DNA from: Gemmata massiliana
GTDB taxonomy: Bacteria > Planctomycetota > Planctomycetia > Gemmatales > Gemmataceae
Assembly: GCF_901538265.1 (NCBI RefSeq)
Contig: NZ_LR593886.1
Span: 3,865,738-3,929,737, forward strand
DNA: 64,000 nt
Direction of reading: 5' to 3'
Shown here: positions 1 to 64,000 of the stretch, piece after piece
Layout of the letters: every line of letters begins with the position of its first letter
How positions within the stretch are numbered: the stretch's first letter is position 1
Made by a program: the position numbers and the translations under genes
The notes under the pieces: generated by a model
Told to the model about the DNA's origin: nothing
The model's database searches: none
The model's input: the letters and a program-made list of their open reading frames with translations, nothing else

Positions 1-2705
1 GTCTCGGCGGCTTCCGCGGCCTTGCGCGCGGCGACCGATGTGACCGCGTTGCGGAGCATCTGGCTCGATTGGGCCGTGAGGAACCGCGAGTGGTCCAGGT
101 ACCGCTGGATGTTGGCGACCACCTTGTCCATACGGTCGCCGCGCTCGCCGTTCACTTGGAGCGTGTGGACGCTCACGCGGACCTGCCCCACCGGGGCATC
201 GATCTGGTTCAACATCGTGCGGATGACGTTCAGCCCCTTGATCGGCCCGCGGAGCTGGATCAGCCCCTCGCCGATCACCGAGACCGAGACGCGCATCACC
301 GGATCGTCGGAGTCCGGGCGCCCGGGCGCGTAGGTGTCCGGGTCCGCGGTGGACGCCGATACTTCGACGCGGAACTGGTTCTCGCGCAGGCGCCGTTCCT
401 CGAACTCCTTGACCATCCACGCTTCAACGGCCTTGGCTTCCATTTCCCGCTTCGCGGCGACGTTCCCCTGCGCGCGAGCAATATCGGCCGGCCCCTGCCG
501 GTCGATAGAATCCGCGGAAATCAAGGCGCGCTCGATCGTTTCGGCTTCGGCCTGGAGCCCCGCGATCTCACCCGGGGGGCGCCCCATGCGCTTCGCTTCG
601 TCGATTTCGATCCGCTTCTGGATCAAACTCCGCCTGGCCTGCTCTGCGGTCCCGCGCGCGCCGGCGACGCGGTTCTGGAGGTTGTTCAGTTCCGCCTCCG
701 CCGCGCGCGCGTCCTGCGCGGCCTTGACCGAGAGGAACTCCAGGCGCTTGCGCTCGTCCTCGGCTTTGTTGGCGTCGTCGCGGGTTCGGTTAGCGGCACG
801 ACGGCGGACGTCTACGTCCGCCGCGTTGTACGACTTCACCGATCGGTTAATAAGTTGTGCGACCCGGTGCGCGTCGCGGTAGTAGTACAGCCGCGCGACC
901 CGGGACTCGACCCGGTCCGACGGGTTGAATCCCTCGTCGTAAACGGGTGGTTTGAGGTAGATGCGAAAGTCCACCGGCGGACCGGTTTGGAGCGTCGTGC
1001 CGGGCGTGTCGACCGGAGCGGCCTTGTCTGTCGCGGCCTGGGTCGAAACGGTGGCCTCAAACGCATTGCCCCCGTCCTGAACCTCCGTGGATTCCGGGAG
1101 CGCGTTCCCGAACACGTCGGTGATCTTGTTCTTCAGGATCGCGACCGTGTACGTGCCGGGCAGGATCGCGCCGACGTTGAGGGTGACGCTGTTGGTCAGC
1201 TTGTCGTAAGCCGGCGTGCCGATCGGCAGGTTCCCGCGCTGGGCCTTGTTCTCGTTGTGAGACACCTTGAATGTGTCGGCCTTGAAGTTGGAATCGATCG
1301 GGTTCTTGCTGCTGAAGCGGATGACGATCTTTTCGGTCCCGATCCCGTTCGACTGGCCGAACCCCGGTTGCGCGTTCACGCTCTCAACCGTCGGTGGGGT
1401 GGTGGCCACCATCAGTTTGATTTGAGCGGGCGTACCGACGAACGACCCGCGAACGGCCGCGACGCGGATTACGTGGTCCCGCCCGTTCCCCACATCGATC
1501 TTCTGGAACGTAACTTTCCCGTCCCCGCCCGGCGCCGGGACGACGCTGATCCCCGGGAAGATCGCGGCGTTGTCGACGTATGCGACCAGCACTTGCGCGT
1601 TCTGGGGCGGTGTCACTTTCAGGTCGAATTTCGTCCCGTTCGAGTAGTACGCGGGCAATCCCGGAGTGGAGAAGTCGCTCGCGGGAGTAACTGTTTTACC
1701 CTCGGCCGACACGGGCACGTCGAGGGCCGGCGGGTCGAGCGTTTCGGGAACGAAGTTGAACCGGAGCGGGAGCGGGTTCGTGAAATACAGGCGGGCGTTG
1801 GTGTACTCCACCCGCATGAACAGCTTGGCTTTGGTGAGATCGTTGAGGACCGGGAGTCGCACGCGGGCGTCCCATGCACCAGAGGCGTTGCGGCCGATGT
1901 CCCCGTCCACCTCGGTCGCGACCCCGCCCTCGGGCTGGAGCACGAACCGCAGGGTCGCTGCTCCCTTCACCTGACCGAACAGGCGCAAGTACGGCTCGTA
2001 TTGAGGTTTGCCGTAGACGTCGACCATACCTACAACCGAGGAGATCGGGGCCGGGCGAAGGGGAGGCGAGGTCGCGTACTCGGTCACCTGACCCGAGATC
2101 GCGTCGCTCGGTTCGGACGGAACCAGGATCGTGAACTTGTACGGATCGGACGTGAGGGGGCCGACGCTCTTAACTCGCAGCTCGAAGTTGATTTTACCGT
2201 CGTTGGCCTTCAGTTTCGTTAGATCGAGTGCGACGAACGTGGTCCCGTTCTCGTCACTGCGTTTCACGCCGGGTACGTCGTCGACCGGCTTCTCGCGGAC
2301 GGCAGGGTCATCGGTACTTAGTAGGAGCTGGTTCGCAATGGTCCGGTCGAGTTTGAGCTTCACCGCGGTTCCGAGCGTCGCAACGCCGTCTACCGGTGGC
2401 TTGTTCAGATCCCACACGATGCCCTGAGCGTCTTCGAGCCGAACGCTCTTGACCGGTTCGGGCTTCATCTCGTCCGTCAGGCTGGCCGGGCGCACGTTCG
2501 GGTCGCGGCGCACCGGTTCCGCGGCGCGAGGCGCCGCGGTGACCTCCGGAGGGAGCGGCGCCGGGGCTGTGTTCGGTGTGTCGGTGGCTGGGGCCGCTGT
2601 TTCTGAAGCGATCCGTTCCAGAAGGGTACGGTAGTTCGTGCTGCCGTACATGACGGCCGCACCCAACCCCAGACACAACAGCATTCCTGCGGCGTTGCGC
2701 GCCAT
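1..2705 (-). CDS. Large membrane-anchored protein with Ig-like, coiled-coil and secretin-like N domains (C-terminus outside window)
   Basis: Open on the minus strand from an ATG at 2705 to the window edge with no stop, so at least 901 residues. One hydrophobic N-terminal segment (about residues 5-19) suggests a signal anchor. Next come a proline-rich linker and a long beta-rich part that looks like several Ig-like or filamin-like domains. Residues about 640-790 are a charged coiled coil rich in A, E, K and R. The last visible segment (about 800-880) follows the pattern of secretin N0/N1 domains (VSVSVIGEGLIQLRG, then VIRTMLNQIDAPVGQVRVSV). I infer an envelope or secretion-related structural protein. 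The exact function is not recognised. The long plus-strand ORFs here are antisense shadows. Confidence 0.75.
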   Translation of the reverse strand, partial: MARNAAGMLLCLGLGAAVMYGSTNYRTLLERIASETAAPATDTPNTAPAPLPPEVTAAPRAAEPVRRDPNVRPASLTDEMKPEPVKSVRLEDAQGIVWDLNKPPVDGVATLGTAVKLKLDRTIANQLLLSTDDPAVREKPVDDVPGVKRSDENGTTFVALDLTKLKANDGKINFELRVKSVGPLTSDPYKFTILVPSEPSDAISGQVTEYATSPPLRPAPISSVVGMVDVYGKPQYEPYLRLFGQVKGAATLRFVLQPEGGVATEVDGDIGRNASGAWDARVRLPVLNDLTKAKLFMRVEYTNARLYFTNPLPLRFNFVPETLDPPALDVPVSAEGKTVTPASDFSTPGLPAYYSNGTKFDLKVTPPQNAQVLVAYVDNAAIFPGISVVPAPGGDGKVTFQKIDVGNGRDHVIRVAAVRGSFVGTPAQIKLMVATTPPTVESVNAQPGFGQSNGIGTEKIVIRFSSKNPIDSNFKADTFKVSHNENKAQRGNLPIGTPAYDKLTNSVTLNVGAILPGTYTVAILKNKITDVFGNALPESTEVQDGGNAFEATVSTQAATDKAAPVDTPGTTLQTGPPVDFRIYLKPPVYDEGFNPSDRVESRVARLYYYRDAHRVAQLINRSVKSYNAADVDVRRRAANRTRDDANKAEDERKRLEFLSVKAAQDARAAEAELNNLQNRVAGARGTAEQARRSLIQKRIEIDEAKRMGRPPGEIAGLQAEAETIERALISADSIDRQGPADIARAQGNVAAKREMEAKAVEAWMVKEFEERRLRENQFRVEVSASTADPDTYAPGRPDSDDPVMRVSVSVIGEGLIQLRGPIKGLNVIRTMLNQIDAPVGQVRVSVHTLQVNGERGDRMDKVVANIQRYLDHSRFLTAQSSQMLRNAVTSVAARKAAEAAE

Positions 2706-2875
2706 ACCGTAGCCCCCGTGTCACCCGCCGCGCAGCGCGTTAGGCGAGCGTGTACGGAACTGTCTCTGCACGCGATTTATCGACGAGGCGCAAATGCCGA
2801 CTTTACCAGTTGTGCTATCTTTCCGGGGCGCTGCTTATTTGCGGAAAATGACTCAACCCGAGGGAGAAATGAGAC

Positions 2876-2900
2876 GACCGCGGCGTGCGAGGCCGCGGTC
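2876..2900 (-). terminator. Hairpin after the 2925-3659 gene
   Basis: Perfect 9-bp stem (GACCGCGGC pairing with GCCGCGGTC) with a 7-nt loop, 25 nt beyond the stop codon of the minus-strand gene. On the minus strand the following bases are only weakly T-rich, so it may be an intrinsic terminator or a 3'-end stabilising hairpin. Confidence 0.5.
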
Positions 2901-2924
2901 GAACGGGGATGAGAGCGATGGCAC

Positions 2925-3659
2925 TCACCGATTCGGGTCGTCGATGGCGATCGGCGTACCGAACCGGGCGGTGCCGGTGCGGGTGATGACCCAGGTGTTG
3001 TCGATCGTGGCCTTGAGTGTGGCCGTCTGCCGGTCCCACTGGCTGGGCGGAATGCCCTGCTTCGGGTCGAACAGCAGGCTCGAATACCCCCGGTGCGCGA
3101 CGTGGAACGTGCGCGGAGCCGGGTCGCCGGGCTTGGCGTCGCGTGGCGGTTCCATCCGGATCATCGGGAGCGTGAGTTTGTACTCCTGCTTCCCGTCCGG
3201 GCTGGTGAGCGTCAGTTGTAGGCGCAAGAGAACCGGCATTGCAGGAACAGTCGCGGTGAACGTCAGATCGTAGTTCCCGGTTTTCTGGTCCACAGCGAAC
3301 CGCATTCCCTCGTAAATCAGCAATCCGTCGCCTTCGACGGGGCAACCGCTCAGGTCGTATCGCGGATACGGGACATGGGCCGCGGTGTGGAACTCCTTGA
3401 CCCACGCGATGCTTTTTGAAGGAAGGCTGGCTTCCGAGTCACATGCGCAAACCGCGACCGGACAGACACGCGGTTGCTTCTGGAACGGCTGAAGCGCCGG
3501 CCCCGCGCAGTGCCCGGAAGGGAACATGCGGTCCCAGGTCGAAGCAGCCGGGATGGGCGCGGTGAGCGACGGAAGGGGGATGGGGTACTCGGCCGGACCG
3601 GGCTGATGGCCCAACGGGTCGTGACCGGGGGCGGTGAGCAACAAGAGAAGTGGAACCAT
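2925..3659 (-). CDS. Hypothetical secreted protein
   Basis: 244 residues. The ATG at 3659 has a strong Shine-Dalgarno (AGGAGG, 7 nt spacing). The hydrophobic N-terminus (VPLLLLLTAPG) suggests an export signal. It is followed by a Pro/Ser-rich stretch, a cysteine-containing patch (PVAVCACDSE) and a beta-rich C-terminal half with motifs such as LRLQLTLTSPDG. No family recognised. It stands between the large membrane protein and the divergent radical SAM gene. The 218-bp gap to the radical SAM gene probably holds both promoters. Confidence 0.7.
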   Translation of the reverse strand: MVPLLLLLTAPGHDPLGHQPGPAEYPIPLPSLTAPIPAASTWDRMFPSGHCAGPALQPFQKQPRVCPVAVCACDSEASLPSKSIAWVKEFHTAAHVPYPRYDLSGCPVEGDGLLIYEGMRFAVDQKTGNYDLTFTATVPAMPVLLRLQLTLTSPDGKQEYKLTLPMIRMEPPRDAKPGDPAPRTFHVAHRGYSSLLFDPKQGIPPSQWDRQTATLKATIDNTWVITRTGTARFGTPIAIDDPNR

Positions 3660-3877
3660 CGGTCGTCCTCCTGACGCGGGGCAACGCTCAAGTGTTCCCG
3701 CGCGCCGACCGGGGTGCTGGCTCGAACTGACACCGAGGGCGTTTCGCGTTTTGTCTCCGGGTGTTTCATCCGCACAGGCGCTACGGCTGGCCGCCCGCGC
3801 GAAAATCTCCCGTAATATCTCCCGCGTAAGCGGTACACTTCATCTGTAGTACCGCACCGTTCCGCCCGGAGCGCACC

Positions 3878-5143
<1,266 letters not shown>

Positions 5144-5237
5144 ACCCGCCCTATCAAATTCGTGACAGCGTTCTAGAAATGATAGCGCTTGTGGGCGTAG
5201 GTCTTTTGTAACAGCCTCCCCCACAAATCCACCGGCT

Positions 5238-7232
5238 TCATCGCTTCACTCGTATCATCACGCCGCTCCCACTGCTTCCGTTGTGCCGCCACGTGAACAC
5301 GAGATTGGCCCCATCGAGTTTGACCGCGACGGTTGCTCCGCTGGCCCGCGGTTGGGGCGGTTGCTTCTCGAAACTTTGAACGAATGTGAGGGTACGACCG
5401 GACATTTTGATGTCCGAGCCAGCGAAGGTTCCGACCTCCTCCACGCCATCGAATAGCCGCCCCTCAATTTCCCATTTGTCGGCGACGGAGCGGATGGTCC
5501 ACACCTCGATCAGCCCGTCAACTTCACGGGTCCACTGGCCGGCTAGACTGGCGCCGGATGGGAGCGCGGGCGGGGGCGGTTTTGGTACATCGACTGTGGG
5601 CGGCACCGCACGCGGTGTGTCTGCGTCGTGATCGGTATCGACGGGAGGCCGGACACCGGCTCCGCTCGGCGAGGTTCCTTTCGCCATCGGACGGCTGTGG
5701 TCACCGGTCTTCTGTTGGGCCGAATCCGTTCCTCTCTTCCCTCCTGTTACGATCAGTACCACGATTAGGGCACCGGCGACTAGTGTGCCGATACTACCCC
5801 CGATGATGGCCAGGATCGCCCCGTTGTGGTTGTCCTTTCTCCTTGTTCTTCTGTACGTTCGCCTCGGCCGGTCAAAATATTCCACTTTCGGAGCTTCGTA
5901 CTCTCTTCGCGCGCTCCTCTCACGAGGCTTGCTCCGCGGTTTTTCCCAGAGGGCGCCGGACGAAATGAGTGTGTGGACCATGTCCGGCGCGCTGGTCGCT
6001 CCCGGCTCTTCGTTCGATGAAGCCGTCGGCGTGATGGCGACGACCGGCATCGAGTGGAGCACCCGCGGTTCGATTGGCGCGGCCGGCGGCACGGTCGGTG
6101 CGATCAACGGCTCGGCCGGCCGAGCCGTTGGCGGCGCAGCTGGTGGTGTGGCGCGGTACCCTGCACGTGAACCCGGCCCCTTCAACGCGCGGGTCAGCCA
6201 CGGATCGGAGGTTTCTACCCGCGCACTGATGGGTGGTGGGGCGCTCGGTGGTGCGACCGAGGACAGGCCCGTGGGCAGTTCCAGGATCTCGTGCAAGTGG
6301 TTGGCGACTTCCGCTGCGGTCTGTGGCCGCTCCGCCGGCGACTTCGCGAGGAGCCAGTGGATCAGCTCCGCCAGCGGCGGGGGCACATCGGGGTTCAGCA
6401 CGTGGACGGGTTGCGGTTCCACGGTGCCCAGTGCCATCAGTACGGCCACAACGCTCGCCCCTTGGAAGGGGAGCTGGCCCGTGCAGAGCCAGTAGAGGAC
6501 CGAGCCCAGCGAGAACAGGTCGGTGCGGTGATCCACCTGTTCGCCGAGGGCCTGTTCCGGCGACATGAACGCCGGTGTCCCGATCACGGCCCCGCTCTTG
6601 GTGATTTCGTTATCCATACCGTCGGGCCGGGCCAGGCCGAAGTCGAGCAGCTTCACCCGGCCCTGGGGCGACTCCAGCCACAGGTTCGCGGGTTTGATGT
6701 CCCGGTGGACGACGCCGAGCCGGTGCGCCGCGGCCAGCCCGAGGGCCGCCTCGCGCGCGATCCGCACGATGTTCCGTAGTGAGGGCGCGCCCTTGAGTGC
6801 GAGGAAGGCGTCTAGCGGGTACCCCCGGAGGAGCTGCATGGCGATGTACGGCACGCCGTTGCGCTCGTCGGCCTCGTACACCGTGACGACGTTGTCGTGG
6901 TCGATTCGGGCAGCGGACTTTGCCTCGCGGAGGAACCGCGCGCGCCCCTCTGCGTCGGCGGCGAACTCGGGCCGCATCACTTTCAGCGCGAGGCTGCGGT
7001 CCAGGCGCGTATCCAGCGCCAGGAAAACGGCGCCCATATTGCCCCGTCCCAGTTCCTGCATGATGCGGTAGGGGCCGAGCGTTCCCACTTCGCCTGCCGC
7101 TGTGGGCGGGCCGAACTCGAGAGGGGGTATTGCGGTGGAGGGAGGACTCCCACCGAAGGGGCCGCGTGCGGAAACCAGCAGGCTCCCCAGGCGCGGGTCG
7201 ATGATCTGCGGCGGCTCGTTCGGATCGGGCAT
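5238..7232 (-). CDS. Transmembrane Ser/Thr protein kinase with extracytoplasmic C-terminal domain
   Basis: 664 residues, PknB/Hanks type. Kinase domain about residues 52-320: Gly-loop GRGNMGAVF, catalytic loop HRDIKPANLWL, DFGLAR, activation segment GTPAFMSPEQ. A Pro/Ala-rich juxtamembrane linker is followed by one transmembrane helix at about 472-495 (AILAIIGGSIGTLVAGALIV). The C-terminal 150 residues are extracytoplasmic, with a beta-rich module starting LAGQWTREVDGLIEVW that resembles small Gemmata secreted domains. Probably a membrane receptor kinase that phosphorylates cytoplasmic Ser/Thr targets. Convergent with the radical SAM gene and not in an operon. Confidence 0.92.
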   Translation of the reverse strand: MPDPNEPPQIIDPRLGSLLVSARGPFGGSPPSTAIPPLEFGPPTAAGEVGTLGPYRIMQELGRGNMGAVFLALDTRLDRSLALKVMRPEFAADAEGRARFLREAKSAARIDHDNVVTVYEADERNGVPYIAMQLLRGYPLDAFLALKGAPSLRNIVRIAREAALGLAAAHRLGVVHRDIKPANLWLESPQGRVKLLDFGLARPDGMDNEITKSGAVIGTPAFMSPEQALGEQVDHRTDLFSLGSVLYWLCTGQLPFQGASVVAVLMALGTVEPQPVHVLNPDVPPPLAELIHWLLAKSPAERPQTAAEVANHLHEILELPTGLSSVAPPSAPPPISARVETSDPWLTRALKGPGSRAGYRATPPAAPPTARPAEPLIAPTVPPAAPIEPRVLHSMPVVAITPTASSNEEPGATSAPDMVHTLISSGALWEKPRSKPRERSARREYEAPKVEYFDRPRRTYRRTRRKDNHNGAILAIIGGSIGTLVAGALIVVLIVTGGKRGTDSAQQKTGDHSRPMAKGTSPSGAGVRPPVDTDHDADTPRAVPPTVDVPKPPPPALPSGASLAGQWTREVDGLIEVWTIRSVADKWEIEGRLFDGVEEVGTFAGSDIKMSGRTLTFVQSFEKQPPQPRASGATVAVKLDGANLVFTWRHNGSSGSGVMIRVKR

Positions 7233-7584
7233 GGGCGATTCCGCGGATTCGGGCCGAATCTGAAGCCCATTCCGCTCGTCGCGATCTGGGCGATTACCTT
7301 TTAATGTTTTCCGGCTCTTTTGGGAATGTCTAAATTTACAATGATACTATTTGTCAACGCAATAGTTACCCGTTTGTTGCAAACCCGTGCGTGTTAGCAG
7401 TTCTCCCGAGATCGGGCATGTGAACAAGGAAGTACCGTGTGCGGCGTAATTTAGACGAGCGGCGAATTCAAATCGATGAGAGTTGCCGATTTGACCACTC
7501 AGGTGGGAGGTACGGATCATTCTAGGAATTGTTGGGAGGCGCGAACAAGGTTCGCGCCCCCAATGGCACCAGCAGACTTGGTTC
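7233..7584. other. Intergenic region, 352 bp
   Basis: AT-richer stretch (7295-7370) just upstream of the kinase gene, probably its promoter region, then non-coding sequence ending with the terminator at 7538-7558. Short ORFs here have no coding character. Confidence 0.5.
7538..7558 (-). terminator. Terminator hairpin after the SRPBCC-SnoaL gene
   Basis: Perfect 9-bp stem GGCGCGAAC/GTTCGCGCC with a 3-nt loop, 27 nt after the stop of the minus-strand gene at 7585. No clear T-tract follows. Confidence 0.55.
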
Positions 7585-8493
7585 TTACACGTCCAGCGTG
7601 AGCAGAGCCTTGCTGGTGTGCGGGTCAAAAGGCACCGAACAGTGCTCGTGGACGATGCGCCATTCCCCCTCGATCTTCTGGTAGCACCCGGTCAGGCGCA
7701 TCCAGCTCTGCATCGCGGGGTGGTCCTTCTCCGGGCCGGTGAACCGGAACAGCCAGTGCGCGAACGCGACCGTCCCGCTCACCGTCAGGCGCAGGTCGCG
7801 CGTTTCGATCGCGAACGTCTCCGGGAAGTGCGGCAGGCACGACGCCCACGTCTGGCGCCAGGCGTCCGCGCCGTTTGTCTGGAAGGGCGGGATCGCATCG
7901 AACGCGACGAGATCGGGCGCGTAGGGGCGCATCAACTTGTCGACGTTCTTCTCGCAAATGGCCTTCGTCTGGTCTGCGATGAGTTGCCGAACAGTGACCT
8001 CGTCCGTGAGGGCCATGAGGTAGTCGTCCATACAGTCGAAGCTGGAGTTCCACCCGCCCTCCACGCCCATCGCCGCGTGCTTGTTCTTGTCCTCGACTGT
8101 CGCGTGGCTGATCGTGAGCGTGAGCCGCGTGCGGATACCGATCGCGTCGAACACCGCGGTCGCGACGATCCCGCTCGGCAGGTCGATCGGTTGCGGCGGC
8201 TGCCACCCCTCGTCGAACTCGTCCGTCGTCACGATCCGTTCCGGCGGCACGACCTCGCGGAACACCCCGCGGGCCGGGTAATCGACCCCGTCCGGGCCGT
8301 GCATCACGTAACGCCACTTGCCACCGGGTCGGAAGTCCATTTCCGTGACGGTCGTGTTGAACCCGCGCGGTCCCCACCATTTCGTGATGTGTTCGGGCTG
8401 CGTCCACACCTTCCACACCAACTCGCGCGGAGCGGCGAACTCGCGCTTGATGACGATTTCGCGCTCCGATGCCGAATCTTGTTTCGCGGTCAT
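7585..8493 (-). CDS. SRPBCC (AHSA1-type) protein fused to a SnoaL-like domain
   Basis: 302 residues when started at the ATG at 8493, which has GAGG 9 nt upstream. The open frame runs further up, but that part is a low-quality shadow of the DoxX gene. The N-terminal half is an activator-of-Hsp90-ATPase-like START/SRPBCC fold: FAAPRELVWKVWTQPEHITKWWGP, then GGKWRYVMHGPDG. The C-terminal half (about 165-300) resembles SnoaL/DUF4440 NTF2-like domains: DQTKAICEKNVDKLMRPYAPD, later YQKIEGEWRIVHEH. Both folds form small hydrophobic-ligand pockets. It is the distal gene of a minus-strand cassette led by the ArsR regulator at 10023-10373. Ligand unknown. Confidence 0.85.
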   Translation of the reverse strand: MTAKQDSASEREIVIKREFAAPRELVWKVWTQPEHITKWWGPRGFNTTVTEMDFRPGGKWRYVMHGPDGVDYPARGVFREVVPPERIVTTDEFDEGWQPPQPIDLPSGIVATAVFDAIGIRTRLTLTISHATVEDKNKHAAMGVEGGWNSSFDCMDDYLMALTDEVTVRQLIADQTKAICEKNVDKLMRPYAPDLVAFDAIPPFQTNGADAWRQTWASCLPHFPETFAIETRDLRLTVSGTVAFAHWLFRFTGPEKDHPAMQSWMRLTGCYQKIEGEWRIVHEHCSVPFDPHTSKALLTLDV

Positions 8494-8540
8494 GTGACTT
8501 GTCCTCGTTCGTGGAGAGTTTGAAACGGAATACGGGGTGC

Positions 8541-8939
8541 TTATCGCAGCGGGACCAGTGCGCGGAGCCGCGGCTCGCGCAGGTACAGCCCAAGCCAAAC
8601 AATTACGCCGAACGCGGCCCCGAAGACGATGGTGAATGCGTCGTCGCCGACCCGCACGTGTGTCGCGATCGCCCCACCCAGGTAGCCCGTGAGCAGGATC
8701 ACTCCGAGGAACGCGGTGCGTGGGATCAGGTAGAGGACCGCACATGCAGTCAACGTGATACCGAGTGGGACGATCACGCTCTCGGGGTACCCGAGCTTCA
8801 CCGTGCCCTCCACGACCGGTTCCGGTTTGAACAATTTGGCGACGCCGTCGAGCAGGAGGAACCCGCCGACCAAGCCGCTCAAAACGCGCCCGGTCCAGAG
8901 CAAGCCCCGGGATCGCGGTGCGGGGGAATCGACTGACAT
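8541..8939 (-). CDS. DoxX-like four-helix membrane protein
   Basis: 132 residues with four hydrophobic segments and the DoxX-like pattern LSGLVGGFLLLDGVAKLFKP, then LGITLTACAVLYLIPRTAFLG and GGAIATHVRVG. The ATG at 8939 has a GGAGAAG Shine-Dalgarno. DoxX-like proteins often sit beside SRPBCC/ArsR genes in bacteria, as here, where it lies 47 nt upstream of the SRPBCC-SnoaL gene in the same direction. Role in the inner membrane unknown. Confidence 0.85.
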   Translation of the reverse strand: MSVDSPAPRSRGLLWTGRVLSGLVGGFLLLDGVAKLFKPEPVVEGTVKLGYPESVIVPLGITLTACAVLYLIPRTAFLGVILLTGYLGGAIATHVRVGDDAFTIVFGAAFGVIVWLGLYLREPRLRALVPLR

Positions 8940-9034
8940 AAGCCACTTCTCCGTGTGGTGGAATTGCCGTTCGGCGCAAGCGGGTACAGAGCCCGCTTGT
9001 GCGGTACGAAATCAAAGTGTCTGGGTTTGCTTGT

Positions 9035-9110
9035 TTCTGTGGCCGGCCTCTGCGAGGCCGGGATTCTCACGGTCACTGGCTCCCCAGTCTCGCAGAGGCC
9101 GGCTACAGAA
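9035..9110. repeat. Inverted repeat, 22-bp arms
   Basis: Arms 9035-9056 and 9089-9110 match at 21 of 22 positions as reverse complements (TTCTGTRGCCGGCCTCTGCG core) around a 32-nt centre. It occupies the gap between the DoxX gene and the tandem SRPBCC gene. It looks like a dispersed palindromic intergenic element, or a long hairpin that could attenuate or stabilise the polycistronic transcript. Confidence 0.7.
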
Positions 9111-9118
9111 GGCCGTAC

Positions 9119-10036
9119 TCACAGTGCCGCGAGGTGAGCCGCGAGCCGATCAAAGTTCTGCTCGTTCGCCGGGATGATGAAATCCTTGACCCTTGCGAAC
9201 TCCGTTGCGGACTCGAAGACCATGCGCCAGGTGAGTTGCGTGTGGGCGCCGGCCGGCGCGAAGGTCATTTCCATTTTGAACCGGTGGACCGGCTCGCGGT
9301 GCTCGAACGCGACGCGCTCCGGCACCGTCACCTCGGTGAACACGTTCTCGTTGTGGTAGTCGGTGCCGTCGGGTCCGTGCATGATGAGGCGCCACTCGCC
9401 GCCCGGGTACAGCTCGAACTTTTCGATCGTGTTCACGAACCCGCTCGGCCCCCACCAGTGTTTCAACTGGTCCGGGTTCGCGAACGCCTGGAAGGCGCGC
9501 TCCTGCGGTGCTTCGATGAGGCGCGTGCTGACGATCGTTCGGTCCGCGGCGCCGCTGGTCGACTGAGCGAGGTGCTCGGCGAGGCGCGCCAGTGTTTGCT
9601 GACCGCCCTCGACGGCCCCGTACTCCCGCGCAACGCGGTCGCGCTCCTCGGCCGACGGGAACACGGCCCGCATCGTGACCCGCGTCTTGCCGTTCACTTC
9701 CGTGAAGGTCACCGTCGTGTGGAAATCGACGGGTTCGAGTTCCACTTCGCCGCCGTGCGTGTACACGAGGCGCTCGGGCCGCGCGACCTCGATGTAGGTG
9801 ATCTTGTTCTGGTAGTCGGTGCCGTCGGGTCCGTGCATGACGAACCGCCACTCGCCGCCCGGGCGCACGTCCATGCGGTGGGTGGTCGTGGTGAACCCGT
9901 TCGGCCCCCACCAGTTCGACACGTGCTTCACGTCGGTCCACGCGGCGAACACCAGCTCGCGCGGCGCGTCGAAATCGCGGGTGGTGACGATCTCGCGGTC
10001 CGCGGTGTGCGCGGTGGGTTTGCTACTCGCCGTCAT
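9119..10036 (-). CDS. Tandem SRPBCC (AHSA1-type) protein, two domains
   Basis: 305 residues made of two copies of the same fold. Domain 1 (about 12-155): DAPRELVFAAWTDVKHVSNWWGP and GGEWRFVMHGPDGTDYQNK. Domain 2 (about 165-305): EAPQERAFQAFANPDQLKHWWGP and GGEWRLIMHGPDGTDYHNE. The two halves are clearly an internal duplication. The ATG at 10036 has an AGGAG site and lies 14 nt inside the end of the ArsR gene, so the two are translationally coupled. ArsR-SRPBCC pairs are a widespread bacterial arrangement in which the regulator controls its own operon. The natural ligand is unknown. Confidence 0.9.
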   Translation of the reverse strand: MTASSKPTAHTADREIVTTRDFDAPRELVFAAWTDVKHVSNWWGPNGFTTTTHRMDVRPGGEWRFVMHGPDGTDYQNKITYIEVARPERLVYTHGGEVELEPVDFHTTVTFTEVNGKTRVTMRAVFPSAEERDRVAREYGAVEGGQQTLARLAEHLAQSTSGAADRTIVSTRLIEAPQERAFQAFANPDQLKHWWGPSGFVNTIEKFELYPGGEWRLIMHGPDGTDYHNENVFTEVTVPERVAFEHREPVHRFKMEMTFAPAGAHTQLTWRMVFESATEFARVKDFIIPANEQNFDRLAAHLAAL

Positions 10037-10373
10037 TCGGTTTCTCCTGTGACTGGAGTTCCTTGAGGTACTGGTCCAGGCGGTCCAATCGCTCGTTCCA
10101 GAGCCGCTCGTAAACCTTGACCCAATCGTGGATGGGTTTCAGCCCCGCGGCGTTCAGCGCGTAATACCGCTGGCGCCCGGCCTCGCGCACGCTCACCAGC
10201 CCCACCTCCCGCAACACGGCCAGGTGCTTGGACACCTGCGGTTGTGCGAGTTTGAGGGCCGCCACCAGGTCGTTCACCGACCGCTCGCCGTGTGCGAGTA
10301 GGTCGAGAATGTCCCGCCGCCGCGGTTCGGCGATCGCGTTGAACGCATCCGAGGTGGTGGGTGAGCGGGCCAT
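10023..10373 (-). CDS. ArsR/SmtB-type winged-helix regulator
   Basis: 116 residues from the ATG at 10373. A longer frame to 10400 would put AT-rich promoter-like DNA into the protein, so the shorter start is preferred. Typical one-domain ArsR fold: AIAEPRRRDILDLLAHGERSVNDL, recognition helix AQPQVSKHLAVLREVGLVSV, wing EAGRQRYYALN. There are no metal-binding cysteine pairs, so it is the SRPBCC-associated, non-metal-sensing type. First gene of the cassette 10373 to 7585, probably repressing it. Confidence 0.9.
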   Translation of the reverse strand: MARSPTTSDAFNAIAEPRRRDILDLLAHGERSVNDLVAALKLAQPQVSKHLAVLREVGLVSVREAGRQRYYALNAAGLKPIHDWVKVYERLWNERLDRLDQYLKELQSQEKPNDGE

Positions 10374-10403
10374 GATAAATATATATTCCCATATCGGCAT
10401 ATC
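10374..10403 (-). promoter_or_regulatory. Candidate promoter/operator of the ArsR cassette
   Basis: About 30 bp of strikingly AT-rich DNA in a GC-rich genome, immediately upstream of the ArsR start. It contains ATATATATT and the imperfect dyad ATATCGGCATAT. Position and composition suit a -10 region overlapping an autoregulatory operator. No footprint-level claim can be made. Confidence 0.4.
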
Positions 10404-10762
10404 TCAAACTCGGTAGGTGTCCGCCGAGCGTTTTTTTCAGACCGGTGTGTCCGGCTGCGTGGTCTGTTCTGTTGAAACCACCAGCACCGCTGAGGTAGGG
10501 CGTGACTCTGCCCAGATTTGGGATTGGTGGTTCTGAGGGGTGTGGCAATACAGCAGGTGTCGGGTACCCGACGCCCGGTTCGTGGTGACGTTCCACCGGA
10601 GGTGCGAGGGTGGGATCGCCCAACGTCGTAGCGGGCGATTCGCTACTTAACGGCGCCAAGTACGGGCGGCGTAATCACAAGAAGCGGTTGTGTAAGTGTG
10701 CCGCTCAAGCCGCACGAGAGCGCCCGCCACTGGCGTTCGGGGGCGCACCAGTCGAGTTGCGT
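10404..10762. other. Intergenic region, 359 bp, nothing recognised
   Basis: Between the end of the 10763-12901 gene and the ArsR promoter. Contains a 7-T run at about 10431-10437 and low-complexity GC-rich sequence. No ORF with coding character, no clear long hairpin and no repeat was seen. Confidence 0.4.
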
Positions 10763-12901
10763 CTACTCCGGCCAGCGGGCCTCGGGATCGACCGGCGGGA
10801 GCGGCCCCGCGCCACCCAGCCAGTACACGCACCCGTCATTCATAACCAGGTATTTACCGTCCGGGCTAATGAACATTTCGGTCCCTTGTACCTTCGTCTC
10901 CCCGATCAGCCGGACCCGTCCGGCCGCGGCACCGGACACGTCGAACACGTGCAACTTGTTAGCGCCGAGAGTGTAGAGACGGTTGCCGTGCAATAGGTGG
11001 CGCAGCTCGTCCCACTGGACGGTGAGCGGTAGGGGGACGAGGCGCTCGTGGGGCGGATCGGTGTTCAGGTCGATCAGGACCGAGCGGCTGTGGGGCCGCA
11101 TGGAGGTCGACGGGGGCCGCGCGCACCCGAACCCGATCAACCGGTTCCCGCCGATCGCAGCGATGTGGGTGACGTCCGCCCGGAGCGGGACGTCGCGCCG
11201 CACGCGCAGAGTGTCCGCATCGATCTCCTTGAGCACTACTACCGACCGCTGCCCCACGTAGTCGGCCCCGAATTCGGGCGCTGTCGGGGGCGCGACCGTC
11301 CCGGTCAGTACGAACACGCGCGCCGCGTCGGGCGCCACGGTCAGGGCGTTGCGCGAGTTCGGCACTGTCAGTTCAGCCCGGAGCGTCAGCGCCGGGTACT
11401 CAACCGCCCGGAGCAGCTCGGGCTTGTAGGCCCACTCGGCGGTAAAGAACGTGCCGCTGGTGCCGGCCATCGAGTACAGGCCCCGCCGGTCCGGGTCCAA
11501 GAGCCGGTGCAAAGCAGGGAGTGACACCGCCGCCGGGTTGTACTGGTCCGGTTCGACCGGTGTTTCCCACGCACGCGGCTCCTTCCAATCGAGCGCCCCG
11601 GGCGCCGGGAGCCGGTACGCGACGTCGCCGGCGCGCTCGCGCGCCCACCCACTCGCCCCGGTGCGCGGCCCCGCCCCCCACCCGCGCACTCGACCGCCCA
11701 CCTCATCGACCGCGACAACAGTGAACTGCCCCCCGACCGGCATCACTGTCTCGGTGCGGAACGACGGGAAATGGTACCGCGTGACGTGCAGTGCGTGATA
11801 ACCGTCGCGTGAGCCCGCGGGCACGACCACCCGCGGGCTCACGGGTGTTCCCTTTACCGGGTTCCGGGTGGGGGCGGCCGGAGTGCCCCGGCCGTTGGAC
11901 ACGAACACCGCGTTCAGGTTCGGGGCGAAGGCGGCGCCGGAGTTCGGCTCGATCCGCGCAACCAACCGCAGCGCGTCCGGGTCGGGGGTGTCCTGCGGCT
12001 CGGTCCAAATGTCCTCGGGCGGCACACGGCCGTGCCGAAACGAATCGAAGAACCGCACCACCCGGGGCGCGTCCGGGGTCACGGTCGGGCCGGTCACGAA
12101 CAGGGTGTACAGCCGGTCCTCAATTAGGACCGTGCGGACCACATAGGAGCGGTTGCCGTTCCCCTGCGGGACGAAGCACTCGTTCGATTCGTACCCCCCG
12201 GTTGCGACCACGCGCCTTTGGAACTGGCGCCAGTCGCCACCGCGGACGTGCGACGGGAGCTTCAGCACCGCGTCCCGCCGGTACTGGGCGTCGATCGTTC
12301 CGCGGAGCACGTCCAGCGGCACGGTTCGCGTCCAGACTGCGTAAGTCTCGCCGTTCGACAACTCGCACTTGAACACCCGGAACGACTCGTGACCCATCGT
12401 CTCACCGGTACCCACGCGCAGAAGCGCCACCCGCTCGTCCGCTGCGGCCGGGGTGATCGGGAACTCGAGGTCGATTTCGGGAGCGTTCGGCGGGCTGTGC
12501 CGGGTCCACGTGCCCTCGCCGTTCGCCCGCTTGATCGCCCACTGCGCCGTCCCACCGATCGCGAGGAGGCCGAAGAGCACGACCGCCGCGCCGGTGACCC
12601 AAGGCCACACGCGCCGCGGGCGCCCGCGGCGCACCGGAACCGCCGCCGACCGCTCGCTGGCTGGGGGCCGATCCGAACGGCGCCGGGGCTTTCCACGGAT
12701 CGTTACTGGGGCTACGTAGGCCGGTATTTTCGGGTATGAGGGCTCGGGTGGCGGCACGGGCGGTGGCGGCAGGGGAACGTCCGGTCCAAGTGGCCCGAAC
12801 ACGTGTCGGCAGCGCCGACAAAGGATTTCGGCCGTCAGGACGTCCTCTTCCGGGACCGATACCGAGAACCGGCACGCGGGGCACGAAACGAGCACGTCCA
12901 T
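10763..12901 (-). CDS. Zinc-ribbon, single-pass membrane protein with large extracytoplasmic beta-propeller-like domain
   Basis: 712 residues. The N-terminus is an MJ0042-type zinc ribbon: C8-x2-C11, then C28-x2-C31 (VSCPACRF and LCRRCRHVF). A Pro-rich linker (LPPPPVPPPEPSYPK) and basic patch lead to one transmembrane helix at about 100-120 (WVTGAAVVLFGLLAIGGTAQW). The remaining 590 residues are beta-rich with repeats of the kind APNLNAVFVSNGRG, ALTVAPDAARVFVLTG and MFISPDGKYLVMNDG, suggestive of a propeller. Planctomycetes have many proteins of this plan. Function unknown. Monocistronic. Confidence 0.8.
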   Translation of the reverse strand: MDVLVSCPACRFSVSVPEEDVLTAEILCRRCRHVFGPLGPDVPLPPPPVPPPEPSYPKIPAYVAPVTIRGKPRRRSDRPPASERSAAVPVRRGRPRRVWPWVTGAAVVLFGLLAIGGTAQWAIKRANGEGTWTRHSPPNAPEIDLEFPITPAAADERVALLRVGTGETMGHESFRVFKCELSNGETYAVWTRTVPLDVLRGTIDAQYRRDAVLKLPSHVRGGDWRQFQRRVVATGGYESNECFVPQGNGNRSYVVRTVLIEDRLYTLFVTGPTVTPDAPRVVRFFDSFRHGRVPPEDIWTEPQDTPDPDALRLVARIEPNSGAAFAPNLNAVFVSNGRGTPAAPTRNPVKGTPVSPRVVVPAGSRDGYHALHVTRYHFPSFRTETVMPVGGQFTVVAVDEVGGRVRGWGAGPRTGASGWARERAGDVAYRLPAPGALDWKEPRAWETPVEPDQYNPAAVSLPALHRLLDPDRRGLYSMAGTSGTFFTAEWAYKPELLRAVEYPALTLRAELTVPNSRNALTVAPDAARVFVLTGTVAPPTAPEFGADYVGQRSVVVLKEIDADTLRVRRDVPLRADVTHIAAIGGNRLIGFGCARPPSTSMRPHSRSVLIDLNTDPPHERLVPLPLTVQWDELRHLLHGNRLYTLGANKLHVFDVSGAAAGRVRLIGETKVQGTEMFISPDGKYLVMNDGCVYWLGGAGPLPPVDPEARWPE

Positions 12902-13264
12902 TCGGTCACCGTATTACCGTAGGGTAGGATGAAATGATATCCGTTTCTCCCCAGAGGCGACTTGAATTTCGGAACGGTTTCCCGTCCGCTACTCGCACCC
13001 GGCTTTGGACCGATCATATGCGGTTCGGGTTCGTTCCGGTCGCCCTCACTTTGGTGGTCGTGACTTTTACGTGATGCGGGCGAGACGCGCGAAACCCGTG
13101 TGAAAATCGCGCGGGATCACCTATCTCGGTGCGCGGAATCTCCAATCACCGGCAGGTGCTTCTCAATCTGCACCCAGTCTTCACTGCCAATTCACTGTCA
13201 TCGCAGTCTCCGGTCGAGAAAATCGCCGTGGCACCTTTTATTCGCGGTTCCGGAGCCAACTAGC
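12902..13264. other. Divergent intergenic region, 363 bp
   Basis: Separates the divergent zinc-ribbon gene and metallophosphatase gene and must hold both promoters. An in-frame upstream extension of the metallophosphatase (from 13100) exists, but it would destroy the signal peptide, so it is treated as non-coding. No repeat or operator was recognised. Confidence 0.45.
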
Positions 13265-14605
13265 ATGTCAGGTCTCTCTCGTCGTGCGCTCCTCGGAGCG
13301 TCGCTGGCCGGCGCGTTCGCGCCGTCGGTTCGTGCCGCTCAGCCGCAGCGGTCAGCGCTCGACGCGCCCCTCGTCGGCGGGCCGGACGATTTCGCGTTCC
13401 AGCCGACCACGCTGTTTCTGACGTGGCACCGTGACCCGACGACGACCATGACCGTGCAGTGGGTCGGCACCGTGGGTGAAACGGCCGACACCTCGGTCTA
13501 TTACCGCCCCGCAAACCTGGGCGCATCCGCGCACCTCGCGATCGCAGCAGGTGCTGCTCGCGTGGGTGTGTGGAAGTCGCAAGCGACCGTCACGAAGCCG
13601 TACCCGAAGACCGACTTCAAGGTGTTCCGCGCCGAACTGACCGGGCTGGTTCCGGGGACCGATTACGAGTTCCGCATCGGGAAGTCGTCGCCGGTGTACC
13701 GATTCCAGACGATGCCGGCGAAGGCGAACGACGCGATCCACTTCGTTTCGGGCGGCGATTGCGGGGTGAACGCCCACGCGGTCGCGAACAACATCCAGGC
13801 CGCGCGCCAGAACCCGATGTTCGCGGTCGTGGGCGGGGATTTGGGGTACGACAACGGCCGCTCGGTCGAGATCAGCCTCGCGTTCCTGCGGAACTACTCG
13901 AAGCACATGGTCGGGAAGAACGGGCGCATGATCCCGATGATCACGTGTATCGGGAATCACGAAGTGGACGGCGGGTTCGGGAAGACGCGCGAAAAGGCGC
14001 CGTTCTACTACGCCCTCTTTGACGGATTGTTCCCCGATACGGGTTACAACACGCTCGACTTCGGTGATTACCTGAGCCTGGTGCTGCTCGATACCGGGCA
14101 CACGTCGGCCATCGGCGGCGATCAGGCCGACTGGCTCGAAAAGACCCTCAAGGCCCGAAAAGATCACCCGAACACGGTCGTGGTGAACCACGTCCCCGCG
14201 TACCCGTCGTTCCGCAAGGCCGAAGTCCCCGTGGACGGCAAAGAGGGGACCGGGACCGGCGTGGGCAACCGCAAGCACTGGGTTCCGCTGTTCGAGAAAT
14301 ACCGCGTACCAGTGGTTCTGGAGCACCACGACCACACGTTCAAACGCACCAAGCCACTGATCGGCGGTCTGGCGGACGACAACGGTGTGCTGTTCCTCGG
14401 CGACGGGTCGTGGGGCCGGCTCCGCGCCCCGCAAGCGCCGGACAAGCTCGCGTATCTGGCGGCCAGCAGCGGCGACTATCACCTCACGCTCCACCGCATC
14501 CAGGGTAAAGAGCGGTTCCACCTCGCGATGGACGAGAACGGCCGCGTCATGGACGCGAGCCGCACCGGTCAGCGGAAAACCGGCGCGGTAGCAGTGGGCG
14601 GGTAA
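13265..14605 (+). CDS. Secreted purple-acid-phosphatase-like metallophosphoesterase
   Basis: 446 residues from the ATG at 13265, chosen because it gives a Tat-type signal peptide (SRRALLGASLAGAFAPSVRAA). Residues about 45-155 are a fibronectin-like N-terminal domain of the purple acid phosphatase type (LTWHRDPTTTMTVQWVGT). The metallophosphatase domain follows: GGDCG, GGDLGYDN, CIGNHEVDG, VVNHVPAY and LEHHDHTF carry the Asp, Asn and His metal ligands. Expected to hydrolyse phosphomonoesters in the periplasm with a binuclear metal centre. First of a co-oriented series of exported-protein genes. Confidence 0.9.
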   Translation: MSGLSRRALLGASLAGAFAPSVRAAQPQRSALDAPLVGGPDDFAFQPTTLFLTWHRDPTTTMTVQWVGTVGETADTSVYYRPANLGASAHLAIAAGAARVGVWKSQATVTKPYPKTDFKVFRAELTGLVPGTDYEFRIGKSSPVYRFQTMPAKANDAIHFVSGGDCGVNAHAVANNIQAARQNPMFAVVGGDLGYDNGRSVEISLAFLRNYSKHMVGKNGRMIPMITCIGNHEVDGGFGKTREKAPFYYALFDGLFPDTGYNTLDFGDYLSLVLLDTGHTSAIGGDQADWLEKTLKARKDHPNTVVVNHVPAYPSFRKAEVPVDGKEGTGTGVGNRKHWVPLFEKYRVPVVLEHHDHTFKRTKPLIGGLADDNGVLFLGDGSWGRLRAPQAPDKLAYLAASSGDYHLTLHRIQGKERFHLAMDENGRVMDASRTGQRKTGAVAVGG

Positions 14606-14726
14606 CGGGACCGCCCGCGCTTGTGTGGGACGCGCGAAGCTCTGATGAATGCCGAAGCGCTGCGAGAAAAGCGGGCCGCTCGAAGCGGCATTGTGTGTGT
14701 TGACTCGCACCACCGCGGGCGGATTC

Positions 14727-17531
14727 ATGGCGGAGAAACCCCGATCGACCGTGATTCGGCAACTGCGGTTCGTCGTGGCCTCCTGGAAAGAGGACACGCG
14801 GACCGACGTTGACCTGCTCCGCCGGTTCATCCAGGAGCGCGACGAGCAAGCCTTCACGACCCTCGTCGGGCGGCACAGCGAACTGGTGTGGGGCGTGTGC
14901 CTCCGGGTGCTCCGGAACCCGGCCGACGCAGAAGACGCACTTCAGGCGACATTCCTCCGGCTCACACGCGACGCCAAGCGCATCATCAACAAAGAAGCTC
15001 TCGGCGGATGGCTCTTCCGGGTCGCACGTGATTGCTCGATTGACCTCCAGCGCGCGATCACCCGTCAGCGGCGCATTGAGGAGCGCGTCGCCGAAGTCGC
15101 GCCGCACAGTGGCGGATCGGCCGCGAGCGACCTTCGCGTACTCCTTGACGACGAACTCGCGCAACTGTCACAATCGGAACGCGCCGTACTCGTTCTCTGT
15201 TGTCTCGAAGGGCGCACCTACGCGGACGCGGCCCTCGAACTCGGGTGCTCGACGGCCGCGGTTCACCGGCGCTTCGTCCGCGCCCAAACGCGCCTGCGCC
15301 GCCGGTTCGCTCAGCACGGCAAAACTGCGACGAAAATCCTCGCGGCTGTTCTCACAGGGGCCGCACTTCCCGCGGCTTCCGCCGCACCGCCGACTCTCCT
15401 CGCACAAACTGTAGAAACCGGACTCGCAGTTGCTCGCACGGGCACGCTACCCACAACTCGCGCGGGAGCGTTTGCGAACGCTGCACCTTCGGCTGTTGCA
15501 AACGGGACCAATCGCACGGGCATCGCCGTCGCGTTGCTCGCGGTTTCGGTCGTGCTCGTTGGGTGTGCTGTTGCGTTCATGATTCCGCCGGAACTGCCCC
15601 AGGCTCCAACACCCGAAGCCGAGGCTACTCCGCTCGCTAGTTCCACCCGAGCGCAAACGACCGTAACGGGCGTGGTGCGCGGGCCAAAAGGGGAATTGGT
15701 AGCAGGGGCTTCGGTCGTGGCGCTGGCGCGTCGGCCGTTCGGCCCGGGTGAGCGCGGACTGCGCGACGAAGTCATCGCCACCACACAGACAGGTACGGAC
15801 GGGCGGTTCGCGCTGAACGTATTCGACGACTTCGATACGTGGTTCACCGGTCGCGTGGTGACCGTTCAGGCGTCGGGGCCGAATTTCGCCCCCACGACGT
15901 TCCCGGTGCGGCTGCGTCCTTCACCGGGCGAGGTCGAACTGAAACTGGCCGCGGCTTCCGATTTGAGAGGGAAGTTGCTCGATGAAACCGGGCACGCGGC
16001 GGCCGGTGCGCGTGTCGAAGTGGTCCGAATTGGCGATGCGGTCGCAGAGCCCGTCGTGGGGCGAACAGAATCCGCATCCCCACCCGCGTGGCCAAAGGCT
16101 GTGGTCAGCAGCGCGGACGGCACGTTTGTGCTCCCCGCGCTCGGGGGCGCGGAGAACGTGTGGGTGCGCGTTCTCGATCCGCGGTTCGCACTCGACGTTT
16201 TCCGGGTCGGTGGCACGAAACCGGGAGCGATCGGCGCGTTCCGACTCGATCGGGCGTGTTCGTTAACCGTTGAAGTCCGAGCGGGGGATACCGACGCCGT
16301 TCTTCCCGGCGCGCGAGTGACCGTCATCACGGACCCCGTTTCAGCCCACCCGCACTTCTGTGCTACCGAGCACGGTGTCCTCGGGCCGCGATCCATTCCC
16401 GCCGACATCGACGCCGTGGCAGATAGTCGCGGACGAGTGCGCGTGAACCTTACGCCGCGCGATCAGGTCGAAGTGCTCGTGCATCCGCTTGCCGAGAGCG
16501 GGCCTTACGTCGGCGTGCGAACGCGGGTCGAAATCGCGACTGCCTCTACGGATCAGCGCCTTGTTGTGCGCGTACCCCGCGGGCGCTGGCTGACCGGTAC
16601 GGTCACGGATGAATGTGGGAAACCGCTCGGGGGGACTGCCGTTCACTGGGGGCGCGAGTCTGCGGCGCTCCCCGAGTGGAAGGACGATGTGCTTGTGGGG
16701 CGCGACGCGATCACTCGCACGGCGCCGGACGGGGTGTTCGCGCTCCCGGTACTTCCCGGAGCATGTTCGGTCCGCGTGTACGGTCCAACGCCGGATTTCG
16801 AGACGGCTTCTGCGAAGCTCCCCGGTACGACTCACACCACGATCTTCGCGCATCATATTGCACGGATCGAAGTGCCCGAGCATGGCGTGGTGCAGCCCGT
16901 CAAAGCCACTCTCCGCTCGGCTCGATCCATCAACGGCACTGTGCATCATCCCGGCGCGGATAGCGGAACGACCATTCTGCTCGCGTCGGGGCGCGTCTCA
17001 CCCGTTCGTGGGTATGCAGCGTTGCCGTTATCCGTGCGCGGCGGTGCGTTCAGCGTACCAGGGTGCCGCGAGGGGTACACGACGCGCGCCTACTTACTCG
17101 ATCCGGTCACACGAACCGGTGCAGTTGCGGACGTAGTTCTTGGCACATCGGCATCGAACGTTCCTCTACGCGCGTGCGGCACGATTCGCCTGCGCGTTCT
17201 TGATTCCAAAGGCAAACCCAAAGCGGGGCAGGACGTCGGGCTATCGTTGCTCGTCGAGCGCGATCGCGCGACCGACTCGAACGCGACCGTGCGAGCGGCG
17301 GACGCGCAACCCGTCGAGTGGTTCGATGCAACAAACTACCCGACCCGCCCGAAGACGAACGCCGATGGTGTCGCCGAACTGCCCGCACTGATCCCCGGTT
17401 CCCGGTACGCCGTTACGGTCGGCTCCGGGGCGAACCGGGTTGCACTCGGCAAGTTCGCGATCGAACCCGGCAAGACGATCACGATTCCGGATGTGGTTCT
17501 GCCCGGCCCCTCGGAAGGAGGCACGCAATGA
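14727..17531 (+). CDS. ECF sigma factor fused to a transmembrane helix and carboxypeptidase-regulatory-like domains
   Basis: 934 residues from the ATG at 14727. Residues about 25-95 are sigma region 2 (DEQAFTTLVGRHSELVWGVC, DAEDALQATFLRL). Residues about 130-185 are region 4 (LSQSERAVLVLCCLEGRTYADAA, then the HTH AALELGCSTAAVHRRF). A hydrophobic helix lies at about 265-286 (ALLAVSVVLVGCAVAFMI). About 640 extracytoplasmic residues follow with CarboxypepD_reg-like beta-sandwich repeats (TVTGVVRGPKGELVAGASV and similar). This resembles planctomycetal ECF groups with C-terminal extensions, where the sensor and the sigma factor are one polypeptide. The 3' end overlaps the next gene by 4 nt, so the two are coupled. 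Confidence 0.88.
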   Translation: MAEKPRSTVIRQLRFVVASWKEDTRTDVDLLRRFIQERDEQAFTTLVGRHSELVWGVCLRVLRNPADAEDALQATFLRLTRDAKRIINKEALGGWLFRVARDCSIDLQRAITRQRRIEERVAEVAPHSGGSAASDLRVLLDDELAQLSQSERAVLVLCCLEGRTYADAALELGCSTAAVHRRFVRAQTRLRRRFAQHGKTATKILAAVLTGAALPAASAAPPTLLAQTVETGLAVARTGTLPTTRAGAFANAAPSAVANGTNRTGIAVALLAVSVVLVGCAVAFMIPPELPQAPTPEAEATPLASSTRAQTTVTGVVRGPKGELVAGASVVALARRPFGPGERGLRDEVIATTQTGTDGRFALNVFDDFDTWFTGRVVTVQASGPNFAPTTFPVRLRPSPGEVELKLAAASDLRGKLLDETGHAAAGARVEVVRIGDAVAEPVVGRTESASPPAWPKAVVSSADGTFVLPALGGAENVWVRVLDPRFALDVFRVGGTKPGAIGAFRLDRACSLTVEVRAGDTDAVLPGARVTVITDPVSAHPHFCATEHGVLGPRSIPADIDAVADSRGRVRVNLTPRDQVEVLVHPLAESGPYVGVRTRVEIATASTDQRLVVRVPRGRWLTGTVTDECGKPLGGTAVHWGRESAALPEWKDDVLVGRDAITRTAPDGVFALPVLPGACSVRVYGPTPDFETASAKLPGTTHTTIFAHHIARIEVPEHGVVQPVKATLRSARSINGTVHHPGADSGTTILLASGRVSPVRGYAALPLSVRGGAFSVPGCREGYTTRAYLLDPVTRTGAVADVVLGTSASNVPLRACGTIRLRVLDSKGKPKAGQDVGLSLLVERDRATDSNATVRAADAQPVEWFDATNYPTRPKTNADGVAELPALIPGSRYAVTVGSGANRVALGKFAIEPGKTITIPDVVLPGPSEGGTQ

Positions 17532-18181
17532 AATTGACTTTCGCAGCGCTCGCGGGCGCCCTGCTCGTAGCGGTGGGATTAACTGCCGATGTGCCCCCGG
17601 GCACCGGCGCGAAACGGACCGTGACGTTCCAGGATGGGGCGAACGGTTACGCCGGTACCGTGGACATCGAGATCTGGGCCGTGTCGCCGAACACGTGCCT
17701 CGAAGGGAACCCGAACGCGAGCAGCGACGCCGACAACGACGGCGGCGAGAGCCAAATTCTGATGCGGTTCGAGAACATCATCGGCGACAAACCCGGTCAG
17801 ATTCCGCCGAAGTCCGCGATCCACTCGGCCAAGATGGTTGTGAGTGCGTTCGATCCGGGCGACACGGTTCACCTGCACCGGATGCTCGTGCCGTGGAAGC
17901 GCACCGCCACCTGGACGAGCCTGGTCGCAGGGGTCACCGCCGACGGGCTCGAAGCCTCGAAGCAGAAAGACAGTTTCACGTTCGGGAAAATCTCGGCCAG
18001 TTCGTCGGACATCCCCTTTGAAGTGACGGACACAGTACAGGCGTGGGCCAACGGCACGCCCAACTACGGCTGGGTGTTCATCAACACGGGCGGCAACGGG
18101 TGGGACTTCTACACGTCCGAGTTCGAGGACGTGAAGCAGCGCCCGAAACTGGTCGTCGAGTTCACCCCGCCCAAGAAGTGA
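17528..18181 (+). CDS. Secreted DNRLRE-domain protein
   Basis: 217 residues, start overlapping the stop of the sigma fusion (ATGA). The N-terminal signal peptide (LTFAALAGALLVAVGLTAD) is followed by one DNRLRE-type beta domain: VTFQDGANGYAGTVDIEIW, ILMRFENI, SAKMVVSAFD, a WTS segment, FEVTDTVQAWANGTPNYGW. Such domains are found in large exported or cell-wall proteins. Here the domain stands alone. Coupling to the ECF fusion gene suggests it is a partner or target at the cell surface. Confidence 0.85.
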   Translation: MKLTFAALAGALLVAVGLTADVPPGTGAKRTVTFQDGANGYAGTVDIEIWAVSPNTCLEGNPNASSDADNDGGESQILMRFENIIGDKPGQIPPKSAIHSAKMVVSAFDPGDTVHLHRMLVPWKRTATWTSLVAGVTADGLEASKQKDSFTFGKISASSSDIPFEVTDTVQAWANGTPNYGWVFINTGGNGWDFYTSEFEDVKQRPKLVVEFTPPKK

Positions 18182-18222
18182 CACACAACCCGCCCCCGGC
18201 CCAACCTATCACAAGGATCATT

Positions 18223-19593
18223 ATGAGCGCTCCACAACCCGGCACCTGGAACGCGGACCCGGCCCACTTCGCCCGCCCCACGCGCCGCGACCTGATTCGC
18301 GTCGGCTGGCTCGGGGGCCTCGGGCTGTCGCTCGGCGGTTTCCTCAAAATGGAAGCTGCGGCCCGCGCCGCGGAGCCGGCGAACAAGGTCGAGGCGAAGG
18401 CGAAGTCCGTTATTCACATCTACCTCCAGGGCGGCTTCGCTCACATGGACAGCTTCGACCCGAAGCCGGACGCGCCCGCGGAGTACCGCGGCATCCTCGA
18501 CACGGTCGCGACGAAGCTCCCCGGCGTGCGGTTCAGCGAGCACATGGCGAAGACCGCGGCCGTCGCGGACAAGCTCACGGTCGTGCGCAGCATGACGCAC
18601 ACAGAAGTGGACCACAGCCGCGGCGAGCACAGCATGTTCACCGGGTACCGGCCCAGCCCGGCGCTCACGTACCCGAGCATGGGCAGCGTGACCGCGCAGC
18701 AGCTCGGCGTGCGGAACGACATGCCGCCGTACATCGTGGTGCCCACCGCCGGCAGCCAGTACCTCAACAGCGGCTACCTGAGCAACCAGTACGGCCCGTT
18801 CGCGCTGGGGACCGACCCCGGCCGGCCCGGGTTCGCGGTGCGCGACCTGGCGCTGCCGCGGGGCGTCGACGACGCGCGGTTCGCGGCGCGCAAAGAGTGG
18901 AAGGAACTCGTCGACGATCACTTCGCGAAGACCGAAAAGGACGACCAGCTCGCCGCGATGGACAGCTTCTACCAGCGCGCCTACGGGATGCTCAACTCCC
19001 CCACCGTGCGCGATGCCTTCAGCCTGAAGAACGAGACCGAAGAGACCAAGAAGCTCTACGGCATGGCCGGGCTGACCGGGCCGCTCGCGTTCCGCAACGG
19101 CGGCGCGGCGCGGTTCCTGATCGCGCGCCGGCTGGTCGAGGCGGGCGCGCGGTTCGTTACGGTCACGTTCGGGTCGTGGGACACGCACGCATTCCACTAC
19201 AACGGCATCCAAACGCAGATGCCGGTCCTCGACGTCGCCCTCGCGGGGCTGGTCACCGACCTGGACCAGCGCGGGCTGCTCGACAGCACGCTGATCGTGG
19301 TGAACAGCGAGTTCGGGCGCACCCCGAAGGTGAACGCGGGCGGCGGGCGCGACCACTGGCCGCGCGTGTTCAGCGTGGTGCTCGCGGGCGGCGGGATCAA
19401 GCGCGGCCAGGTCTACGGGTCCAGCGACGCGCTCGCGGCCGAACCGACCAAGAACGCGCTGGGGGTCGAGGACTACGCCCACACGCTGTACCACCTCCTC
19501 GGTATCGACGCGAAGAAGGATCTCATGTCGCCGGGCAACCGCCCGCAGCAGATCGTCATGAACGGCAAAGTGGTGAAGGGGCTGTTGGCCTGA
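18223..19593 (+). CDS. DUF1501 protein (Tat-exported, sulfatase-like fold)
   Basis: 456 residues from the ATG at 18223 (AAGGA site). A Tat signal is visible (TRRDLIRVGWLGGLGLSLGG). DUF1501 hallmarks: VIHIYLQGGFAHMDSFDPKP, GVRFSEHMAKTA, HTEVDHSRGEHSMFTGYRP, SWDTHAFHYNG, NSEFGRTPKVNAGGGRDHW. The family is strongly expanded in Planctomycetes and is nearly always encoded beside DUF1549/DUF1553 proteins, as here. It belongs to the alkaline-phosphatase-like superfamily. Substrate unknown. Confidence 0.93.
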   Translation: MSAPQPGTWNADPAHFARPTRRDLIRVGWLGGLGLSLGGFLKMEAAARAAEPANKVEAKAKSVIHIYLQGGFAHMDSFDPKPDAPAEYRGILDTVATKLPGVRFSEHMAKTAAVADKLTVVRSMTHTEVDHSRGEHSMFTGYRPSPALTYPSMGSVTAQQLGVRNDMPPYIVVPTAGSQYLNSGYLSNQYGPFALGTDPGRPGFAVRDLALPRGVDDARFAARKEWKELVDDHFAKTEKDDQLAAMDSFYQRAYGMLNSPTVRDAFSLKNETEETKKLYGMAGLTGPLAFRNGGAARFLIARRLVEAGARFVTVTFGSWDTHAFHYNGIQTQMPVLDVALAGLVTDLDQRGLLDSTLIVVNSEFGRTPKVNAGGGRDHWPRVFSVVLAGGGIKRGQVYGSSDALAAEPTKNALGVEDYAHTLYHLLGIDAKKDLMSPGNRPQQIVMNGKVVKGLLA

Positions 19594-19610
19594 GAGCAGA
19601 AGACGTGACG

Positions 19611-19712
19611 GCCACAAAAAAGCACAAAGGGCACAAACGAGAAGCACAAATGAATCGCACCTCGGTCCGCGTCCTCTTGATTGCGTTTGCGCTTGTTGTG
19701 CCTTTTTGTGGC
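19611..19712. repeat. Inverted repeat spanning a start codon
   Basis: Arms 19611-19627 and 19696-19712 are reverse complements at 16 of 17 positions (GCCACAAAAARGCACAA). The 68-nt centre holds three direct GCACAAA copies and the ATG at 19650, and the right arm lies inside the signal-peptide codons of the next gene. In RNA this would fold the translation start into a hairpin loop. Confidence 0.7.
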
Positions 19713-22121
19713 TATTCCTTCTCTGCTCCCCCGACCCTCGAAGGCGTCGCGCTCGGTGTCGGTCAGCGCGGGACCGAGTTCACACTGACCATTACCGGCG
19801 CGCGCCTAAACGATCCGCAAGAACTGATGATGTACGCCCCCGGTGTGGTCTGCACGAAGCTGACCGCGAAGGGCGAGAACGAAGTGACCGCGACACTGAA
19901 ATCGGCGCCTGACTGCAAGCTCGGGGAATACCCATTTCGGTTGCGCACCAAAGGCGGCGTGTCCGAACTCCGCACGTTCCGCGTCTCACCGTTCCCCGTC
20001 GTGCCCGAGAAGGAGCCCAACGACACGCGCGAACAGGCCCAATCGGTTCCACCGAACGTGAGCGTCGCGGGCGTGGTCGAATCGGGTGGGTCCGATTACT
20101 TCGCGGTCGCGCTGAAGAAGGGCCAGCGGCTCGCGGCCGAGATCGAAGGTGTCCGGATGGGCGGCGAACTCAACGACACGGCCATCGCCGTATTCGGGCC
20201 GGACGGGAAACAACTGGCCGCGGTCGATGACACCCCGCTGTTCCGCCAAGACCCGTTCGTGACGGCCCTCGCGCCGAGTGATGGCACCTATGTGGTTCAA
20301 GTACACGACACCAACTTCGGTGGCGGGGACACGCACCGTTACGTGCTCCACATCGGCACCTTTACGCGGCCCGGTGCGGTCTTCCCCGCGGGCGGGCAAG
20401 CTGGAACCGAAGTCGCGGTGAAACTGTTCGGTGACGCCACGGGCGATCGGACCGAGCGTGTCACGCTCCCGAAGGCAGGGGCGCCGTTCGAGTTCTACCC
20501 GTCCGATCTCGGAGGTACGGCCCCGACCCCCAACCCGTTCCGCGTGTCGGCGTTCCCAAACGTGAACGAGGTCGAACCGAACAACGAACTGAAACAGGCG
20601 AGCGCCGCGACGGGATGGCCGGTCGCGTTCAACGGGATCATCGAAAAGCCCGGCGACGCGGACCACTTTCGGTTCCGCGCCAAAAAGGGCGACGTGATTG
20701 ATGTGCAGGCGTTCGCGTTCCGTGTCGGGTCGCCGCTCGATACGGTCGTCGCGGTTCTCGACGCGGGCAGCGAAGTCATCGGCGCCAACGACGACGACGA
20801 AACGCACGACAGCCGGCTCCTGGTCGCGATTCCCGTGGACGGCGAATACTTCGTCCGCGTGACCGACAAGCGGAAACAGGGCGGCTCGGCGTTCATCTAC
20901 CGCATCGAACTCAACCGTCCTCAAACGGGCCTCGCGGTGTTTCTGCCAGAGCGCAACCGGAAGACCCAGAACCGGAACGTCATTACCGTACCGCGTGGGA
21001 ACCGCGTTACCGCCTACCTCGCGGTTCGGCGCGACGGGTTTACCGGCCCTGTAACGCTCGCCACAAGCGCGCTGCCCACGGGGGTGAAGGTCGGGCTGAG
21101 TCCAATTCCCGCGGAAGAGTATCTCCTGCCGGTTGTGTTCGAGGCCGCTGCGGATGCACCCCTCGGCGGGAATCTGATCGACCTGTCCGGAACCGGCGGG
21201 GAGCCGAAATCGCCGATCACTGGCGGGTTCACACAGCAAGTCACGCTCGTTCGCGGGCCGGGGGATTCGGCCCTTCACGCGGTCACACTCACACAACTCG
21301 CGATCGTGGTCGTTGAGGAATCACCGTTGTCGGTCAGCATCGTTCCACCGGCCGCGCCGATCGCCGCCGACGGGACGCTCGATGTGACCGTGCGCATCAC
21401 GCGCGCAAAGGACTTTGCCGATCCGGTCGAAGTGATTTTCCCCTGCTTGCCCCCCGGCGTCGAGGTTCCGACTGCCGTTCTCATCCCTGCCAACAAAACG
21501 GAAGCCGTTGTCACGCTCGTCGCTAGCAAGGACGCCGAACTGGGTGACTGGAAGCTCATTGCGGAAGCGAACGTTGCTCGTCCGGGGCGCGCGGCGCGTG
21601 ACCCACTCGCCGCACCGATGGGAATGGGCGGCATGGGTGCGGGTGGAGGCGGCGGTGGTCGGTGGTCGCGGCGGTCCCCCGAAGGGATGCCTTCAGTCGC
21701 GTCCGAGATGCACGCGGTGAAACTCGCCGAAGCCCCGCTCAGGGGCAAATTCGACCTCACTGCGGGGGAACAGGGCAAGTCGGTCAAGGTGGTTTGCAAG
21801 TTCGACGGCCCGCCGCTGAAGGGCAATTTCACGGCAAAGCTCGACGGGCTCCCCCCGCGCGCGACTTCAAAGGAAGTTCAGGTTCAGGCAGACGCGAAAC
21901 AGGTCGAGTTCACCGTTGCCATCGACGCAACCACACCTCCCGGAACGCACGCTTCGCTCGTGTGCGAATTGGTCGGCACCGTCGGCGGACAGAAGGCCGT
22001 TTACCGGCTCGGACGCGACGGGACGCTGAAGGTGGACGTACCCGGCGCGGTGAAGACCGACGCGGCCGGTAAACCGCTCAGCCCGCTCGATGCTCTGCGG
22101 CTGGAACAAAAGAAGAAGTAG
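19650..22121 (+). CDS. Secreted protein with bacterial pre-peptidase C-terminal (PPC) domains
   Basis: 823 residues from the ATG at 19650, which yields a signal peptide (RVLLIAFALVVPFCGYSFSA). The long upstream open frame is a shadow of the DUF1501 gene. Beta-rich throughout. Two PPC-type domains are seen: EKEPNDTREQAQSV...GVVESGGSDYFAVALKKGQRL, and NEVEPNNELKQASAATGW...GIIEKPGDADHFRFRAKKGD. Near residue 660 there is a Gly/Met-rich linker (GMGGMGAGGGGGGRW). No catalytic domain was identified. It follows the DUF1501 gene by 56 nt and its start lies inside the inverted repeat described separately. Confidence 0.85.
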   Translation: MNRTSVRVLLIAFALVVPFCGYSFSAPPTLEGVALGVGQRGTEFTLTITGARLNDPQELMMYAPGVVCTKLTAKGENEVTATLKSAPDCKLGEYPFRLRTKGGVSELRTFRVSPFPVVPEKEPNDTREQAQSVPPNVSVAGVVESGGSDYFAVALKKGQRLAAEIEGVRMGGELNDTAIAVFGPDGKQLAAVDDTPLFRQDPFVTALAPSDGTYVVQVHDTNFGGGDTHRYVLHIGTFTRPGAVFPAGGQAGTEVAVKLFGDATGDRTERVTLPKAGAPFEFYPSDLGGTAPTPNPFRVSAFPNVNEVEPNNELKQASAATGWPVAFNGIIEKPGDADHFRFRAKKGDVIDVQAFAFRVGSPLDTVVAVLDAGSEVIGANDDDETHDSRLLVAIPVDGEYFVRVTDKRKQGGSAFIYRIELNRPQTGLAVFLPERNRKTQNRNVITVPRGNRVTAYLAVRRDGFTGPVTLATSALPTGVKVGLSPIPAEEYLLPVVFEAAADAPLGGNLIDLSGTGGEPKSPITGGFTQQVTLVRGPGDSALHAVTLTQLAIVVVEESPLSVSIVPPAAPIAADGTLDVTVRITRAKDFADPVEVIFPCLPPGVEVPTAVLIPANKTEAVVTLVASKDAELGDWKLIAEANVARPGRAARDPLAAPMGMGGMGAGGGGGGRWSRRSPEGMPSVASEMHAVKLAEAPLRGKFDLTAGEQGKSVKVVCKFDGPPLKGNFTAKLDGLPPRATSKEVQVQADAKQVEFTVAIDATTPPGTHASLVCELVGTVGGQKAVYRLGRDGTLKVDVPGAVKTDAAGKPLSPLDALRLEQKKK

Positions 22122-22200
22122 CGCTCGCGGGGTTGTGGCACTAACCCGCGGTTCAATGAGACAAGAAACGGGCGAAGAAGTACACCCGAGGATCTTCCCT

Positions 22201-24609
22201 ATGCGTTTTGCGCTGATCGCTGCTGTGTTGGTGGCCGTTGCCGCTCCCGCCCGCGCAGCCGAGCCGGTGCGGATCACCGTTGCGCCGGATCGGGTCGACC
22301 TGACTTCGGCACGCGACCGCCAGGGGGTAGTCGTGCAAGCGGAGTTCGCCGACGGCAGCACAAAGGACGTGACCGCCAGCGCCACCTTCGCGCTCGACAA
22401 GCCCGTCGCCACGATCACGAATGCGTTCCTCGCGCCGGCGGGCGACGGCACCGCGACTCTCAGCGTCGCGTTCGGCACGTTCTCCGCGAAGGTGCCCGTG
22501 ACGGTGACGAAGGCGAAAGAAGCGGAGGCGCTCCGCTTCCGCACGGACGTGATGCCGGTTCTCACGAAAGTGGGCTGCAACACGGGCAAGTGCCACGGCT
22601 CCGCGTCCGGGAAGGACGGGTTCCGGTTGGGGCTGTTCGGGTACGACCCCGAGGGCGACCACTTCCGCATCACCCGTGAAATGGGCGGGCGCCGAGTTAA
22701 TCTCGCGACACCGGACGACTGCCTGCTCATCAACAAGGCCATCGGGAAGGTTCCGCACACGGGCGGAAAGCGCATCGAACCGGGGAGCGAGAGCTACCTG
22801 CTTCTATTGCGCTGGCTCGAAGGCGGTGCTCCCAAAGATCCGAAAAGCACCGCCAAGCCGGTGAGCATCGAGGTGTTCCCGAAGCAGGCGGTGTTCGCGA
22901 CGAAGGGCGAGGCCCAGCGCCTCGTGGTTCGCGCCAAGTACGACGACGGCACCGATCGCGACGTGACTCGATTCACCGTGTTCGTCGGTAACAACGACGC
23001 GGCCGCGACCGTGTCCGATGACGGCGTGATTACGGGGACCGGGCCAGGTGAGGCGTTCATCCTCGCGCGGTTCGACCAGTTCACGGAAGGGAGCGCCGTT
23101 ATCGTTCGGCCCGGCACCGAGTTCACCGACCCGAAGACGCCGGCGTTCAACTACATCGACACGCACGTCCACGCGAAGCTCAATCGGCTCCACGTCGTCC
23201 CCTCCGACGTGTGTACCGACGAAGTGTTCCTTCGCCGCGTTTACATCGACTTGCTTGGCCTCCTCCCCACACCCGTGGAGCGCGAAAAATTCCTCGCCGA
23301 TCCGGACGCGAAGAAGCGCGAGAAACTGGTCGACGCGCTCCTCGCACGCGACGAGTTCCGGGACATCTGGGTGATGAAGTGGGCCGAGATGCTCCAGATC
23401 CGCACGATCAACGGCATCAGCCAGAAGGGGCTGCAACTTTACGACAAGTGGCTCCGCGACAAGGTCCGTGGCGGCGCGACAATCGACCAGATCGTGCGCG
23501 AACTGCTCCCGGCCGTCGGCGGGACGTTCGAGAACCCGGCCGTCAACTACTTCCAAACGGAAACCACCCCGCAACTGCTGGCCGAGAACGTCTCGCAGGT
23601 GTTCCTCGGGACGCGCATTCAGTGCGCCCAGTGCCACAACCACCCGTTCGACCGCTGGACGATGGACGACTACTACGGGTTCGCCGCGTTCTTCAGTCAG
23701 GTCGGGTACAAGAACGCACAAGACCCGCGCGAACTCACCGTGTTCAACGCCGGCTCGGGCGAGATGCGGCACCCGCTCGGGGACCGGCTCGTGAAGCCGA
23801 AGTTCCTGGGCGGCGACGCGCCCGAGCTGAAGCCGGGCCGGGACTACCGGGCGGCCCTCGCGGACTGGCTGACCAGCACCGACAACGCGGCGTTCGCCCG
23901 GAACATCAGCAATACCGTTTGGGCGCACTTTTTCGGGAAGGGAATCGTGGACGCAGTGGACGACGTCCGCGTGTCGAACCCCGCGAGCAACCCGGAACTC
24001 CTCGACGCGTTGGGCAAGAAAGCGGCCGAGTACAAGTTCGATGTCAAGAAACTCGCACGCGACATCTGCCTCAGCCGCACGTACCAGCTCTCCACCAAGC
24101 GCAACCCGACGAACGAGTGGGACGAGCGGAACTTCGCGCGCCAAACGGTGCGCCGGATGCGCGCAGAAGTGCTCCTCGATTGCATTACCCAGGTGACCGA
24201 GACGGCGAACCGATTCCCCAACCTGCCGCTCGGCGGGCGGGCAGTCCACCTCCCGGACGGGCGCACCCCGAACTACTTCCTCACTACCTTTGGCCGGTCC
24301 ACCCGCGCCACAGCCTGCACCTGTGAAGTAAAGACCACGCCGACGCTTTCGCAAGCGCTCCATCTGCTCAACGGCGAAACCACCACGGGCAAGATCGGTG
24401 AGGGGAAAGTGGTGGAGGGGCTGCTCGCCAAGAAAGAACCGGCGGCGGTGGCCGAGGAACTGTACCTGCGGTGTCTGGGCCGCAAGCCCACCGCGAACGA
24501 AGTCGCCAAGCTCGCGACCCGGCTCGAACAAGCAACCGACAAGAAAGAGGCGCTCGAAGACCTGTTCTGGGCGCTGCTGAACACGAACGAGTTCATTTTC
24601 AACCGCTGA
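22201..24609 (+). CDS. DUF1549/DUF1553 cytochrome-like secreted protein
   Basis: 802 residues from the ATG at 22201 (GAGG upstream, signal peptide FALIAAVLVAVAAPARAAE). Order: an Ig-like (BIG2-type) domain; a cytochrome-like segment with CNTGKCH near residue 122; a second BIG2-like domain (VSDDGVITGTGPGEAFILAR); DUF1549 from about 315 (YIDTHVHAKLNRL, VFLRRVYIDLLGLLPTP) with a CxxCH haem motif (CAQCHNHPFDRW) near 474; DUF1553 from about 550 (FARNISNTVWAHFFGKGIV, RRMRAEVLLDCI). Characteristic planctomycete family encoded with DUF1501. Likely a periplasmic redox or carbohydrate-related assembly. The haem reading is family knowledge. Confidence 0.92.
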   Translation: MRFALIAAVLVAVAAPARAAEPVRITVAPDRVDLTSARDRQGVVVQAEFADGSTKDVTASATFALDKPVATITNAFLAPAGDGTATLSVAFGTFSAKVPVTVTKAKEAEALRFRTDVMPVLTKVGCNTGKCHGSASGKDGFRLGLFGYDPEGDHFRITREMGGRRVNLATPDDCLLINKAIGKVPHTGGKRIEPGSESYLLLLRWLEGGAPKDPKSTAKPVSIEVFPKQAVFATKGEAQRLVVRAKYDDGTDRDVTRFTVFVGNNDAAATVSDDGVITGTGPGEAFILARFDQFTEGSAVIVRPGTEFTDPKTPAFNYIDTHVHAKLNRLHVVPSDVCTDEVFLRRVYIDLLGLLPTPVEREKFLADPDAKKREKLVDALLARDEFRDIWVMKWAEMLQIRTINGISQKGLQLYDKWLRDKVRGGATIDQIVRELLPAVGGTFENPAVNYFQTETTPQLLAENVSQVFLGTRIQCAQCHNHPFDRWTMDDYYGFAAFFSQVGYKNAQDPRELTVFNAGSGEMRHPLGDRLVKPKFLGGDAPELKPGRDYRAALADWLTSTDNAAFARNISNTVWAHFFGKGIVDAVDDVRVSNPASNPELLDALGKKAAEYKFDVKKLARDICLSRTYQLSTKRNPTNEWDERNFARQTVRRMRAEVLLDCITQVTETANRFPNLPLGGRAVHLPDGRTPNYFLTTFGRSTRATACTCEVKTTPTLSQALHLLNGETTTGKIGEGKVVEGLLAKKEPAAVAEELYLRCLGRKPTANEVAKLATRLEQATDKKEALEDLFWALLNTNEFIFNR

Positions 24610-24670
24610 TGCAGTGGGACGAGCGATAAGGCCGGCTGGGTTTATTTTGCCAACCTTGAGGATCACCGCT

Positions 24671-26350
24671 GTGACGCTGCGACCGTGTGTGTTCTTGTTA
24701 CTCGCGCTCGTCATTCACTTCTCGTCCCTCGCGGCTCCACCGGCCCGGGCCGACGAGAAGGTCGAGGACGCGAAAGTCACGTTCGACGGTCAGGTGCGCC
24801 CGATCCTCGCGAAGCGGTGCGGCAAGTGCCACAACGCGGAGCGCCCCCGAGGTGAACTCGACCTGTCCAGCTACGCGGCGGTGATGCTCGGCGGGGTATC
24901 GGGCCGGGCGGTTGTTGAGGGGAAGCCGGATTCCAGCCCGCTCTACACGATGACGGCGCACCTCGAAGACCCGAAGATGCCGCCGAACAGCCCCAAGATT
25001 CCTCAAACCGAAATCGACACGCTCCGCAAGTGGATCGAGGGCGGGCTGGTCGAGAAGGTGGGTGGAGCGACTTCTACGAAGGCCACGCCCACACTTGCGC
25101 CCAAAAATCTTGACGGACTCGGCAATGTCGCGACGCTGGCGCGGCTCACACCGGTGACCGCACTTGCGGTCAGTCCCAGCGCGCCGATCGTTGCGGTTCC
25201 CGGGAAGAAACAAATTCTCCTCTACGAACTACCCAGCGGCAAATCGCTCGGCGCGCTCGCGTTCCCGGAAGGTGAAGTCCACGTTCTCCGCTTCTCGCGC
25301 GACGGAAAGATGCTGCTCGCCGCGGGCGGCGTCGGCGGGCAATCGGGTGCCATTGTCGGGTACGACGTCGCTTCGTGGAAACGGCAGTTCGCGGTTGCCG
25401 ACGAGAACGAAGCGGTTCTTGCGGCCGATATCTCGGCGGACAAGACCCGCGTCGTGTTCGGCGGGCCGAGCCGACTCGTGAAAGTGGTTTCGGTACCCGA
25501 CGGCAAGATCGTCCACACGTTCCGCAAACCGACCGATTGGGTGCTGTCGGTCGAGTTCAGCCCAGAGGGGTTACTCGTCGCGGCCGGCGACCGGTTCGGC
25601 GGGTTGTACGTGTGGGAAACGAAGTCCGGCAAGGAGTTCTACACGCTCCGCGGGCACACGAAGGGCGTGACGGGGATCGCCTGGCGCGCGGACTCGGACG
25701 CGCTCGCGACGAGTAGCGACGACCAGACGGTGCGCGTTTGGAACATGCACACGGGGACCGAGACCGCGAAGTGGGAGGCACACGAGGGCGGGGCGGCGGA
25801 CGTCGCGTTCCACGTTTCCGGCGCGATCGCCACTGCGGGGCGCGACGGGCGCGTGAAATTGTGGGACGAGAAGGGGAAGCGCGCGGCCGAGTTCGGTCCC
25901 GCGGACGACGCGGTACTGAAAGTCGCGTTCACCGCGGACGCGAAGACGGTCCTGTCCGGTGACTGGGCCGGCGCGGTTCGGACGTGGCCGGTCGCGGGCG
26001 GAACGGGCGTGAAACTTGCCCTGCCGATCGAAACGAAACCCGCGGCGCTAGTAGCGATCCCGGTGCCGACACCGAACTTGCCCGTCGCGGCCGTTCGACC
26101 GACTGCTCCGGTCGGCCCGTCGACAGCGCCCGCGAATCTTCAGGCGGAACTGGCGCGCAAACGAACTGCGCTCAAGGCCGTGGAGGACGCGGCGGAGAAG
26201 CTCAAGGACGAAGCCGCTCGCAGCCCGAAGAACCCGGCGCTCGCAAAGGCTTACCTGCAACTCTGCGAGGCCGCACTCGCGATGAAGGCCGAAGTGGTCG
26301 AAGTGGAAGCGGCAATCACTGCGGCTGGAAGCGCGGAGGGTAAAAAGTGA
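24671..26350 (+). CDS. Planctomycete-type cytochrome C / WD40 protein
   Basis: 559 residues from the GTG at 24671, preferred because a TTGAGG site precedes it and it starts a clean signal peptide (PCVFLLLALVIHFSSLAA). An in-frame GTG at 24614 is the alternative. The PSCyt1-like domain has a haem motif C50-G-K-C53-H54 and GELDLSSYAAVMLGG. About seven WD40 blades follow (for example LRGHTKGVTGIAWRADSDAL, TVRVWNMHTGTETAKW). The last 70 residues form a coiled coil (ELARKRTALKAVEDAAEKLK). Probably acts with the preceding DUF1549/1553 and DUF1501 proteins. Ends 1 nt into the next start. Confidence 0.9.
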   Translation: MTLRPCVFLLLALVIHFSSLAAPPARADEKVEDAKVTFDGQVRPILAKRCGKCHNAERPRGELDLSSYAAVMLGGVSGRAVVEGKPDSSPLYTMTAHLEDPKMPPNSPKIPQTEIDTLRKWIEGGLVEKVGGATSTKATPTLAPKNLDGLGNVATLARLTPVTALAVSPSAPIVAVPGKKQILLYELPSGKSLGALAFPEGEVHVLRFSRDGKMLLAAGGVGGQSGAIVGYDVASWKRQFAVADENEAVLAADISADKTRVVFGGPSRLVKVVSVPDGKIVHTFRKPTDWVLSVEFSPEGLLVAAGDRFGGLYVWETKSGKEFYTLRGHTKGVTGIAWRADSDALATSSDDQTVRVWNMHTGTETAKWEAHEGGAADVAFHVSGAIATAGRDGRVKLWDEKGKRAAEFGPADDAVLKVAFTADAKTVLSGDWAGAVRTWPVAGGTGVKLALPIETKPAALVAIPVPTPNLPVAAVRPTAPVGPSTAPANLQAELARKRTALKAVEDAAEKLKDEAARSPKNPALAKAYLQLCEAALAMKAEVVEVEAAITAAGSAEGKK

Positions 26351-27687
26351 TGCCAGTTCAAACCGTCTCAAGTCATAAAGTCGAAGGTCGTAAAGTCGAA
26401 GGTGAACGACGTAAACGTTCTCGACTTTATGACTTGAGACCTTGCGACCTTCGACTCCTGCTCGTCCTCGCTTTGATCCTCGCGCCCGGGCTCACACTCC
26501 GTGCCGCAGATTGGCCGGTGTGGCGCGGGCCGAAGGGTGACGGCATCGTGACCGATGTCGCGATCCCCACCAAGTGGAGCGCGACCGAGAACGTCGTTTG
26601 GAAGGTGGACGTACCCGGCACCGGGCACTCGTCGCCCGTCGTTTCCAACGGGCGCGTGTTCCTCACATCGTTCGAGTCATCAACCACCGACCGCTTACTC
26701 TTATGCTTCGATCGCAAAGACGGCAACCTGCTCTGGAAGCAGAGCGTGTTGAGCGCCGCGGCCGAGAAGATGCACAAAAACAACACGCCTGCCAGTTCCA
26801 CGCCCGCGAGTGACGGCACTCATGTGTGGGTCACTTTTTTGGACGCCGGAAAGGTCGCGGTCGCGTGCTACTCGTTTGCCGGAAAACAGGTCTGGTTGAA
26901 GTCGTTCGACGGGTTCGATTCCGTTCACGGGTTTTGCGGAACACCGGTGCTGTTCGGCGACCTCGTGATCGTTAACGGCGACTCCGACGGCGATGCGTTC
27001 GTGACCGCGCTCGATAAGACGACCGGCGCGACGAAATGGAAGATCAACCGCCCGAACCGCGTGCGGTCCTTCAGCGTGCCGCTGTTCGTGGAAGTTCGTG
27101 GGAAGACACAACTGGTGTTGGCCGGGAGCAAGTCGGTCGCCGCGTTCGAGCCGACCACCGGCAAGCAACTCTGGATCGCGGACAGCACGACGGACAAGTT
27201 CGTCGCGACGGTCGCGTTCACCGAAGGGCTGGTCTTCGCGACCGGTACCAGCCCCAACAACACGCTCGTCGCTCTCGACCCAACGGGAACGGGCAACGTC
27301 ACCAAATCACACACCAGGTGGTCCGACACGAAGGTCGCGTCCTACGTTCCGTCGCCGCTCGCGTTCGGGAAGCACCTGTTCGTGCTGTCGGATTCCGGGA
27401 TCGCAACGTTGCTCGAAGCGAAAACGGGCAAGAAGCTCTGGTCCGAGCGCCTCGGCTCGCGCCTGCACCACGCTTCCCCGCTCCTCATTAACGACCTGAT
27501 CTACTGCCTCGCGGACGACGGCACCACGTACATTCTGAAGCCCGACGAGGAATACGAACTGGTCACGAAGAACGCGCTGGGCGAGGAGTGTCACGCGACG
27601 CCGGCCGTGTCAGACGGACAACTGTTCATCCGCTCGGCGACAAGCCTGTGGTGCATCGGCTCGAAGGCCCGCGCTGGGCGCCCGTGA
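26350..27687 (+). CDS. Secreted PQQ-like beta-propeller protein (BamB-like repeats)
   Basis: 445 residues from the ATG at 26350, overlapping the previous stop codon (a GTG at 26347 also fits). The first 35 codons are unusual: they are made of repeat-like DNA (see the inverted repeat at 26365-26440) and precede the hydrophobic signal (LRLLLVLALILAPGLTLRAA). Mature part: ADWPVWRGPKGDGI, then repeated propeller blades such as TTGATKWKINRPNR, TTGKQLWIADS, KTGKKLWSERLGS. Proteins of this type beginning with a WP.WRG motif are common in Planctomycetes and are often next to DUF1501/DUF1553 genes. No PQQ cofactor enzyme motif is evident. Confidence 0.9.
   Translation: MPVQTVSSHKVEGRKVEGERRKRSRLYDLRPCDLRLLLVLALILAPGLTLRAADWPVWRGPKGDGIVTDVAIPTKWSATENVVWKVDVPGTGHSSPVVSNGRVFLTSFESSTTDRLLLCFDRKDGNLLWKQSVLSAAAEKMHKNNTPASSTPASDGTHVWVTFLDAGKVAVACYSFAGKQVWLKSFDGFDSVHGFCGTPVLFGDLVIVNGDSDGDAFVTALDKTTGATKWKINRPNRVRSFSVPLFVEVRGKTQLVLAGSKSVAAFEPTTGKQLWIADSTTDKFVATVAFTEGLVFATGTSPNNTLVALDPTGTGNVTKSHTRWSDTKVASYVPSPLAFGKHLFVLSDSGIATLLEAKTGKKLWSERLGSRLHHASPLLINDLIYCLADDGTTYILKPDEEYELVTKNALGEECHATPAVSDGQLFIRSATSLWCIGSKARAGRP
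26365..26440. repeat. Perfect 20-bp inverted repeat inside the 5' end of the propeller gene
   Basis: Arms 26365-26384 and 26421-26440 are perfect reverse complements (GTCTCAAGTCATAAAGTCGA). Between and after them lie shorter copies of AAGTCGAAGGT in both orientations. The element begins 13 nt after the start codon and supplies the first part of the signal peptide. Confidence 0.85.
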
Positions 27688-27823
27688 CCCTCACGAAAGA
27701 TTCTGATGAATGGATGATTTTTATTCTCATTGTCGACATCAGGGCTTCACGAATTGCGGGTAGCGTACCGTCGGCTAGTTGTTCACGCTGCTGGGCCATC
27801 ATCCCTTGCTCGGAGCCTCATTC

Positions 27824-29009
27824 ATGAACCGCCCGGACCGTTGGCGTGGGTTCACGCTGATCGAGTTGCTCGTCGTCATTGCGATTATTGCGATCCTGAT
27901 CGGTCTCCTCCTGCCCGCGGTGCAAAAGGTGCGCGAGGCCGCCGCGCGCATGAAGTGTCAGAACAACTTGAAACAGCTCGGCCTAGCGATGCACAACCTG
28001 GAAAGCACGACGGGCAGCTTCCCGCCGGGTTACGTGACGTTCTCGGAGTCGTACACCTCGGCACCGAACAACCAAAACTCCGATGGTTCGGTGCGCGGGT
28101 CGTACCCGAACTTCCCTGCCTTCGTGGTCACGGGCTCTCAAGGGGGGGGATCGTGACGAAGGCCGAAGTGTTCGGTCCCGCGTGGGTGATGCACGTCAAC
28201 TCTTACATGGAGCAAACGACTCTCGATCAGCGCGTTCAACAGGGCGTGGCCGCCGACGACCTGAACGAGTCGTGCCCGTGGGACAACCTGGACGGTCTCC
28301 CACAACGACGCCCGGACATTGATACTCAAAGCTATATCCGCAAATTCATGCAGTGCCCCAGTGCGGAACAGTCCGAAATACATTACAACGATTTGAGTCT
28401 CGAGAATCTGTACAAAGGCAATTACGTCGCGTGCTTCGGTGGCGGGTTCATGCGGGATGCCACATCGCGGGGGAATTCGCAACTCGCGGGCGTGTTCAAA
28501 GCCGTGACGGACGTCAAAAAATTCCCTTACGGAGAGCGGTTCGCGGTCGGTAAGGGAACCCGGATCACCGGTATCGGCGACGGCACCTCGAACACCGTGA
28601 TGCTGAGTGAACTGCTGGCCAATCTCGTTGCGGACGGGCGGACGTCGTCGACTTCGAGTGCCATGAACCGGGACGTGCGCGGTGCGATGCTCTGCCCGAT
28701 GATGGGCGGCAACTCTTTCAGTGGCGCGTTCCCGCCGAACTCGCGCGGTACGGACATCACCCAGGGGTGCCCCCCTCGGGTGATCCGGCCGCGAAACCGG
28801 CCGGCGATCCAATGTTTTGCACTCTGGACCGCAACCTCGATCCCACCACCGGAGGGCAATGGGCCGTCGCCGCACGCAGCAAACACACGGGGGGAGTCAA
28901 CGCGGTATTTGCCGACGGGTCCGTTCGTTTCATCCGCGAGGGCATTAGCGTCCAACAGTGGTCGGCCCTGTGTACCGCGAACGGCGGCGAGGTCGTGAAC
29001 ATCGATTAA
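27824..29009 (+). pseudogene. DUF1559 (prepilin-like N-terminus) gene with two -1 frame breaks
   Basis: From the ATG at 27824 the protein opens with the DUF1559 signature [20 protein letters not shown] and [20 protein letters not shown], but the frame stops at 28156. Matching sequence continues in the -1 frame (EVFGPAWVMHVNSYMEQTT through GIGDGTSNTVMLSELL). It then moves -1 again for the end (KHTGGVNAVFADGSVRFIREG), stopping at 29009. The first break is at an 8-G run (28142-28149), the second at a 6-C run (28770-28775). One added base in each run restores a single 396-codon frame. Either a pseudogene or homopolymer sequencing errors. Exported, pilin-like, function unknown. Confidence 0.85.
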
Positions 29010-29074
29010 CACCCGGCACGTGCGCGCCGGCACCGGGCCGGCGCGCGATTTTCGACACATTGGCGGGAGTTCCG

Positions 29075-29455
29075 ATGTTCGGCGCGCGTGCCTCGTGTTG
29101 CGCTGTTGCCCTTGCGCTCTTCGTGGTCGGGTGCGGCTCTTCTGGGGGCGGTACCGGGGCCGATATGGGCAGTGAAGAGGGGCGGAAGGTCGCGCTCCTC
29201 ATCGAAGACATGAACGACGCAAAGGGGAACCAGAAGCGAACGGTCGAAATGTTTGTGAAGGGCACGAAGCCGCCCGACCCGAAGAAACTTGTTCCCTACG
29301 ATTACGCGGTTCTTGGCAAACCGGCTATCGCGGGTGAAACCGCGACCTGCAAAGTTCGGATCGACAAGCCAACGGGAGAAAAGGTGGGCGAGGTCGAGTG
29401 GACATTCGAGAAGGAAGGGGACAAGTGGAAGATCAAGTCCGCCCCGCTCCCGTGA
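29075..29455 (+). CDS. Small lipoprotein
   Basis: 126 residues from the ATG at 29075 (GGGAG site). Lipoprotein signal: CCAVALALFVVGC, cleavage before the Cys at about residue 20, then a Ser/Gly-rich tether. The mature part is a small beta domain (YAVLGKPAIAGETATCKVRI, EVEWTFEKEGDKWKIKSAPLP). Small lipoproteins directly after DUF1559 genes are common in planctomycetes, so it is probably co-transcribed with the gene upstream. Its stop overlaps the next GTG start. Confidence 0.8.
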   Translation: MFGARASCCAVALALFVVGCGSSGGGTGADMGSEEGRKVALLIEDMNDAKGNQKRTVEMFVKGTKPPDPKKLVPYDYAVLGKPAIAGETATCKVRIDKPTGEKVGEVEWTFEKEGDKWKIKSAPLP

Positions 29456-30436
29456 CCGCGGCGAACCGGGGATGGATCGTTTCCCCGGTTTTCGATCTAC
29501 TCTTTCTCGCGAACCTCGGCTGGCTGCTCCTCCTGCTCCCGGGATTCTCGACGCGGACCGACACGGCCATCGATTTCTGGCAGGTCTATTTCCTCACGCT
29601 CCCCCACCGGTGGATCACGCTCGTCCTCGTCCTCACCGACACGGACCGGCGCAGCGCCCAAACACACAAGCTCGTAGCCGTTGCAGCGCTCGCGGCCGTA
29701 CTCGTAACGGGCGCGTTCTTCGGCACGGGGGGCGTTCCTCTGCCTCGCGCTCGTCGACTACGTCTGGAACTCCTGGCACTTCGCGAGTCAGCACGCGGGG
29801 GTGCTCCGGATGTACGCGCGCAAGGTCGGCGGCGGGTCCGCGTGGCTCGAACGGTGGGGGCTGCGCACCTTTGTGACTTACGGCGCGCTCCGGGCCGCGG
29901 GGTGGGCTACGGGCTGGATCGAGGCCGACACTTCGTACCTGCCGTGGTTGAAGGGAATCGACTGGGCCGTGCTCGTGGTTCCGGTCGCACTCCTTCTCAC
30001 TAATTTCATCGGAGCCACACGCGACCGGATCGGGAAGCTCGCTTACCTCGCGAGCGTGTGTGCTCTCTACACCGGGTTCGTATTCAGCCTGCACTTCGGT
30101 TGGTCCGGGTTCGTGGTGATCTTCGCCGCCGCCGGTTCCATGTTTCACGCGGTGGAGTACCTCGCGATCGTCACGCACTACGCGCGCCGGCGCGAGGCGG
30201 TCGGGAGCCCGGGTCGGTTCCGCACACTCGCCCGATACTGGACGCTATTCCTGGGCGTGTACGTCCTCGCGCTCGGCTCGGTCGGGGTATTAGCGTCGCG
30301 TCCGGATAGTGGGCTCGTCGTGCTTTGGCAGGGGCTGAACCTGTGGGCCGCGCTCGTTCACTATGCGTTCGACGGGATGATCTGGAAACTGCGCCGGCCG
30401 GAAACGGCTGCGGCCCTGGGGATCACACAATCATGA
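29452..30436 (+). pseudogene. Polytopic membrane protein gene with one +1 frame break
   Basis: Begins at a GTG that overlaps the lipoprotein stop (GTGA). The first part (IVSPVFDLLFLANLGWLLLL, FLTLPHRWITLVLVL) continues only after a +1 shift at a 6-G run (29727-29732) into FLCLALVDYVWNSWHFASQH and the helices up to 30436. With five Gs the gene would be a 327-residue protein with about eight transmembrane helices and conserved-looking H and W residues (PHRW, WNSWHFASQH), suggesting a membrane enzyme. The stop overlaps the next ATG, so operon structure is intact, which argues for a sequencing error or very recent mutation. Confidence 0.8.
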
Positions 30437-31644
30437 TGCCCTCGGGTTTACGCTTCGCCGCGGGGTGCGTTCTCGCGGTTGTAGTCCCCGCCTGCGTCCT
30501 GCACTTTGGGGCCGCAGACGAGCGCCTCGCTGCCGGACTGACCGCCCCTCCGTTCGGATGGGCGCGCGTGCTCGTGGCGCACCTCGTGACCGCGCTGCCA
30601 CTGGGCTTACTTGTTGCCGGGTGGCTGCGCTCGGTCCCCGCGGTGGACGGTGCTGCCCCGGTGTTATGGGTGGGAGCCGGTGTAGGAGTTGCTGCTCTCG
30701 GAACGCAAGTGTGCGCTGCGTTCGGTGAAGCTGTCATTGGCGGGGAGTTCGGGGCAGTCCCGCTCCTGGTGTTTCGCGCTACGATCGCTTTCGCGATGGT
30801 GTTGCCGTGGTGCGTTTGGGCTACGGACGCGCCCGATTCAAATGCCCGTCCGCTTGTGAATCCCGGCGCGCTGTTCGGACTGGCCGCCGGGGGCGCGGTT
30901 CTCCCGTGTGGCCTTTTTGCTGAAGCGGTTATTGCGGCGCGGACTGAACGGGCAGGCGACTTGATCCAGCGCGAACGGGTCGTGCGTGCCGATGTTGTGT
31001 TGACGGGCCTGATCGAACTCGGGAGCGACCGGCCTGTCGGCAAGATGCTACCCGCCGCGATCCACAAGGATCTCGCCACCGTGATTCCGCGACTTAAACG
31101 GTCCGGGGATCGACCGCTCTCGGCGAACACAAAACCGAGCGACCGGTTTAACCGCGCGCTCCTGATGATTCAACTCGATCGACTCGACGAAGCCGCCGCA
31201 CTGCTCGAAACACTCATCGCGAACGATACCGCGACGCTACTCCTTGCGACCGTGTACCGCGATCAAGAGCGGTGGGCGGAGAGTGACGAACTGTATTCGC
31301 GTGTTTTGGAGAAGATGACCCCGCGCACGGAAACGAGCCCCGCGGCCCGCGAGATGTGCTTTACGGCCATCGAAGGGCTAACTTTCAATGCCCGCGCCGA
31401 TCGGCGCCCCGCGGACGCGGAGCGCGTACTCAATCGCGGGTTGGACCTGCTACCGGATCGCGCCGCGTATTTCCACTTCCAGCTCGGGCGGCACTACCAC
31501 GATGGCGGGCGCCCCAGTTTGGCGCTCGAACACCTCCGTGAAGCCGCCCGTCTCGACCCTGCGCACTTCGGGGAGCCGACTGTCAAACTGATCCGGCAGA
31601 TCGAGACGGTCACTCCCGCGTGCATGTTGCAGCGAACACGGTAA
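30433..31644 (+). CDS. Membrane protein with C-terminal TPR-like repeats
   Basis: 403 residues, ATG overlapping the previous TGA. Five or so hydrophobic segments in the first 190 residues (AAGCVLAVVVPACVLHFG, VLVAHLVTALPLGLLVAGWL, VGAGVGVAALGTQVCAAFG, FGLAAGGAVLPCGLFAEAVI). A soluble C-terminal half follows with TPR-like helices (RFNRALLMIQLDRLDEAAALL, FHFQLGRHYHDGGRPSLALEH). Translationally coupled to the upstream membrane protein, so the two probably act together. Function unknown. Confidence 0.8.
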   Translation: MMPSGLRFAAGCVLAVVVPACVLHFGAADERLAAGLTAPPFGWARVLVAHLVTALPLGLLVAGWLRSVPAVDGAAPVLWVGAGVGVAALGTQVCAAFGEAVIGGEFGAVPLLVFRATIAFAMVLPWCVWATDAPDSNARPLVNPGALFGLAAGGAVLPCGLFAEAVIAARTERAGDLIQRERVVRADVVLTGLIELGSDRPVGKMLPAAIHKDLATVIPRLKRSGDRPLSANTKPSDRFNRALLMIQLDRLDEAAALLETLIANDTATLLLATVYRDQERWAESDELYSRVLEKMTPRTETSPAAREMCFTAIEGLTFNARADRRPADAERVLNRGLDLLPDRAAYFHFQLGRHYHDGGRPSLALEHLREAARLDPAHFGEPTVKLIRQIETVTPACMLQRTR

Positions 31645-31714
31645 GGCACTCAGATCCGGTCAGTGTTAAGCAAGCCTCTGGTTGGCACCCGAACAGCCCG
31701 AATTCAGAGAATCG

Positions 31715-34456
31715 CTACTCTGTCGCGATCACCCGCTCGGCTTCGCGCCGGAGCACGTGGTACATCCACGCCTCGCGCGAGTCGGCTTTGGACGGCTCCC
31801 AATCGAACGACCGGATCGCCGATGCCAGGCTCTTACGGGCTTCGTCCTTTCGCCCGAGACGGTGCTCGGCCATCGCGGAAATCAGACGGGGGGCCGGTCC
31901 CAGCACATCCGCGGTCTTACCGCGCATGATGGAAATCGCGTTTTCCAACTGGTTCTGCCGGTACTCAGCAAGTCCCTTCATGAACCAGAAGTACGGGGGC
32001 ACCCAGGCGGGAAGCGGTTTCCAGTCCCCGGACATGGTTCGGTCGACGACGGCCGATACCCGACGCAGTTCGCCGGGCGCGAGCGGGGCGAGGAGACAGG
32101 CCCGCACGGTCCGCTCGGCGATCTGTAGGTCCGGGTTCGACTCGAACCGATCGAGTAGCTCCCGTCGGGTACGGCGGTACTCCTCCTCTCGACCGAAATA
32201 CAGACACAGTTCGGCGTACCCGTCCCAGTCTCCGTGGGCGTCCGTGCCCCCGGCGAGAAACTTCTGCCACTCGTCGCGTGCTTCTTCCAATCGCCCGATC
32301 CGCGCTTGCGCGCCGCGGATCGCGCGCCGCACCGCGGGCTGTTTCGGCTCGAATTCTAGCGACTTCTGCCAGTGCGTGATCGCCTCGTTCAGAAGTCCGC
32401 GGTCGCGCAGGAGCACGCCGAGATCGTTGCGGGATCTCACGACACCCGGGTCCGCGACCAGTCCCCGCTGGTAGTGGTGAATGGCGTCGTCGGGGCGTCC
32501 GAGTAACGCAAAATAGTCACCGAGATGGAAGTGTACAACGGCCGCCTCGGGCCGGACCGCCAGGGCGCCCCGCAGGTACCCGACGGCCGCCATGACGTCG
32601 CGGCCCGCGAGCAGGTGCCCGAGTTCAAAGTTGACCCAGAAATCGGTCGGGTACTGGCGCTGCACCCGCTCCAGGAACGCTGTCGGGTCGCCGCCCAGTC
32701 GCCTCCACCGGGTGCCGAACGCCACCATCAGGGTGACGGGCTGGCGCGGGACGTCGGCCGCGGCCGCCAGTGCAGGAAAGCCCGCCGTGTTCGCCCACGC
32801 ATCGGGATCGCGTACCCGGTCCCGCCACGGGTCGGGGTCGAGGCGCCGGGTCAGTCCCAGAACCCAGTCCCGATCTTTCTTCTCGGCGCAGGCCGCCCAG
32901 TCGTCGAGCGCGGCAATCAGCGCTTTGCGGACCGGTGAGGAAGCCAGGCGCCCAACAACGAGGTCCGAATCCTCTCCCACCTCTGCGAGCCCGACCGAGC
33001 GAAATACTTCCGCATACCGGCGGCTCGACGCCGCGTAATCCAGGCCGCTCCCTTTCGGGTCGCGGTCCCGGCTCAAGCGGATGGCGTCCAGGTACTCGAC
33101 CAGATCCAGGCGGGCGCGGGCGTCGGTGATCTGCCGATCGAGATCGGGGGCGTCCGTATGCGCCTCGCTTAGCGTGGCGCGGGCCTCGGCGAATCGGCCG
33201 TCTTGCTGGAGCTGTGTTACGAGGGTCAACCGGTCCTCCCATCGGGCGATCTCTGCCCGCTGGCGGACGACCCGCTCCCGTTCCCGAACGCCGAGCACGC
33301 CCCCTAGAATAATCAGAAGGGCCGCGGCGACGACCAACCCCGCCGCGGCCGGGTTCCGGCGCGCCCACCGAACGATTCGCCCAGGGCGGCCGATGGGCCG
33401 GGCGGAGACCGGCTCCCCTCGCTGGAACCGTCGCAGATCGTCGGCCAGCGCTGCTGCGGTCGGGAAACGGTGCGAAGGGCTCTTCTCCAAACACTTCAGG
33501 CAGACCGTTTCCAGATCCCGCGGGACCGAGGCGTTCAGCCGCGCCGGAGGGACCGCTTCCTGAGACACTACCTGAAGCACGGTTTCTGTCGATGTTTCGG
33601 CGCGGAACGGCGGGCGACCGGTCAGCAGTTCGTACAGGATCGCGCCGAGCGCGTATACGTCCGTCGCCGGTCCCACGTCCCGGGAGCGGCCGCTGGCCTG
33701 CTCCGGAGACATATAGCTCGGAGTCCCCACCGCCACCCCGCTTTGGGTGAGCGTCACTCCCTCGATCCGGCGGGCGAGGCTGAAATCGGCGACCTTCGGA
33801 GTACCGTCGGCCGAGAGCAAGATATTGGCCGGCTTCAGGTCGCGGTGGACGATACCGGCCCGGTGCGCCGACTCGATCGCGTCGGCGACCGTGGTCACGA
33901 GAGCAGCGGCCTGCTTCGCCGGGAGCGGGGCACCGGTCAGCCGCTGGGCCAAACTTCCTCCCTCCACCAGTTCCATCGTGAAGTACGGCCGACTGTCGAC
34001 CTCACCGACGTCGTAGACCGGGACGATGTGCGGGTGGCGAAGGGCCGCGATCGTCTCCGCCTCCCGCCGGAGACACTCCCGTTCGGCGGGACCGGCATAC
34101 GCCCCCGCGAGCACCATCTTGAGGGCGACCGGCCGGTTCAAACTCACGTGCCGGGCGCGGAAGACGACCCCCATTCCGCCGCGCCCGAGCACGCTTTCGA
34201 CCTCGTAGCCGGGGATCACCGGCAGGTCCGAGGCGGAACGCAACGGCAGTGCTGGAAGGCTCTGCCCCGGTTCCGGTGCGGGCGGGAACAGTGCATCGAG
34301 TTCGGCTTGTGCGCAGCGCATCTGCTGCCAGCGGTCGCGGACCACGGGGAGCAGTTCGGGGCAGGAGGCGCAGACCTCTTCGGGCGTGGCATCCGAGTCC
34401 AGCAGTTCGTCGAGCAACTGTTGTACTCGCGGGTCGTCAGGCACGGCGCCCTCCAC
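31715..34456 (-). CDS. Transmembrane Ser/Thr protein kinase with TPR region
   Basis: 913 residues. The N-terminal 80 residues are a helical region found in ECF-linked planctomycete kinases. Kinase domain about 84-345: GRGGMGVVF, catalytic loop HRDLKPANILLS, then VADFSLARR, where the canonical DFG glycine is serine, and GTPSYMSPEQ. One transmembrane helix at about 364-387 (AAGLVVAAALLIILGGVLGV). The extracytoplasmic part has TPR-like helices (FHLGDYFALLGRPDDAIHHYQ, RNDLGVLLRDRGLLNEAITHW). Located 33 nt downstream of an ECF sigma gene, the standard planctomycete ECF/kinase pair in which the kinase is thought to control the sigma factor. Confidence 0.93.
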   Translation of the reverse strand: MEGAVPDDPRVQQLLDELLDSDATPEEVCASCPELLPVVRDRWQQMRCAQAELDALFPPAPEPGQSLPALPLRSASDLPVIPGYEVESVLGRGGMGVVFRARHVSLNRPVALKMVLAGAYAGPAERECLRREAETIAALRHPHIVPVYDVGEVDSRPYFTMELVEGGSLAQRLTGAPLPAKQAAALVTTVADAIESAHRAGIVHRDLKPANILLSADGTPKVADFSLARRIEGVTLTQSGVAVGTPSYMSPEQASGRSRDVGPATDVYALGAILYELLTGRPPFRAETSTETVLQVVSQEAVPPARLNASVPRDLETVCLKCLEKSPSHRFPTAAALADDLRRFQRGEPVSARPIGRPGRIVRWARRNPAAAGLVVAAALLIILGGVLGVRERERVVRQRAEIARWEDRLTLVTQLQQDGRFAEARATLSEAHTDAPDLDRQITDARARLDLVEYLDAIRLSRDRDPKGSGLDYAASSRRYAEVFRSVGLAEVGEDSDLVVGRLASSPVRKALIAALDDWAACAEKKDRDWVLGLTRRLDPDPWRDRVRDPDAWANTAGFPALAAAADVPRQPVTLMVAFGTRWRRLGGDPTAFLERVQRQYPTDFWVNFELGHLLAGRDVMAAVGYLRGALAVRPEAAVVHFHLGDYFALLGRPDDAIHHYQRGLVADPGVVRSRNDLGVLLRDRGLLNEAITHWQKSLEFEPKQPAVRRAIRGAQARIGRLEEARDEWQKFLAGGTDAHGDWDGYAELCLYFGREEEYRRTRRELLDRFESNPDLQIAERTVRACLLAPLAPGELRRVSAVVDRTMSGDWKPLPAWVPPYFWFMKGLAEYRQNQLENAISIMRGKTADVLGPAPRLISAMAEHRLGRKDEARKSLASAIRSFDWEPSKADSREAWMYHVLRREAERVIATE

Positions 34457-34489
34457 TTCGTTGCGGCCGCGGCACGCGGCCCGACATAT

Positions 34490-35101
34490 TCATCCGGAAT
34501 CGGGCGCGCCCGGACGCAGGTCACCCAATCGCTCCGTCAGTAACCGCAGCCCCCGGTCCAGGCGCCGCTTCACCGTTTTGGGCACGACGCCGAGTACCTC
34601 AGCGGCTTCGACCTGGGTCAGCCCTTGCACCCGAACCAGATCGAACACTTCCCGCTCGTCTTCTGGCAAGGCGTCGATCGCCTCGATCATACGCCGGCCG
34701 ATCGGGGACAAACCGGAATCGCTCGTGGTCGGTGCCGGGAAGGTTCCGTCGGGCAGTTCCACGGCACGCGGCTGTTCATCTAAGCGTCGGGCCAGGTCAT
34801 TGAGTTCCCACCGCGTGTGCTGACCGGCCAGTGCGAAGAACTGGCGGACGTTCGCGGGCCGGGCCTCACGCAGCGCCTTGAGCAGCCGTTCGGCCACAGC
34901 CCCGAGCATTTCGTCCGCTTGTACGTTCAGCGGCGGTTGAGTCAGCCGCGGGTAGCCGCGGTAGAGCAGCGTGGCGCACAACTGGTGCAGCCGGCGCACG
35001 GCCCGATCGAGAAGTGCCCGAACGACCGGTTCGGCCGGCGCGCCGCCTGCCAGTTCGTCCAGGTAGCGCTGGACGACGGCGGTCGTCTGCTCCTCGTCCA
35101 C
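34490..35101 (-). CDS. ECF-type RNA polymerase sigma factor (kinase-associated)
   Basis: 203 residues. Region 2 about 45-120 (NVQADEMLGAVAERLLKALRE, HTRWELNDLARRLDE) and region 4 about 140-190 (LPEDEREVFDLVRVQGLTQVEA, HTH AAEVLGVVPKTVKRRLDRGL). The long N-terminal helix set is typical of the ECF family paired with Ser/Thr kinases in Planctomycetes. First gene of a two-gene operon with the kinase at 31715-34456. No anti-sigma factor is encoded nearby, consistent with kinase-based control. Confidence 0.9.
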   Translation of the reverse strand: MDEEQTTAVVQRYLDELAGGAPAEPVVRALLDRAVRRLHQLCATLLYRGYPRLTQPPLNVQADEMLGAVAERLLKALREARPANVRQFFALAGQHTRWELNDLARRLDEQPRAVELPDGTFPAPTTSDSGLSPIGRRMIEAIDALPEDEREVFDLVRVQGLTQVEAAEVLGVVPKTVKRRLDRGLRLLTERLGDLRPGAPDSG

Positions 35102-35324
35102 AGCGGTTCTCCGGCTCCAAACGGACCGTACCGGTCTGATTTTACCGCGCGGGTGTCCCTCCGCCCCGCTTAAGTACCTCGGGCCGATGGGCGGGTGCTT
35201 GTTTATGGCACTGGCGCGTCACCGCGTAGCGTCGGTCCGCGGGTGTCCGCTCACCACGCTTTGTTGTGCACCGGCGAACGCGGCGCGGTCGCCAGTTCCC
35301 TCGCCTCTTAATTCGGAGCTTGTC

Positions 35325-36026
35325 ATGTCCCAAGAAACCGGCCGACCGAAACTCAGCGAAAAGGGGTTGCTGACCCCGGACAACTGCGTTCTCGCGCTCA
35401 TCGACCTCCAGCCGCAGATGCTGTTCGGCGTCGCGAACTTCGACCGACAGGCGGTCATCAACAACAACGTCGCTTTGGCGAAAGCGGCGCGGGTGTTCGG
35501 CGTGCCGGTCGTCCTCTCGACGGTCGAGACAAAAACTTTCAGCGGGAACACGTGGCCGCAGGTTCTGGCCGCCCTCGGCAACCCGGTCCCGATCGAGCGC
35601 ACCAGCATGAACTCCTGGGACGACGAGAATTTCGTCGCCGCGGTCCGAAAGAGCGGGCGCAAGAAGATCGTTCTGGCCGGTCTCTGGACCGAAACCTGCG
35701 TCGCCCTGCCGACGGTCCAGGCGATCCACGACGGGTACGAGGTGTACGTCGTCGAGGACTGCTGCGGGGACGTGAGCCAGCTCGCCCACGACAACGCGAT
35801 GAAGCGGGTCGTCCAGGCCGGGGCGAAGCCGGTGACCGCCCTCTCGGTAACGCTCGAGTGGCAGCGGGACTGGGCGCACCGGGGCACCTACGACGCGGTC
35901 ATGGACATCGCGAAGACCCACTTCGGGGCATACGGGGTGGGTGTCGAGTACGCATACACGATGGTTCACGGAACCCCGCCGACGGCACTACCCGCGTATG
36001 TCGTCCCGGCCGCCTCGCACAAGTAA
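35325..36026 (+). CDS. Isochorismatase-family cysteine hydrolase (YcaC-like)
   Basis: 233 residues from the ATG at 35325 (GGAG site). Upstream in-frame codons lie in low-quality sequence. Catalytic Asp near residue 27 (LALIDLQPQM) and nucleophile Cys near 125 in LAGLWTETCVALPTVQAI, with the family's VVEDCCGDVS segment. The YcaC-like branch hydrolyses amide or related bonds of unknown substrates. The following amidohydrolase gene (103 nt away, same strand) suggests a small hydrolytic pathway. Confidence 0.88.
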   Translation: MSQETGRPKLSEKGLLTPDNCVLALIDLQPQMLFGVANFDRQAVINNNVALAKAARVFGVPVVLSTVETKTFSGNTWPQVLAALGNPVPIERTSMNSWDDENFVAAVRKSGRKKIVLAGLWTETCVALPTVQAIHDGYEVYVVEDCCGDVSQLAHDNAMKRVVQAGAKPVTALSVTLEWQRDWAHRGTYDAVMDIAKTHFGAYGVGVEYAYTMVHGTPPTALPAYVVPAASHK

Positions 36027-36128
36027 CGCGGCCGCCGTTACTCGGGCGCCCGTGCTCCGCGCCGCAGCCGGACGAGAGCACGGGACCGACATCCGATTTT
36101 TGGTTCCGCAAAAGTAAAGGACGCAGTC

Positions 36129-37982
36129 ATGAGCGCGCCGGAGCTGATACTACACAACGGAAAGGTCACTACGAACGGTACACCCTCCGAGACCGCGGCC
36201 GTCGCGTTCGCCGGCGGGCGGGTCGTTGCGGTCGGTACCGACGCCGATGTCCTCAAGCTCCGAGGACCCGCCACGACGGTCATCGACCTGGACGGTCGGC
36301 GCGCGGTTCCCGGACTCAACGACTCGCACCTGCACCTGATCCGCGGCGGGCTCAATTTCAACCTCGAACTCCGCTGGGACGGGGTGCCGTCGCTCGCGGA
36401 CGCGCTCCGGATGCTCAAGGAGCAAGCGAAGCGGACACCGCCCCCGCAGTGGGTGCGCGTGATCGGCGGGTGGAACGAGTTCCAGTTCGCCGAGCGACGG
36501 ATGCCGACCCTCGCCGAGATCAACGCCGTCTCGCCCGACACGCCGGTGTTCATCCTCCACCTGTACGATCGGGCGATCCTGAACGCGGCCGCGCTGCGGG
36601 CCGTCGGGTACACGAAGGACACGCCCGAGCCACCCGGCGGTGAGATCCAGCGCGACAAACAGGGTAACCCGACCGGCATCCTGATCGCCCGGCCGAACGC
36701 GATGATCCTGTATCACACGCTGGCGCTGGGGCCGAAGCTGCCGCCGTCGTACCAACTGAACTCGACCCGCCAGTTCATGCGCGAGTTGAACCGCCTCGGG
36801 GTCACGAGCGCGATCGACGCCGGGGGCGGGTTCCAGAACTACCCGGACGACTACGCCATCATCGAAGACCTGCACCGGCGGGGCGAGATGACTGTGCGGG
36901 TCGCGTACAACCTGTTCACCCAGAAGCCAAAGGGCGAGTTCGAGGACTTCTCGAAGTGGGTCGGGGCGACGAAACCGGGCGCGGGGAGCGACTACTATCG
37001 GATGAACGGCGCGGGCGAGATGCTCGTCTTTTCCGCTGCCGACTTCGAGGACTTCCTCGAACCCCGCCCGGACCTCGCGCCGGCGATGGAGGGCGAACTC
37101 CACCGCGTGGTGAAGCTCCTCGCCGAGCACCGCTGGCCGTTCCGCCTCCACGCCACCTACGACGAGTCGATCGGCCGGTTCCTCGACGTGTTCGAGGCCG
37201 TAAACCGCGAGGTGCCGTTTAACGGCCTCCGCTGGTTCTTTGACCACGCCGAGACGGTGACCGAGCGGAACCTCGAACGGATCCGGGCGCTCGGCGGCGG
37301 GATCGCGGTGCAACACCGGATGGCGTTCCAGGGCGAGTATTTCGTTGGGCGGTACGGTACGGAGGCGGCCGAGCACACGCCGCCGACCGCGAAGATGCTC
37401 TCGATGGGCATCCCGGTCGGTGCCGGCACCGACGCGACCCGGGTGGCGAGTTATAACCCGTGGGTGTCCCTGTCCTGGCTGGTGACCGGGAAGACCGTGG
37501 GCGGCCTGGCCCTCTACTCGGAAGCGAACCGGCTCGACCGAGCAACGGCCCTCCGCCTGTACACGCAGGGCTCTGCGTGGATGTCGGGCGAGGAGGACAA
37601 CAAGGGCGCACTGACCGTCGGTCAACTGGGCGATCTGGCCGTGTTGTCTGCGGATTACTTTCGAGTGCCGGAGGCGGAGATTCGGGGGATCGAGTCGGTA
37701 CTGACGGTGGTCGGCGGGAAGGTGGTGTACGCGGCCGAACCGTTCGCCGCGCACGGCCCGGCGCCGCTCCCGGTTACGCCGGACTGGTCCCCGGTCGCCG
37801 CGTATGGCGGGTACTACGCGGGTGGTCCACAGGCGGGTACGTCGAGTGCTCACCGGTGCTCGGTCGCGTGCTCGGTTGGAACGCGCGTGCACGGCCTGCT
37901 CCACCGACTCTTCGGCCCGGTCCCTCCGCCCGGCGAGGTTCCGTTCTGGGGCACCGGCGGGTGCTCGTGTTGGGCCTTTTAG
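36129..37982 (+). CDS. Amidohydrolase (YtcJ-like metal-dependent hydrolase)
   Basis: 617 residues, AAGGA site before the ATG. N-terminal beta composite domain (LILHNGKVTTNG, AVAFAGGRVVAVGTDADV), metal motif H67-x-H69 in GLNDSHLHLIRGG, the barrel sequences WVRVIGGWNEFQF and GGEIQRDKQGNPTGILI, later HATYDE, WFFDHAE, and VGAGTDATR with the catalytic Asp. Typical of the YtcJ-like branch acting on exocyclic amide or imine bonds. The C-terminus (after about residue 555) carries an unusual Gly/Cys-rich tail ending GGCSCWAF. Same direction as the isochorismatase-like gene. Confidence 0.9.
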   Translation: MSAPELILHNGKVTTNGTPSETAAVAFAGGRVVAVGTDADVLKLRGPATTVIDLDGRRAVPGLNDSHLHLIRGGLNFNLELRWDGVPSLADALRMLKEQAKRTPPPQWVRVIGGWNEFQFAERRMPTLAEINAVSPDTPVFILHLYDRAILNAAALRAVGYTKDTPEPPGGEIQRDKQGNPTGILIARPNAMILYHTLALGPKLPPSYQLNSTRQFMRELNRLGVTSAIDAGGGFQNYPDDYAIIEDLHRRGEMTVRVAYNLFTQKPKGEFEDFSKWVGATKPGAGSDYYRMNGAGEMLVFSAADFEDFLEPRPDLAPAMEGELHRVVKLLAEHRWPFRLHATYDESIGRFLDVFEAVNREVPFNGLRWFFDHAETVTERNLERIRALGGGIAVQHRMAFQGEYFVGRYGTEAAEHTPPTAKMLSMGIPVGAGTDATRVASYNPWVSLSWLVTGKTVGGLALYSEANRLDRATALRLYTQGSAWMSGEEDNKGALTVGQLGDLAVLSADYFRVPEAEIRGIESVLTVVGGKVVYAAEPFAAHGPAPLPVTPDWSPVAAYGGYYAGGPQAGTSSAHRCSVACSVGTRVHGLLHRLFGPVPPPGEVPFWGTGGCSCWAF

Positions 37983-38101
37983 ACGAATGCGCGTTACGCA
38001 CTGAATCACGTCGTTCTCGTGTTCGACCGGTGGAAGCCGTTCGTGTCTTGGACGTGATGCCGATCCATCGATTCTAACCCGATCCCAACGAGGATTCCTC
38101 A

Positions 38102-38842
38102 GTGAACTTGCTCACTCGATCGCTCCGCCTCTTGCTTATCGCGACTGTAGTCGCCTCACCAACGGCGCGAGCGGAGACTCCGACCAAACCGCCGGCCGAG
38201 ACGAAGCTGGCCGGACCGGACGGGCTGTCCGTTATGGTCCGAATGCAGGGGCCTTACGACGCCGACGTACCGCTCCAGGTGGTCTGCTATTTCAAGCGGA
38301 CGGCCGACTCGGACAAGAAGATGGCCGGGGCACCGGTCGAACTCGACAAGCGGCTCGGTGGCTTGATCGGTTCGCTGCGCGCCCGCGGGGAATTCGCCGG
38401 CGACGACCTGGAAACGCTCCTCGTTGACGTGCCCGAGGGGACGATCAAGCCGAAGCGCCTGCTCCTCATCGGGATCGGGGACGAGGCCGCGCTCACCCTC
38501 GACAAGATGGAGCGCGTGGGGCGAACCGCGCTGCGTGAGGCGGCTCGGGTCGAGGCAACTCGGGTGGCGTTCGCCCCACTCATTCGCGACCAGGGGAACG
38601 ACAAGCTCAAGACCGGGGACGTGGAGGTCGCCGTTGTCCGTGGCATGCTCCTCGGCTACGACACCGAGCGGCGGTTACAGAAGCAGGGGTTCGCGAAGGC
38701 GTTCACCCTGGAAGAGTGGGTGGTGGAGGCCGGCCCGACCTATTACGACGAGACGGTAACCGGTGTGAAATCGGCGATCACCCAAGCTGCCGACGCGGTC
38801 AATGTCCGAAGCACGAGGCCGTACTCCACGAAGAGCAAGTAA
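38102..38842 (+). CDS. Secreted protein equal to the M17 leucyl-aminopeptidase N-terminal domain only
   Basis: 246 residues from a GTG with a GAGG site. Signal peptide (LRLLLIATVVASPTARAE), then a region resembling the macro-like N-terminal domain of M17 aminopeptidases (LGGLIGSLRARGEFAGDDLETLLV, KRLLLIGIGDEAALTLDKMERVG, VEVAVVRGMLLGYDTER). The catalytic C-terminal domain with its metal and NTDAEGRL-type motifs is absent. The gene ends exactly at an insertion sequence, but its stop is the native one, so this is not a truncation by that element. Probably a stand-alone ligand-binding paralogue. Confidence 0.75.
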   Translation: MNLLTRSLRLLLIATVVASPTARAETPTKPPAETKLAGPDGLSVMVRMQGPYDADVPLQVVCYFKRTADSDKKMAGAPVELDKRLGGLIGSLRARGEFAGDDLETLLVDVPEGTIKPKRLLLIGIGDEAALTLDKMERVGRTALREAARVEATRVAFAPLIRDQGNDKLKTGDVEVAVVRGMLLGYDTERRLQKQGFAKAFTLEEWVVEAGPTYYDETVTGVKSAITQAADAVNVRSTRPYSTKSK

Positions 38843-39727
38843 GTGATGGTCCCATAAGTGGGGTCAAGCAGGTTCACGATATTGGAACGCGGGTTCGGCA
38901 TATTTGGGTTTGAGTCGGTTGAGCGCGAGGTGAGTCATGGCCAACTTGATGAGCGCCTGCGACGACTTCACGCTCTGCGATCCTTGGTCAGTCGCCGGTA
39001 CGCCCCCCCAGCCACGTGAACGTGCGCTCCACGGTCCAGCGAATCGGCAGCTTCACCCACCCCGGCGACCCCTCCGGGCGCGGCACGACGACCCGATCCC
39101 ATCGGGCGTTGTCCTCGACCCACGCGCCGAGGGCGAAGTTGTGGTACGTGGTGCCCGCGCACATCCGCACCACCTTGCCGACCGGCGGTCCCTTCAAGCG
39201 GGGGGAACCGTTCCGGAGCGGCTTGGGCGTCCACACGGCGGGCCGTTACCGGCGCGCCCCGCCGCAACCCCAATGAATCCACGACGATGTGGCGCGTGCG
39301 CCCAATCGACGCTCTTGGCATGATCCCGGCCTCGCGCGTCGCCACGGCGGGTGGTATCGACCGGCTGGCTATCGGCGCGCGGGTGGTGCGCGGCGCGTAT
39401 GGCTTCTTCTGGGTACGGACCGTCTTGCGGAGTAGGTCGTGGATGGTGTCGAGAGTGCCATTGTGGCGACACTCGTCGAAGTATCGTCACACCGTACTCT
39501 TGGGCGGGAAGTCCTTGGGCAGGTCGCGCCACGGGCACCCGGTCCGCAAGATGGGGCACACGGCCTCGACCACCACACGCGGATCGGTCGTGCGAGGCCG
39601 CCCGCCCGGGTACACCGGGGCGTGAGGCTCGATTAACCTCCGCGGCTCGTCGGTAACGGCACCGGGGTACGATTGGGGTCTCACGAACCATTTTACCCAC
39701 CCAATCACCACTTATGGGACCGTCACT
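38842..39727 (-). mobile_element. Decayed IS5-type (IS427-like) insertion sequence
   Basis: Terminal inverted repeats 38842-38861 and 39708-39727 match at 19 of 20 positions (AGTGAYGGTCCCATAAGTGG) and are flanked by a TA direct repeat (38840-38841, 39728-39729). The internal transposase (39711 down to about 38975, minus strand) starts VKWFVRPQSYPGAVTDEP and GCPWRDLPKDFPPKSTV, then meets an in-frame TGA. It continues RYFDECRHNGTLDTIHDLL. The frame is broken again later, and the C-terminal part ([27 protein letters not shown] with the DDE glutamate) lies in another frame. The middle, including one catalytic Asp region, appears deleted. Length 886 bp. Inactive. Confidence 0.85.
38975..39711 (-). 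pseudogene. IS5-type transposase remnant
   Basis: Disrupted coding region inside the element above: one in-frame stop, at least two frame changes and an internal deletion relative to a usual length of about 260 residues. Recognisable parts are the DUF4096-like N-terminus, HIVVDSLGL in the middle and the VERTFTWL motif near the end. Confidence 0.8.
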
Positions 39728-39730
39728 TAA

Positions 39731-41172
39731 CTCGACTGGTGCCGATTCTGGGGGCCGCCCGTGGCGGGTAGCATGAGTGCTACTGAAGCTCTCGCGCCCC
39801 CCTGCCCACGGGCGGCCACCGTGATTCTACCACCCGAGGCGCGGCCCCGGGTCGCCGCGTTCGTCTTCTCGTTTGCCAACCCGACGTACCAACGATTCTC
39901 GACGCTCTTGGTCGGCGCGCGGTTAACCACGGGCCGTCGCACCGTGGCCAACCGGTTGCGCACCTTGCGCCACCGGGCCCCGGACACCGCACCGACTACC
40001 AACGGGTGCTCTCACGCGCCCCGTGGTCCGGTCTCGAACTCGGTTGCGCCCTGATGCGGTTGGGGCTCGACCACCTCGTCCCCGACGGCCCGGTCGCGCT
40101 GGTCGGTGACGATACCGTCGATGGGCACAAGGGACCGAAGGTGTACGGCAAGGCTCGGCACCGGGGCCCCGTGCCCTCGACCCACCGCTACACCGCCTGG
40201 CGGTACGGGCACCGGTGGGCGGTTCTCGCGGTCCTCGTCAAGTTCCCGTTCGCCACGAGGCTGTGGGCGCGGCCGATACTCATCGACCTGTACCGCGCGC
40301 CCGGCGGCGACCGGGCGCGGAAGAGGTCGCACCTTGGCGCGGATCATGTGCGGGCGGTTGCGCGTGCTCCTCATCCGGTTCCCGGATCGGACCTTCGTAC
40401 TCGCCGGGATTCGGGGTACGGCACCCACGAAGTGCGCGCGGTTCTGTTACCGCCACCGTATCCGGGCGACGCTCGTCAGCAAGTTGCACCCGGACGCCAA
40501 CCTGTTCGCCCCCCCCCACCGTATCCGGGTAAGGGGCGCCCGCGGGTCAAGGGCGCGCCGCCTCAAGTCCCGCCAAGCGGTCGCCGCGGCCACCACCTTC
40601 GCTCGGTTGGAGGTCGGGTGGTATGGGGCGGAACGCGAACGGTCCAGGCGCTCGGGACCGACCACGGGTACAAGGCCGGTCAGGGGCTCGTGTCTGTGCG
40701 GTGGGTGTTCGTGCGGGACACGACCGGCACGCACCGGGACGAGTATTTCTTCACCACCGACTCGGGCTTCACCCCGATGGCTATCATCGGTTACTATTGT
40801 GGGCGCGGGAACATCGAGACCACGTTCCAGGAAGCCCGGTCGGCACTCGGGCTGGAGACCACGCGCGGGTGGCGCGAGAACACGGTCCTTCGTGCCGGTC
40901 CGTGCCTGTTGGGGTTGTACTCGGTGGTCGCGTTCCTGTTCCACGCGCGGCCGGGATCGAAGCGGGTCGGTGCTGTGTCGTGGCCCGGGAAGACGACCGT
41001 CACGTTTCCCGACGCCCTGAGCGCGGTCCGCCGGTGGCTTTGGGCCGAAGCCCTTTTGCTACGGGCCGGTGCGGACGCGGTTCTCGATAAACTGCCCACC
41101 GCCGTGCGGGAAGTACGGCTTACTACGCTCGCACCGGCAGCTTGACCGCGCGGAAAATCGGCACTAGTCGAG
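39731..41172 (+). mobile_element. Decayed IS701-like (DDE_5-type) insertion sequence
   Basis: Terminal inverted repeats 39731-39749 (CTCGACTGGTGCCGATTCT) and 41154-41172 (reverse complement CTCGACTAGTGCCGATTTT) match at 17 of 19. The element starts 1 nt after the duplicated TA of the neighbouring IS5-type element. It carries the broken transposase listed next. No clear target duplication is seen. Confidence 0.8.
39761..41145 (+). pseudogene. IS701-like transposase, multiply frameshifted
   Basis: N-terminus PRVAAFVFSFANPTYQRFSTLL and TGRRTVANRLRTLRHRAP. After a one-base loss in a C-run near 39980 the frame goes on with YQRVLSRAPWSGLELGCALM, VALVGDDTVDGHKGPKVYGK (first DDE Asp) and HRYTAWRYGHRWAVLAVLV. 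From about 40330 to 40630 family sequence alternates between two frames (RFPDRTFVLAG, DSGYGTHEV, LVSKLHPDANLF, QAVAAATTFARLEVGWYG). The C-terminal third is intact (GLVSVRWVFVRDTTGTHRDE, YYCGRGNIETTFQEARSALG with the Glu). A dead element. Confidence 0.85.
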
Positions 41173-41173
41173 C

Positions 41174-41753
41174 TCAGAAGGGAAAGAAAAACACATTGTC
41201 GTCGACAATCGGGCAACTGAAATTGGTTACACTCGCCAGCCGCAGCATCTGCAGGTTCCCGTGCCGGGTAGCGCCCGCGGGGAAGTGACGAATGAGCGCG
41301 GCCTCGGAATTATCGATCTGTTTTCCCCATTCCGCCCCGGTTGTCTGCTCCAGTGCCGCCTGGACCTCCAGAATGGACCTCTCTGGCGTTGGACGGCAGG
41401 GCGTCCGCAGGATTGCGTCAGGATCCCAAAATGCGACGACCCACTTCGACAGGGCGAAGCGTTGCAACAGCGGCCAGAGCCTCTGCATTCTGAGTGACGA
41501 AATGCCGATTGGTCATTCCGAATGTCCATACGCGCTTCTGATTTTTTTCAATCAGGGCGATGTACAAGCCCGTCATCGCTCCCTCTTCGGCGGTACGCCT
41601 TCCGTATCCCGTGCTTACCGGACAAGTTTTTGTGCCACCGCTGGGCGCTTCCACGCCCGTCTCGTAGACCGATGCCTCCCGAGTCATCTCCACCACCGTT
41701 TGGATCACGAAGAACAACGCCGTGGGGAAACCCCGCCGCTCAGGTTCTGCCAA
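41174..41753 (-). pseudogene. Hypothetical gene with one +1 frame break
   Basis: Starts at the ATG at 41753 (MAEPERRGFPTALFFVIQTV ...) and runs to about 41477, where good sequence continues only after skipping one base: ...FVTQNAEA then WPLLQRFALSKWVVAFWDPD ... to the stop at 41174. Corrected, the protein would be 192 residues, acidic, without signal or transmembrane segment. Its 3' end touches the IS701-like element. No family recognised. Confidence 0.6.
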
Positions 41754-42361
41754 CTCGCCTTCGAGATATCGAGGTAGTGACCGACACTCGTATTATTTGA
41801 TCAAATTAAAATATGATCATTTGCGGCACAGGTAATCAGAATGGTTGCAAAGCGGGCTCTCGTAGCAAGCCCTAGGAGAGCGCCCACCAGAGTTTGACAA
41901 AGAGAGTTTCTTACCTGGAAGGCGCATAGATCACCTGGCACAGGCGCGTGGCCCCAACGCGGCGGCCTGCACCCTTACCGTCCCATTGGGCAAAGGCTCG
42001 ACTCGCTCCGAGGTCGCGATCCAACCGGGACGGAAATTCGGTTTGGCTCGCCCCCACGATTGTATTCGATGTGACCGAACTCTCCTTTGGGCACTTCAAG
42101 CCGATCCCTTTGCCCGAAATGGCTCTCATCCAGCACACTCAGTTGCAAACCCGTCGGCAACGGCGACCGTCTGTTCGCTGAATCCGCGCCGAAGCCGAAC
42201 CCCGATAAGGTACCGCGGAAACAGTACGAGAAGTTTTTTTACAATCGCGATGCGGCCGTCGTGTTGGAACAGGTGGGCCACGCAAGTCGGGACCACTCGC
42301 TACACCGGGACGAAACTGGTGACAAACAAGACGGTGACAAACGGAGTGGGTAGGGCGGGGC
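41754..42361. other. Gene-poor region beside the island edge
   Basis: About 600 bp with an AT-rich patch at 41795-41830, probably the promoter of the broken gene to its left. There are only short ORFs of doubtful reality (for example minus 41911-42138, ending QVIYAPSR, which might be a transposase scrap). Nothing firmly supported. Confidence 0.4.
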
Positions 42362-42412
42362 AAAAAAGGAACCGGCCGCAAACCCTTGTTTTGTTTGGGT
42401 TTGCGGCCGGTT
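42362..42412 (-). terminator. Strong intrinsic terminator after the tRNA fragment
   Basis: Perfect 16-bp stem (arms 42370-42385 and 42397-42412, AACCGGCCGCAAACCC and its complement) with an 11-nt loop. On the minus strand it is followed by CC and a six-T tract. Textbook rho-independent terminator, directly downstream of the tRNA 3' fragment. Confidence 0.9.
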
Positions 42413-42420
42413 CTATTGAG

Positions 42421-42465
42421 TGCGCGTTACTGGACTTGAACCAGTGACCCCCACAATGTCAATGT
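42421..42465 (-). other. 3' fragment of a tRNA gene, candidate attachment (att) site
   Basis: On the minus strand the sequence reads as the 3' half of a tRNA: an anticodon-loop-like TTGACAT, the 3' stem, variable region GGGTC, a perfect T-arm (ACTGG, loop TTCAAGT, CCAGT), acceptor strand AACGCGC and discriminator A. The 5' half (D-arm and 5' acceptor strand) is absent: upstream sequence does not pair. If the loop reading is right the anticodon would be GAC (Val). Fragments running from the anticodon loop to the 3' end are the normal product of integration of islands into tRNA genes. The native terminator follows. Confidence 0.7.
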
Positions 42466-42867
42466 CCATAAGCACTTCCGGCTCTGTCCCACACCGTCCC
42501 AATCCTCTGGGAAAACGCCGTTGCTGACGGCCGTTCGTTCGCGATCGTCCCGTTGAGTCCCGATCTTTGGGCGTACATTGGGCGTACACCCAAGAGTTGG
42601 CTTGCGCTCAAAGAAGTAGTGTGTAATTCCTCAGTCAACCAGGGCGGAAATCGTTCTAAGCAAAGGCCACCGCATCAGGCGGCGCTTTGCAAGGGCTCAC
42701 TTCCGAAGCGAGAAACAGCGAGCATTCCGGGCGTCACGGGAGGTTTACGGGAATTAACGGGAGACCGCGACTTGGCGGCAGGATCCCTCCTGCACTTTTG
42801 CCACTTGAGACCTTCACCCGTCATTGCAACGCAGCGTACAGGATGCGAGAATTCCCGTGAATTTGTG
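42466..42867. other. Non-coding spacer inside the island edge
   Basis: 402 bp with a small hairpin (GCCGT/ACGGC near 42520-42535) and a tandem duplication of an 11-mer (TTGGGCGTACA twice near 42568-42589). No integrase gene is found here although an att-like site adjoins it. Contains the promoter of the HAD gene. Confidence 0.4.
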
Positions 42868-43599
42868 ATGGCACAACTTCGGGGGAAGCTGATGGACGGC
42901 GCAGCAGCGTGGCTCATCTTCGACGCCGACAACACGTTATGGCCGATTGAATGCCTCTACGATTCGGCACGTGAAAGGTTCGTCCGGTGGGTGTCAGCCG
43001 AAGGGCCGGATGGCGCGCTGGTCGAAGAGTACCAACGAACACGAGACAAGGAATTACACAAGACCTACGGTTATTCTGCCTGTCGATTTGCTCGATCGTT
43101 CGAGGACACACTCCTCTGTTTCCTGCCGGACGCACCAGCGGAGGCTGTCCGCTTTGCGAGGCAGTTGGCGCTGGGCGTATTCGAGCAACCGGTACAGCCC
43201 GTTGATGGTCTTGAAACAATTCTGGACCGCGTGAGCCGAGAATACCAGCTCGCAATCATTACGGCAGGCGAGCAGTGGGTCCAAGAACGGCGATTGAACA
43301 GCTTTCAGCTTCGGAGTCGTTTCGCAGCCATCCAGATAGTGGAAGCGAAAACAGCCGAAACATTCCGTTCTTTTTGCGAATCGCGGTTTATTGATCCGGC
43401 ACGATCGTGGGTCGTTGGTGATAGCGCGAGATCCGACATGATTCCTGCACGGGACGCGGGGTTGGGCGGGATTCACGTCGACCACCGAGAGAACTGGGCG
43501 CTGGAGCAGATCGAGGTCGTTCCCTGGGATCGGTACGTTCGTATTCATACCCTTGCCGAACTTGTGTCGGTTCAAAATTTGCTTTCTGCCTGTTCGTAA
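42868..43599 (+). CDS. HAD-superfamily hydrolase
   Basis: 243 residues from the ATG at 42868 (another in-frame ATG at 42892). Motif I F18-D19-A-D21-N-T, motif II near IITAGE, and motif IV WVVGDSARSDMIPARDAGLG. The helical cap is inserted after motif I (EEYQRTRDKELHKTYGYSAC). Acts as a phosphatase-type enzyme on an unknown small substrate. Single gene ended by a very strong convergent terminator. Composition is somewhat less GC-rich than the core genes, consistent with island DNA. Confidence 0.88.
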   Translation: MAQLRGKLMDGAAAWLIFDADNTLWPIECLYDSARERFVRWVSAEGPDGALVEEYQRTRDKELHKTYGYSACRFARSFEDTLLCFLPDAPAEAVRFARQLALGVFEQPVQPVDGLETILDRVSREYQLAIITAGEQWVQERRLNSFQLRSRFAAIQIVEAKTAETFRSFCESRFIDPARSWVVGDSARSDMIPARDAGLGGIHVDHRENWALEQIEVVPWDRYVRIHTLAELVSVQNLLSACS

Positions 43600-43620
43600 A
43601 CCTCGCAACGCAATCGTGTA

Positions 43621-43685
43621 ATGGAATTAAAAGCCGGGGGCCGCGCAGAGTAAAATTCTGCGCGGCCCCCGGCTTTTAATTCCAT
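43621..43685. terminator. Bidirectional terminator, perfect 29-bp stem
   Basis: Arms 43621-43649 and 43657-43685 are perfectly complementary with a 7-nt loop. The stem has a GC-rich core (CCGGGGGCCGCGC) and A/T flanks, so it has a U-rich tail in either direction. It lies between the convergent HAD gene and the small minus-strand gene, whose stop codon it touches. Confidence 0.9.
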
Positions 43686-43867
43686 TAATTACCAGACGGT
43701 TTACCGAATCGTTTCTCGTACATGGCGTAGAGTTTTCGCCCTTTCTCGGTTACTCCAGAAGCTAAGATGACCGTCGGGTTTGCAACCGGTTTGGCGGCCG
43801 GAAGCACGCTCTGGGGTGGAGTTTGCGTTGGTGGCGTTGTCGGTGGTTTTGGGGTTTCGTCGTTCAT
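43685..43867 (-). CDS. 60-residue Pro/Thr-rich small protein, partner of the patatin gene
   Basis: 60 residues: a disordered N-terminus (PKPPTTPPTQTPPQSV) and a short basic C-terminus (GVTEKGRKLYAMYEKRFG). Starts 6 nt after the stop of the patatin gene, so almost certainly co-transcribed. No family recognised. Could be an accessory or regulatory peptide of the phospholipase, or may be unrelated. Its reality rests on position and on the terminator placed exactly at its end. Confidence 0.6.
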   Translation of the reverse strand: MNDETPKPPTTPPTQTPPQSVLPAAKPVANPTVILASGVTEKGRKLYAMYEKRFGKPSGN

Positions 43868-43873
43868 GAGAGG

Positions 43874-45844
43874 TCACTTTCGGCCGGGGTATTCGGCGGA
43901 GAAAATTCCGCCGATGGTGTAGGCCGCGCGGAGCATTATATCCCGCACGGTACAGATGCGGAGATCATGAATTAGGTTCGCCGGGTTCGGATCGTACGCG
44001 GGTTGAACACCCGTATAAGGCAAATGTGCGTCTAAGTTTAGCACACCGAATACAGCACCGTCTAGCGTGGTTTCCAGCGCTTTGTAGTACGGCCCCTCGG
44101 GTTGCCCATCAGGTGTCCAATCAACCCGCTTCGCGAGAAGTGAGTAAGGGTCGAAAATTGGAACGCTGAGCAACCACGTCCGGTCCGGCCGCACTTTTCC
44201 TTGTAACGTCGAATCGAATCCGAACAATCGCGCTGGGTCGTCAGCAGTATCAAATGCCCGGTCCAAGAGTTGTAAATTGCACAGCATGGGGGCTCGGTGA
44301 AGAAAACAAAATCCGGACAGCCCTTGATCCGCTCCAAAAGCCATGTCGTGGTCCGGGTTCGCCACGGGATCATCCATGTTGAACGAGTATCGAAGAATCA
44401 ACTGCTGCCCTTGAGGAACGAACACGTTCGCCCTTAACTGGAACTGCGAATTGCTCGGATCGCCAAGTGCAATGGCTGCACGCTTCACGAGGTCTTTCAG
44501 AACATCGCGTACTGGTGATGGATTGGGCAGATTGAACGTGTGATTGCAGATCGCGCTCCTGGCAGCTTCCCGACCGAGCGAAAACATGACATTCACGACT
44601 TGGGGGGTTAAATCGTGGATGTCCAACACATTCTTGGGGCCACCAACGCTGTCTGGGGCCTGCTCGACGGTCAAAGAGCGTGTTACGACGCCCGCAAGGC
44701 GTTGTTCAAGTTCGCTCCGAGCGCCGCCCGCAGCTAATCCGAAGACGGCTTTAAGGAACTCCTCCGGGTCGGTCATTTTCTGCGGGTTCTGAGTTTGTTT
44801 GTCATTCCCCAGGCGCAACCCAATGTGTACCCATGTTCGAGCAGCGAACGACTGGTAATCGGCTCGGTCTCGTTGACCAATCAAACGTGTTCGGAACGTA
44901 TCCGCGAATACGAATGCCGGAAAGTTGCAGATGACTCCACCGTCTACGTAACTGGCGTACCGTGTATCTCCGTAAGTTTCATTTACCGGGCGAAAGAAGA
45001 ACGGAAATCCGGCTGACGCTCGTACCGCGCGAGCAACTGGCAGGCAGAAGTAGTTAGGGTTTGGGAACTCGATCAATTCAAGCTGGCGCGTCACGAGGTT
45101 CGTGGCCGTCAAAAATAATGGGCCGAAAAATTCCAGTTCGTCGTCGAGCCAACGGTGGAAGTCACCGAACGTTAGGAGGCGTCCCCCGAGAGTGTTCGGA
45201 GGAGGAGGAACGTCACCTCCTGCTGCTTTTACCCCTGCGATGAGAGGTGAATTGCGGAGCAATTTGTCGATCTCTAACTCGAACGCGTCGCCGGGAAACA
45301 GCCCTCGCTGTCCGGCAAGTCGGCGGAACGGGAACAGAACGTCTCGCACAATACGAAGGACATCGGGCAGACCAAGCACCCAATTCATGAACCGGCGCGG
45401 CCAGTGTTGTGCATCCCAAGTGCTGTATTCAAATTCTCGTTTCAAAAACCCTATGTACCGTTGATACCTCAGAACGACACGACGGAAGGCTGCATAGTCA
45501 AACCGGTTGGTGCGAGAGCCGAAGGGGCCTACGAGATCCGACAGCCCCGTCGGGCTTTTCGCTAATGCGGCAAAATGGTCACGGATTGTCTCCGGCTTCA
45601 AACCGGCCCAAAATAGGGTCGCGACAATAGCTCCTGCGGATGTCCCCGCCAGGGCGAAGGGCTCAATCCCTTTGTCGATCAGACCTTGAAGCTGTCCGAG
45701 CAGGCTGAGCCCGTACACACCGCCACCTTGAATCGTAATGACAGCTTTTCTGTCGAACTCAGGGCCTGAGGTTTGGGGCTGTTGCGCCTTGGCACTAGCC
45801 CTGTTGCAGACGTGGTCAGAAGGCTGTTCGTGTTGCGTTGGCAT
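43874..45844 (-). CDS. Patatin-like phospholipase with C-terminal GAF-like domain
   Basis: 656 residues. Patatin domain in the first about 430 residues: oxyanion motif QGGGVYGLSLLG, nucleophile elbow G67-T-S69-A-G71, and catalytic Asp in YVDGGVICNFPAF near residue 300. The C-terminal about 180 residues look like a GAF sensory domain: LILRYSFNMDD, QGLSGFCFLHRAP, RTWLLSVPIFDP, AVFGVLNLDAHLPY. Patatins hydrolyse membrane phospholipids; several bacterial ones are abortive-infection effectors (CapV type). A GAF-type input domain on the same chain would allow direct ligand control. No signal peptide. Sits in an island with restriction-modification genes. Defence is an inference. Confidence 0.85.
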   Translation of the reverse strand: MPTQHEQPSDHVCNRASAKAQQPQTSGPEFDRKAVITIQGGGVYGLSLLGQLQGLIDKGIEPFALAGTSAGAIVATLFWAGLKPETIRDHFAALAKSPTGLSDLVGPFGSRTNRFDYAAFRRVVLRYQRYIGFLKREFEYSTWDAQHWPRRFMNWVLGLPDVLRIVRDVLFPFRRLAGQRGLFPGDAFELEIDKLLRNSPLIAGVKAAGGDVPPPPNTLGGRLLTFGDFHRWLDDELEFFGPLFLTATNLVTRQLELIEFPNPNYFCLPVARAVRASAGFPFFFRPVNETYGDTRYASYVDGGVICNFPAFVFADTFRTRLIGQRDRADYQSFAARTWVHIGLRLGNDKQTQNPQKMTDPEEFLKAVFGLAAGGARSELEQRLAGVVTRSLTVEQAPDSVGGPKNVLDIHDLTPQVVNVMFSLGREAARSAICNHTFNLPNPSPVRDVLKDLVKRAAIALGDPSNSQFQLRANVFVPQGQQLILRYSFNMDDPVANPDHDMAFGADQGLSGFCFLHRAPMLCNLQLLDRAFDTADDPARLFGFDSTLQGKVRPDRTWLLSVPIFDPYSLLAKRVDWTPDGQPEGPYYKALETTLDGAVFGVLNLDAHLPYTGVQPAYDPNPANLIHDLRICTVRDIMLRAAYTIGGIFSAEYPGRK

Positions 45845-46116
45845 TCGGCGATCGCTGAAGGAGGTAGAGATTGGGAGCTATTCTAATGATCGCCATGCAA
45901 AACTGGGTTGGCAATAAACGGAACAATATCTTCGCAATGCCACCATCGCTCTAATCGAGACGCGAAACGGGGGTTTCAGCTACTCGTTCGTCCACGTTGT
46001 TACTGGTGAAATACTGATGGCAAAAGCCTGGAGGTGACGCCCCCGGTCTCGCGCCCCGCTCGATCCGGCGCTACACTGAACGCTCAGGTGTTCGACATCT
46101 GCACGGGGCTCATCAG

Positions 46117-46959
46117 ATGGGGGCAACGGCCGCGGGGGGCACGATTTACGACCGCCTGACGGACGCGGACCGGCAGTGGCTCCGGGGCGTGGCCGCGGAC
46201 CTGCGCACCAAACTCCGGCACACCGTTTCCCAGGTACTCGCGAGCGGGCGGCTCCTGGCCGACGCGCGCAAGCGGCTCGGACGCGACCGGTGGAAGCCGT
46301 GGCTCGTGGCGGAAGCCCAACTCTCGTCCCGAACCGCGCAACGCCTGGTCGCGGTGGGCAACGTGTTCGGGCACCTGTCCGACTCCACGATCCTGAACTT
46401 CACCCCGACCGCGCTGTACCAGCTCGCCGAACCGGGTGTGCCGCAGTCGATCCGCGAATACGCCGTGCTCCAGGCCCAGGACGGTGAAGAGGTCACCGCG
46501 GCCGGCGTTCAAGAGTGGCTCACGGCCCAGCGCGACACGGCGCTCAACGCGCCCCTGAAGCTCGCGACCGTGGACGAGAAGCCCCAGAACAAGTCGGTCG
46601 ACGCGGGCGAAGTGTCGGCGGAGGAGAACTGGTTTATCCTGCGCGACCTGATCGGGGCCGACGGCACCGTCCACCTGTCCGGGTTCCCGGACGCCGAAAA
46701 CGAGGACAAGTGCTACACGGGCGCGTTCATCGACGGGGACGGGCGGCGCCGGGTCGCGACGGGCGCGACGATCGAGGCCGTGGTGCTCCAGTTGGCCGAC
46801 AAGGTGCGCAAGAAGGTGTGCGTGAAGTGCGAGGAGAACAAGCCCCTGGACGAGTTCTGCCGGCGCTCGGATCTACCGGACGGGGGCGAGTACCGGTGCA
46901 AGGTGTGCGAGCGCCGGCGGGTCAAGAATCATGCGCTGCGCAAGGCCGCGGCGGGGTGA
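46117..46959 (+). CDS. DUF3102-like protein with C-terminal zinc-binding region
   Basis: 280 residues. Residues about 15-95 resemble DUF3102-type phage and plasmid proteins (QVLASGRLLADARKRLGRDRW, WLVAEAQLSSRTAQRLVAVG). A middle region of unknown fold follows. The last 50 residues have a treble-clef-like cysteine set CVKCEENKPLDEFC then YRCKVCERRR, resembling zinc fingers of HNH-like proteins but without a clear HNH catalytic triad. Lies between the divergent patatin gene and the restriction-modification gene, same strand as the latter. Probably DNA-associated. The function is not known. Confidence 0.7.
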   Translation: MGATAAGGTIYDRLTDADRQWLRGVAADLRTKLRHTVSQVLASGRLLADARKRLGRDRWKPWLVAEAQLSSRTAQRLVAVGNVFGHLSDSTILNFTPTALYQLAEPGVPQSIREYAVLQAQDGEEVTAAGVQEWLTAQRDTALNAPLKLATVDEKPQNKSVDAGEVSAEENWFILRDLIGADGTVHLSGFPDAENEDKCYTGAFIDGDGRRRVATGATIEAVVLQLADKVRKKVCVKCEENKPLDEFCRRSDLPDGGEYRCKVCERRRVKNHALRKAAAG

Positions 46960-47008
46960 ACTCCGTGGCAAAAAATCGAGATTGGCGGCTGCGCTGATTT
47001 TGACGATT

Positions 47009-47022
47009 TGGATAATTATCCA
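47009..47022. promoter_or_regulatory. 14-bp palindrome upstream of the restriction-modification gene
   Basis: Perfect dyad TGGATAATTATCCA in an AT-rich gap, 73 bp before the start codon of the restriction-modification gene. Position and symmetry suit a repressor or controller site, but no controller protein is encoded next to it. Confidence 0.4.
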
Positions 47023-47094
47023 GATTTCCCTGGAATCATCTCCGCTGACATTGACAATCAGGTGCAATAATAATTCACCCTTGACCTTCAACTA

Positions 47095-50000
47095 GTGACA
47101 ACGCCAATGTCTCGCCCTTCAAAGAAGGTACTCCCCTCACGCGCCGCAACCAGTTCATCTCACGGTCGTACTCACCGATCTGTTCTCACCGCGATTAAAG
47201 CGTACCACGCGACACTGAAATCATTTGCGGATCGAGGTGTCATTCATGAAGGCGCCACCGAAACAGCATTCGGTCGGTTGCTCACCGATACCGCCGGATT
47301 ACACCGGTGGACGCTGATCCCGAAACAGGGAATGAGGGTAAACGGGCGCTTCATCGTTCCCGACGGTACCCTTCAGGACGAGTACCACCTGCCGCGCGGG
47401 TATTGGGAGGCGAAGGACACCGACGATAACCTCGAAACTGAGATCGAGAAGAAGATCGAGAAGAAGTACCCGCTCACGAACACCATTTTCGAGGACACGC
47501 GGCGGGCGTTTCTGTTCCAGAACGGGAAAGAGACGGCGCGGTTCGATCTGACGAAATCCTCGCCCGTCGAGGATCTGCTCACCACCTTCTACGCCTTCAC
47601 TGAGCCGGACATCATCGGGTTCGAGCGGGCGATCGAAGAGTTCCAGGCCCGGGTACCGGAACTCGGGAAGGGATTGGCGACCCTGATCACGGAGTCCCAC
47701 AAGAAAAATAAGGCGTTCCAGACCACGTTCGGGGACTTTTTCGATCTCTGCCGCGCCTCACTCAACCCGAACATCCGAACCGATGCCGTGGATGAGATGC
47801 TTGTCCAGCACCTCCTGACCGAGCGCCTGTTCCGAAAAGTGTTCGGCGACTCGGACTTCGTTCAACGGAATGTGATCGCCCAAAAAGTGGATGCGGTCGT
47901 CCAGGCGCTGGTACTGAAGAGTTTCAACCGCGACGAATACCTCAAGCCCCTCGACCGTTTCTACAAGGCCATCGAAAAGGCCGCCGAGACAATCGACGAC
48001 TTCCAAGGTAAGCAGCACTTCTTGAACACGGTGTACGAGCGGTTCTTTCAGGGGTACTCGGTCAAGTTGGCGGACACGCATGGGATCGTATGCACCCCAC
48101 AGTCGATGGTCGATTTCATGTGTTCCAGTGTGAGCGAGGTGTTGCAAAACGAGTTCGGAACCGCACTTGGGGCGGACGGGGTGAACGTTTTGGACCCCTG
48201 TACCGGCATGGGAAATTTCGCGGTTAACCTGATCCGACGCGTGCCGAAGAAGAACCTGCCCCGTTTCTACCGGAACAACCTGTTCGCCAACGAGGTGATG
48301 CTTCTGCCGTACTACATTGCGTCCCTCAACGTCGAGCACGCGTATTACGAGGAAACGGGGGAGTACGAGGCATGTGACGGACTGTGTTTCGTGGACACGC
48401 TCGATCTGGCTGACCCGCGACAGCGAAGCCTAGAGTTGTTCGAGGAAAAGAACGCGGCCCGGGTCGAGAAACAGAAGGGAGCCGCGATCACCGTGATCGT
48501 CGGCAACCCGCCATACAACGCGTGGCAGCTCAATGAGAACGATAATAACAAAAACCGGAAGTACGAAGTCGTAGACGAGCGAGTTAGGCTTACGTACTCG
48601 AGAGACTCGACGGCGCGCAACAAGAGCGCTCTATCCGACCCCTACGTTAAATTCTTCAGGTGGGCCACGGATCGTCTCGATTCGCGAGATGGGATCGTGT
48701 GTTTCGTTAGCAACAACAGCTTCGTCGAGCAGATCGCGTTCGACGGGATGCGAAAGCAGCTACTGAAAGACTTCACCCGGATCTATCACCTGCACCTAGA
48801 GGGCAACGTCCGCGAGAACCCGAAACTGGCCGGCACAACGTACAACGCGTTCGGCATCCAAGTCGGCGTCGGTATCACGATCGCGATCCGCTCGAAGCGA
48901 CACACCGACCGACGGCTCTACTTCCACCGCATCGACAAGAATCTCCGCCGACAGGAGAAACTGGCTTGGCTCTCGCAGCGGAAGACATGCTCCGGTGTTC
49001 CGTGGCAACTTTTGAAGCCGGACGTCCGTCACACGTGGCTCGTGCCTGAAAACGAAGACAAATTCGCGCAGTTTATTCCGTTCTCTGGCGCTAGCGGCAG
49101 TGTAACGACGCTTCACCCAATTTTTCGACTCGATTGCGTCGGTGTGAAGACCAATCGCGATCAAGTCGTTTACGACCACAACCGCTCAGCTCTCGAGACC
49201 AGGGTGAAGGATTTCATCGAAGAGTATAACGGCGAAGTGGACCGCTTTAAGCGTGCCAAAGGCAAAATCAATGTAGATGACTTTGTGCGGTATGACAAAA
49301 TCAAGTGGAGTCGCGATCTTAAAGCGGACCTGAAGCGCGGCAGGGACTGCACATTCTCTGAGTCAAAAGTGCGTACCGCTTTGTACCGACCCTTCTGCAA
49401 GCAACTCCTGTTTTTTGATCGGATCATGAATGAGGAAGTGTACTTATTTCCACAAACGTTTCCAACCGTGGCATCGGAGTCCGAGAACCGTGTGATCGTA
49501 GTCAGCGACGTCGGATACCGTGCCGACGGATTTAGCGTCTTGATGTCTGACCGGGTCGTTGACCAGCACCTCTGCGCGAGCGTAGACGCCCACCGGTGTT
49601 TCCCGTTCTATGTCTACGACGAGGATGGCTCGAACCGTCGGGACAACGTGACCGATCAAATCCTCGAACAGTTCCAAACACGCTATCAGGACGACAGCAT
49701 TACAAAGTGGGACATATTCCACTATGTCTACGGCATACTCCACCATCCCGGATACCGTGCGAAGTTCTCCAACAATCTGAAGAAAAGTCCGCCACGAATC
49801 CCTTTTGCACCTGACTTCCGGGCGTTCGCGAATGCCGGTCACGAACTCGCCGAGTTGCACTTGAACTACGAGGACAGTCCGCCGGACCTCCTGAAGTACG
49901 AGACCACTCCGGACGTGCCGCTCAGCTACGAGGTCACGGAGAAAATGAAGTTGAGCAAGGACAAGACGCGCCTCTGGGTCAACGCCTCACTTACGCTGGC

Positions 50001-50250
50001 CGATATCCCACCGGAAGCATTCAAGTATCGGCTCGGTAACCGATCAGCGCTAGAGTGGATGATCGATCAATACCACGTGATCGAAGACGGTGGCATTCGA
50101 TCTGATCCGAATAGGCCCGATGACGAAGAGTATATCGTCCGTCTCGTCTGCCAAGTGGTGAGAATCAGCGTGCTAACATTCAAGATCGTGGAAGCCTTAC
50201 CGACCGAATACTCAGTTCCGTCGACGGTCACTGCGGACACGTTATCTTGA
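47095..50250 (+). CDS. Single-polypeptide restriction-modification enzyme (type IIG/ISP-like)
   Basis: 1051 residues from the GTG at 47095 (in-frame ATG at 47107). The N-terminal nuclease region has a PD-(D/E)xK-like pattern (FIVPDGTLQDEY ... YWEAKDT, residues about 85-105). A helical coupler follows to about 330. The adenine-N6 methylase core has motif I DPCTGMGNF near 366 and motif IV NPPYNAW near 469. The C-terminal part (about 560-1000) would be target recognition. The SNF2/helicase domain of true type ISP enzymes is missing, so type IIG-like architecture is more likely. It should both methylate and cut at its own site. The only defence-type gene recognised with confidence in the island. 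Confidence 0.87.
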   Translation: MTTPMSRPSKKVLPSRAATSSSHGRTHRSVLTAIKAYHATLKSFADRGVIHEGATETAFGRLLTDTAGLHRWTLIPKQGMRVNGRFIVPDGTLQDEYHLPRGYWEAKDTDDNLETEIEKKIEKKYPLTNTIFEDTRRAFLFQNGKETARFDLTKSSPVEDLLTTFYAFTEPDIIGFERAIEEFQARVPELGKGLATLITESHKKNKAFQTTFGDFFDLCRASLNPNIRTDAVDEMLVQHLLTERLFRKVFGDSDFVQRNVIAQKVDAVVQALVLKSFNRDEYLKPLDRFYKAIEKAAETIDDFQGKQHFLNTVYERFFQGYSVKLADTHGIVCTPQSMVDFMCSSVSEVLQNEFGTALGADGVNVLDPCTGMGNFAVNLIRRVPKKNLPRFYRNNLFANEVMLLPYYIASLNVEHAYYEETGEYEACDGLCFVDTLDLADPRQRSLELFEEKNAARVEKQKGAAITVIVGNPPYNAWQLNENDNNKNRKYEVVDERVRLTYSRDSTARNKSALSDPYVKFFRWATDRLDSRDGIVCFVSNNSFVEQIAFDGMRKQLLKDFTRIYHLHLEGNVRENPKLAGTTYNAFGIQVGVGITIAIRSKRHTDRRLYFHRIDKNLRRQEKLAWLSQRKTCSGVPWQLLKPDVRHTWLVPENEDKFAQFIPFSGASGSVTTLHPIFRLDCVGVKTNRDQVVYDHNRSALETRVKDFIEEYNGEVDRFKRAKGKINVDDFVRYDKIKWSRDLKADLKRGRDCTFSESKVRTALYRPFCKQLLFFDRIMNEEVYLFPQTFPTVASESENRVIVVSDVGYRADGFSVLMSDRVVDQHLCASVDAHRCFPFYVYDEDGSNRRDNVTDQILEQFQTRYQDDSITKWDIFHYVYGILHHPGYRAKFSNNLKKSPPRIPFAPDFRAFANAGHELAELHLNYEDSPPDLLKYETTPDVPLSYEVTEKMKLSKDKTRLWVNASLTLADIPPEAFKYRLGNRSALEWMIDQYHVIEDGGIRSDPNRPDDEEYIVRLVCQVVRISVLTFKIVEALPTEYSVPSTVTADTLS

Positions 50251-50707
50251 CCAAACCCGAGCGCGCTCAAACTTCGGTTACCGATCAGATCCAGAAACGC
50301 GAGGTCCAGTAGCGTGGACGTCCTTCTCAGCCTCGCCTGAGTAGCCGTCGCAACGCGCTCGGATTGTGCTGGGGCGATGGTAGTGCGGGGGCGAGTTATC
50401 AAAAGCTGGGGACACGACCACGAGACGGTACGAGAACCCCGCCAGTAAGTCGATAAACGCCAAACCGCCACCTTTTGGTGGCAGTTGAACCGTCCGGCGT
50501 TGAGGACTTCAGATGCGGCCTTTGATCCGCCTGGGGCTCAATCTAACCGCGGTCGCTCGCGATCATTTGTTCCAACCACAGCCGAACATCGGGTGACGCC
50601 TTCGGAATTATTCTCGGCACCCCCTGGAATGACACACGTCGATCTGGAGTAGAATCACCCGTGTAGCAAAGGAGCGTATCCCCCACATCCGATTCGGGAG
50701 GCCCCGC
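50251..50707. other. Region of remnants before the IS630-type element
   Basis: 457 bp. Minus-strand scraps include SRATAVRLSPRRIKGRI with its stop at 50509-50511, the same ending (RRIKGRI and stop) as the ORF at 52006, and the C-terminal piece of an HTH gene (50543 to about 50645: RRVSFQGVPRIIPKA then LWLEQMIASDRG). The rest is not interpretable. Confidence 0.45.
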
Positions 50708-51790
50708 GTGCGCCCCACGTATTCGTTTCCGGAGGCCGTGGTCGATGCGATCGCGCGGGATCGGTACGGGCACCCGGACCCGCGTGTGCAAGAGCGCATG
50801 GAGGTCCTTTGGCTCAAGAGCAAGGGGGAACCGCACGGGCGTATCGCGGAGTTGGCCAACGTGTCGCGGTCCACGGTCCAGCGGACGTTGCGAATCTACG
50901 CGGCCAAGGGCCTCGACGGCATTCGGTCGTTCGGGTGGAAGGGCCAACCCAGTGCCCTGACCCCGCACGCCGCGACGGTCGAAGAGGCGTTCCGCCAGCA
51001 TCCGCCGCACACGGCGCACGAGGCCGCGCGGCGGATCGAGGCGTTGACGGGCGTTCGGCGGAAGGAATCGCGGGTCCGCCGGTTCCTGAAGAACGACCTG
51101 GGGATGAAGTGCTTGAAGGTGGCACCGATCCCGGTGCCGCCCAAGAAGACCGTCGAGGAGCACGCCCGCGCGCAGGCGGACTTTTTAAAAGGCGGAGCTG
51201 GAACCGAAGTTGGCGCAGGCGCGGTGCGGTAAGCGGGTGGTGTACTTCGTGGACGCGTCACATTTCGTGCTGGCGTCGTTTCTGGGTTGGGTGTGGTGCT
51301 TCGTACGCCTGTACGTGCGGACCGCCAGTGGTCGGCAGAGGTACAACGTGCTGGGCGCGTTGAACGCGGTCACGCACGAGTTGGTGACGGAGATCAACAC
51401 GACGTACATCACCGCCACCTCGGTGTGCGCGTTGCTCCAGAAGATCGCGAGCCGGGGCGTGCGAGTGCCGGTGACGCTGGTACTGGACAACGCGCGTTAC
51501 CAGCGGTGCCTCTTGGTGCAGGACTTGGCCAAAGAGTTGGGCATCGAGTTGCTGTTCCTGCCGAGTTACTCGCCGAATCTGAACCTGATCGAGCGGCTGT
51601 GGAAGTTCGTCAAGAAAGAGGTGCTGAACAGCCGCCACCATCAGGACTTCAAGAGGTTTCAGGACGCCATCGACGGATGCTTGGCCGATCTGACGACCAA
51701 GCACCGAGAGAAGCTGGCCACCCTGTTGACGCACAACTTCCAAACCTGGAACGATGTGTCACTCTTGGATGCGTAAAGCATAACTCCCGA
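50650..51790 (+). mobile_element. IS630-type insertion element (ends approximate)
   Basis: Element extent inferred from the transposase and from a minus-strand gene that is cut on both sides: its 5' part ends near 51790 and a plausible 3' part resumes near 50650, each next to a TA dinucleotide. Terminal inverted repeats could not be aligned convincingly, so the boundaries are estimates. Confidence 0.5.
50708..51776 (+). pseudogene. IS630-type transposase in two frames (+1)
   Basis: The first frame (50708-51232) has the helix-turn-helix part: RIAELANVSRSTVQRTLRIY, HEAARRIEALTGVRRKES. After a T5A4 stretch at 51182-51190 the continuation is in the +1 frame (KAELEPKLAQARCGKRVVYF) with the DDE triad: VDASHF, LVLDNARYQ and LNLIERLWKFVKKEV. 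One base removed from the A-run joins them into a 355-residue transposase. IS630 relatives use TA targets and sometimes frameshifting, but a -1 slip at this heptamer would give the wrong frame. So this is either +1 decoding, transcript slippage, sequencing error or mutation. Confidence 0.85.
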
Positions 51791-51945
51791 ATGGCCTGTG
51801 CCAGTGTCTTCGTTGGCTTCACTGGCGCAGGTCGTTTGCTCCGTCGCTTGCTCTTTGCGGTGCGTTGGCGCACGGGCATCGCCACATCGGACACAGCCTC
51901 AATCACCGCAGGATCGCTAGGTTTGAGTACGGCATTCTTGGACAC
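51791..51945 (-). pseudogene. 5' part of a small HTH/excisionase-like gene cut by the IS630-type element
   Basis: Starts at a GTG at 51945 with a perfect GGAGG 7 nt upstream. The spacing and start context (GTG TCC) are the same as those of the HTH gene starting at 55191. Encodes a basic N-terminus (KNAVLKPSDPAVIEAVSDVA, then a Lys/Arg-rich linker) up to ...TLAQAIRE, where the element begins. The likely continuation is the fragment at 50543-50645, with a one-base frame discrepancy. Confidence 0.5.
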
Positions 51946-52005
51946 GTGCGGACCTCCAGAAGGGATGTTGGGCGAGCACCCACAGTTATGACCGGGTCGG
52001 GGGAA

Positions 52006-52266
52006 TCAGATGCGGCCCTTAATCCGCCTGTAATTCAAGATTGGTGCGGTACCCCGACTTGGCTGCTTGATTGCGACGGCCAGTTCGTCTTTCGTAAACC
52101 CGGCGCTCGAACCGCTTCCGTTGAGCCGATGGCCGCGGGTCTGTGAACACTTCGTGCTACCGGTGCCAGAACGTCCGTGGCAGACCACTAGGACGTCGCA
52201 CGCTTCTTGCATCTTCACGAGACGGGTCGTCAGTTTGGGGACACGCATAACCTGCTCCAGTAGCAC
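52006..52266 (-). CDS. Doubtful small ORF in the island
   Basis: 86 codons, ending ILNYRRIKGRI. Only the ending is notable, because the same terminal RRIKGRI plus stop occurs at 50509. No recognised domain and no clear ribosome site. It may be a remnant. Confidence 0.25.
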   Translation of the reverse strand: MLLEQVMRVPKLTTRLVKMQEACDVLVVCHGRSGTGSTKCSQTRGHRLNGSGSSAGFTKDELAVAIKQPSRGTAPILNYRRIKGRI

Positions 52267-52336
52267 CGGGCGACGTGGAGCAGGATAGTTTGGCGATCAA
52301 TGACAATCCGCATTCATAATTGGTGCACCAGTGCAC

Positions 52337-52585
52337 TCAGATGCGGCCGGTGGATTGCAAACTTTTGTCTCGCAAATCCGCGAGCCATCGGACCATCTCT
52401 CGTTTCGCGATCAGCACACGGCGGCCGTAGCGGAACGTCTCGATCTCACCCCGGACGATCGCCCGATCGATCTCCGTTCGGGAAAGCGACGTAAACTCAG
52501 CAGCCCCCTCCGGCGAGAGGGCGCCTTCGGAGCAAATCTCTTCCGAGGTCGGGGCCTGGAACATGGGCTTGGCTGGACGTCCCAT
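52337..52585 (-). CDS. Excisionase-like HTH protein
   Basis: 82 residues from the ATG at 52585 (the longer frame to 52678 lacks support). The helix-turn-helix core is of the MerR/excisionase type: LSPEGAAEFTSLSRTEIDRAI, wing GEIETFRYGRRVLIAKREMV and RWLADL. This is the only intact member of a set of related small genes in this patch (others at 54606-54848, 54917-55191 and the split gene around the IS630-type element). Such proteins bind DNA and often assist recombination or act as repressors. Confidence 0.75.
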   Translation of the reverse strand: MGRPAKPMFQAPTSEEICSEGALSPEGAAEFTSLSRTEIDRAIVRGEIETFRYGRRVLIAKREMVRWLADLRDKSLQSTGRI

Positions 52586-52608
52586 TGTGCGAAACTCCTG
52601 AACAAGAA

Positions 52609-52659
52609 GGGCGACGTAGGGCAGGATACGCACTGGTCCAGAGAGGGCCGTGCTCACGA
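52609..52659. repeat. Spacer repeat, copy 1
   Basis: 51 bp between two minus-strand genes, about 80 percent identical to 54871-54922 (shared core CAGGATACGCAC and GGTCC). Both copies lie immediately upstream of an HTH/excisionase-like gene, so the HTH gene and its leader have been duplicated together. Confidence 0.65.
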
Positions 52660-53121
52660 CTTGGCCTTCGCCTTGCACAAATCCTTGTTGGCTTGGACGA
52701 AAGCGAACTGCTCGTCGAGGTACCCGCGGGAAAGGTTCTTGCTCTCTCCGACCAGGTCCGGAAACTCTAACTGGCGGACGCGGCGTCGGGGCCGAATGGA
52801 GCTGAACGCGGACGCGGCCCCATCCAGGAAGGACATCACCCGCACGAGCTGCTGGGGATCAAGCACATCGCCGAGCAGACTTCCGGGATGACGCGCGTCC
52901 TCATGAATCCGATTGAGTTCATCAGAAAGTACGGACAGGTCGTAGGTAACCTTTGCGATCCACTGGACCACTGATTCCCCCAGTTGGTCGCAGGCCGCGT
53001 CGCGGGACCGGTTGTACGCGGCGCAGGCGATGTTCTCCCGGTCCTCAAGCTGGCTCAGCCGAAATTGCTTTGTCTGGCTCTTGGTGCGATCCGTCGCTGC
53101 TTTTCCGTTCTTCGTGGACAT
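52654..53121 (-). CDS. Hypothetical protein
   Basis: 155 residues from the ATG at 53121, chosen for its AGGGA site. The upstream frame is weak. Lys-rich N-terminus, then helical sequence (QLEDRENIACAAYNRSRDAA, VTYDLSVLSDELNRIHEDAR, QQLVRVMSFLDGAASAF). No signal peptide, no transmembrane helix, no known domain. Encoded 68 nt upstream of the HTH gene and downstream of the SWIM gene on the same strand, so the three probably form an operon. Confidence 0.65.
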   Translation of the reverse strand: MSTKNGKAATDRTKSQTKQFRLSQLEDRENIACAAYNRSRDAACDQLGESVVQWIAKVTYDLSVLSDELNRIHEDARHPGSLLGDVLDPQQLVRVMSFLDGAASAFSSIRPRRRVRQLEFPDLVGESKNLSRGYLDEQFAFVQANKDLCKAKAKS

Positions 53122-53220
53122 GGTCTTCCCTCCAGGAATGAAGCGGTCCCTCAACCGCTCCGAGCGCCCCGCCAGTGAGTTGAACACCGGGCAACCGCCG
53201 TCCGGGGCAGGTGCTGGCAC

Positions 53221-53571
53221 TCACACCTGGCCGGCTCGTACCAGCTCCGTGAGCGCCGCGAGGTGCTTGCAACCACGAGTGGCGACGAACCCGCGGCACT
53301 CGCACAGATTGGCCCCGTTCTTCGCCAGGAAGCACCCGTACCGTTCCTCGGTGCGATCCGTGCCAGCGTCGAGCTTGAACAACATGAACGCCCGCCCCGG
53401 TTCGTCCGCCGGGAACTCCTCGACGCGGTAGCGGCAGTGGTCGCGCCTTCCCGTGATGGTGAGCACGCCGGCGAAGTGGCTGATGGCGTTGTCGGTGGCA
53501 CGCTCCCAGACGAGGGCACCATGCTTTTCGGACTTGGTTGCGGGCAGAAGCTCGGTGTAGACGGTGGGCAT
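53221..53571 (-). CDS. Small SWIM zinc-finger protein
   Basis: 116 residues from the ATG at 53571. Beta-rich N-terminal part (ALVWERATDNAISHFAGVLT, YRVEEFPADEPGRAFMLFKL) and a C-terminal SWIM-type finger C-x-C-x7-C-x-H (CECRGFVATRGCKHLAAL). SWIM fingers bind DNA or proteins. Stand-alone ones of this size occur in mobile elements and plasmids. Divergent from the XRE gene, with an operator-like array between them. Confidence 0.75.
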   Translation of the reverse strand: MPTVYTELLPATKSEKHGALVWERATDNAISHFAGVLTITGRRDHCRYRVEEFPADEPGRAFMLFKLDAGTDRTEERYGCFLAKNGANLCECRGFVATRGCKHLAALTELVRAGQV

Positions 53572-53588
53572 TTGCGACTCCGAGTCAG

Positions 53589-53680
53589 GTGGCAATTCAG
53601 ACCGATGGGATATTAGTGGCAATTCAGACTGGTGTCAATCCAGGCCGATTGAAATTAGCTGAGATTGCCACCGGTGGCAA
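53589..53680. promoter_or_regulatory. Operator-like repeat array between SWIM and XRE genes
   Basis: Two identical 14-mers GTGGCAATTCAGAC at 53589-53602 and 53616-53629 (27-bp spacing), a degenerate GTGTCAA at 53632, and a perfect 16-bp palindrome TTGCCACCGGTGGCAA at 53665-53680. All share the half-site GTGGCAA. They fill the divergent promoter region, so binding by the XRE regulator would control both genes. Confidence 0.65.
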
Positions 53681-53721
53681 ATGCGACTAACCTGGAGCGG
53701 AATGAACTTCAGGGGTGGCCC

Positions 53722-53979
53722 ATGACGTTTGCCGAGAAGTTGCGCGAACTGCGAGACGCGAAGGGGTTGAGCGAAGCAAAGCTCGCTGATTTAAGCGGCG
53801 TTCCGTTTGGTACGGTTCACGAGTACGGTCTGGGCCGCCGCAAGCCGTCATTCGCGGCGGTACTCAAGATAGCAAAGGCTCTTGGCGTAACGTGCGAGGC
53901 GTTCTCGATGTGCTCCGATCTAATCGGTGAGGAGCAGCCACCCGAACCCGCCGAGAAGAAGTCGAAGGGGAAGAAGTGA
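53722..53979 (+). CDS. XRE-family HTH regulator
   Basis: 85 residues from the ATG at 53722. The frame is open upstream to 53665, but that would run through the operator palindrome. Cro/CI-type helix-turn-helix: FAEKLRELRDAKGLSEAKLA, recognition helix SGVPFGTVHEYGLGRRKPSF, KIAKALGVTCEAF. Lys-rich tail. Overlaps the next small ORF by one base (TGATG). Probably an autoregulator acting on the GTGGCAA array in front of it. Confidence 0.88.
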   Translation: MTFAEKLRELRDAKGLSEAKLADLSGVPFGTVHEYGLGRRKPSFAAVLKIAKALGVTCEAFSMCSDLIGEEQPPEPAEKKSKGKK

Positions 53980-54113
53980 TGTCCGACGATCTGCCGGCCG
54001 CCGGTTCCACTCCCGCGGAGCGCCGGTTCTGGCGGCGCGCGGTTCCGGTCCGGCTTTTGCTTCTGCTCCTCGGCGCCGCGGTCCTGTACCTGATCTACAC
54101 GGTCGTTCGCTAG
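53979..54113 (+). CDS. 44-residue single-helix membrane protein
   Basis: Starts inside the stop codon of the XRE gene (TGATG), so it is translationally coupled. The N-terminal 25 residues are polar and basic (PAERRFWRRAVPV), followed by one transmembrane helix (LLLLLLGAAVLYLIYTVV) and the end of the protein. Small one-helix proteins coupled to an XRE regulator can be toxins of toxin-antitoxin pairs or membrane anchors. There is no direct evidence for either. Confidence 0.6.
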   Translation: MSDDLPAAGSTPAERRFWRRAVPVRLLLLLLGAAVLYLIYTVVR

Positions 54114-54160
54114 TCCCACCCCGAAGTGCTCCTCCCTGCCGCTAACCCTCGACGGACACA

Positions 54161-54484
54161 ATGGCGAAGAAATCCAAACCCAAATCCAAAGCCCAACCCA
54201 ATCCTCAAGCCGACTGGTACGCCGCGTTCGGCGAGCCGACCCGTTTGGCCCTAATCGGCGTGCTTGCCACGGGCGCGCAGACCGTAACGAAGCTCGCGCG
54301 CGAGATCGAGACTGAGATGGTGAACGTGTCGCACCACCTCAAGATCATGCGCGATGCGGATCTGGTGATTACTGAGCGCGACGGGCGATTCGTGATCTAC
54401 CAACTCATGGGCGCCACCGTGAAGGGCACGACACTCGAACTGGCCCACACATCCGGAGCCAAAGTAGCTCTGCCGCTAGAGTGA
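54161..54484 (+). CDS. ArsR-like winged-helix regulator
   Basis: 107 residues. Lys-rich N-terminal tail (KKSKPKSKAQ), then a winged helix: WYAAFGEPTRLALIGVLATG, TVTKLAREIETEMVNVSHHL, KIMRDADLVITERDGRFVIY. No metal-binding Cys pairs. Same strand as the XRE and one-helix genes, 47 nt after them. Followed by a hairpin terminator. Confidence 0.82.
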   Translation: MAKKSKPKSKAQPNPQADWYAAFGEPTRLALIGVLATGAQTVTKLAREIETEMVNVSHHLKIMRDADLVITERDGRFVIYQLMGATVKGTTLELAHTSGAKVALPLE

Positions 54485-54515
54485 GACGCGATCGGCCCGC
54501 GAAAAAAGTGACCAT

Positions 54516-54545
54516 GAAGGTTGTGACAAAAGCGTCACAACCTTC
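54516..54545 (+). terminator. Terminator hairpin after the ArsR-like gene
   Basis: Perfect 12-bp stem GAAGGTTGTGAC/GTCACAACCTTC with a 6-nt loop, 31 nt after the stop codon. The flanks lack a long T-tract on the plus strand. Confidence 0.6.
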
Positions 54546-54605
54546 GGCTCCCTACTCGTTCACCTCACCGGCAAAGCGCCAGAGCCGTTTCCGGGCTCCT
54601 GGCGG

Positions 54606-54848
54606 TCACTCCTTCTTTGCGGACCTGTGCGCGGCATAGGCCGCCGCGAGGTACTCGATCAGCGAGCGCTTCGAGATCATCCGATCTCCGCGTTCTTTGT
54701 GCGGGAACCATGCGATAATTCATGCGTTTGTCAGTGCGACGATCTCGTGGCGGGAAAGGCCACTGAACTCCGCGGCCTTGCGCGCACCGCGGATTGCACC
54801 TAGACGCCAGTCACGAAGCCCCGAAGTGGTCGCGGAAGGAGTAGACAT
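54606..54848 (-). pseudogene. Excisionase-like HTH gene with an in-frame stop
   Basis: 81 codons from the ATG at 54848. The first 42 codons give GARKAAEFSGLSRHEIVALTNA, then a TGA (54720-54722), then the same frame continues IIAWFPHKERGDRMISKRSL and IEYLAAAYAAHRSAKKE to a proper stop. Alignment with the neighbouring paralogue (DGTLPWFPLNERGDR) shows that the stop replaces a sense codon. Probably a nonsense pseudogene or base error. Confidence 0.7.
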
Positions 54849-54870
54849 CGTGCAGAGCTCCCAGAGGTGC

Positions 54871-54922
54871 GGGCGATGTGGGCCAGGATACGCACCGGTC
54901 CGGGAGCGGCCCGCACTCACGA
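54871..54922. repeat. Spacer repeat, copy 2
   Basis: About 80 percent identical to 52609-52659. Lies upstream of the HTH pseudogene at 54606-54848 and overlaps the end of the HTH pseudogene at 54917-55191. Confidence 0.65.
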
Positions 54923-55191
54923 TCGTCGCGAGGTGCGGGCGCCCGCACCTGTGGTCTGCTTGTGCGCGGCGTAGAGCCGCGCGAGGTATTCGATCAGCGA
55001 CTTCTTGGGGATGCGCGGTCGCCGCGCTCGTTGAGCGGGAACCAAGGCAAGGTGCCGTCGCCCATCAGCGCGAACAATTGCTGGCGAGAGAGGCCACTGA
55101 ATTCACGAGCCTCTCGCACCTTCATCGCGCCCTCCGAGAGAAGCGCGAGTGCGGCGGCGTCGATCGGTTCGGGTGAGGTTTGCTGGGACAC
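54917..55191 (-). pseudogene. Excisionase-like HTH gene with a one-base deletion
   Basis: GTG start at 55191 with GGAGG 7 nt upstream. Encodes ALALLSEGAMKVREAREFSG, LSRQQLFALMGDGTLPWFPL and NERGDR; then one base is missing near 55013 and the family ending (IPKKSLIEYLARLYAAHKQ) continues in the next frame to a stop at 54917. Length 275 nt is one short of a whole number of codons. A paralogue of 54606-54848 and 52337-52585. Confidence 0.75.
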
Positions 55192-55252
55192 GTTCGGGCC
55201 TCCGGGAAGGGTGCGGGCGATCCCGGATGGTGTAGGCCGGTGGGCGCGCGGG

Positions 55253-55477
55253 GAAGTGAAAGTCGGCTGGGCGGAGGCCCCCTTATGCCCGGCCGTCGGG
55301 CAGAGGCCGGGGCCGCTCTCCTGTGGAAGCAGAGCGCCCCGGCTGACGCGGTCGCGACGCCCGGTCGCAAGGTACTCACGTCTTACCCTATGACAGCGGC
55401 TCCGCTGGATTGGTGCCAGTCTCCGGACTCGCACTCGTGTCGCCTGACGCCCCTGTCACCGGACGGCCCTTAAGGGC
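55253..55477. repeat. Dispersed 0.2-kb repeat, copy A
   Basis: Matches 60644-60847 in order along its length. Shared blocks are GAAGTGAAAGTCGGCTGGG, TGCCCGGCCGTCGGGCAGAG (which contains a 6-bp hairpin), CTATGACAGCGGCT-like and CCTGACGCCCCTGTCACCGG. Variable spacers lie between blocks. Non-coding in every frame shared by the two copies. Lies just upstream of the HTH pseudogene at 54917-55191. Confidence 0.7.
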
Positions 55478-55552
55478 AACGTATCATACCTTCGTCCTGA
55501 ACGCGGTTGAGCCGCTGCCCGCGGAAGTAGGGAAAATCCCGACACGCGATTA

Positions 55553-55600
55553 CTATTCTTTCTCCAACACCAGGTCGACGACCCAGCACCCCGCACGGGT
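55553..55600 (-). pseudogene. 3' remnant of a paralogous-family gene
   Basis: Nearly the same DNA as the end of the gene at 62832-63500 (shared CCAACACCAGGTCGAC and CCCAGCACCC) and encodes the same ending GCWVVDLVLEKE plus stop. Upstream codons no longer match, so only the tail of a former copy survives. The remaining 300 bp up to 55920 hold nothing recognised apart from the next gene's promoter region. Confidence 0.6.
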
Positions 55601-55920
55601 AGCCGCTGGGCTCCCCTTCATTGTCCCGATTAATCCTCTCATCGCACATTTTACGTGAAATCCCGACATACGCGCGGGGAGCGAATTCGACATACTCACA
55701 CCCGGGCCACGATACAAAACATACCCATTGGCCCCAGTTTCACTCGCACGCGCGGCCGACCGGTCGGCCGCGCGATAGATGCCACTCCGTTGTTACAGGT
55801 TCCTCCCGGCCGTAGCGTGGGCACCCGGGAGCCGCGACCTCGGGCGCACGGCCCCGTGCACCCTCGCCCCCACACCTACCTGCCGCCCGCGTTCTCATTC
55901 TCCGTTCTGCGAGGTTCACA

Positions 55921-56712
55921 ATGTTCCGATCTATTTCGCCCCGCCCTGTGGCGGCACTCGCGCTCGCGTGGGCCGCCTTTTTCACCGCCAACTCCTCGGC
56001 CCGTGCCGCGTTCACCATCAACATCAACGGTACCGTCGTCGCCACCGACGGGGGCGCCGGGGACACCGACGCGGCCGCCGGGGCCATCAATTACACGGGC
56101 ACGGTCGACGGGTACATGATCCAGATCACGACCCAAACGACCCTGAGTTCGTCCACGGTCGGGGACGTCACGACGTCCCAACTGCTCGTGGTGAACGAGT
56201 CCGGAACGGCCCCGCTGTCCGTCACTCTCGGTGACAGCACGTTCAACACGCCCGCCGGGACATTGGGGAACTCGACCCTGTTCGCGTCGTTCACCCGCAA
56301 CCTCTCGGCCGCTGCGACGACCTCGGGGACCGCGTCCATGACCAGTACCGCGGAGAGCGCATCCGGGGGCGGGACCGCGACCACGGACCCGATCGCGTTC
56401 TCCGGGTCGCTGGGCGCGGACGCGAAGACCACGGGGTTCAACCGCACGTCCGATGTGTACTCACTGTTCACGAACGTGGCCGTGGACGGGCTCAAGATCG
56501 GTGACGCGGTGGTGCTCACCGCGGACAGCGCGGTGACGGGCGGATCGGTTACCCCCACGCCCGCGCCGGCCGGGGCTGTAATGCTGCTGAGTGGGCTGCC
56601 CGTGCTGGCCCTGTGGCGGCGCGCCCAACGGGTTCGGCAAGAGTGCACGATCGCGGGAACGGAGCGAGCCAGGAAACAACTTCTGGCTCGGTCCGTTCCC
56701 GCACTCTATTGA
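55921..56712 (+). CDS. PEP-CTERM-like exported protein
   Basis: 263 residues, GAGG site before the ATG. Signal peptide (VAALALAWAAFFTANSSARA), then a Thr/Ser/Gly-rich beta domain without cysteines (TININGTVVATDGG, TQTTLSSSTVGDVTTSQLLV). The end has a sorting-signal-like layout TPTPAPAGAVMLLSGLPVLA then WRRAQRVR: a Pro motif, a hydrophobic helix and an Arg cluster, as in PEP-CTERM proteins processed by exosortase. Unusually, about 27 more residues follow the Arg cluster and they overlap a 20-bp hairpin, so the true end might differ. Confidence 0.75.
   Translation: MFRSISPRPVAALALAWAAFFTANSSARAAFTININGTVVATDGGAGDTDAAAGAINYTGTVDGYMIQITTQTTLSSSTVGDVTTSQLLVVNESGTAPLSVTLGDSTFNTPAGTLGNSTLFASFTRNLSAAATTSGTASMTSTAESASGGGTATTDPIAFSGSLGADAKTTGFNRTSDVYSLFTNVAVDGLKIGDAVVLTADSAVTGGSVTPTPAPAGAVMLLSGLPVLALWRRAQRVRQECTIAGTERARKQLLARSVPALY
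56653..56702 (+). terminator. 20-bp hairpin overlapping the end of the PEP-CTERM-like gene
   Basis: Arms 56653-56672 and 56683-56702 pair at 19 of 20 positions with a 10-nt loop. It may terminate the PEP-CTERM-like gene. It is also the first of the long series of hairpins that follows. Confidence 0.6.
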
Positions 56713-57162
56713 CGGGAATCCCCGTCGATTCAGCACTCGCACTTTTGCCAAAACGGGAATTCCCTTTTTGGCCCGCGCCCGAAGCGTCATTTGGCGTTTC
56801 GGCCTCGGATCAACGAGATCTTGATACATGGTCCACAGAAACGCGAATTCGCGTTTCTGACCGCAGCCGCCACCGAGAAGGCGGCAGTTATGTTGATCTC
56901 CGACACGACTGGCCCGCAACCGTTGCCGGGAACGCAACAGATGGCCCTCTTCGCAATGATCCGCAGTTGTAAAGATCTCCTTTACAACTGGAGCAGGCCA
57001 CAACCGTAAGCTTCTCCTTTACGGTTCAAAGGGTGTCCACAGTACGGACACCCTTTGCGCTGGTCCGCAGTTGCGACCTTCTCGGTCACAACTGGAGCCG
57101 GGCAGCAACCGTGAACTTCTCGTTTATGGTTCAAAGGGCGTTCCGGATCGTAACGCCCTTTG
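56711..57162 (+). ncRNA. Candidate structured RNA: array of about a dozen hairpins
   Basis: Successive stems at 56711-56726 (6 bp), 56747-56772 (26-nt near-palindrome, 12 of 13 pairs), 56780-56801 (9 bp with two G-U), 56809-56825 (5 bp), 56836-56859 (24-nt perfect palindrome), 56866-56885 (6 bp), 56922-56938 (5 bp), 56964-56990 (11 bp), 57002-57026, 57027-57057 (12 bp), 57068-57094 (10 of 11), 57107-57131 (10 bp with two G-U) and 57132-57162 (11 bp). Several loops contain TTCTC or CTTCTC. No frame is conserved across it. G-U pairs point to a plus-strand RNA. Promoter unknown; it may be the 3' region of the PEP-CTERM-like transcript. Confidence 0.55.
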
Positions 57163-57171
57163 GCGTGCTCC
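56964..57171 (+). repeat. Two tandem 104-nt units of three hairpins each
   Basis: Unit 1 starts at 56964 and unit 2 at 57068. Each has hairpin a (CAGTTG...CAACTG), hairpin b (AACCGT...GGTT) and hairpin c (CAAAGGG...CCCTTTG) with similar linkers (GAGCAGGCCAC, GAGCCGGGCAGC). Stem bases differ between units but pairing is kept by paired or G-U changes. A degenerate third unit of about 100 nt may precede at 56861 (same CCGCAG start). Confidence 0.75.
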
Positions 57172-57196
57172 CGTAACCATCAATTACACGAACAGA

Positions 57197-57583
57197 GTGC
57201 GGCCCGTACCGTTCGGTCGGCGTGTCGTCGAGGGCGAAGCTGAGGCGGCGGGCATCGCCCACCAGCGGCTTCACCACCTCGCGGAGCAACCGGGCGGCGA
57301 TACGATCGGGCCGGCTCCCGGTGGCCGCCACCATCGTGTAGCACGACCGGTACTCATCGCCCAACCCGGCCGCCCGAATCCAGCTCGTAACGGTTTGCCG
57401 CCCGCGGGCCAATATGGCTCCGACGAAGAGCCGCGCCAGGCGCGGAGCGGACCGCGGGACCAGGGCGGCGAGGGCGGAAACCAGTGGCACGACGGGGGCA
57501 GTGGGTGCGATGATGGCATGGCTGCGTCCGTCCAGGGCAGTGGGCTGGTGTGGCAACCGCCATCGTCCCGGTCGGACCGGCAC
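57197..57583 (-). pseudogene. Truncated transposase (IS701/DDE_5-like), N-terminal part only
   Basis: About 130 codons: PLVSALAALVPRSAPRLARL, LARGRQTVTSWIRAAGLGDE, ARRLSFALDDTPTERYGPH with the first catalytic Asp pair. Matching sequence ends abruptly after GPH at 57197 and the rest of the gene is absent, replaced by the hairpin array. No terminal repeats found. Its truncation point abuts the array. Confidence 0.75.
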
Positions 57584-57839
57584 CCGTCTATTCCTGGCAC
57601 CTCAACCACTCATTCCAACGAAATCACGGAAACTACAGATGAGTGGGTCTCACGGATACGAGCGAGGGCCGAGGTGAAGCACCCATCGATAAGCAGATTG
57701 CTGCAATAGCAGCCCACACGTAAATTCCAAGAATCGCTCCCGAAATTATTGAAAATTTATTTGGCGTGTTCTGGCACAATTGTTACAACCGTTTTGAAAT
57801 CACCTCCCCTCATGTCTTCTTTCACCTATCGGTGTTTGC

Positions 57840-59007
57840 GTGACAACAATCATAGCTATCTGTCCGTATTGCCGCTCCGGCGGGGTGAGGGCCAAGAGCA
57901 CTGCACTGGGTGCCAGCGCCAAGTGCCCCAAGTGCAAGAGCAGTTTCACGATCGTTCCGGAAGACGACCTCCCGGATTGGGTCGCGAAAACCAGCGCGGA
58001 TGCGGTCGTGATCTCCGCACCATCGGCCGAGAAGCCGAAGCTGAAACTGCTCGCGGTCGAAGAGACCCGCGCGATGGACGCCCTACCCGACGTGACCGAG
58101 CCGTCGCCCGTTCTGCCCGCAGAGCCGAGCCCACAATCTCGCCCCACGACGAAGCCGGCCCCGGGCCCTCGCCCGACGTGGACGAACCGGACGCGGCCAC
58201 TGATACCAGCTTCTTGCTCGCGCTCGGGGCGCTCACGCTCGTGGGGCCAACGGTGCTGGCGTCTCAACTCCCGTTCGGCCGGCTCATCGCACTCGCCGTG
58301 GCCGCGATCGGGCTCGTCGGGGGGCTACTGTGTCTCGGTGCGGAAGGGCGCGCCCGGGTCGGAGGAGCGCTGGCGGCCCGCTGCACGCGGGCGTTGCGGT
58401 GGTTGTGCTGCTGCTCCCGTCGTGGCTCAACCTGGACCCGTGGGAAACCCCGCCAGTCGAGGAACCACAAGGCCCGGTCGTGGTCGAGCATGGGAGCGGC
58501 GTCAAGACGATGACGACTCTGGGCGCGGTGCTCGATGCCGGGCGCAATTCGTGGCAACTCAAGGACATCCGCGTAATGGTCCGGTCCGCGCTGGGACCGA
58601 TCGAGCTCCGCGGACCGGACAACGCCAAGCGCATGACGAAGGAATCGTATCTCCAACTTTCTGTACAAATCGCCAACGTCGGTGTCGAACGCGACGTTCC
58701 ACTCTCCGGATGGGCCACCGGCCTGACCACGGACGGTGTGCGCGTGACCGACGGATCGGGCAAGCCGCTCGACCCGGCGAAATTTGAGGGCACGTTCACT
58801 CCGGATCGTGGGCGCCCCGCCTCGCGCGCGATGCCCGGGAACGCGTCCGAGGTTCGGCTCCTGTTCCCCTCTCCACCGAAAAAGGCCGATCCGATCCAGG
58901 TGCACCTCTCCGGCGCCGCCATCGGGATGCCCGAGGACATCAAGTTCCGAATCGGCGCGACCGGCTTCCAGATTCGTCCCCCGGGATCGCAGGACATACC
59001 CCGTTAG
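57840..59007 (+). pseudogene. Zinc-ribbon, multi-helix membrane protein gene with two -1 frame breaks
   Basis: Starts at a GTG (57840) with a zinc ribbon CPYCRSGGVRAKS...CPKCKSSF. An acidic/Pro linker follows to about 58168, where one base is missing (C-run). The next frame gives hydrophobic helices (FLLALGALTLVGPTVLASQL, LIALAVAAIGLVGGLLCLGA). Another base is missing near 58376, after which AGVAVVVLLLPSWLNLDPW and an extracytoplasmic domain (LGAVLDAGRNSWQLKDIRVM, YLQLSVQIANVGVERDVPLS) run to 59007. Corrected length about 389 residues. Located 10 bp upstream of the DUF1559 gene, probably one operon. Confidence 0.75.
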
Positions 59008-59017
59008 GAGATGGGCC

Positions 59018-59929
59018 GTGCTCAAAAGAAGAGCGTTCACGCTGATCGAGTTGTTGGTCGTCATCGCCATCATCTCGATTCTGATCGGGATGCTGTTACC
59101 GGCCGTGCAGAAGGCGCGCGAGGCCGCGGCGCGCATGGCCTGCTCCAACAACCTGAAGCAGATCGGGTTGGCCATGCACATGCACCACAACAGCTTCGAG
59201 CGGTTGCCCCCGTCGCGCGTGTACCCGATCCTCGTGATCGTCCCCCCCGTGCAACCGGACAACCTGGTCCATGAGGGCGGCGCGACCTGGGCGGTGTTCA
59301 TTCTGCCCAATCTCGAAGAGGAGAACTTTTACCGGAAATGGGCCCTCGGGAACACCTACTACGACCAGAGCCCGGACGCTCGGCAGTACAACGTGAAGGG
59401 CTACTTCTGCCCGTCGCGCCGGAGCAGCAAGGACGGCTTGAGCGTGTTCGGGGACACCCCACAGATCATCCCGACCAAAGGCTACCCCCACTTCCCCGGC
59501 GGGCTGTCCGACTACGCGGTGGTCCTCGACCCGAACGGAGCCGACACGCCGAGCCAGTCGAACCCCACATTGAACGGTTCGTTCCAAAGAGAAACCGGAT
59601 TCCGGTTCGTCGACTTCAGTGACGGGTTAACCAACACGCTCCTCGTCGGTGAAAAGCAGGTCGCGAAGAGCAAGCACGGCGTCGGGTGGACGGACTGCTC
59701 GACATACAACGGGAACTACGGACAGTGCTCGAGCCGCGCCGCCTCGCGCTTGTACCCACTGACCACGAACCCGAACGATACCGGGTGGAAGTTCGGGAGC
59801 CGGCACGCCGGCGTCGTGCAGTTCTGCTTCGCCGACGGCGGTGTGCGGGCGCTCCCGGAATCCATCAACCCGACCATCCTTGAGCTGCTCACGACGCGCA
59901 ACGACGGGCAAGTGATCCCCGAATACTAA
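59018..59929 (+). CDS. DUF1559 protein with prepilin-like N-terminus
   Basis: 303 residues from the GTG at 59018, which has an AGGAG site 8 nt upstream. The long upstream open frame is a shadow. Starts [20 protein letters not shown], then [37 protein letters not shown] and the C-terminal signature [20 protein letters not shown]. Members are exported, type IV pilin-like planctomycete proteins present in many copies per genome. Role unknown. Intact, unlike the copy at 27824-29009. Confidence 0.92.
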
Positions 59930-60643
59930 GCGGATGCCACCAGGAAGCAGAGCCCGCGCATCGGACGGCCCTCGTATGGGAAACAGTTCGGATTCCGTTC
60001 CACGTCACGAGCACCGTCGGGCGGCTCTACAGTCCCAAATCGAGCCTACACCAGCAGCCTGACGCGGCCGCACATGCCCGGAACGCCAGATCCGCTCAGT
60101 ACGTCGGCGACGAATGGGCGGACGACAACGAGTCATTAGTATAGGACCGTCGACACCCGCCACTCGGTTTGGGCTGCCGACGAGGTGACCTGCTCCCATT
60201 TTGTGTACCAGGCGGTGCGAGAGTCGGTTTAACCGTCACTCGCGTGCCCACAGTTCGGCGACGGCTCTTGCGGCGTCGAACCGCGGGTGTCCCGCTGCGA
60301 ATGCCGCAGGCGTTGGGTACAGCCTTTGAACACGAACAGAGTGCGGACCGCACTCACGCATCCCATCGGTTGCGTTTCAGTATCGCGTGCGACCGCGTAC
60401 ATTGGACAAATGATACTCCCAAAAGTGCCCGTTTTGCACCCTTGAAAACGGCCGTTTGCATTGGTTTCCAAGCAAATCTAAGCACCCCCATTTGTCGCCT
60501 CACACTCGAATGTTCTGACAATAACGGTTCGCCCGAAATGCCACTTTTCCTAGCCTCAAACAACCTGGAACCCTTTATTTCCAAGGGTTTCACGGTTCGC
60601 CCGATTTGTTGCGTGTCGGAGATCGACACGCGCGGTGGTTCGC
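59930..60643. other. Gene-free region with small hairpins
   Basis: 714 bp without a convincing ORF. Contains short hairpins such as AACCCTT/AAGGGTT (about 60570-60590) and GTGTCG/CGACAC (about 60613-60630), which may terminate transcription from either side. No repeat or mobile element recognised up to copy B. Confidence 0.45.
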
Positions 60644-60847
60644 GAAGTGAAAGTCGGCTGGGTAGGTAGCCCTTGTGCCCGGCCGTCGGGCAGAGGTCGG
60701 AGCCGTACCACGAGGAGAACGCCCCGACAGACGCGATTGTGGCGATGCAGGATGCCGGGCACTCACGCCTGATCCCATGACAGCGGCTACGGCCATTGCG
60801 GAACGGGGAACAGCCTGACGCCCCTGTCACCGGGCGGGCCTTACGGC
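60644..60847. repeat. Dispersed 0.2-kb repeat, copy B
   Basis: Second copy of the element at 55253-55477, same orientation. Includes the conserved hairpin TGCCCG/CGGGCA at 60676-60692 and the end block CCTGACGCCCCTGTCACCGG. It lies in a gene-free region, which supports a non-coding element. The 157 bp from here to 61004 hold nothing recognised. Confidence 0.7.
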
Positions 60848-61004
60848 CGTGCGCATTAAAGCACGGGCGCGACGAGCGAGCAAGCGAGAGGTTCGAGTTG
60901 ACCGCGGGGATTCAAGAGGGTATTCGAGCGTCGGCCCGGTTGTGGGTCGCATGCGTAAACCAGGGCATGGTGTTGCACGTGGTACACAGCCGAGCCTTTC
61001 GATT

Positions 61005-61808
61005 TTAGCGCGTCTCGACCATTTCTTCTGAAGTACCAGACCCACACTCCACAGCCCCGCTCGGGGCCACGGCCTGGGTGCCGAGTTCGTCGCACACGTA
61101 CCCGTTCAGCTCGTACTCGAGCCGGGCCAGGGCCCGGGCCACCGTGGCCCCGTCCAGCACCCGGTGGTCGTACACGAGGCGCACGTCGACCGAACCGTCG
61201 GGACCAATGGGGCCATACGTCAGAGTGCTCGTGAGCGGGGAGAGCGGGTGCAGGGACTCGGCCCCGAGCGCCGAGTACACGGACACCAGGAACGTGCCGA
61301 AGTAGTTCGCGCGCACGCGCCCCCAGTTGAGCGCGGTCCACCACAGGGCGCGCCGCACCGGCAGCGGGTACCGCCCGAACCGCAGGGCCCGGCGGAACTG
61401 GCTCACGTCCCCGACCGGCAAGGTCTGGGCCCCTCGGACGGCCCGGACGAGATCTTCCAAGGGGCGCTCGGCCGGGTCCCGGATCCCGAGCGTGAACAGG
61501 GCCTTCTGGCCCCGGTACTCGCGCTCTACGACCACCGATGCGATGCTCCGCGGGTACTCGTACAGGTGCGGGTACGGGAGCTTACAGTACGCCCGGCGCA
61601 GCTCGGGCACCCGGGCCGCGACGCGCGCCAGGGCCTTGGCGAACACCGCAGTCCACGGGGCCCGATCGGGGCCTCGGTTCCGGGCCGCGACGACCCGGGC
61701 CAGGGACATGCGGCGCTGGACCGGGATCGTCGGCACCCCGGACGCGAAGTGCATCAGGTCGCACACGAGGCGGCGGGGGACGGACAGGGGAACGACGCGA
61801 CCGCGCAT
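61005..61808 (-). CDS. Stand-alone 2-oxoacid dehydrogenase acyltransferase (E2) catalytic-domain protein
   Basis: 267 residues from the ATG at 61808. The longer frame is a shadow of the upstream gene. Contains the E2/chloramphenicol-acetyltransferase-fold signature near residue 211: LVYDHRVLDGATVARALARL, with the catalytic His and the DG. The N-terminal part is LVCDLMHFASGVPTIPVQRR. Lipoyl and peripheral-subunit-binding domains are absent, so it cannot be a normal E2 subunit and probably transfers acyl groups in another pathway. 17 nt downstream of a methyltransferase gene, same strand. Confidence 0.82.
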   Translation of the reverse strand: MRGRVVPLSVPRRLVCDLMHFASGVPTIPVQRRMSLARVVAARNRGPDRAPWTAVFAKALARVAARVPELRRAYCKLPYPHLYEYPRSIASVVVEREYRGQKALFTLGIRDPAERPLEDLVRAVRGAQTLPVGDVSQFRRALRFGRYPLPVRRALWWTALNWGRVRANYFGTFLVSVYSALGAESLHPLSPLTSTLTYGPIGPDGSVDVRLVYDHRVLDGATVARALARLEYELNGYVCDELGTQAVAPSGAVECGSGTSEEMVETR

Positions 61809-61825
61809 GAGGTCCTCGGGAACGA

Positions 61826-62590
61826 TCAGGTCCGCTTCAGGGTCCGGAACACGAGCGCCTGGCCCGCGTAGCTGAGCCGGTGCTCGGTGGCCCCGAACCC
61901 GGCCGCGCTCAGCTTCGCGGCCACGGTCTCGGGCGGGAGGTAGTGGAACCGCCCGGACCGGGCTCCGCGCGTCAGCCAGCGGCCGTAGCGCCACATGCGG
62001 CCCGCGCGCTTCAGGTACCGGAGCGGGCGCTCGGCACGGAGGGCCGCTCCCAGGGAGAGCCACGCGATGCGGCCCCAGGACGGGTCCGGCACGTTGACCG
62101 AGAACACGAACCGCCCGCCCGGGCGCAGAACCCGGGCCACCTCGTTCAGGAGCCGGTCGTATGCGTCCGCGGTCCAGCCCCCGGTGGTCGGGTTCCGGGA
62201 CTCGGCATAGGAGATTGACAGACCCGACATGGCGTGGTCGAACGCGCCGTCCGCGAGCGGCCCGAGCCCGGTACTGAAGTCGTGGCACAGGAACGCGATC
62301 CGGCTCCCCGGGCTCGGCGCCAGGGCCGTGCGGAGCCGCTCGTAGGCGCGGGCGTTAGCGGGCGCGCAATCGGTGCCGACGATCTCCGCGACCGTACCCC
62401 CTGTGCGCTCCCAAATGGCGCGGGTCAGGGCGCCGCCCCCACACCCGAGGTCGAGCCAACGTTCGCCGGGCCCGGGTGCGGCCCATTCGAGAGTATCGGC
62501 GAGGAGTTGTCGATACGGGGGCAAGTCGTGTTGCCCCCAGAAGGCTTTCGCGCACCGATCCGAAGGCCAATGGCTCGTGACGCCCAACAT
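61826..62590 (-). CDS. Class I SAM-dependent methyltransferase
   Basis: 254 residues from the ATG at 62590 (AGGGA site). An in-frame ATG at 62635 is the alternative. Motif I ERWLDLGCGGGALTRAIW (45-60), acidic post-I TDCAP, motif II region FDHAMSGLSISYAE, motif III VLRPGGRFVFSVNVPD. Resembles UbiE/type-11 small-molecule methyltransferases. Forms a two-gene operon with the acyltransferase-domain protein, suggesting modification of a small molecule or lipid. Confidence 0.87.
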   Translation of the reverse strand: MLGVTSHWPSDRCAKAFWGQHDLPPYRQLLADTLEWAAPGPGERWLDLGCGGGALTRAIWERTGGTVAEIVGTDCAPANARAYERLRTALAPSPGSRIAFLCHDFSTGLGPLADGAFDHAMSGLSISYAESRNPTTGGWTADAYDRLLNEVARVLRPGGRFVFSVNVPDPSWGRIAWLSLGAALRAERPLRYLKRAGRMWRYGRWLTRGARSGRFHYLPPETVAAKLSAAGFGATEHRLSYAGQALVFRTLKRT

Positions 62591-62708
62591 GCTGGTCCCT
62601 TGTCCCGGGGTTCCGTTCGGGTGGGACAGTAGCATTTCCACGCCGAGAAAAAACCCCAAGGGCCTGCGAATCGTGCTGGTTTTAAGAGCGTGGTGGAATT
62701 TCGGCTGA

Positions 62709-62734
62709 GGCTGTCGGGGGAACTCCCGACAGCC
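62709..62734. terminator. Hairpin between the companion-family gene and the methyltransferase
   Basis: Perfect 10-bp stem GGCTGTCGGG/CCCGACAGCC with a 6-nt loop, about 100 bp after the stop of the minus-strand gene at 62832 and upstream of the methyltransferase. Probably separates the two transcription units. Confidence 0.5.
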
Positions 62735-62831
62735 TTCCGATGTCGCGAGTACTTCGCTTGAATTTGGGTCAGGTTCCGGCAGGGAATGGTTGGCGGGTGA
62801 CGCCGGTTGGGACTCGCCGGCGCGCCTCATT

Positions 62832-63500
62832 TTATTCTTTTGCCAACACCAGGTCGACAACCCAGCACCCGCGTACGTGCGGCCCGGGGCTGCGGCAGTG
62901 TCCGAGCACGTCGGCGCTATCACACCCCGCGTCTTGGAGCGCATCCGCCAGGATCGGCATCGCGCCGAAGTCGCGGGACTCGTACATCTGGGATGCCAGC
63001 GCGACTGCGGTGGAGCTGCGCCAGAAGGGTGAGAAGGTAACCGGGCGGAATGGGTTGCGGAAAATGCACCGTGCGAACAGGGCAGCGGCTAGCTGGTAAG
63101 AGCCCGACCGAGCGTCGAAACGGTCCGGCAGTGTCACATCTTGAGCCAGGGCCGCCCATCGGCCGTGAGCGGACAGAGTCCGGCCGGCCGACCGCACCGA
63201 TACCGCGCCGAGGTCATCAGACTCGTAGGCCCTAAATTCTTGATTGAGCCGGGATGCTTCCATCGTTAGCCGCACGACCTCTTCATCTGAGATGGTCCCG
63301 TCGGCGACCTGCTCTGCCGCGTCAATTAGCGCCCCCAATCGGGCGGTTGGCCACACATCCGCCCACTGCCGACTACACGCAACCGCCAACAACCTCATTT
63401 TCCGCTCGGAGCGACGAGGGGATTCCATGATGAGACCGAGCAAGAAACGATACGTTTTTTGGTCCCACTCATTGGCGCGCATGTGTTCCTCTTCGGTCAT
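62832..63500 (-). CDS. Gemmata-type paralogous-family protein
   Basis: 222 residues from the ATG at 63500 (AGGGG site, alternative ATG at 63482). Pattern of a family expanded in Gemmata and relatives: KMRLLAVACSRQWADVWPT, RCIFRNPFRPVTFSPFW, ILADALQDAGCDSADVLGHC and the end HVRGCWVVDLVLAKE. These proteins resemble those associated with repeat-companion (TIGR02996-like) proteins. No enzymatic motif. A remnant of another copy lies at 55553-55600. Confidence 0.78.
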   Translation of the reverse strand: MTEEEHMRANEWDQKTYRFLLGLIMESPRRSERKMRLLAVACSRQWADVWPTARLGALIDAAEQVADGTISDEEVVRLTMEASRLNQEFRAYESDDLGAVSVRSAGRTLSAHGRWAALAQDVTLPDRFDARSGSYQLAAALFARCIFRNPFRPVTFSPFWRSSTAVALASQMYESRDFGAMPILADALQDAGCDSADVLGHCRSPGPHVRGCWVVDLVLAKE

Positions 63501-63623
63501 CGATCGTCCCCTGGCATCACCGCTTTGACCGGGTACGAACGCGGCTCTTGCTCGCGCCTACAAGCGCCACTTGTTTTTGCGATGTCGCCAAAGCCCCATG
63601 CAAGCGCCTCGGGTCGTTCCCGG

Positions 63624-63998
63624 TTACTTGTCCTTACTGCGAACAAACGCCTTCTCGCGCCCGCGTTCCATCGTGCCCACCAACTCAGTGTCGGTCAACT
63701 TGGTGACGGTGAGCGTCTCTTTTGCTTCCTGGTCGCCGCTCTTGACGACCGTAATGAGCTTGTTGCCCTCGATCGTGTACGTGCCCTCGACCCGGATCGG
63801 TTTACCGGGCGACAGCATGAAAGCGGACTTGGTCTTGCCGTCCTTGGTGAACTCGATGACCAAGCCGGTCTTCGTGTTCTGCGCGTCCCAGCGCCCGACC
63901 AGTTTCGCGGGGTCGATTTTCTCCAACTTCGCATCGTCCGCAGACGCACCTGACGCGAAGGCCATGACAGCCAGAGCACAAGCTAAACGTGCGCGCAT
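63624..63998 (-). CDS. Small secreted protein of a Gemmata paralogous family (TIGR03066-like)
   Basis: 124 residues. Signal peptide (RARLACALAVMAFASGASAD), then a lipocalin-like small beta domain: KLVGRWDAQNTKTGLVIEFT, VEGTYTIEGNKLITVVKSG, ETLTVTKLTDTELVGTMERG. From memory this matches the paralogous family TIGR03066 first defined in Gemmata obscuriglobus. Function unknown. The extracytoplasmic end of the kinase at 5238-7232 (LAGQWTREVDG...) has a comparable layout. Confidence 0.8.
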   Translation of the reverse strand: MRARLACALAVMAFASGASADDAKLEKIDPAKLVGRWDAQNTKTGLVIEFTKDGKTKSAFMLSPGKPIRVEGTYTIEGNKLITVVKSGDQEAKETLTVTKLTDTELVGTMERGREKAFVRSKDK

Positions 63999-64000
63999 CT

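Follow-up and report, generated by a model that had tools for sequence, protein, structure and literature searches.

REP/BIME sequences are intergenic arrays of short hairpins, and the array described here resembles them, with their RAYT transposases, in being an intergenic array of this kind. It differs in its low copy number, with eight places including the one in the window, and REP-like dispersal by a Y1 transposase was rejected because this genome gave no match to Y1_Tnp (PF01797), in a search whose control was positive in 5 of 14 genomes. Rickettsia palindromic elements (RPEs) are described as palindromic repeats that also occur in frame inside genes (PMC10969869). The likeness lies in a palindrome that occurs in frame within genes as well as outside them; RPEs are, however, about 150 bp long and are inserted in various ORFs, whereas the unit here is 27 nt long, keeps one fixed codon phase, occurs in two regulator families and shows no visible insertion. 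A mutational process is also relevant: polymerase template switching between the arms of inverted repeats in yeast coding genes homogenises the arms and inverts the spacer, the latter only with arms longer than 9 bp, as stated in PMC8604942, and PMC8794818 makes a similar point for RNA genes. Arm homogenisation and spacer inversion, known there from coding DNA too, are shared with our locus, but the yeast events are scattered over genes (PMC8604942), whereas here one palindrome recurs in distant phages at one and the same site of the protein and, in addition, in extragenic arrays. Finally, P22_AR_N antirepressor (PF10547) and RhuM (PF13310) genes hold in their coding sequence the 27-nt palindrome that they share with part of the array; the array itself is non-coding. 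On balance, we consider it probable that the array is a cluster of non-coding DNA palindromes in a decayed and repeatedly duplicated mobile island, partly of a phage-regulator type and kept paired at the level of DNA.

The window, that is, the whole stretch of DNA analysed, comprises 64,000 nt of the Gemmata massiliana chromosome (contig NZ_LR593886.1), and its features are collected in Table 1. The initial annotation had described about a dozen hairpins densely packed at 56711-57162, and this description holds: the plus strand folds with -208 kcal/mol, its 100 dinucleotide shuffles averaging -145.46 (sd 5.37; z -11.65), the minus strand reaches z -8.99 against 100 such shuffles, and none of the 100 shuffles matched the real energy on either strand. 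An inverted-repeat scan of 56641-57206, allowing Watson-Crick pairs only and penalising G.T and A.C equally, found 12 non-overlapping hairpins covering 59% of the sequence. Together with the weaker H3 and H5, which stay under the cut-off owing to G.T pairs and mismatches, they make up the 14 hairpins named here. Both palindromes centred on GAATTC were recovered, one with a single mismatch and one perfect, and the recurrent loops proved to be of TTCTC, ATCTC and GAGAA kinds. The perfect core of H2, CGGGAATTCCCG, is present at 6 other places of the genome and absent from the window copy. Three of the hairpins form a unit A-B-C, repeated in tandem with a 104-nt period (56958-57057 and 57062-57162). 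As previously noted, no reading frame spans the whole array; mechanical ORFs cover parts of it (119 aa on the plus strand, 56613-56972; 180 aa on the minus strand, 56461-57003; 212 aa on the plus strand, from 57071). The longest hairpin detected in the window lies far from the array, at 43619-43687, and has a perfect 31-bp stem with AT-rich ends and a G+C-rich core, closed by a 7-nt loop.

Table 1. Genes, hairpins and repeat segments in and around the array (window positions; profile scores for plus and minus strands in brackets)
Feature	Position	Strand	Remarks
Small gene, SWIM-like	53221-53622	-	CxC...CxH pattern read as SWIM-like; no Pfam match
ArsR-type HTH gene	54161-54484	+	paralog of recurrent island module
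PEP-CTERM-like ORF	55921-56712	+	upstream of array; name from initial annotation, no Pfam match; duplicated with array near C1:8195 kb
Hairpin, 20-bp stem	56653-56702	+	first strong one; within 3' end of ORF 55921-56712, outside the range first reported
H1	56708-56729	+	around GACGGGAATCCCCGTC
Hairpin array as first described	56711-57162	+	fold z -11.65; modular relatives elsewhere
H2, palindrome	56747-56772		GAATTC centre, one mismatch
H3, weak	56781-56800	+	two G.T pairs
Perfect palindrome	56836-56859		GAATTC centre
H4	56866-56885	+	loop ACCGAGAA
H5	56885-56911	+	antirepressor type; Watson-Crick pairs 8/11; profile 24.3 (+), 20.6 (-)
H6	56917-56943	+	weak antirepressor-type score, 11.0 (+), 11.8 (-), both below simulated maximum 13.1
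Hairpin A, copy 1 (A1)	56964-56990	+	antirepressor type; profile 19.1 (+), 14.7 (-)
Hairpin B, copy 1 (B1)	57002-57026	+	absent among the 60 profile matches listed
Hairpin C, copy 1	57027-57057	+	absent among the profile matches listed
Hairpin A, copy 2 (A2)	57068-57094	+	antirepressor type; profile 13.6 (+), no (-) value among the matches listed
Hairpin B, copy 2 (B2)	57107-57131	+	antirepressor type; profile 19.7 (+), 15.7 (-)
Hairpin C, copy 2	57132-57162	+	centre is reverse complement of L018 centre
17-bp direct repeat, left copy	57186-57202	+	at element break
Interrupting segment, 3.1 kb	57203-60329		DDE_5 transposase remnant, unknown gene, DUF1559 protein
Repeat-element tail (continuation)	60330-60840	+	starts with right 17-bp repeat copy, 60330-60346

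The array is real and modular and is repeated in this chromosome and in a sister species. Related sequence lies at seven other places of the 10.1-Mb chromosome, the one at 2.158 Mb being a short palindrome match only. A blastn search among 40 relatives gave eight matches in the sister species (G009) and one weak match in a draft genome (G005), and clear arrays beyond this genome were found in G009 alone. A covariance model of the unit A-B-C matched 3 of the 19 genomes of the genus at E<=0.01, one of them weakly, and blastn of the array against phage and plasmid records returned no match at E<=0.1. Ten array loci were counted in all, seven in this genome (G000, window included) and three in G009. 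Near C1:8195 kb (8.195 Mb) the PEP-CTERM-like gene is duplicated together with its array at 78% identity, and two other relatives of the array have 2.2 kb in common at 94.5%, with the divergence starting inside the array.

Several arrays are accompanied by a small SWIM-like gene, an ArsR-type HTH gene and variable cargo. An ArsR paralog lies within 5 kb of 6 of the 10 array loci (4/7 in G000, 2/3 in G009), two of the six being duplicates of two others, and its orientation is identical each time; such proximity is expected by chance at about 1.3% and 0.6% per locus in the two genomes. A tyrosine integrase is found about 4.6 kb from one G009 array, and the element copy of the window is broken, with its tail 3.1 kb away and a 17-bp repeat at the break. 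The idea that a hairpin array follows every ArsR paralog was rejected, as by our own reading array-type hairpins occur up to 3.5 kb downstream of only 8 of the 27 paralogs. In L142 and L148/L158 a hairpin stands 45 nt past the ArsR stop, with arms identical in two species and a changed loop. A second repeat (a AAACCCTT-like stem, TTTCC and AAGGGTTTC) adjoins several arrays (window 60571-60688, L016 1846-2141, L029 2026-2139), with two tandem copies in L016, and multicopy sequence pieces at window 62833-63066, overlapping ORF 62832-63500, and 55553-55597 recur in several array loci. Perfect 29-bp arms with a 27-nt loop were seen in L042 (10203-10287), close to a carbonic-anhydrase-like gene and the H5-type hairpin; L046, its counterpart in G009, lacks such arms.

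A link with antirepressor genes, which was not among the suggestions of the initial annotation, emerged from a pair profile of 66 antirepressor gene palindromes from outside the genus, built only from segments in which seven or more of the 11 pairs form and thereby selecting for pairing. This gene profile picks out the arrays. Over 264 kb of this genome it gave 37 matches, with both strands and duplicated loci counted, above 13.1, the maximum of one equal-length Markov simulation; 24 of them lie in arrays, which make up 3,234 bp or 1.2% of this DNA, and 13 elsewhere. Four of the 14 window hairpins pass on the plus strand (H5, B2, A1 and A2), and the GAATTC palindromes, H1, H3, H4, B1 and both copies of C are absent among the 60 profile matches listed. 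The array is therefore a mixture, in which the regulator type accounts for only a part. As part of the same joint reading, and with the same probability, H5, A and one B would represent the palindrome type that is also found in frame and in fixed codon phase in the P22_AR_N and RhuM genes of phages and prophages.

Within the genus, antirepressor genes share arms and loops with the arrays, for example cagttgtgtcg-GAGAT-cgacacaactg in L183. Among 12 places with a PF10547 match, eight have a hairpin score of at least 8 at the motif (L173-L177, L179, L180, L183), two lack such a hairpin (L181, L184) and one is unreadable in the frame used (L178); in L182 (G000:C1:3992866) the antirepressor gene is broken and a hairpin remains. 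Both P22_AR_N matches in this genome are at a large distance from the window array. For a wider sample, 90 further loci were taken from viral (58) and genome (32) contigs, and 62 were analysed after 18 without the anchor motif and 10 repeats had been dropped. On average, synonymous recoding weakens the palindrome of these genes: the mean hairpin score at the motif is 9.73, compared to 6.24 after recoding with the gene's own codons, with p<=0.05 in 38/62 and p<=0.005 in 13/62, and the motif site is the best hairpin of the whole domain in 54 of the 62 loci.

With phage and genus genes added, 113 segments yielded 83 non-redundant genes, L193 having dropped out, in which seven rows scoring 1-4, most probably mis-anchored, were kept. 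These genes pair at 9.58 of 13 positions versus 5.90 (sd 0.17) with 3' arms shuffled among genes (z 21), and twelve other axes have 0.18-0.33 of positions paired, compared to 0.74 at the palindrome axis. The four inner pairs that link third codon positions (5-29, 8-26, 11-23, 14-20) lie above expectation, with z from 6.4 to 10.0, unlike the outermost pair (2-32; z 1.2). The excess at third positions is hard to explain by protein constraint alone, and base-composition differences between genomes may add a little to it. Among 41 disjoint sister pairs (451 cells), limited to segments with at least 7/11 pairs (102/113) and in this way selecting for pairing, 87 double changes keep the pairing, 15 do not and 68 changes are single, where 41 doubles would be expected if the two sides were independent. 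The encoded residues track the pairing, as ATV goes with TVA or TVG, AVV with TTG, ATT with VVA, ARV with THD and AGM with IPS. Weaker cases also occur: the gene of the P22-like coliphage N7 pairs at 9/11, L200 scores only 4, and one further set of 20 loci includes 12 in which the motif was not located. In P22_AR_N genes with at least 8/11 pairs, A-C outnumbers G-U on the coding strand (34 vs 18, p 0.04; 20 vs 13, p 0.30, when pair 9-25 is left out), so the palindrome is not what one would expect of an mRNA hairpin.

The same palindrome, in the codon phase seen in P22_AR_N, was found in all three RhuM genes scanned. Nine non-redundant genes, from 12 of 18 loci that could be placed, pair at 10.56 of 12 positions versus 6.08 when shuffled, and the highest of 5,000 shuffles reached 9.56; within the genus, RhuM is present in none of the 19 genomes. 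In regard to the protein, an AlphaFold2 model of the antirepressor (mean pLDDT 84.5) places the palindrome-coded residues 53-62 (our own count) on one predicted strand, 55-61, following two helices. A palindrome coding for a whole beta-hairpin was accordingly discarded as an idea, the model having a single strand over these residues, and no PDB relative of the P22_AR_N domain was found by sequence at E<=0.1. Titles and opening lines of abstracts, seen for part of the matching open-access papers, describe no palindrome in antirepressor or RhuM genes, and the word 'hairpin' is absent from PMC3121763.

Solitary copies extend the range of the palindrome in the genus. The outer-arm pattern of hairpin A occurs at 22 places in 7 of the 19 genomes, 18 of them exactly 27 nt long, compared to three places for a reversed control pattern. 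Thirteen of the matched loci were read in detail. Some matches lie inside P22_AR_N antirepressor genes, as W-AVVSEIDTTGADGK in L183/L072. In L167, L170, L162, L158 and L142 a 27-nt hairpin stands 5-45 nt past the stop of a mechanical ORF, L159, L161 and L163 are unlike the hairpin A type, and L166 and L171 have 26 nt. The draft genome G005 (290 contigs) holds solitary copies past stop codons and gave no P22_AR_N match, so the palindrome need not descend from a local gene. In viral contigs, matches to CAGTTGT...ACAACTG (L298-L377) span 27 nt in 67 of the 80 loci listed, far more often than 26 or 28 nt, even though 34 of these 67 lack any inner pair. Two loose palindrome patterns in viral contigs gave at least three inner pairs in 16 and 13 of the 80 loci listed per scan, drawn from at least 120 stretches each; since few such matches have their inner stems paired, the outer arms alone are not diagnostic.

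In regard to the way in which the hairpins change, 10 of 34 pairs in the A-B-C alignment (alignment A1, nine sequences) have at least one double compensated change. L167 and L170 are two copies of a small gene, closely alike in the sequence upstream of it, and their post-stop hairpins differ by two compensated pairs and by no uncompensated stem change. Loops of hairpins A and B interchange between TTCTC-like and GAGAA-like forms, and in hairpin C the centre of one copy is exactly the reverse complement of that of another. The pattern seen between array copies is thereby one of arm homogenisation and spacer inversion, and the underlying mutation process could be replication template switching between the arms, which would both keep the pairing and diversify it. 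Copies would have risen through tandem duplication of the 104-nt unit and through duplication together with adjacent genes. The antirepressor-type hairpins may descend from, or share a source with, the palindromes in antirepressor genes of integrated elements.

Other origins could be considered for these structures. One of them is a portable palindromic element that, similar to the RPEs, enters intergenic sites and coding frames, the arrays being sites of repeated insertion. The same 27-nt hairpin in arrays, past the stops of mechanical ORFs and in frame in antirepressor genes would agree with it, as would its presence in G005 in the absence of a P22_AR_N match and its identical codon phase in RhuM. 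We nevertheless regard such an element as unlikely, given that no empty site, which would prove movement or insertion, was seen among the aligned loci, that the stretch in 10 aligned P22_AR_N proteins is constant in length except for one residue beside a tryptophan, with no insertion visible, that the genome has no match to a Y1/RAYT-type transposase, and that mechanical ORFs end near some post-stop hairpins on the opposite strand too. Of the three suggestions of the initial annotation, the substrate of a mobile element fits best, in that a dispersed modular repeat is tied to mobile-island genes. It had also been proposed that the array is a multi-hairpin 3' UTR, and a transcription terminator, or a structure that protects the mRNA 3' end of the gene upstream, would suit the window and its duplicate, where the array follows a same-strand gene, as well as the solitary copies just past stop codons. 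According to crude gene calling, five of the 10 loci (window, L038-L041) are immediately preceded by a gene on the same strand and the other five (L042-L046) are not, and 55500-57400 has two terminator-like sites (a hairpin followed by a T run), one of them outside the array, versus a mean of 2.0 in 50 shuffles; as a significant G-U signature is also missing, we hold a role of this kind to be improbable.

The G-U signature bears equally on a new structured non-coding RNA, which the initial annotation had inferred in part from G-U pairs. The stems of all arrays together have 23 G.T and 13 A.C mismatches, an excess that is not significant (binomial p 0.13) and in which inherited copies are counted repeatedly. 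Strong folding, the compensated changes and the somewhat better folding of the plus strand are what such an RNA would lead one to expect; the compensated changes can, however, be explained by the published template switching, a correction of arms at the DNA level, and are therefore not on their own evidence for RNA. Both strands fold, the loops occur in either orientation as they flip strand, the array was found in few genomes, and Rfam 15, searched at gathering score, gave no family for the entire window or for 18 loci with gene palindromes, with a relaxed search of 56600-57250 giving two weak microRNA-model matches at 56650-56703. An RNA of this kind consequently appears very improbable to us.

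Returning to a palindrome cluster kept paired as DNA, the persistence of the gene palindrome in distant phages favours selection over mutation, without proving it. A wider reading, which we put forward tentatively and consider possible rather than probable, is that P22_AR_N and RhuM genes carry a conserved self-complementary DNA cassette in which pairing, and not the protein alone, sets the residues of the beta-strand, under selection at the nucleic-acid level across phyla. The cassette might be a site for a DNA-binding partner or serve palindrome-dependent diversification, and in the genus of the window it would also occur outside genes, helping to build the arrays. If the gene palindrome is under selection, DNA pairing would limit the freedom of the protein in phage lysis-lysogeny regulators, which would change the reading of covariation in such proteins and point to an unknown function at the DNA level. 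If it is purely mutational, template switching would here be writing protein sequence, in an example that crosses phyla. In both cases, the array provides extragenic copies in which the pairing can be followed without protein constraint.
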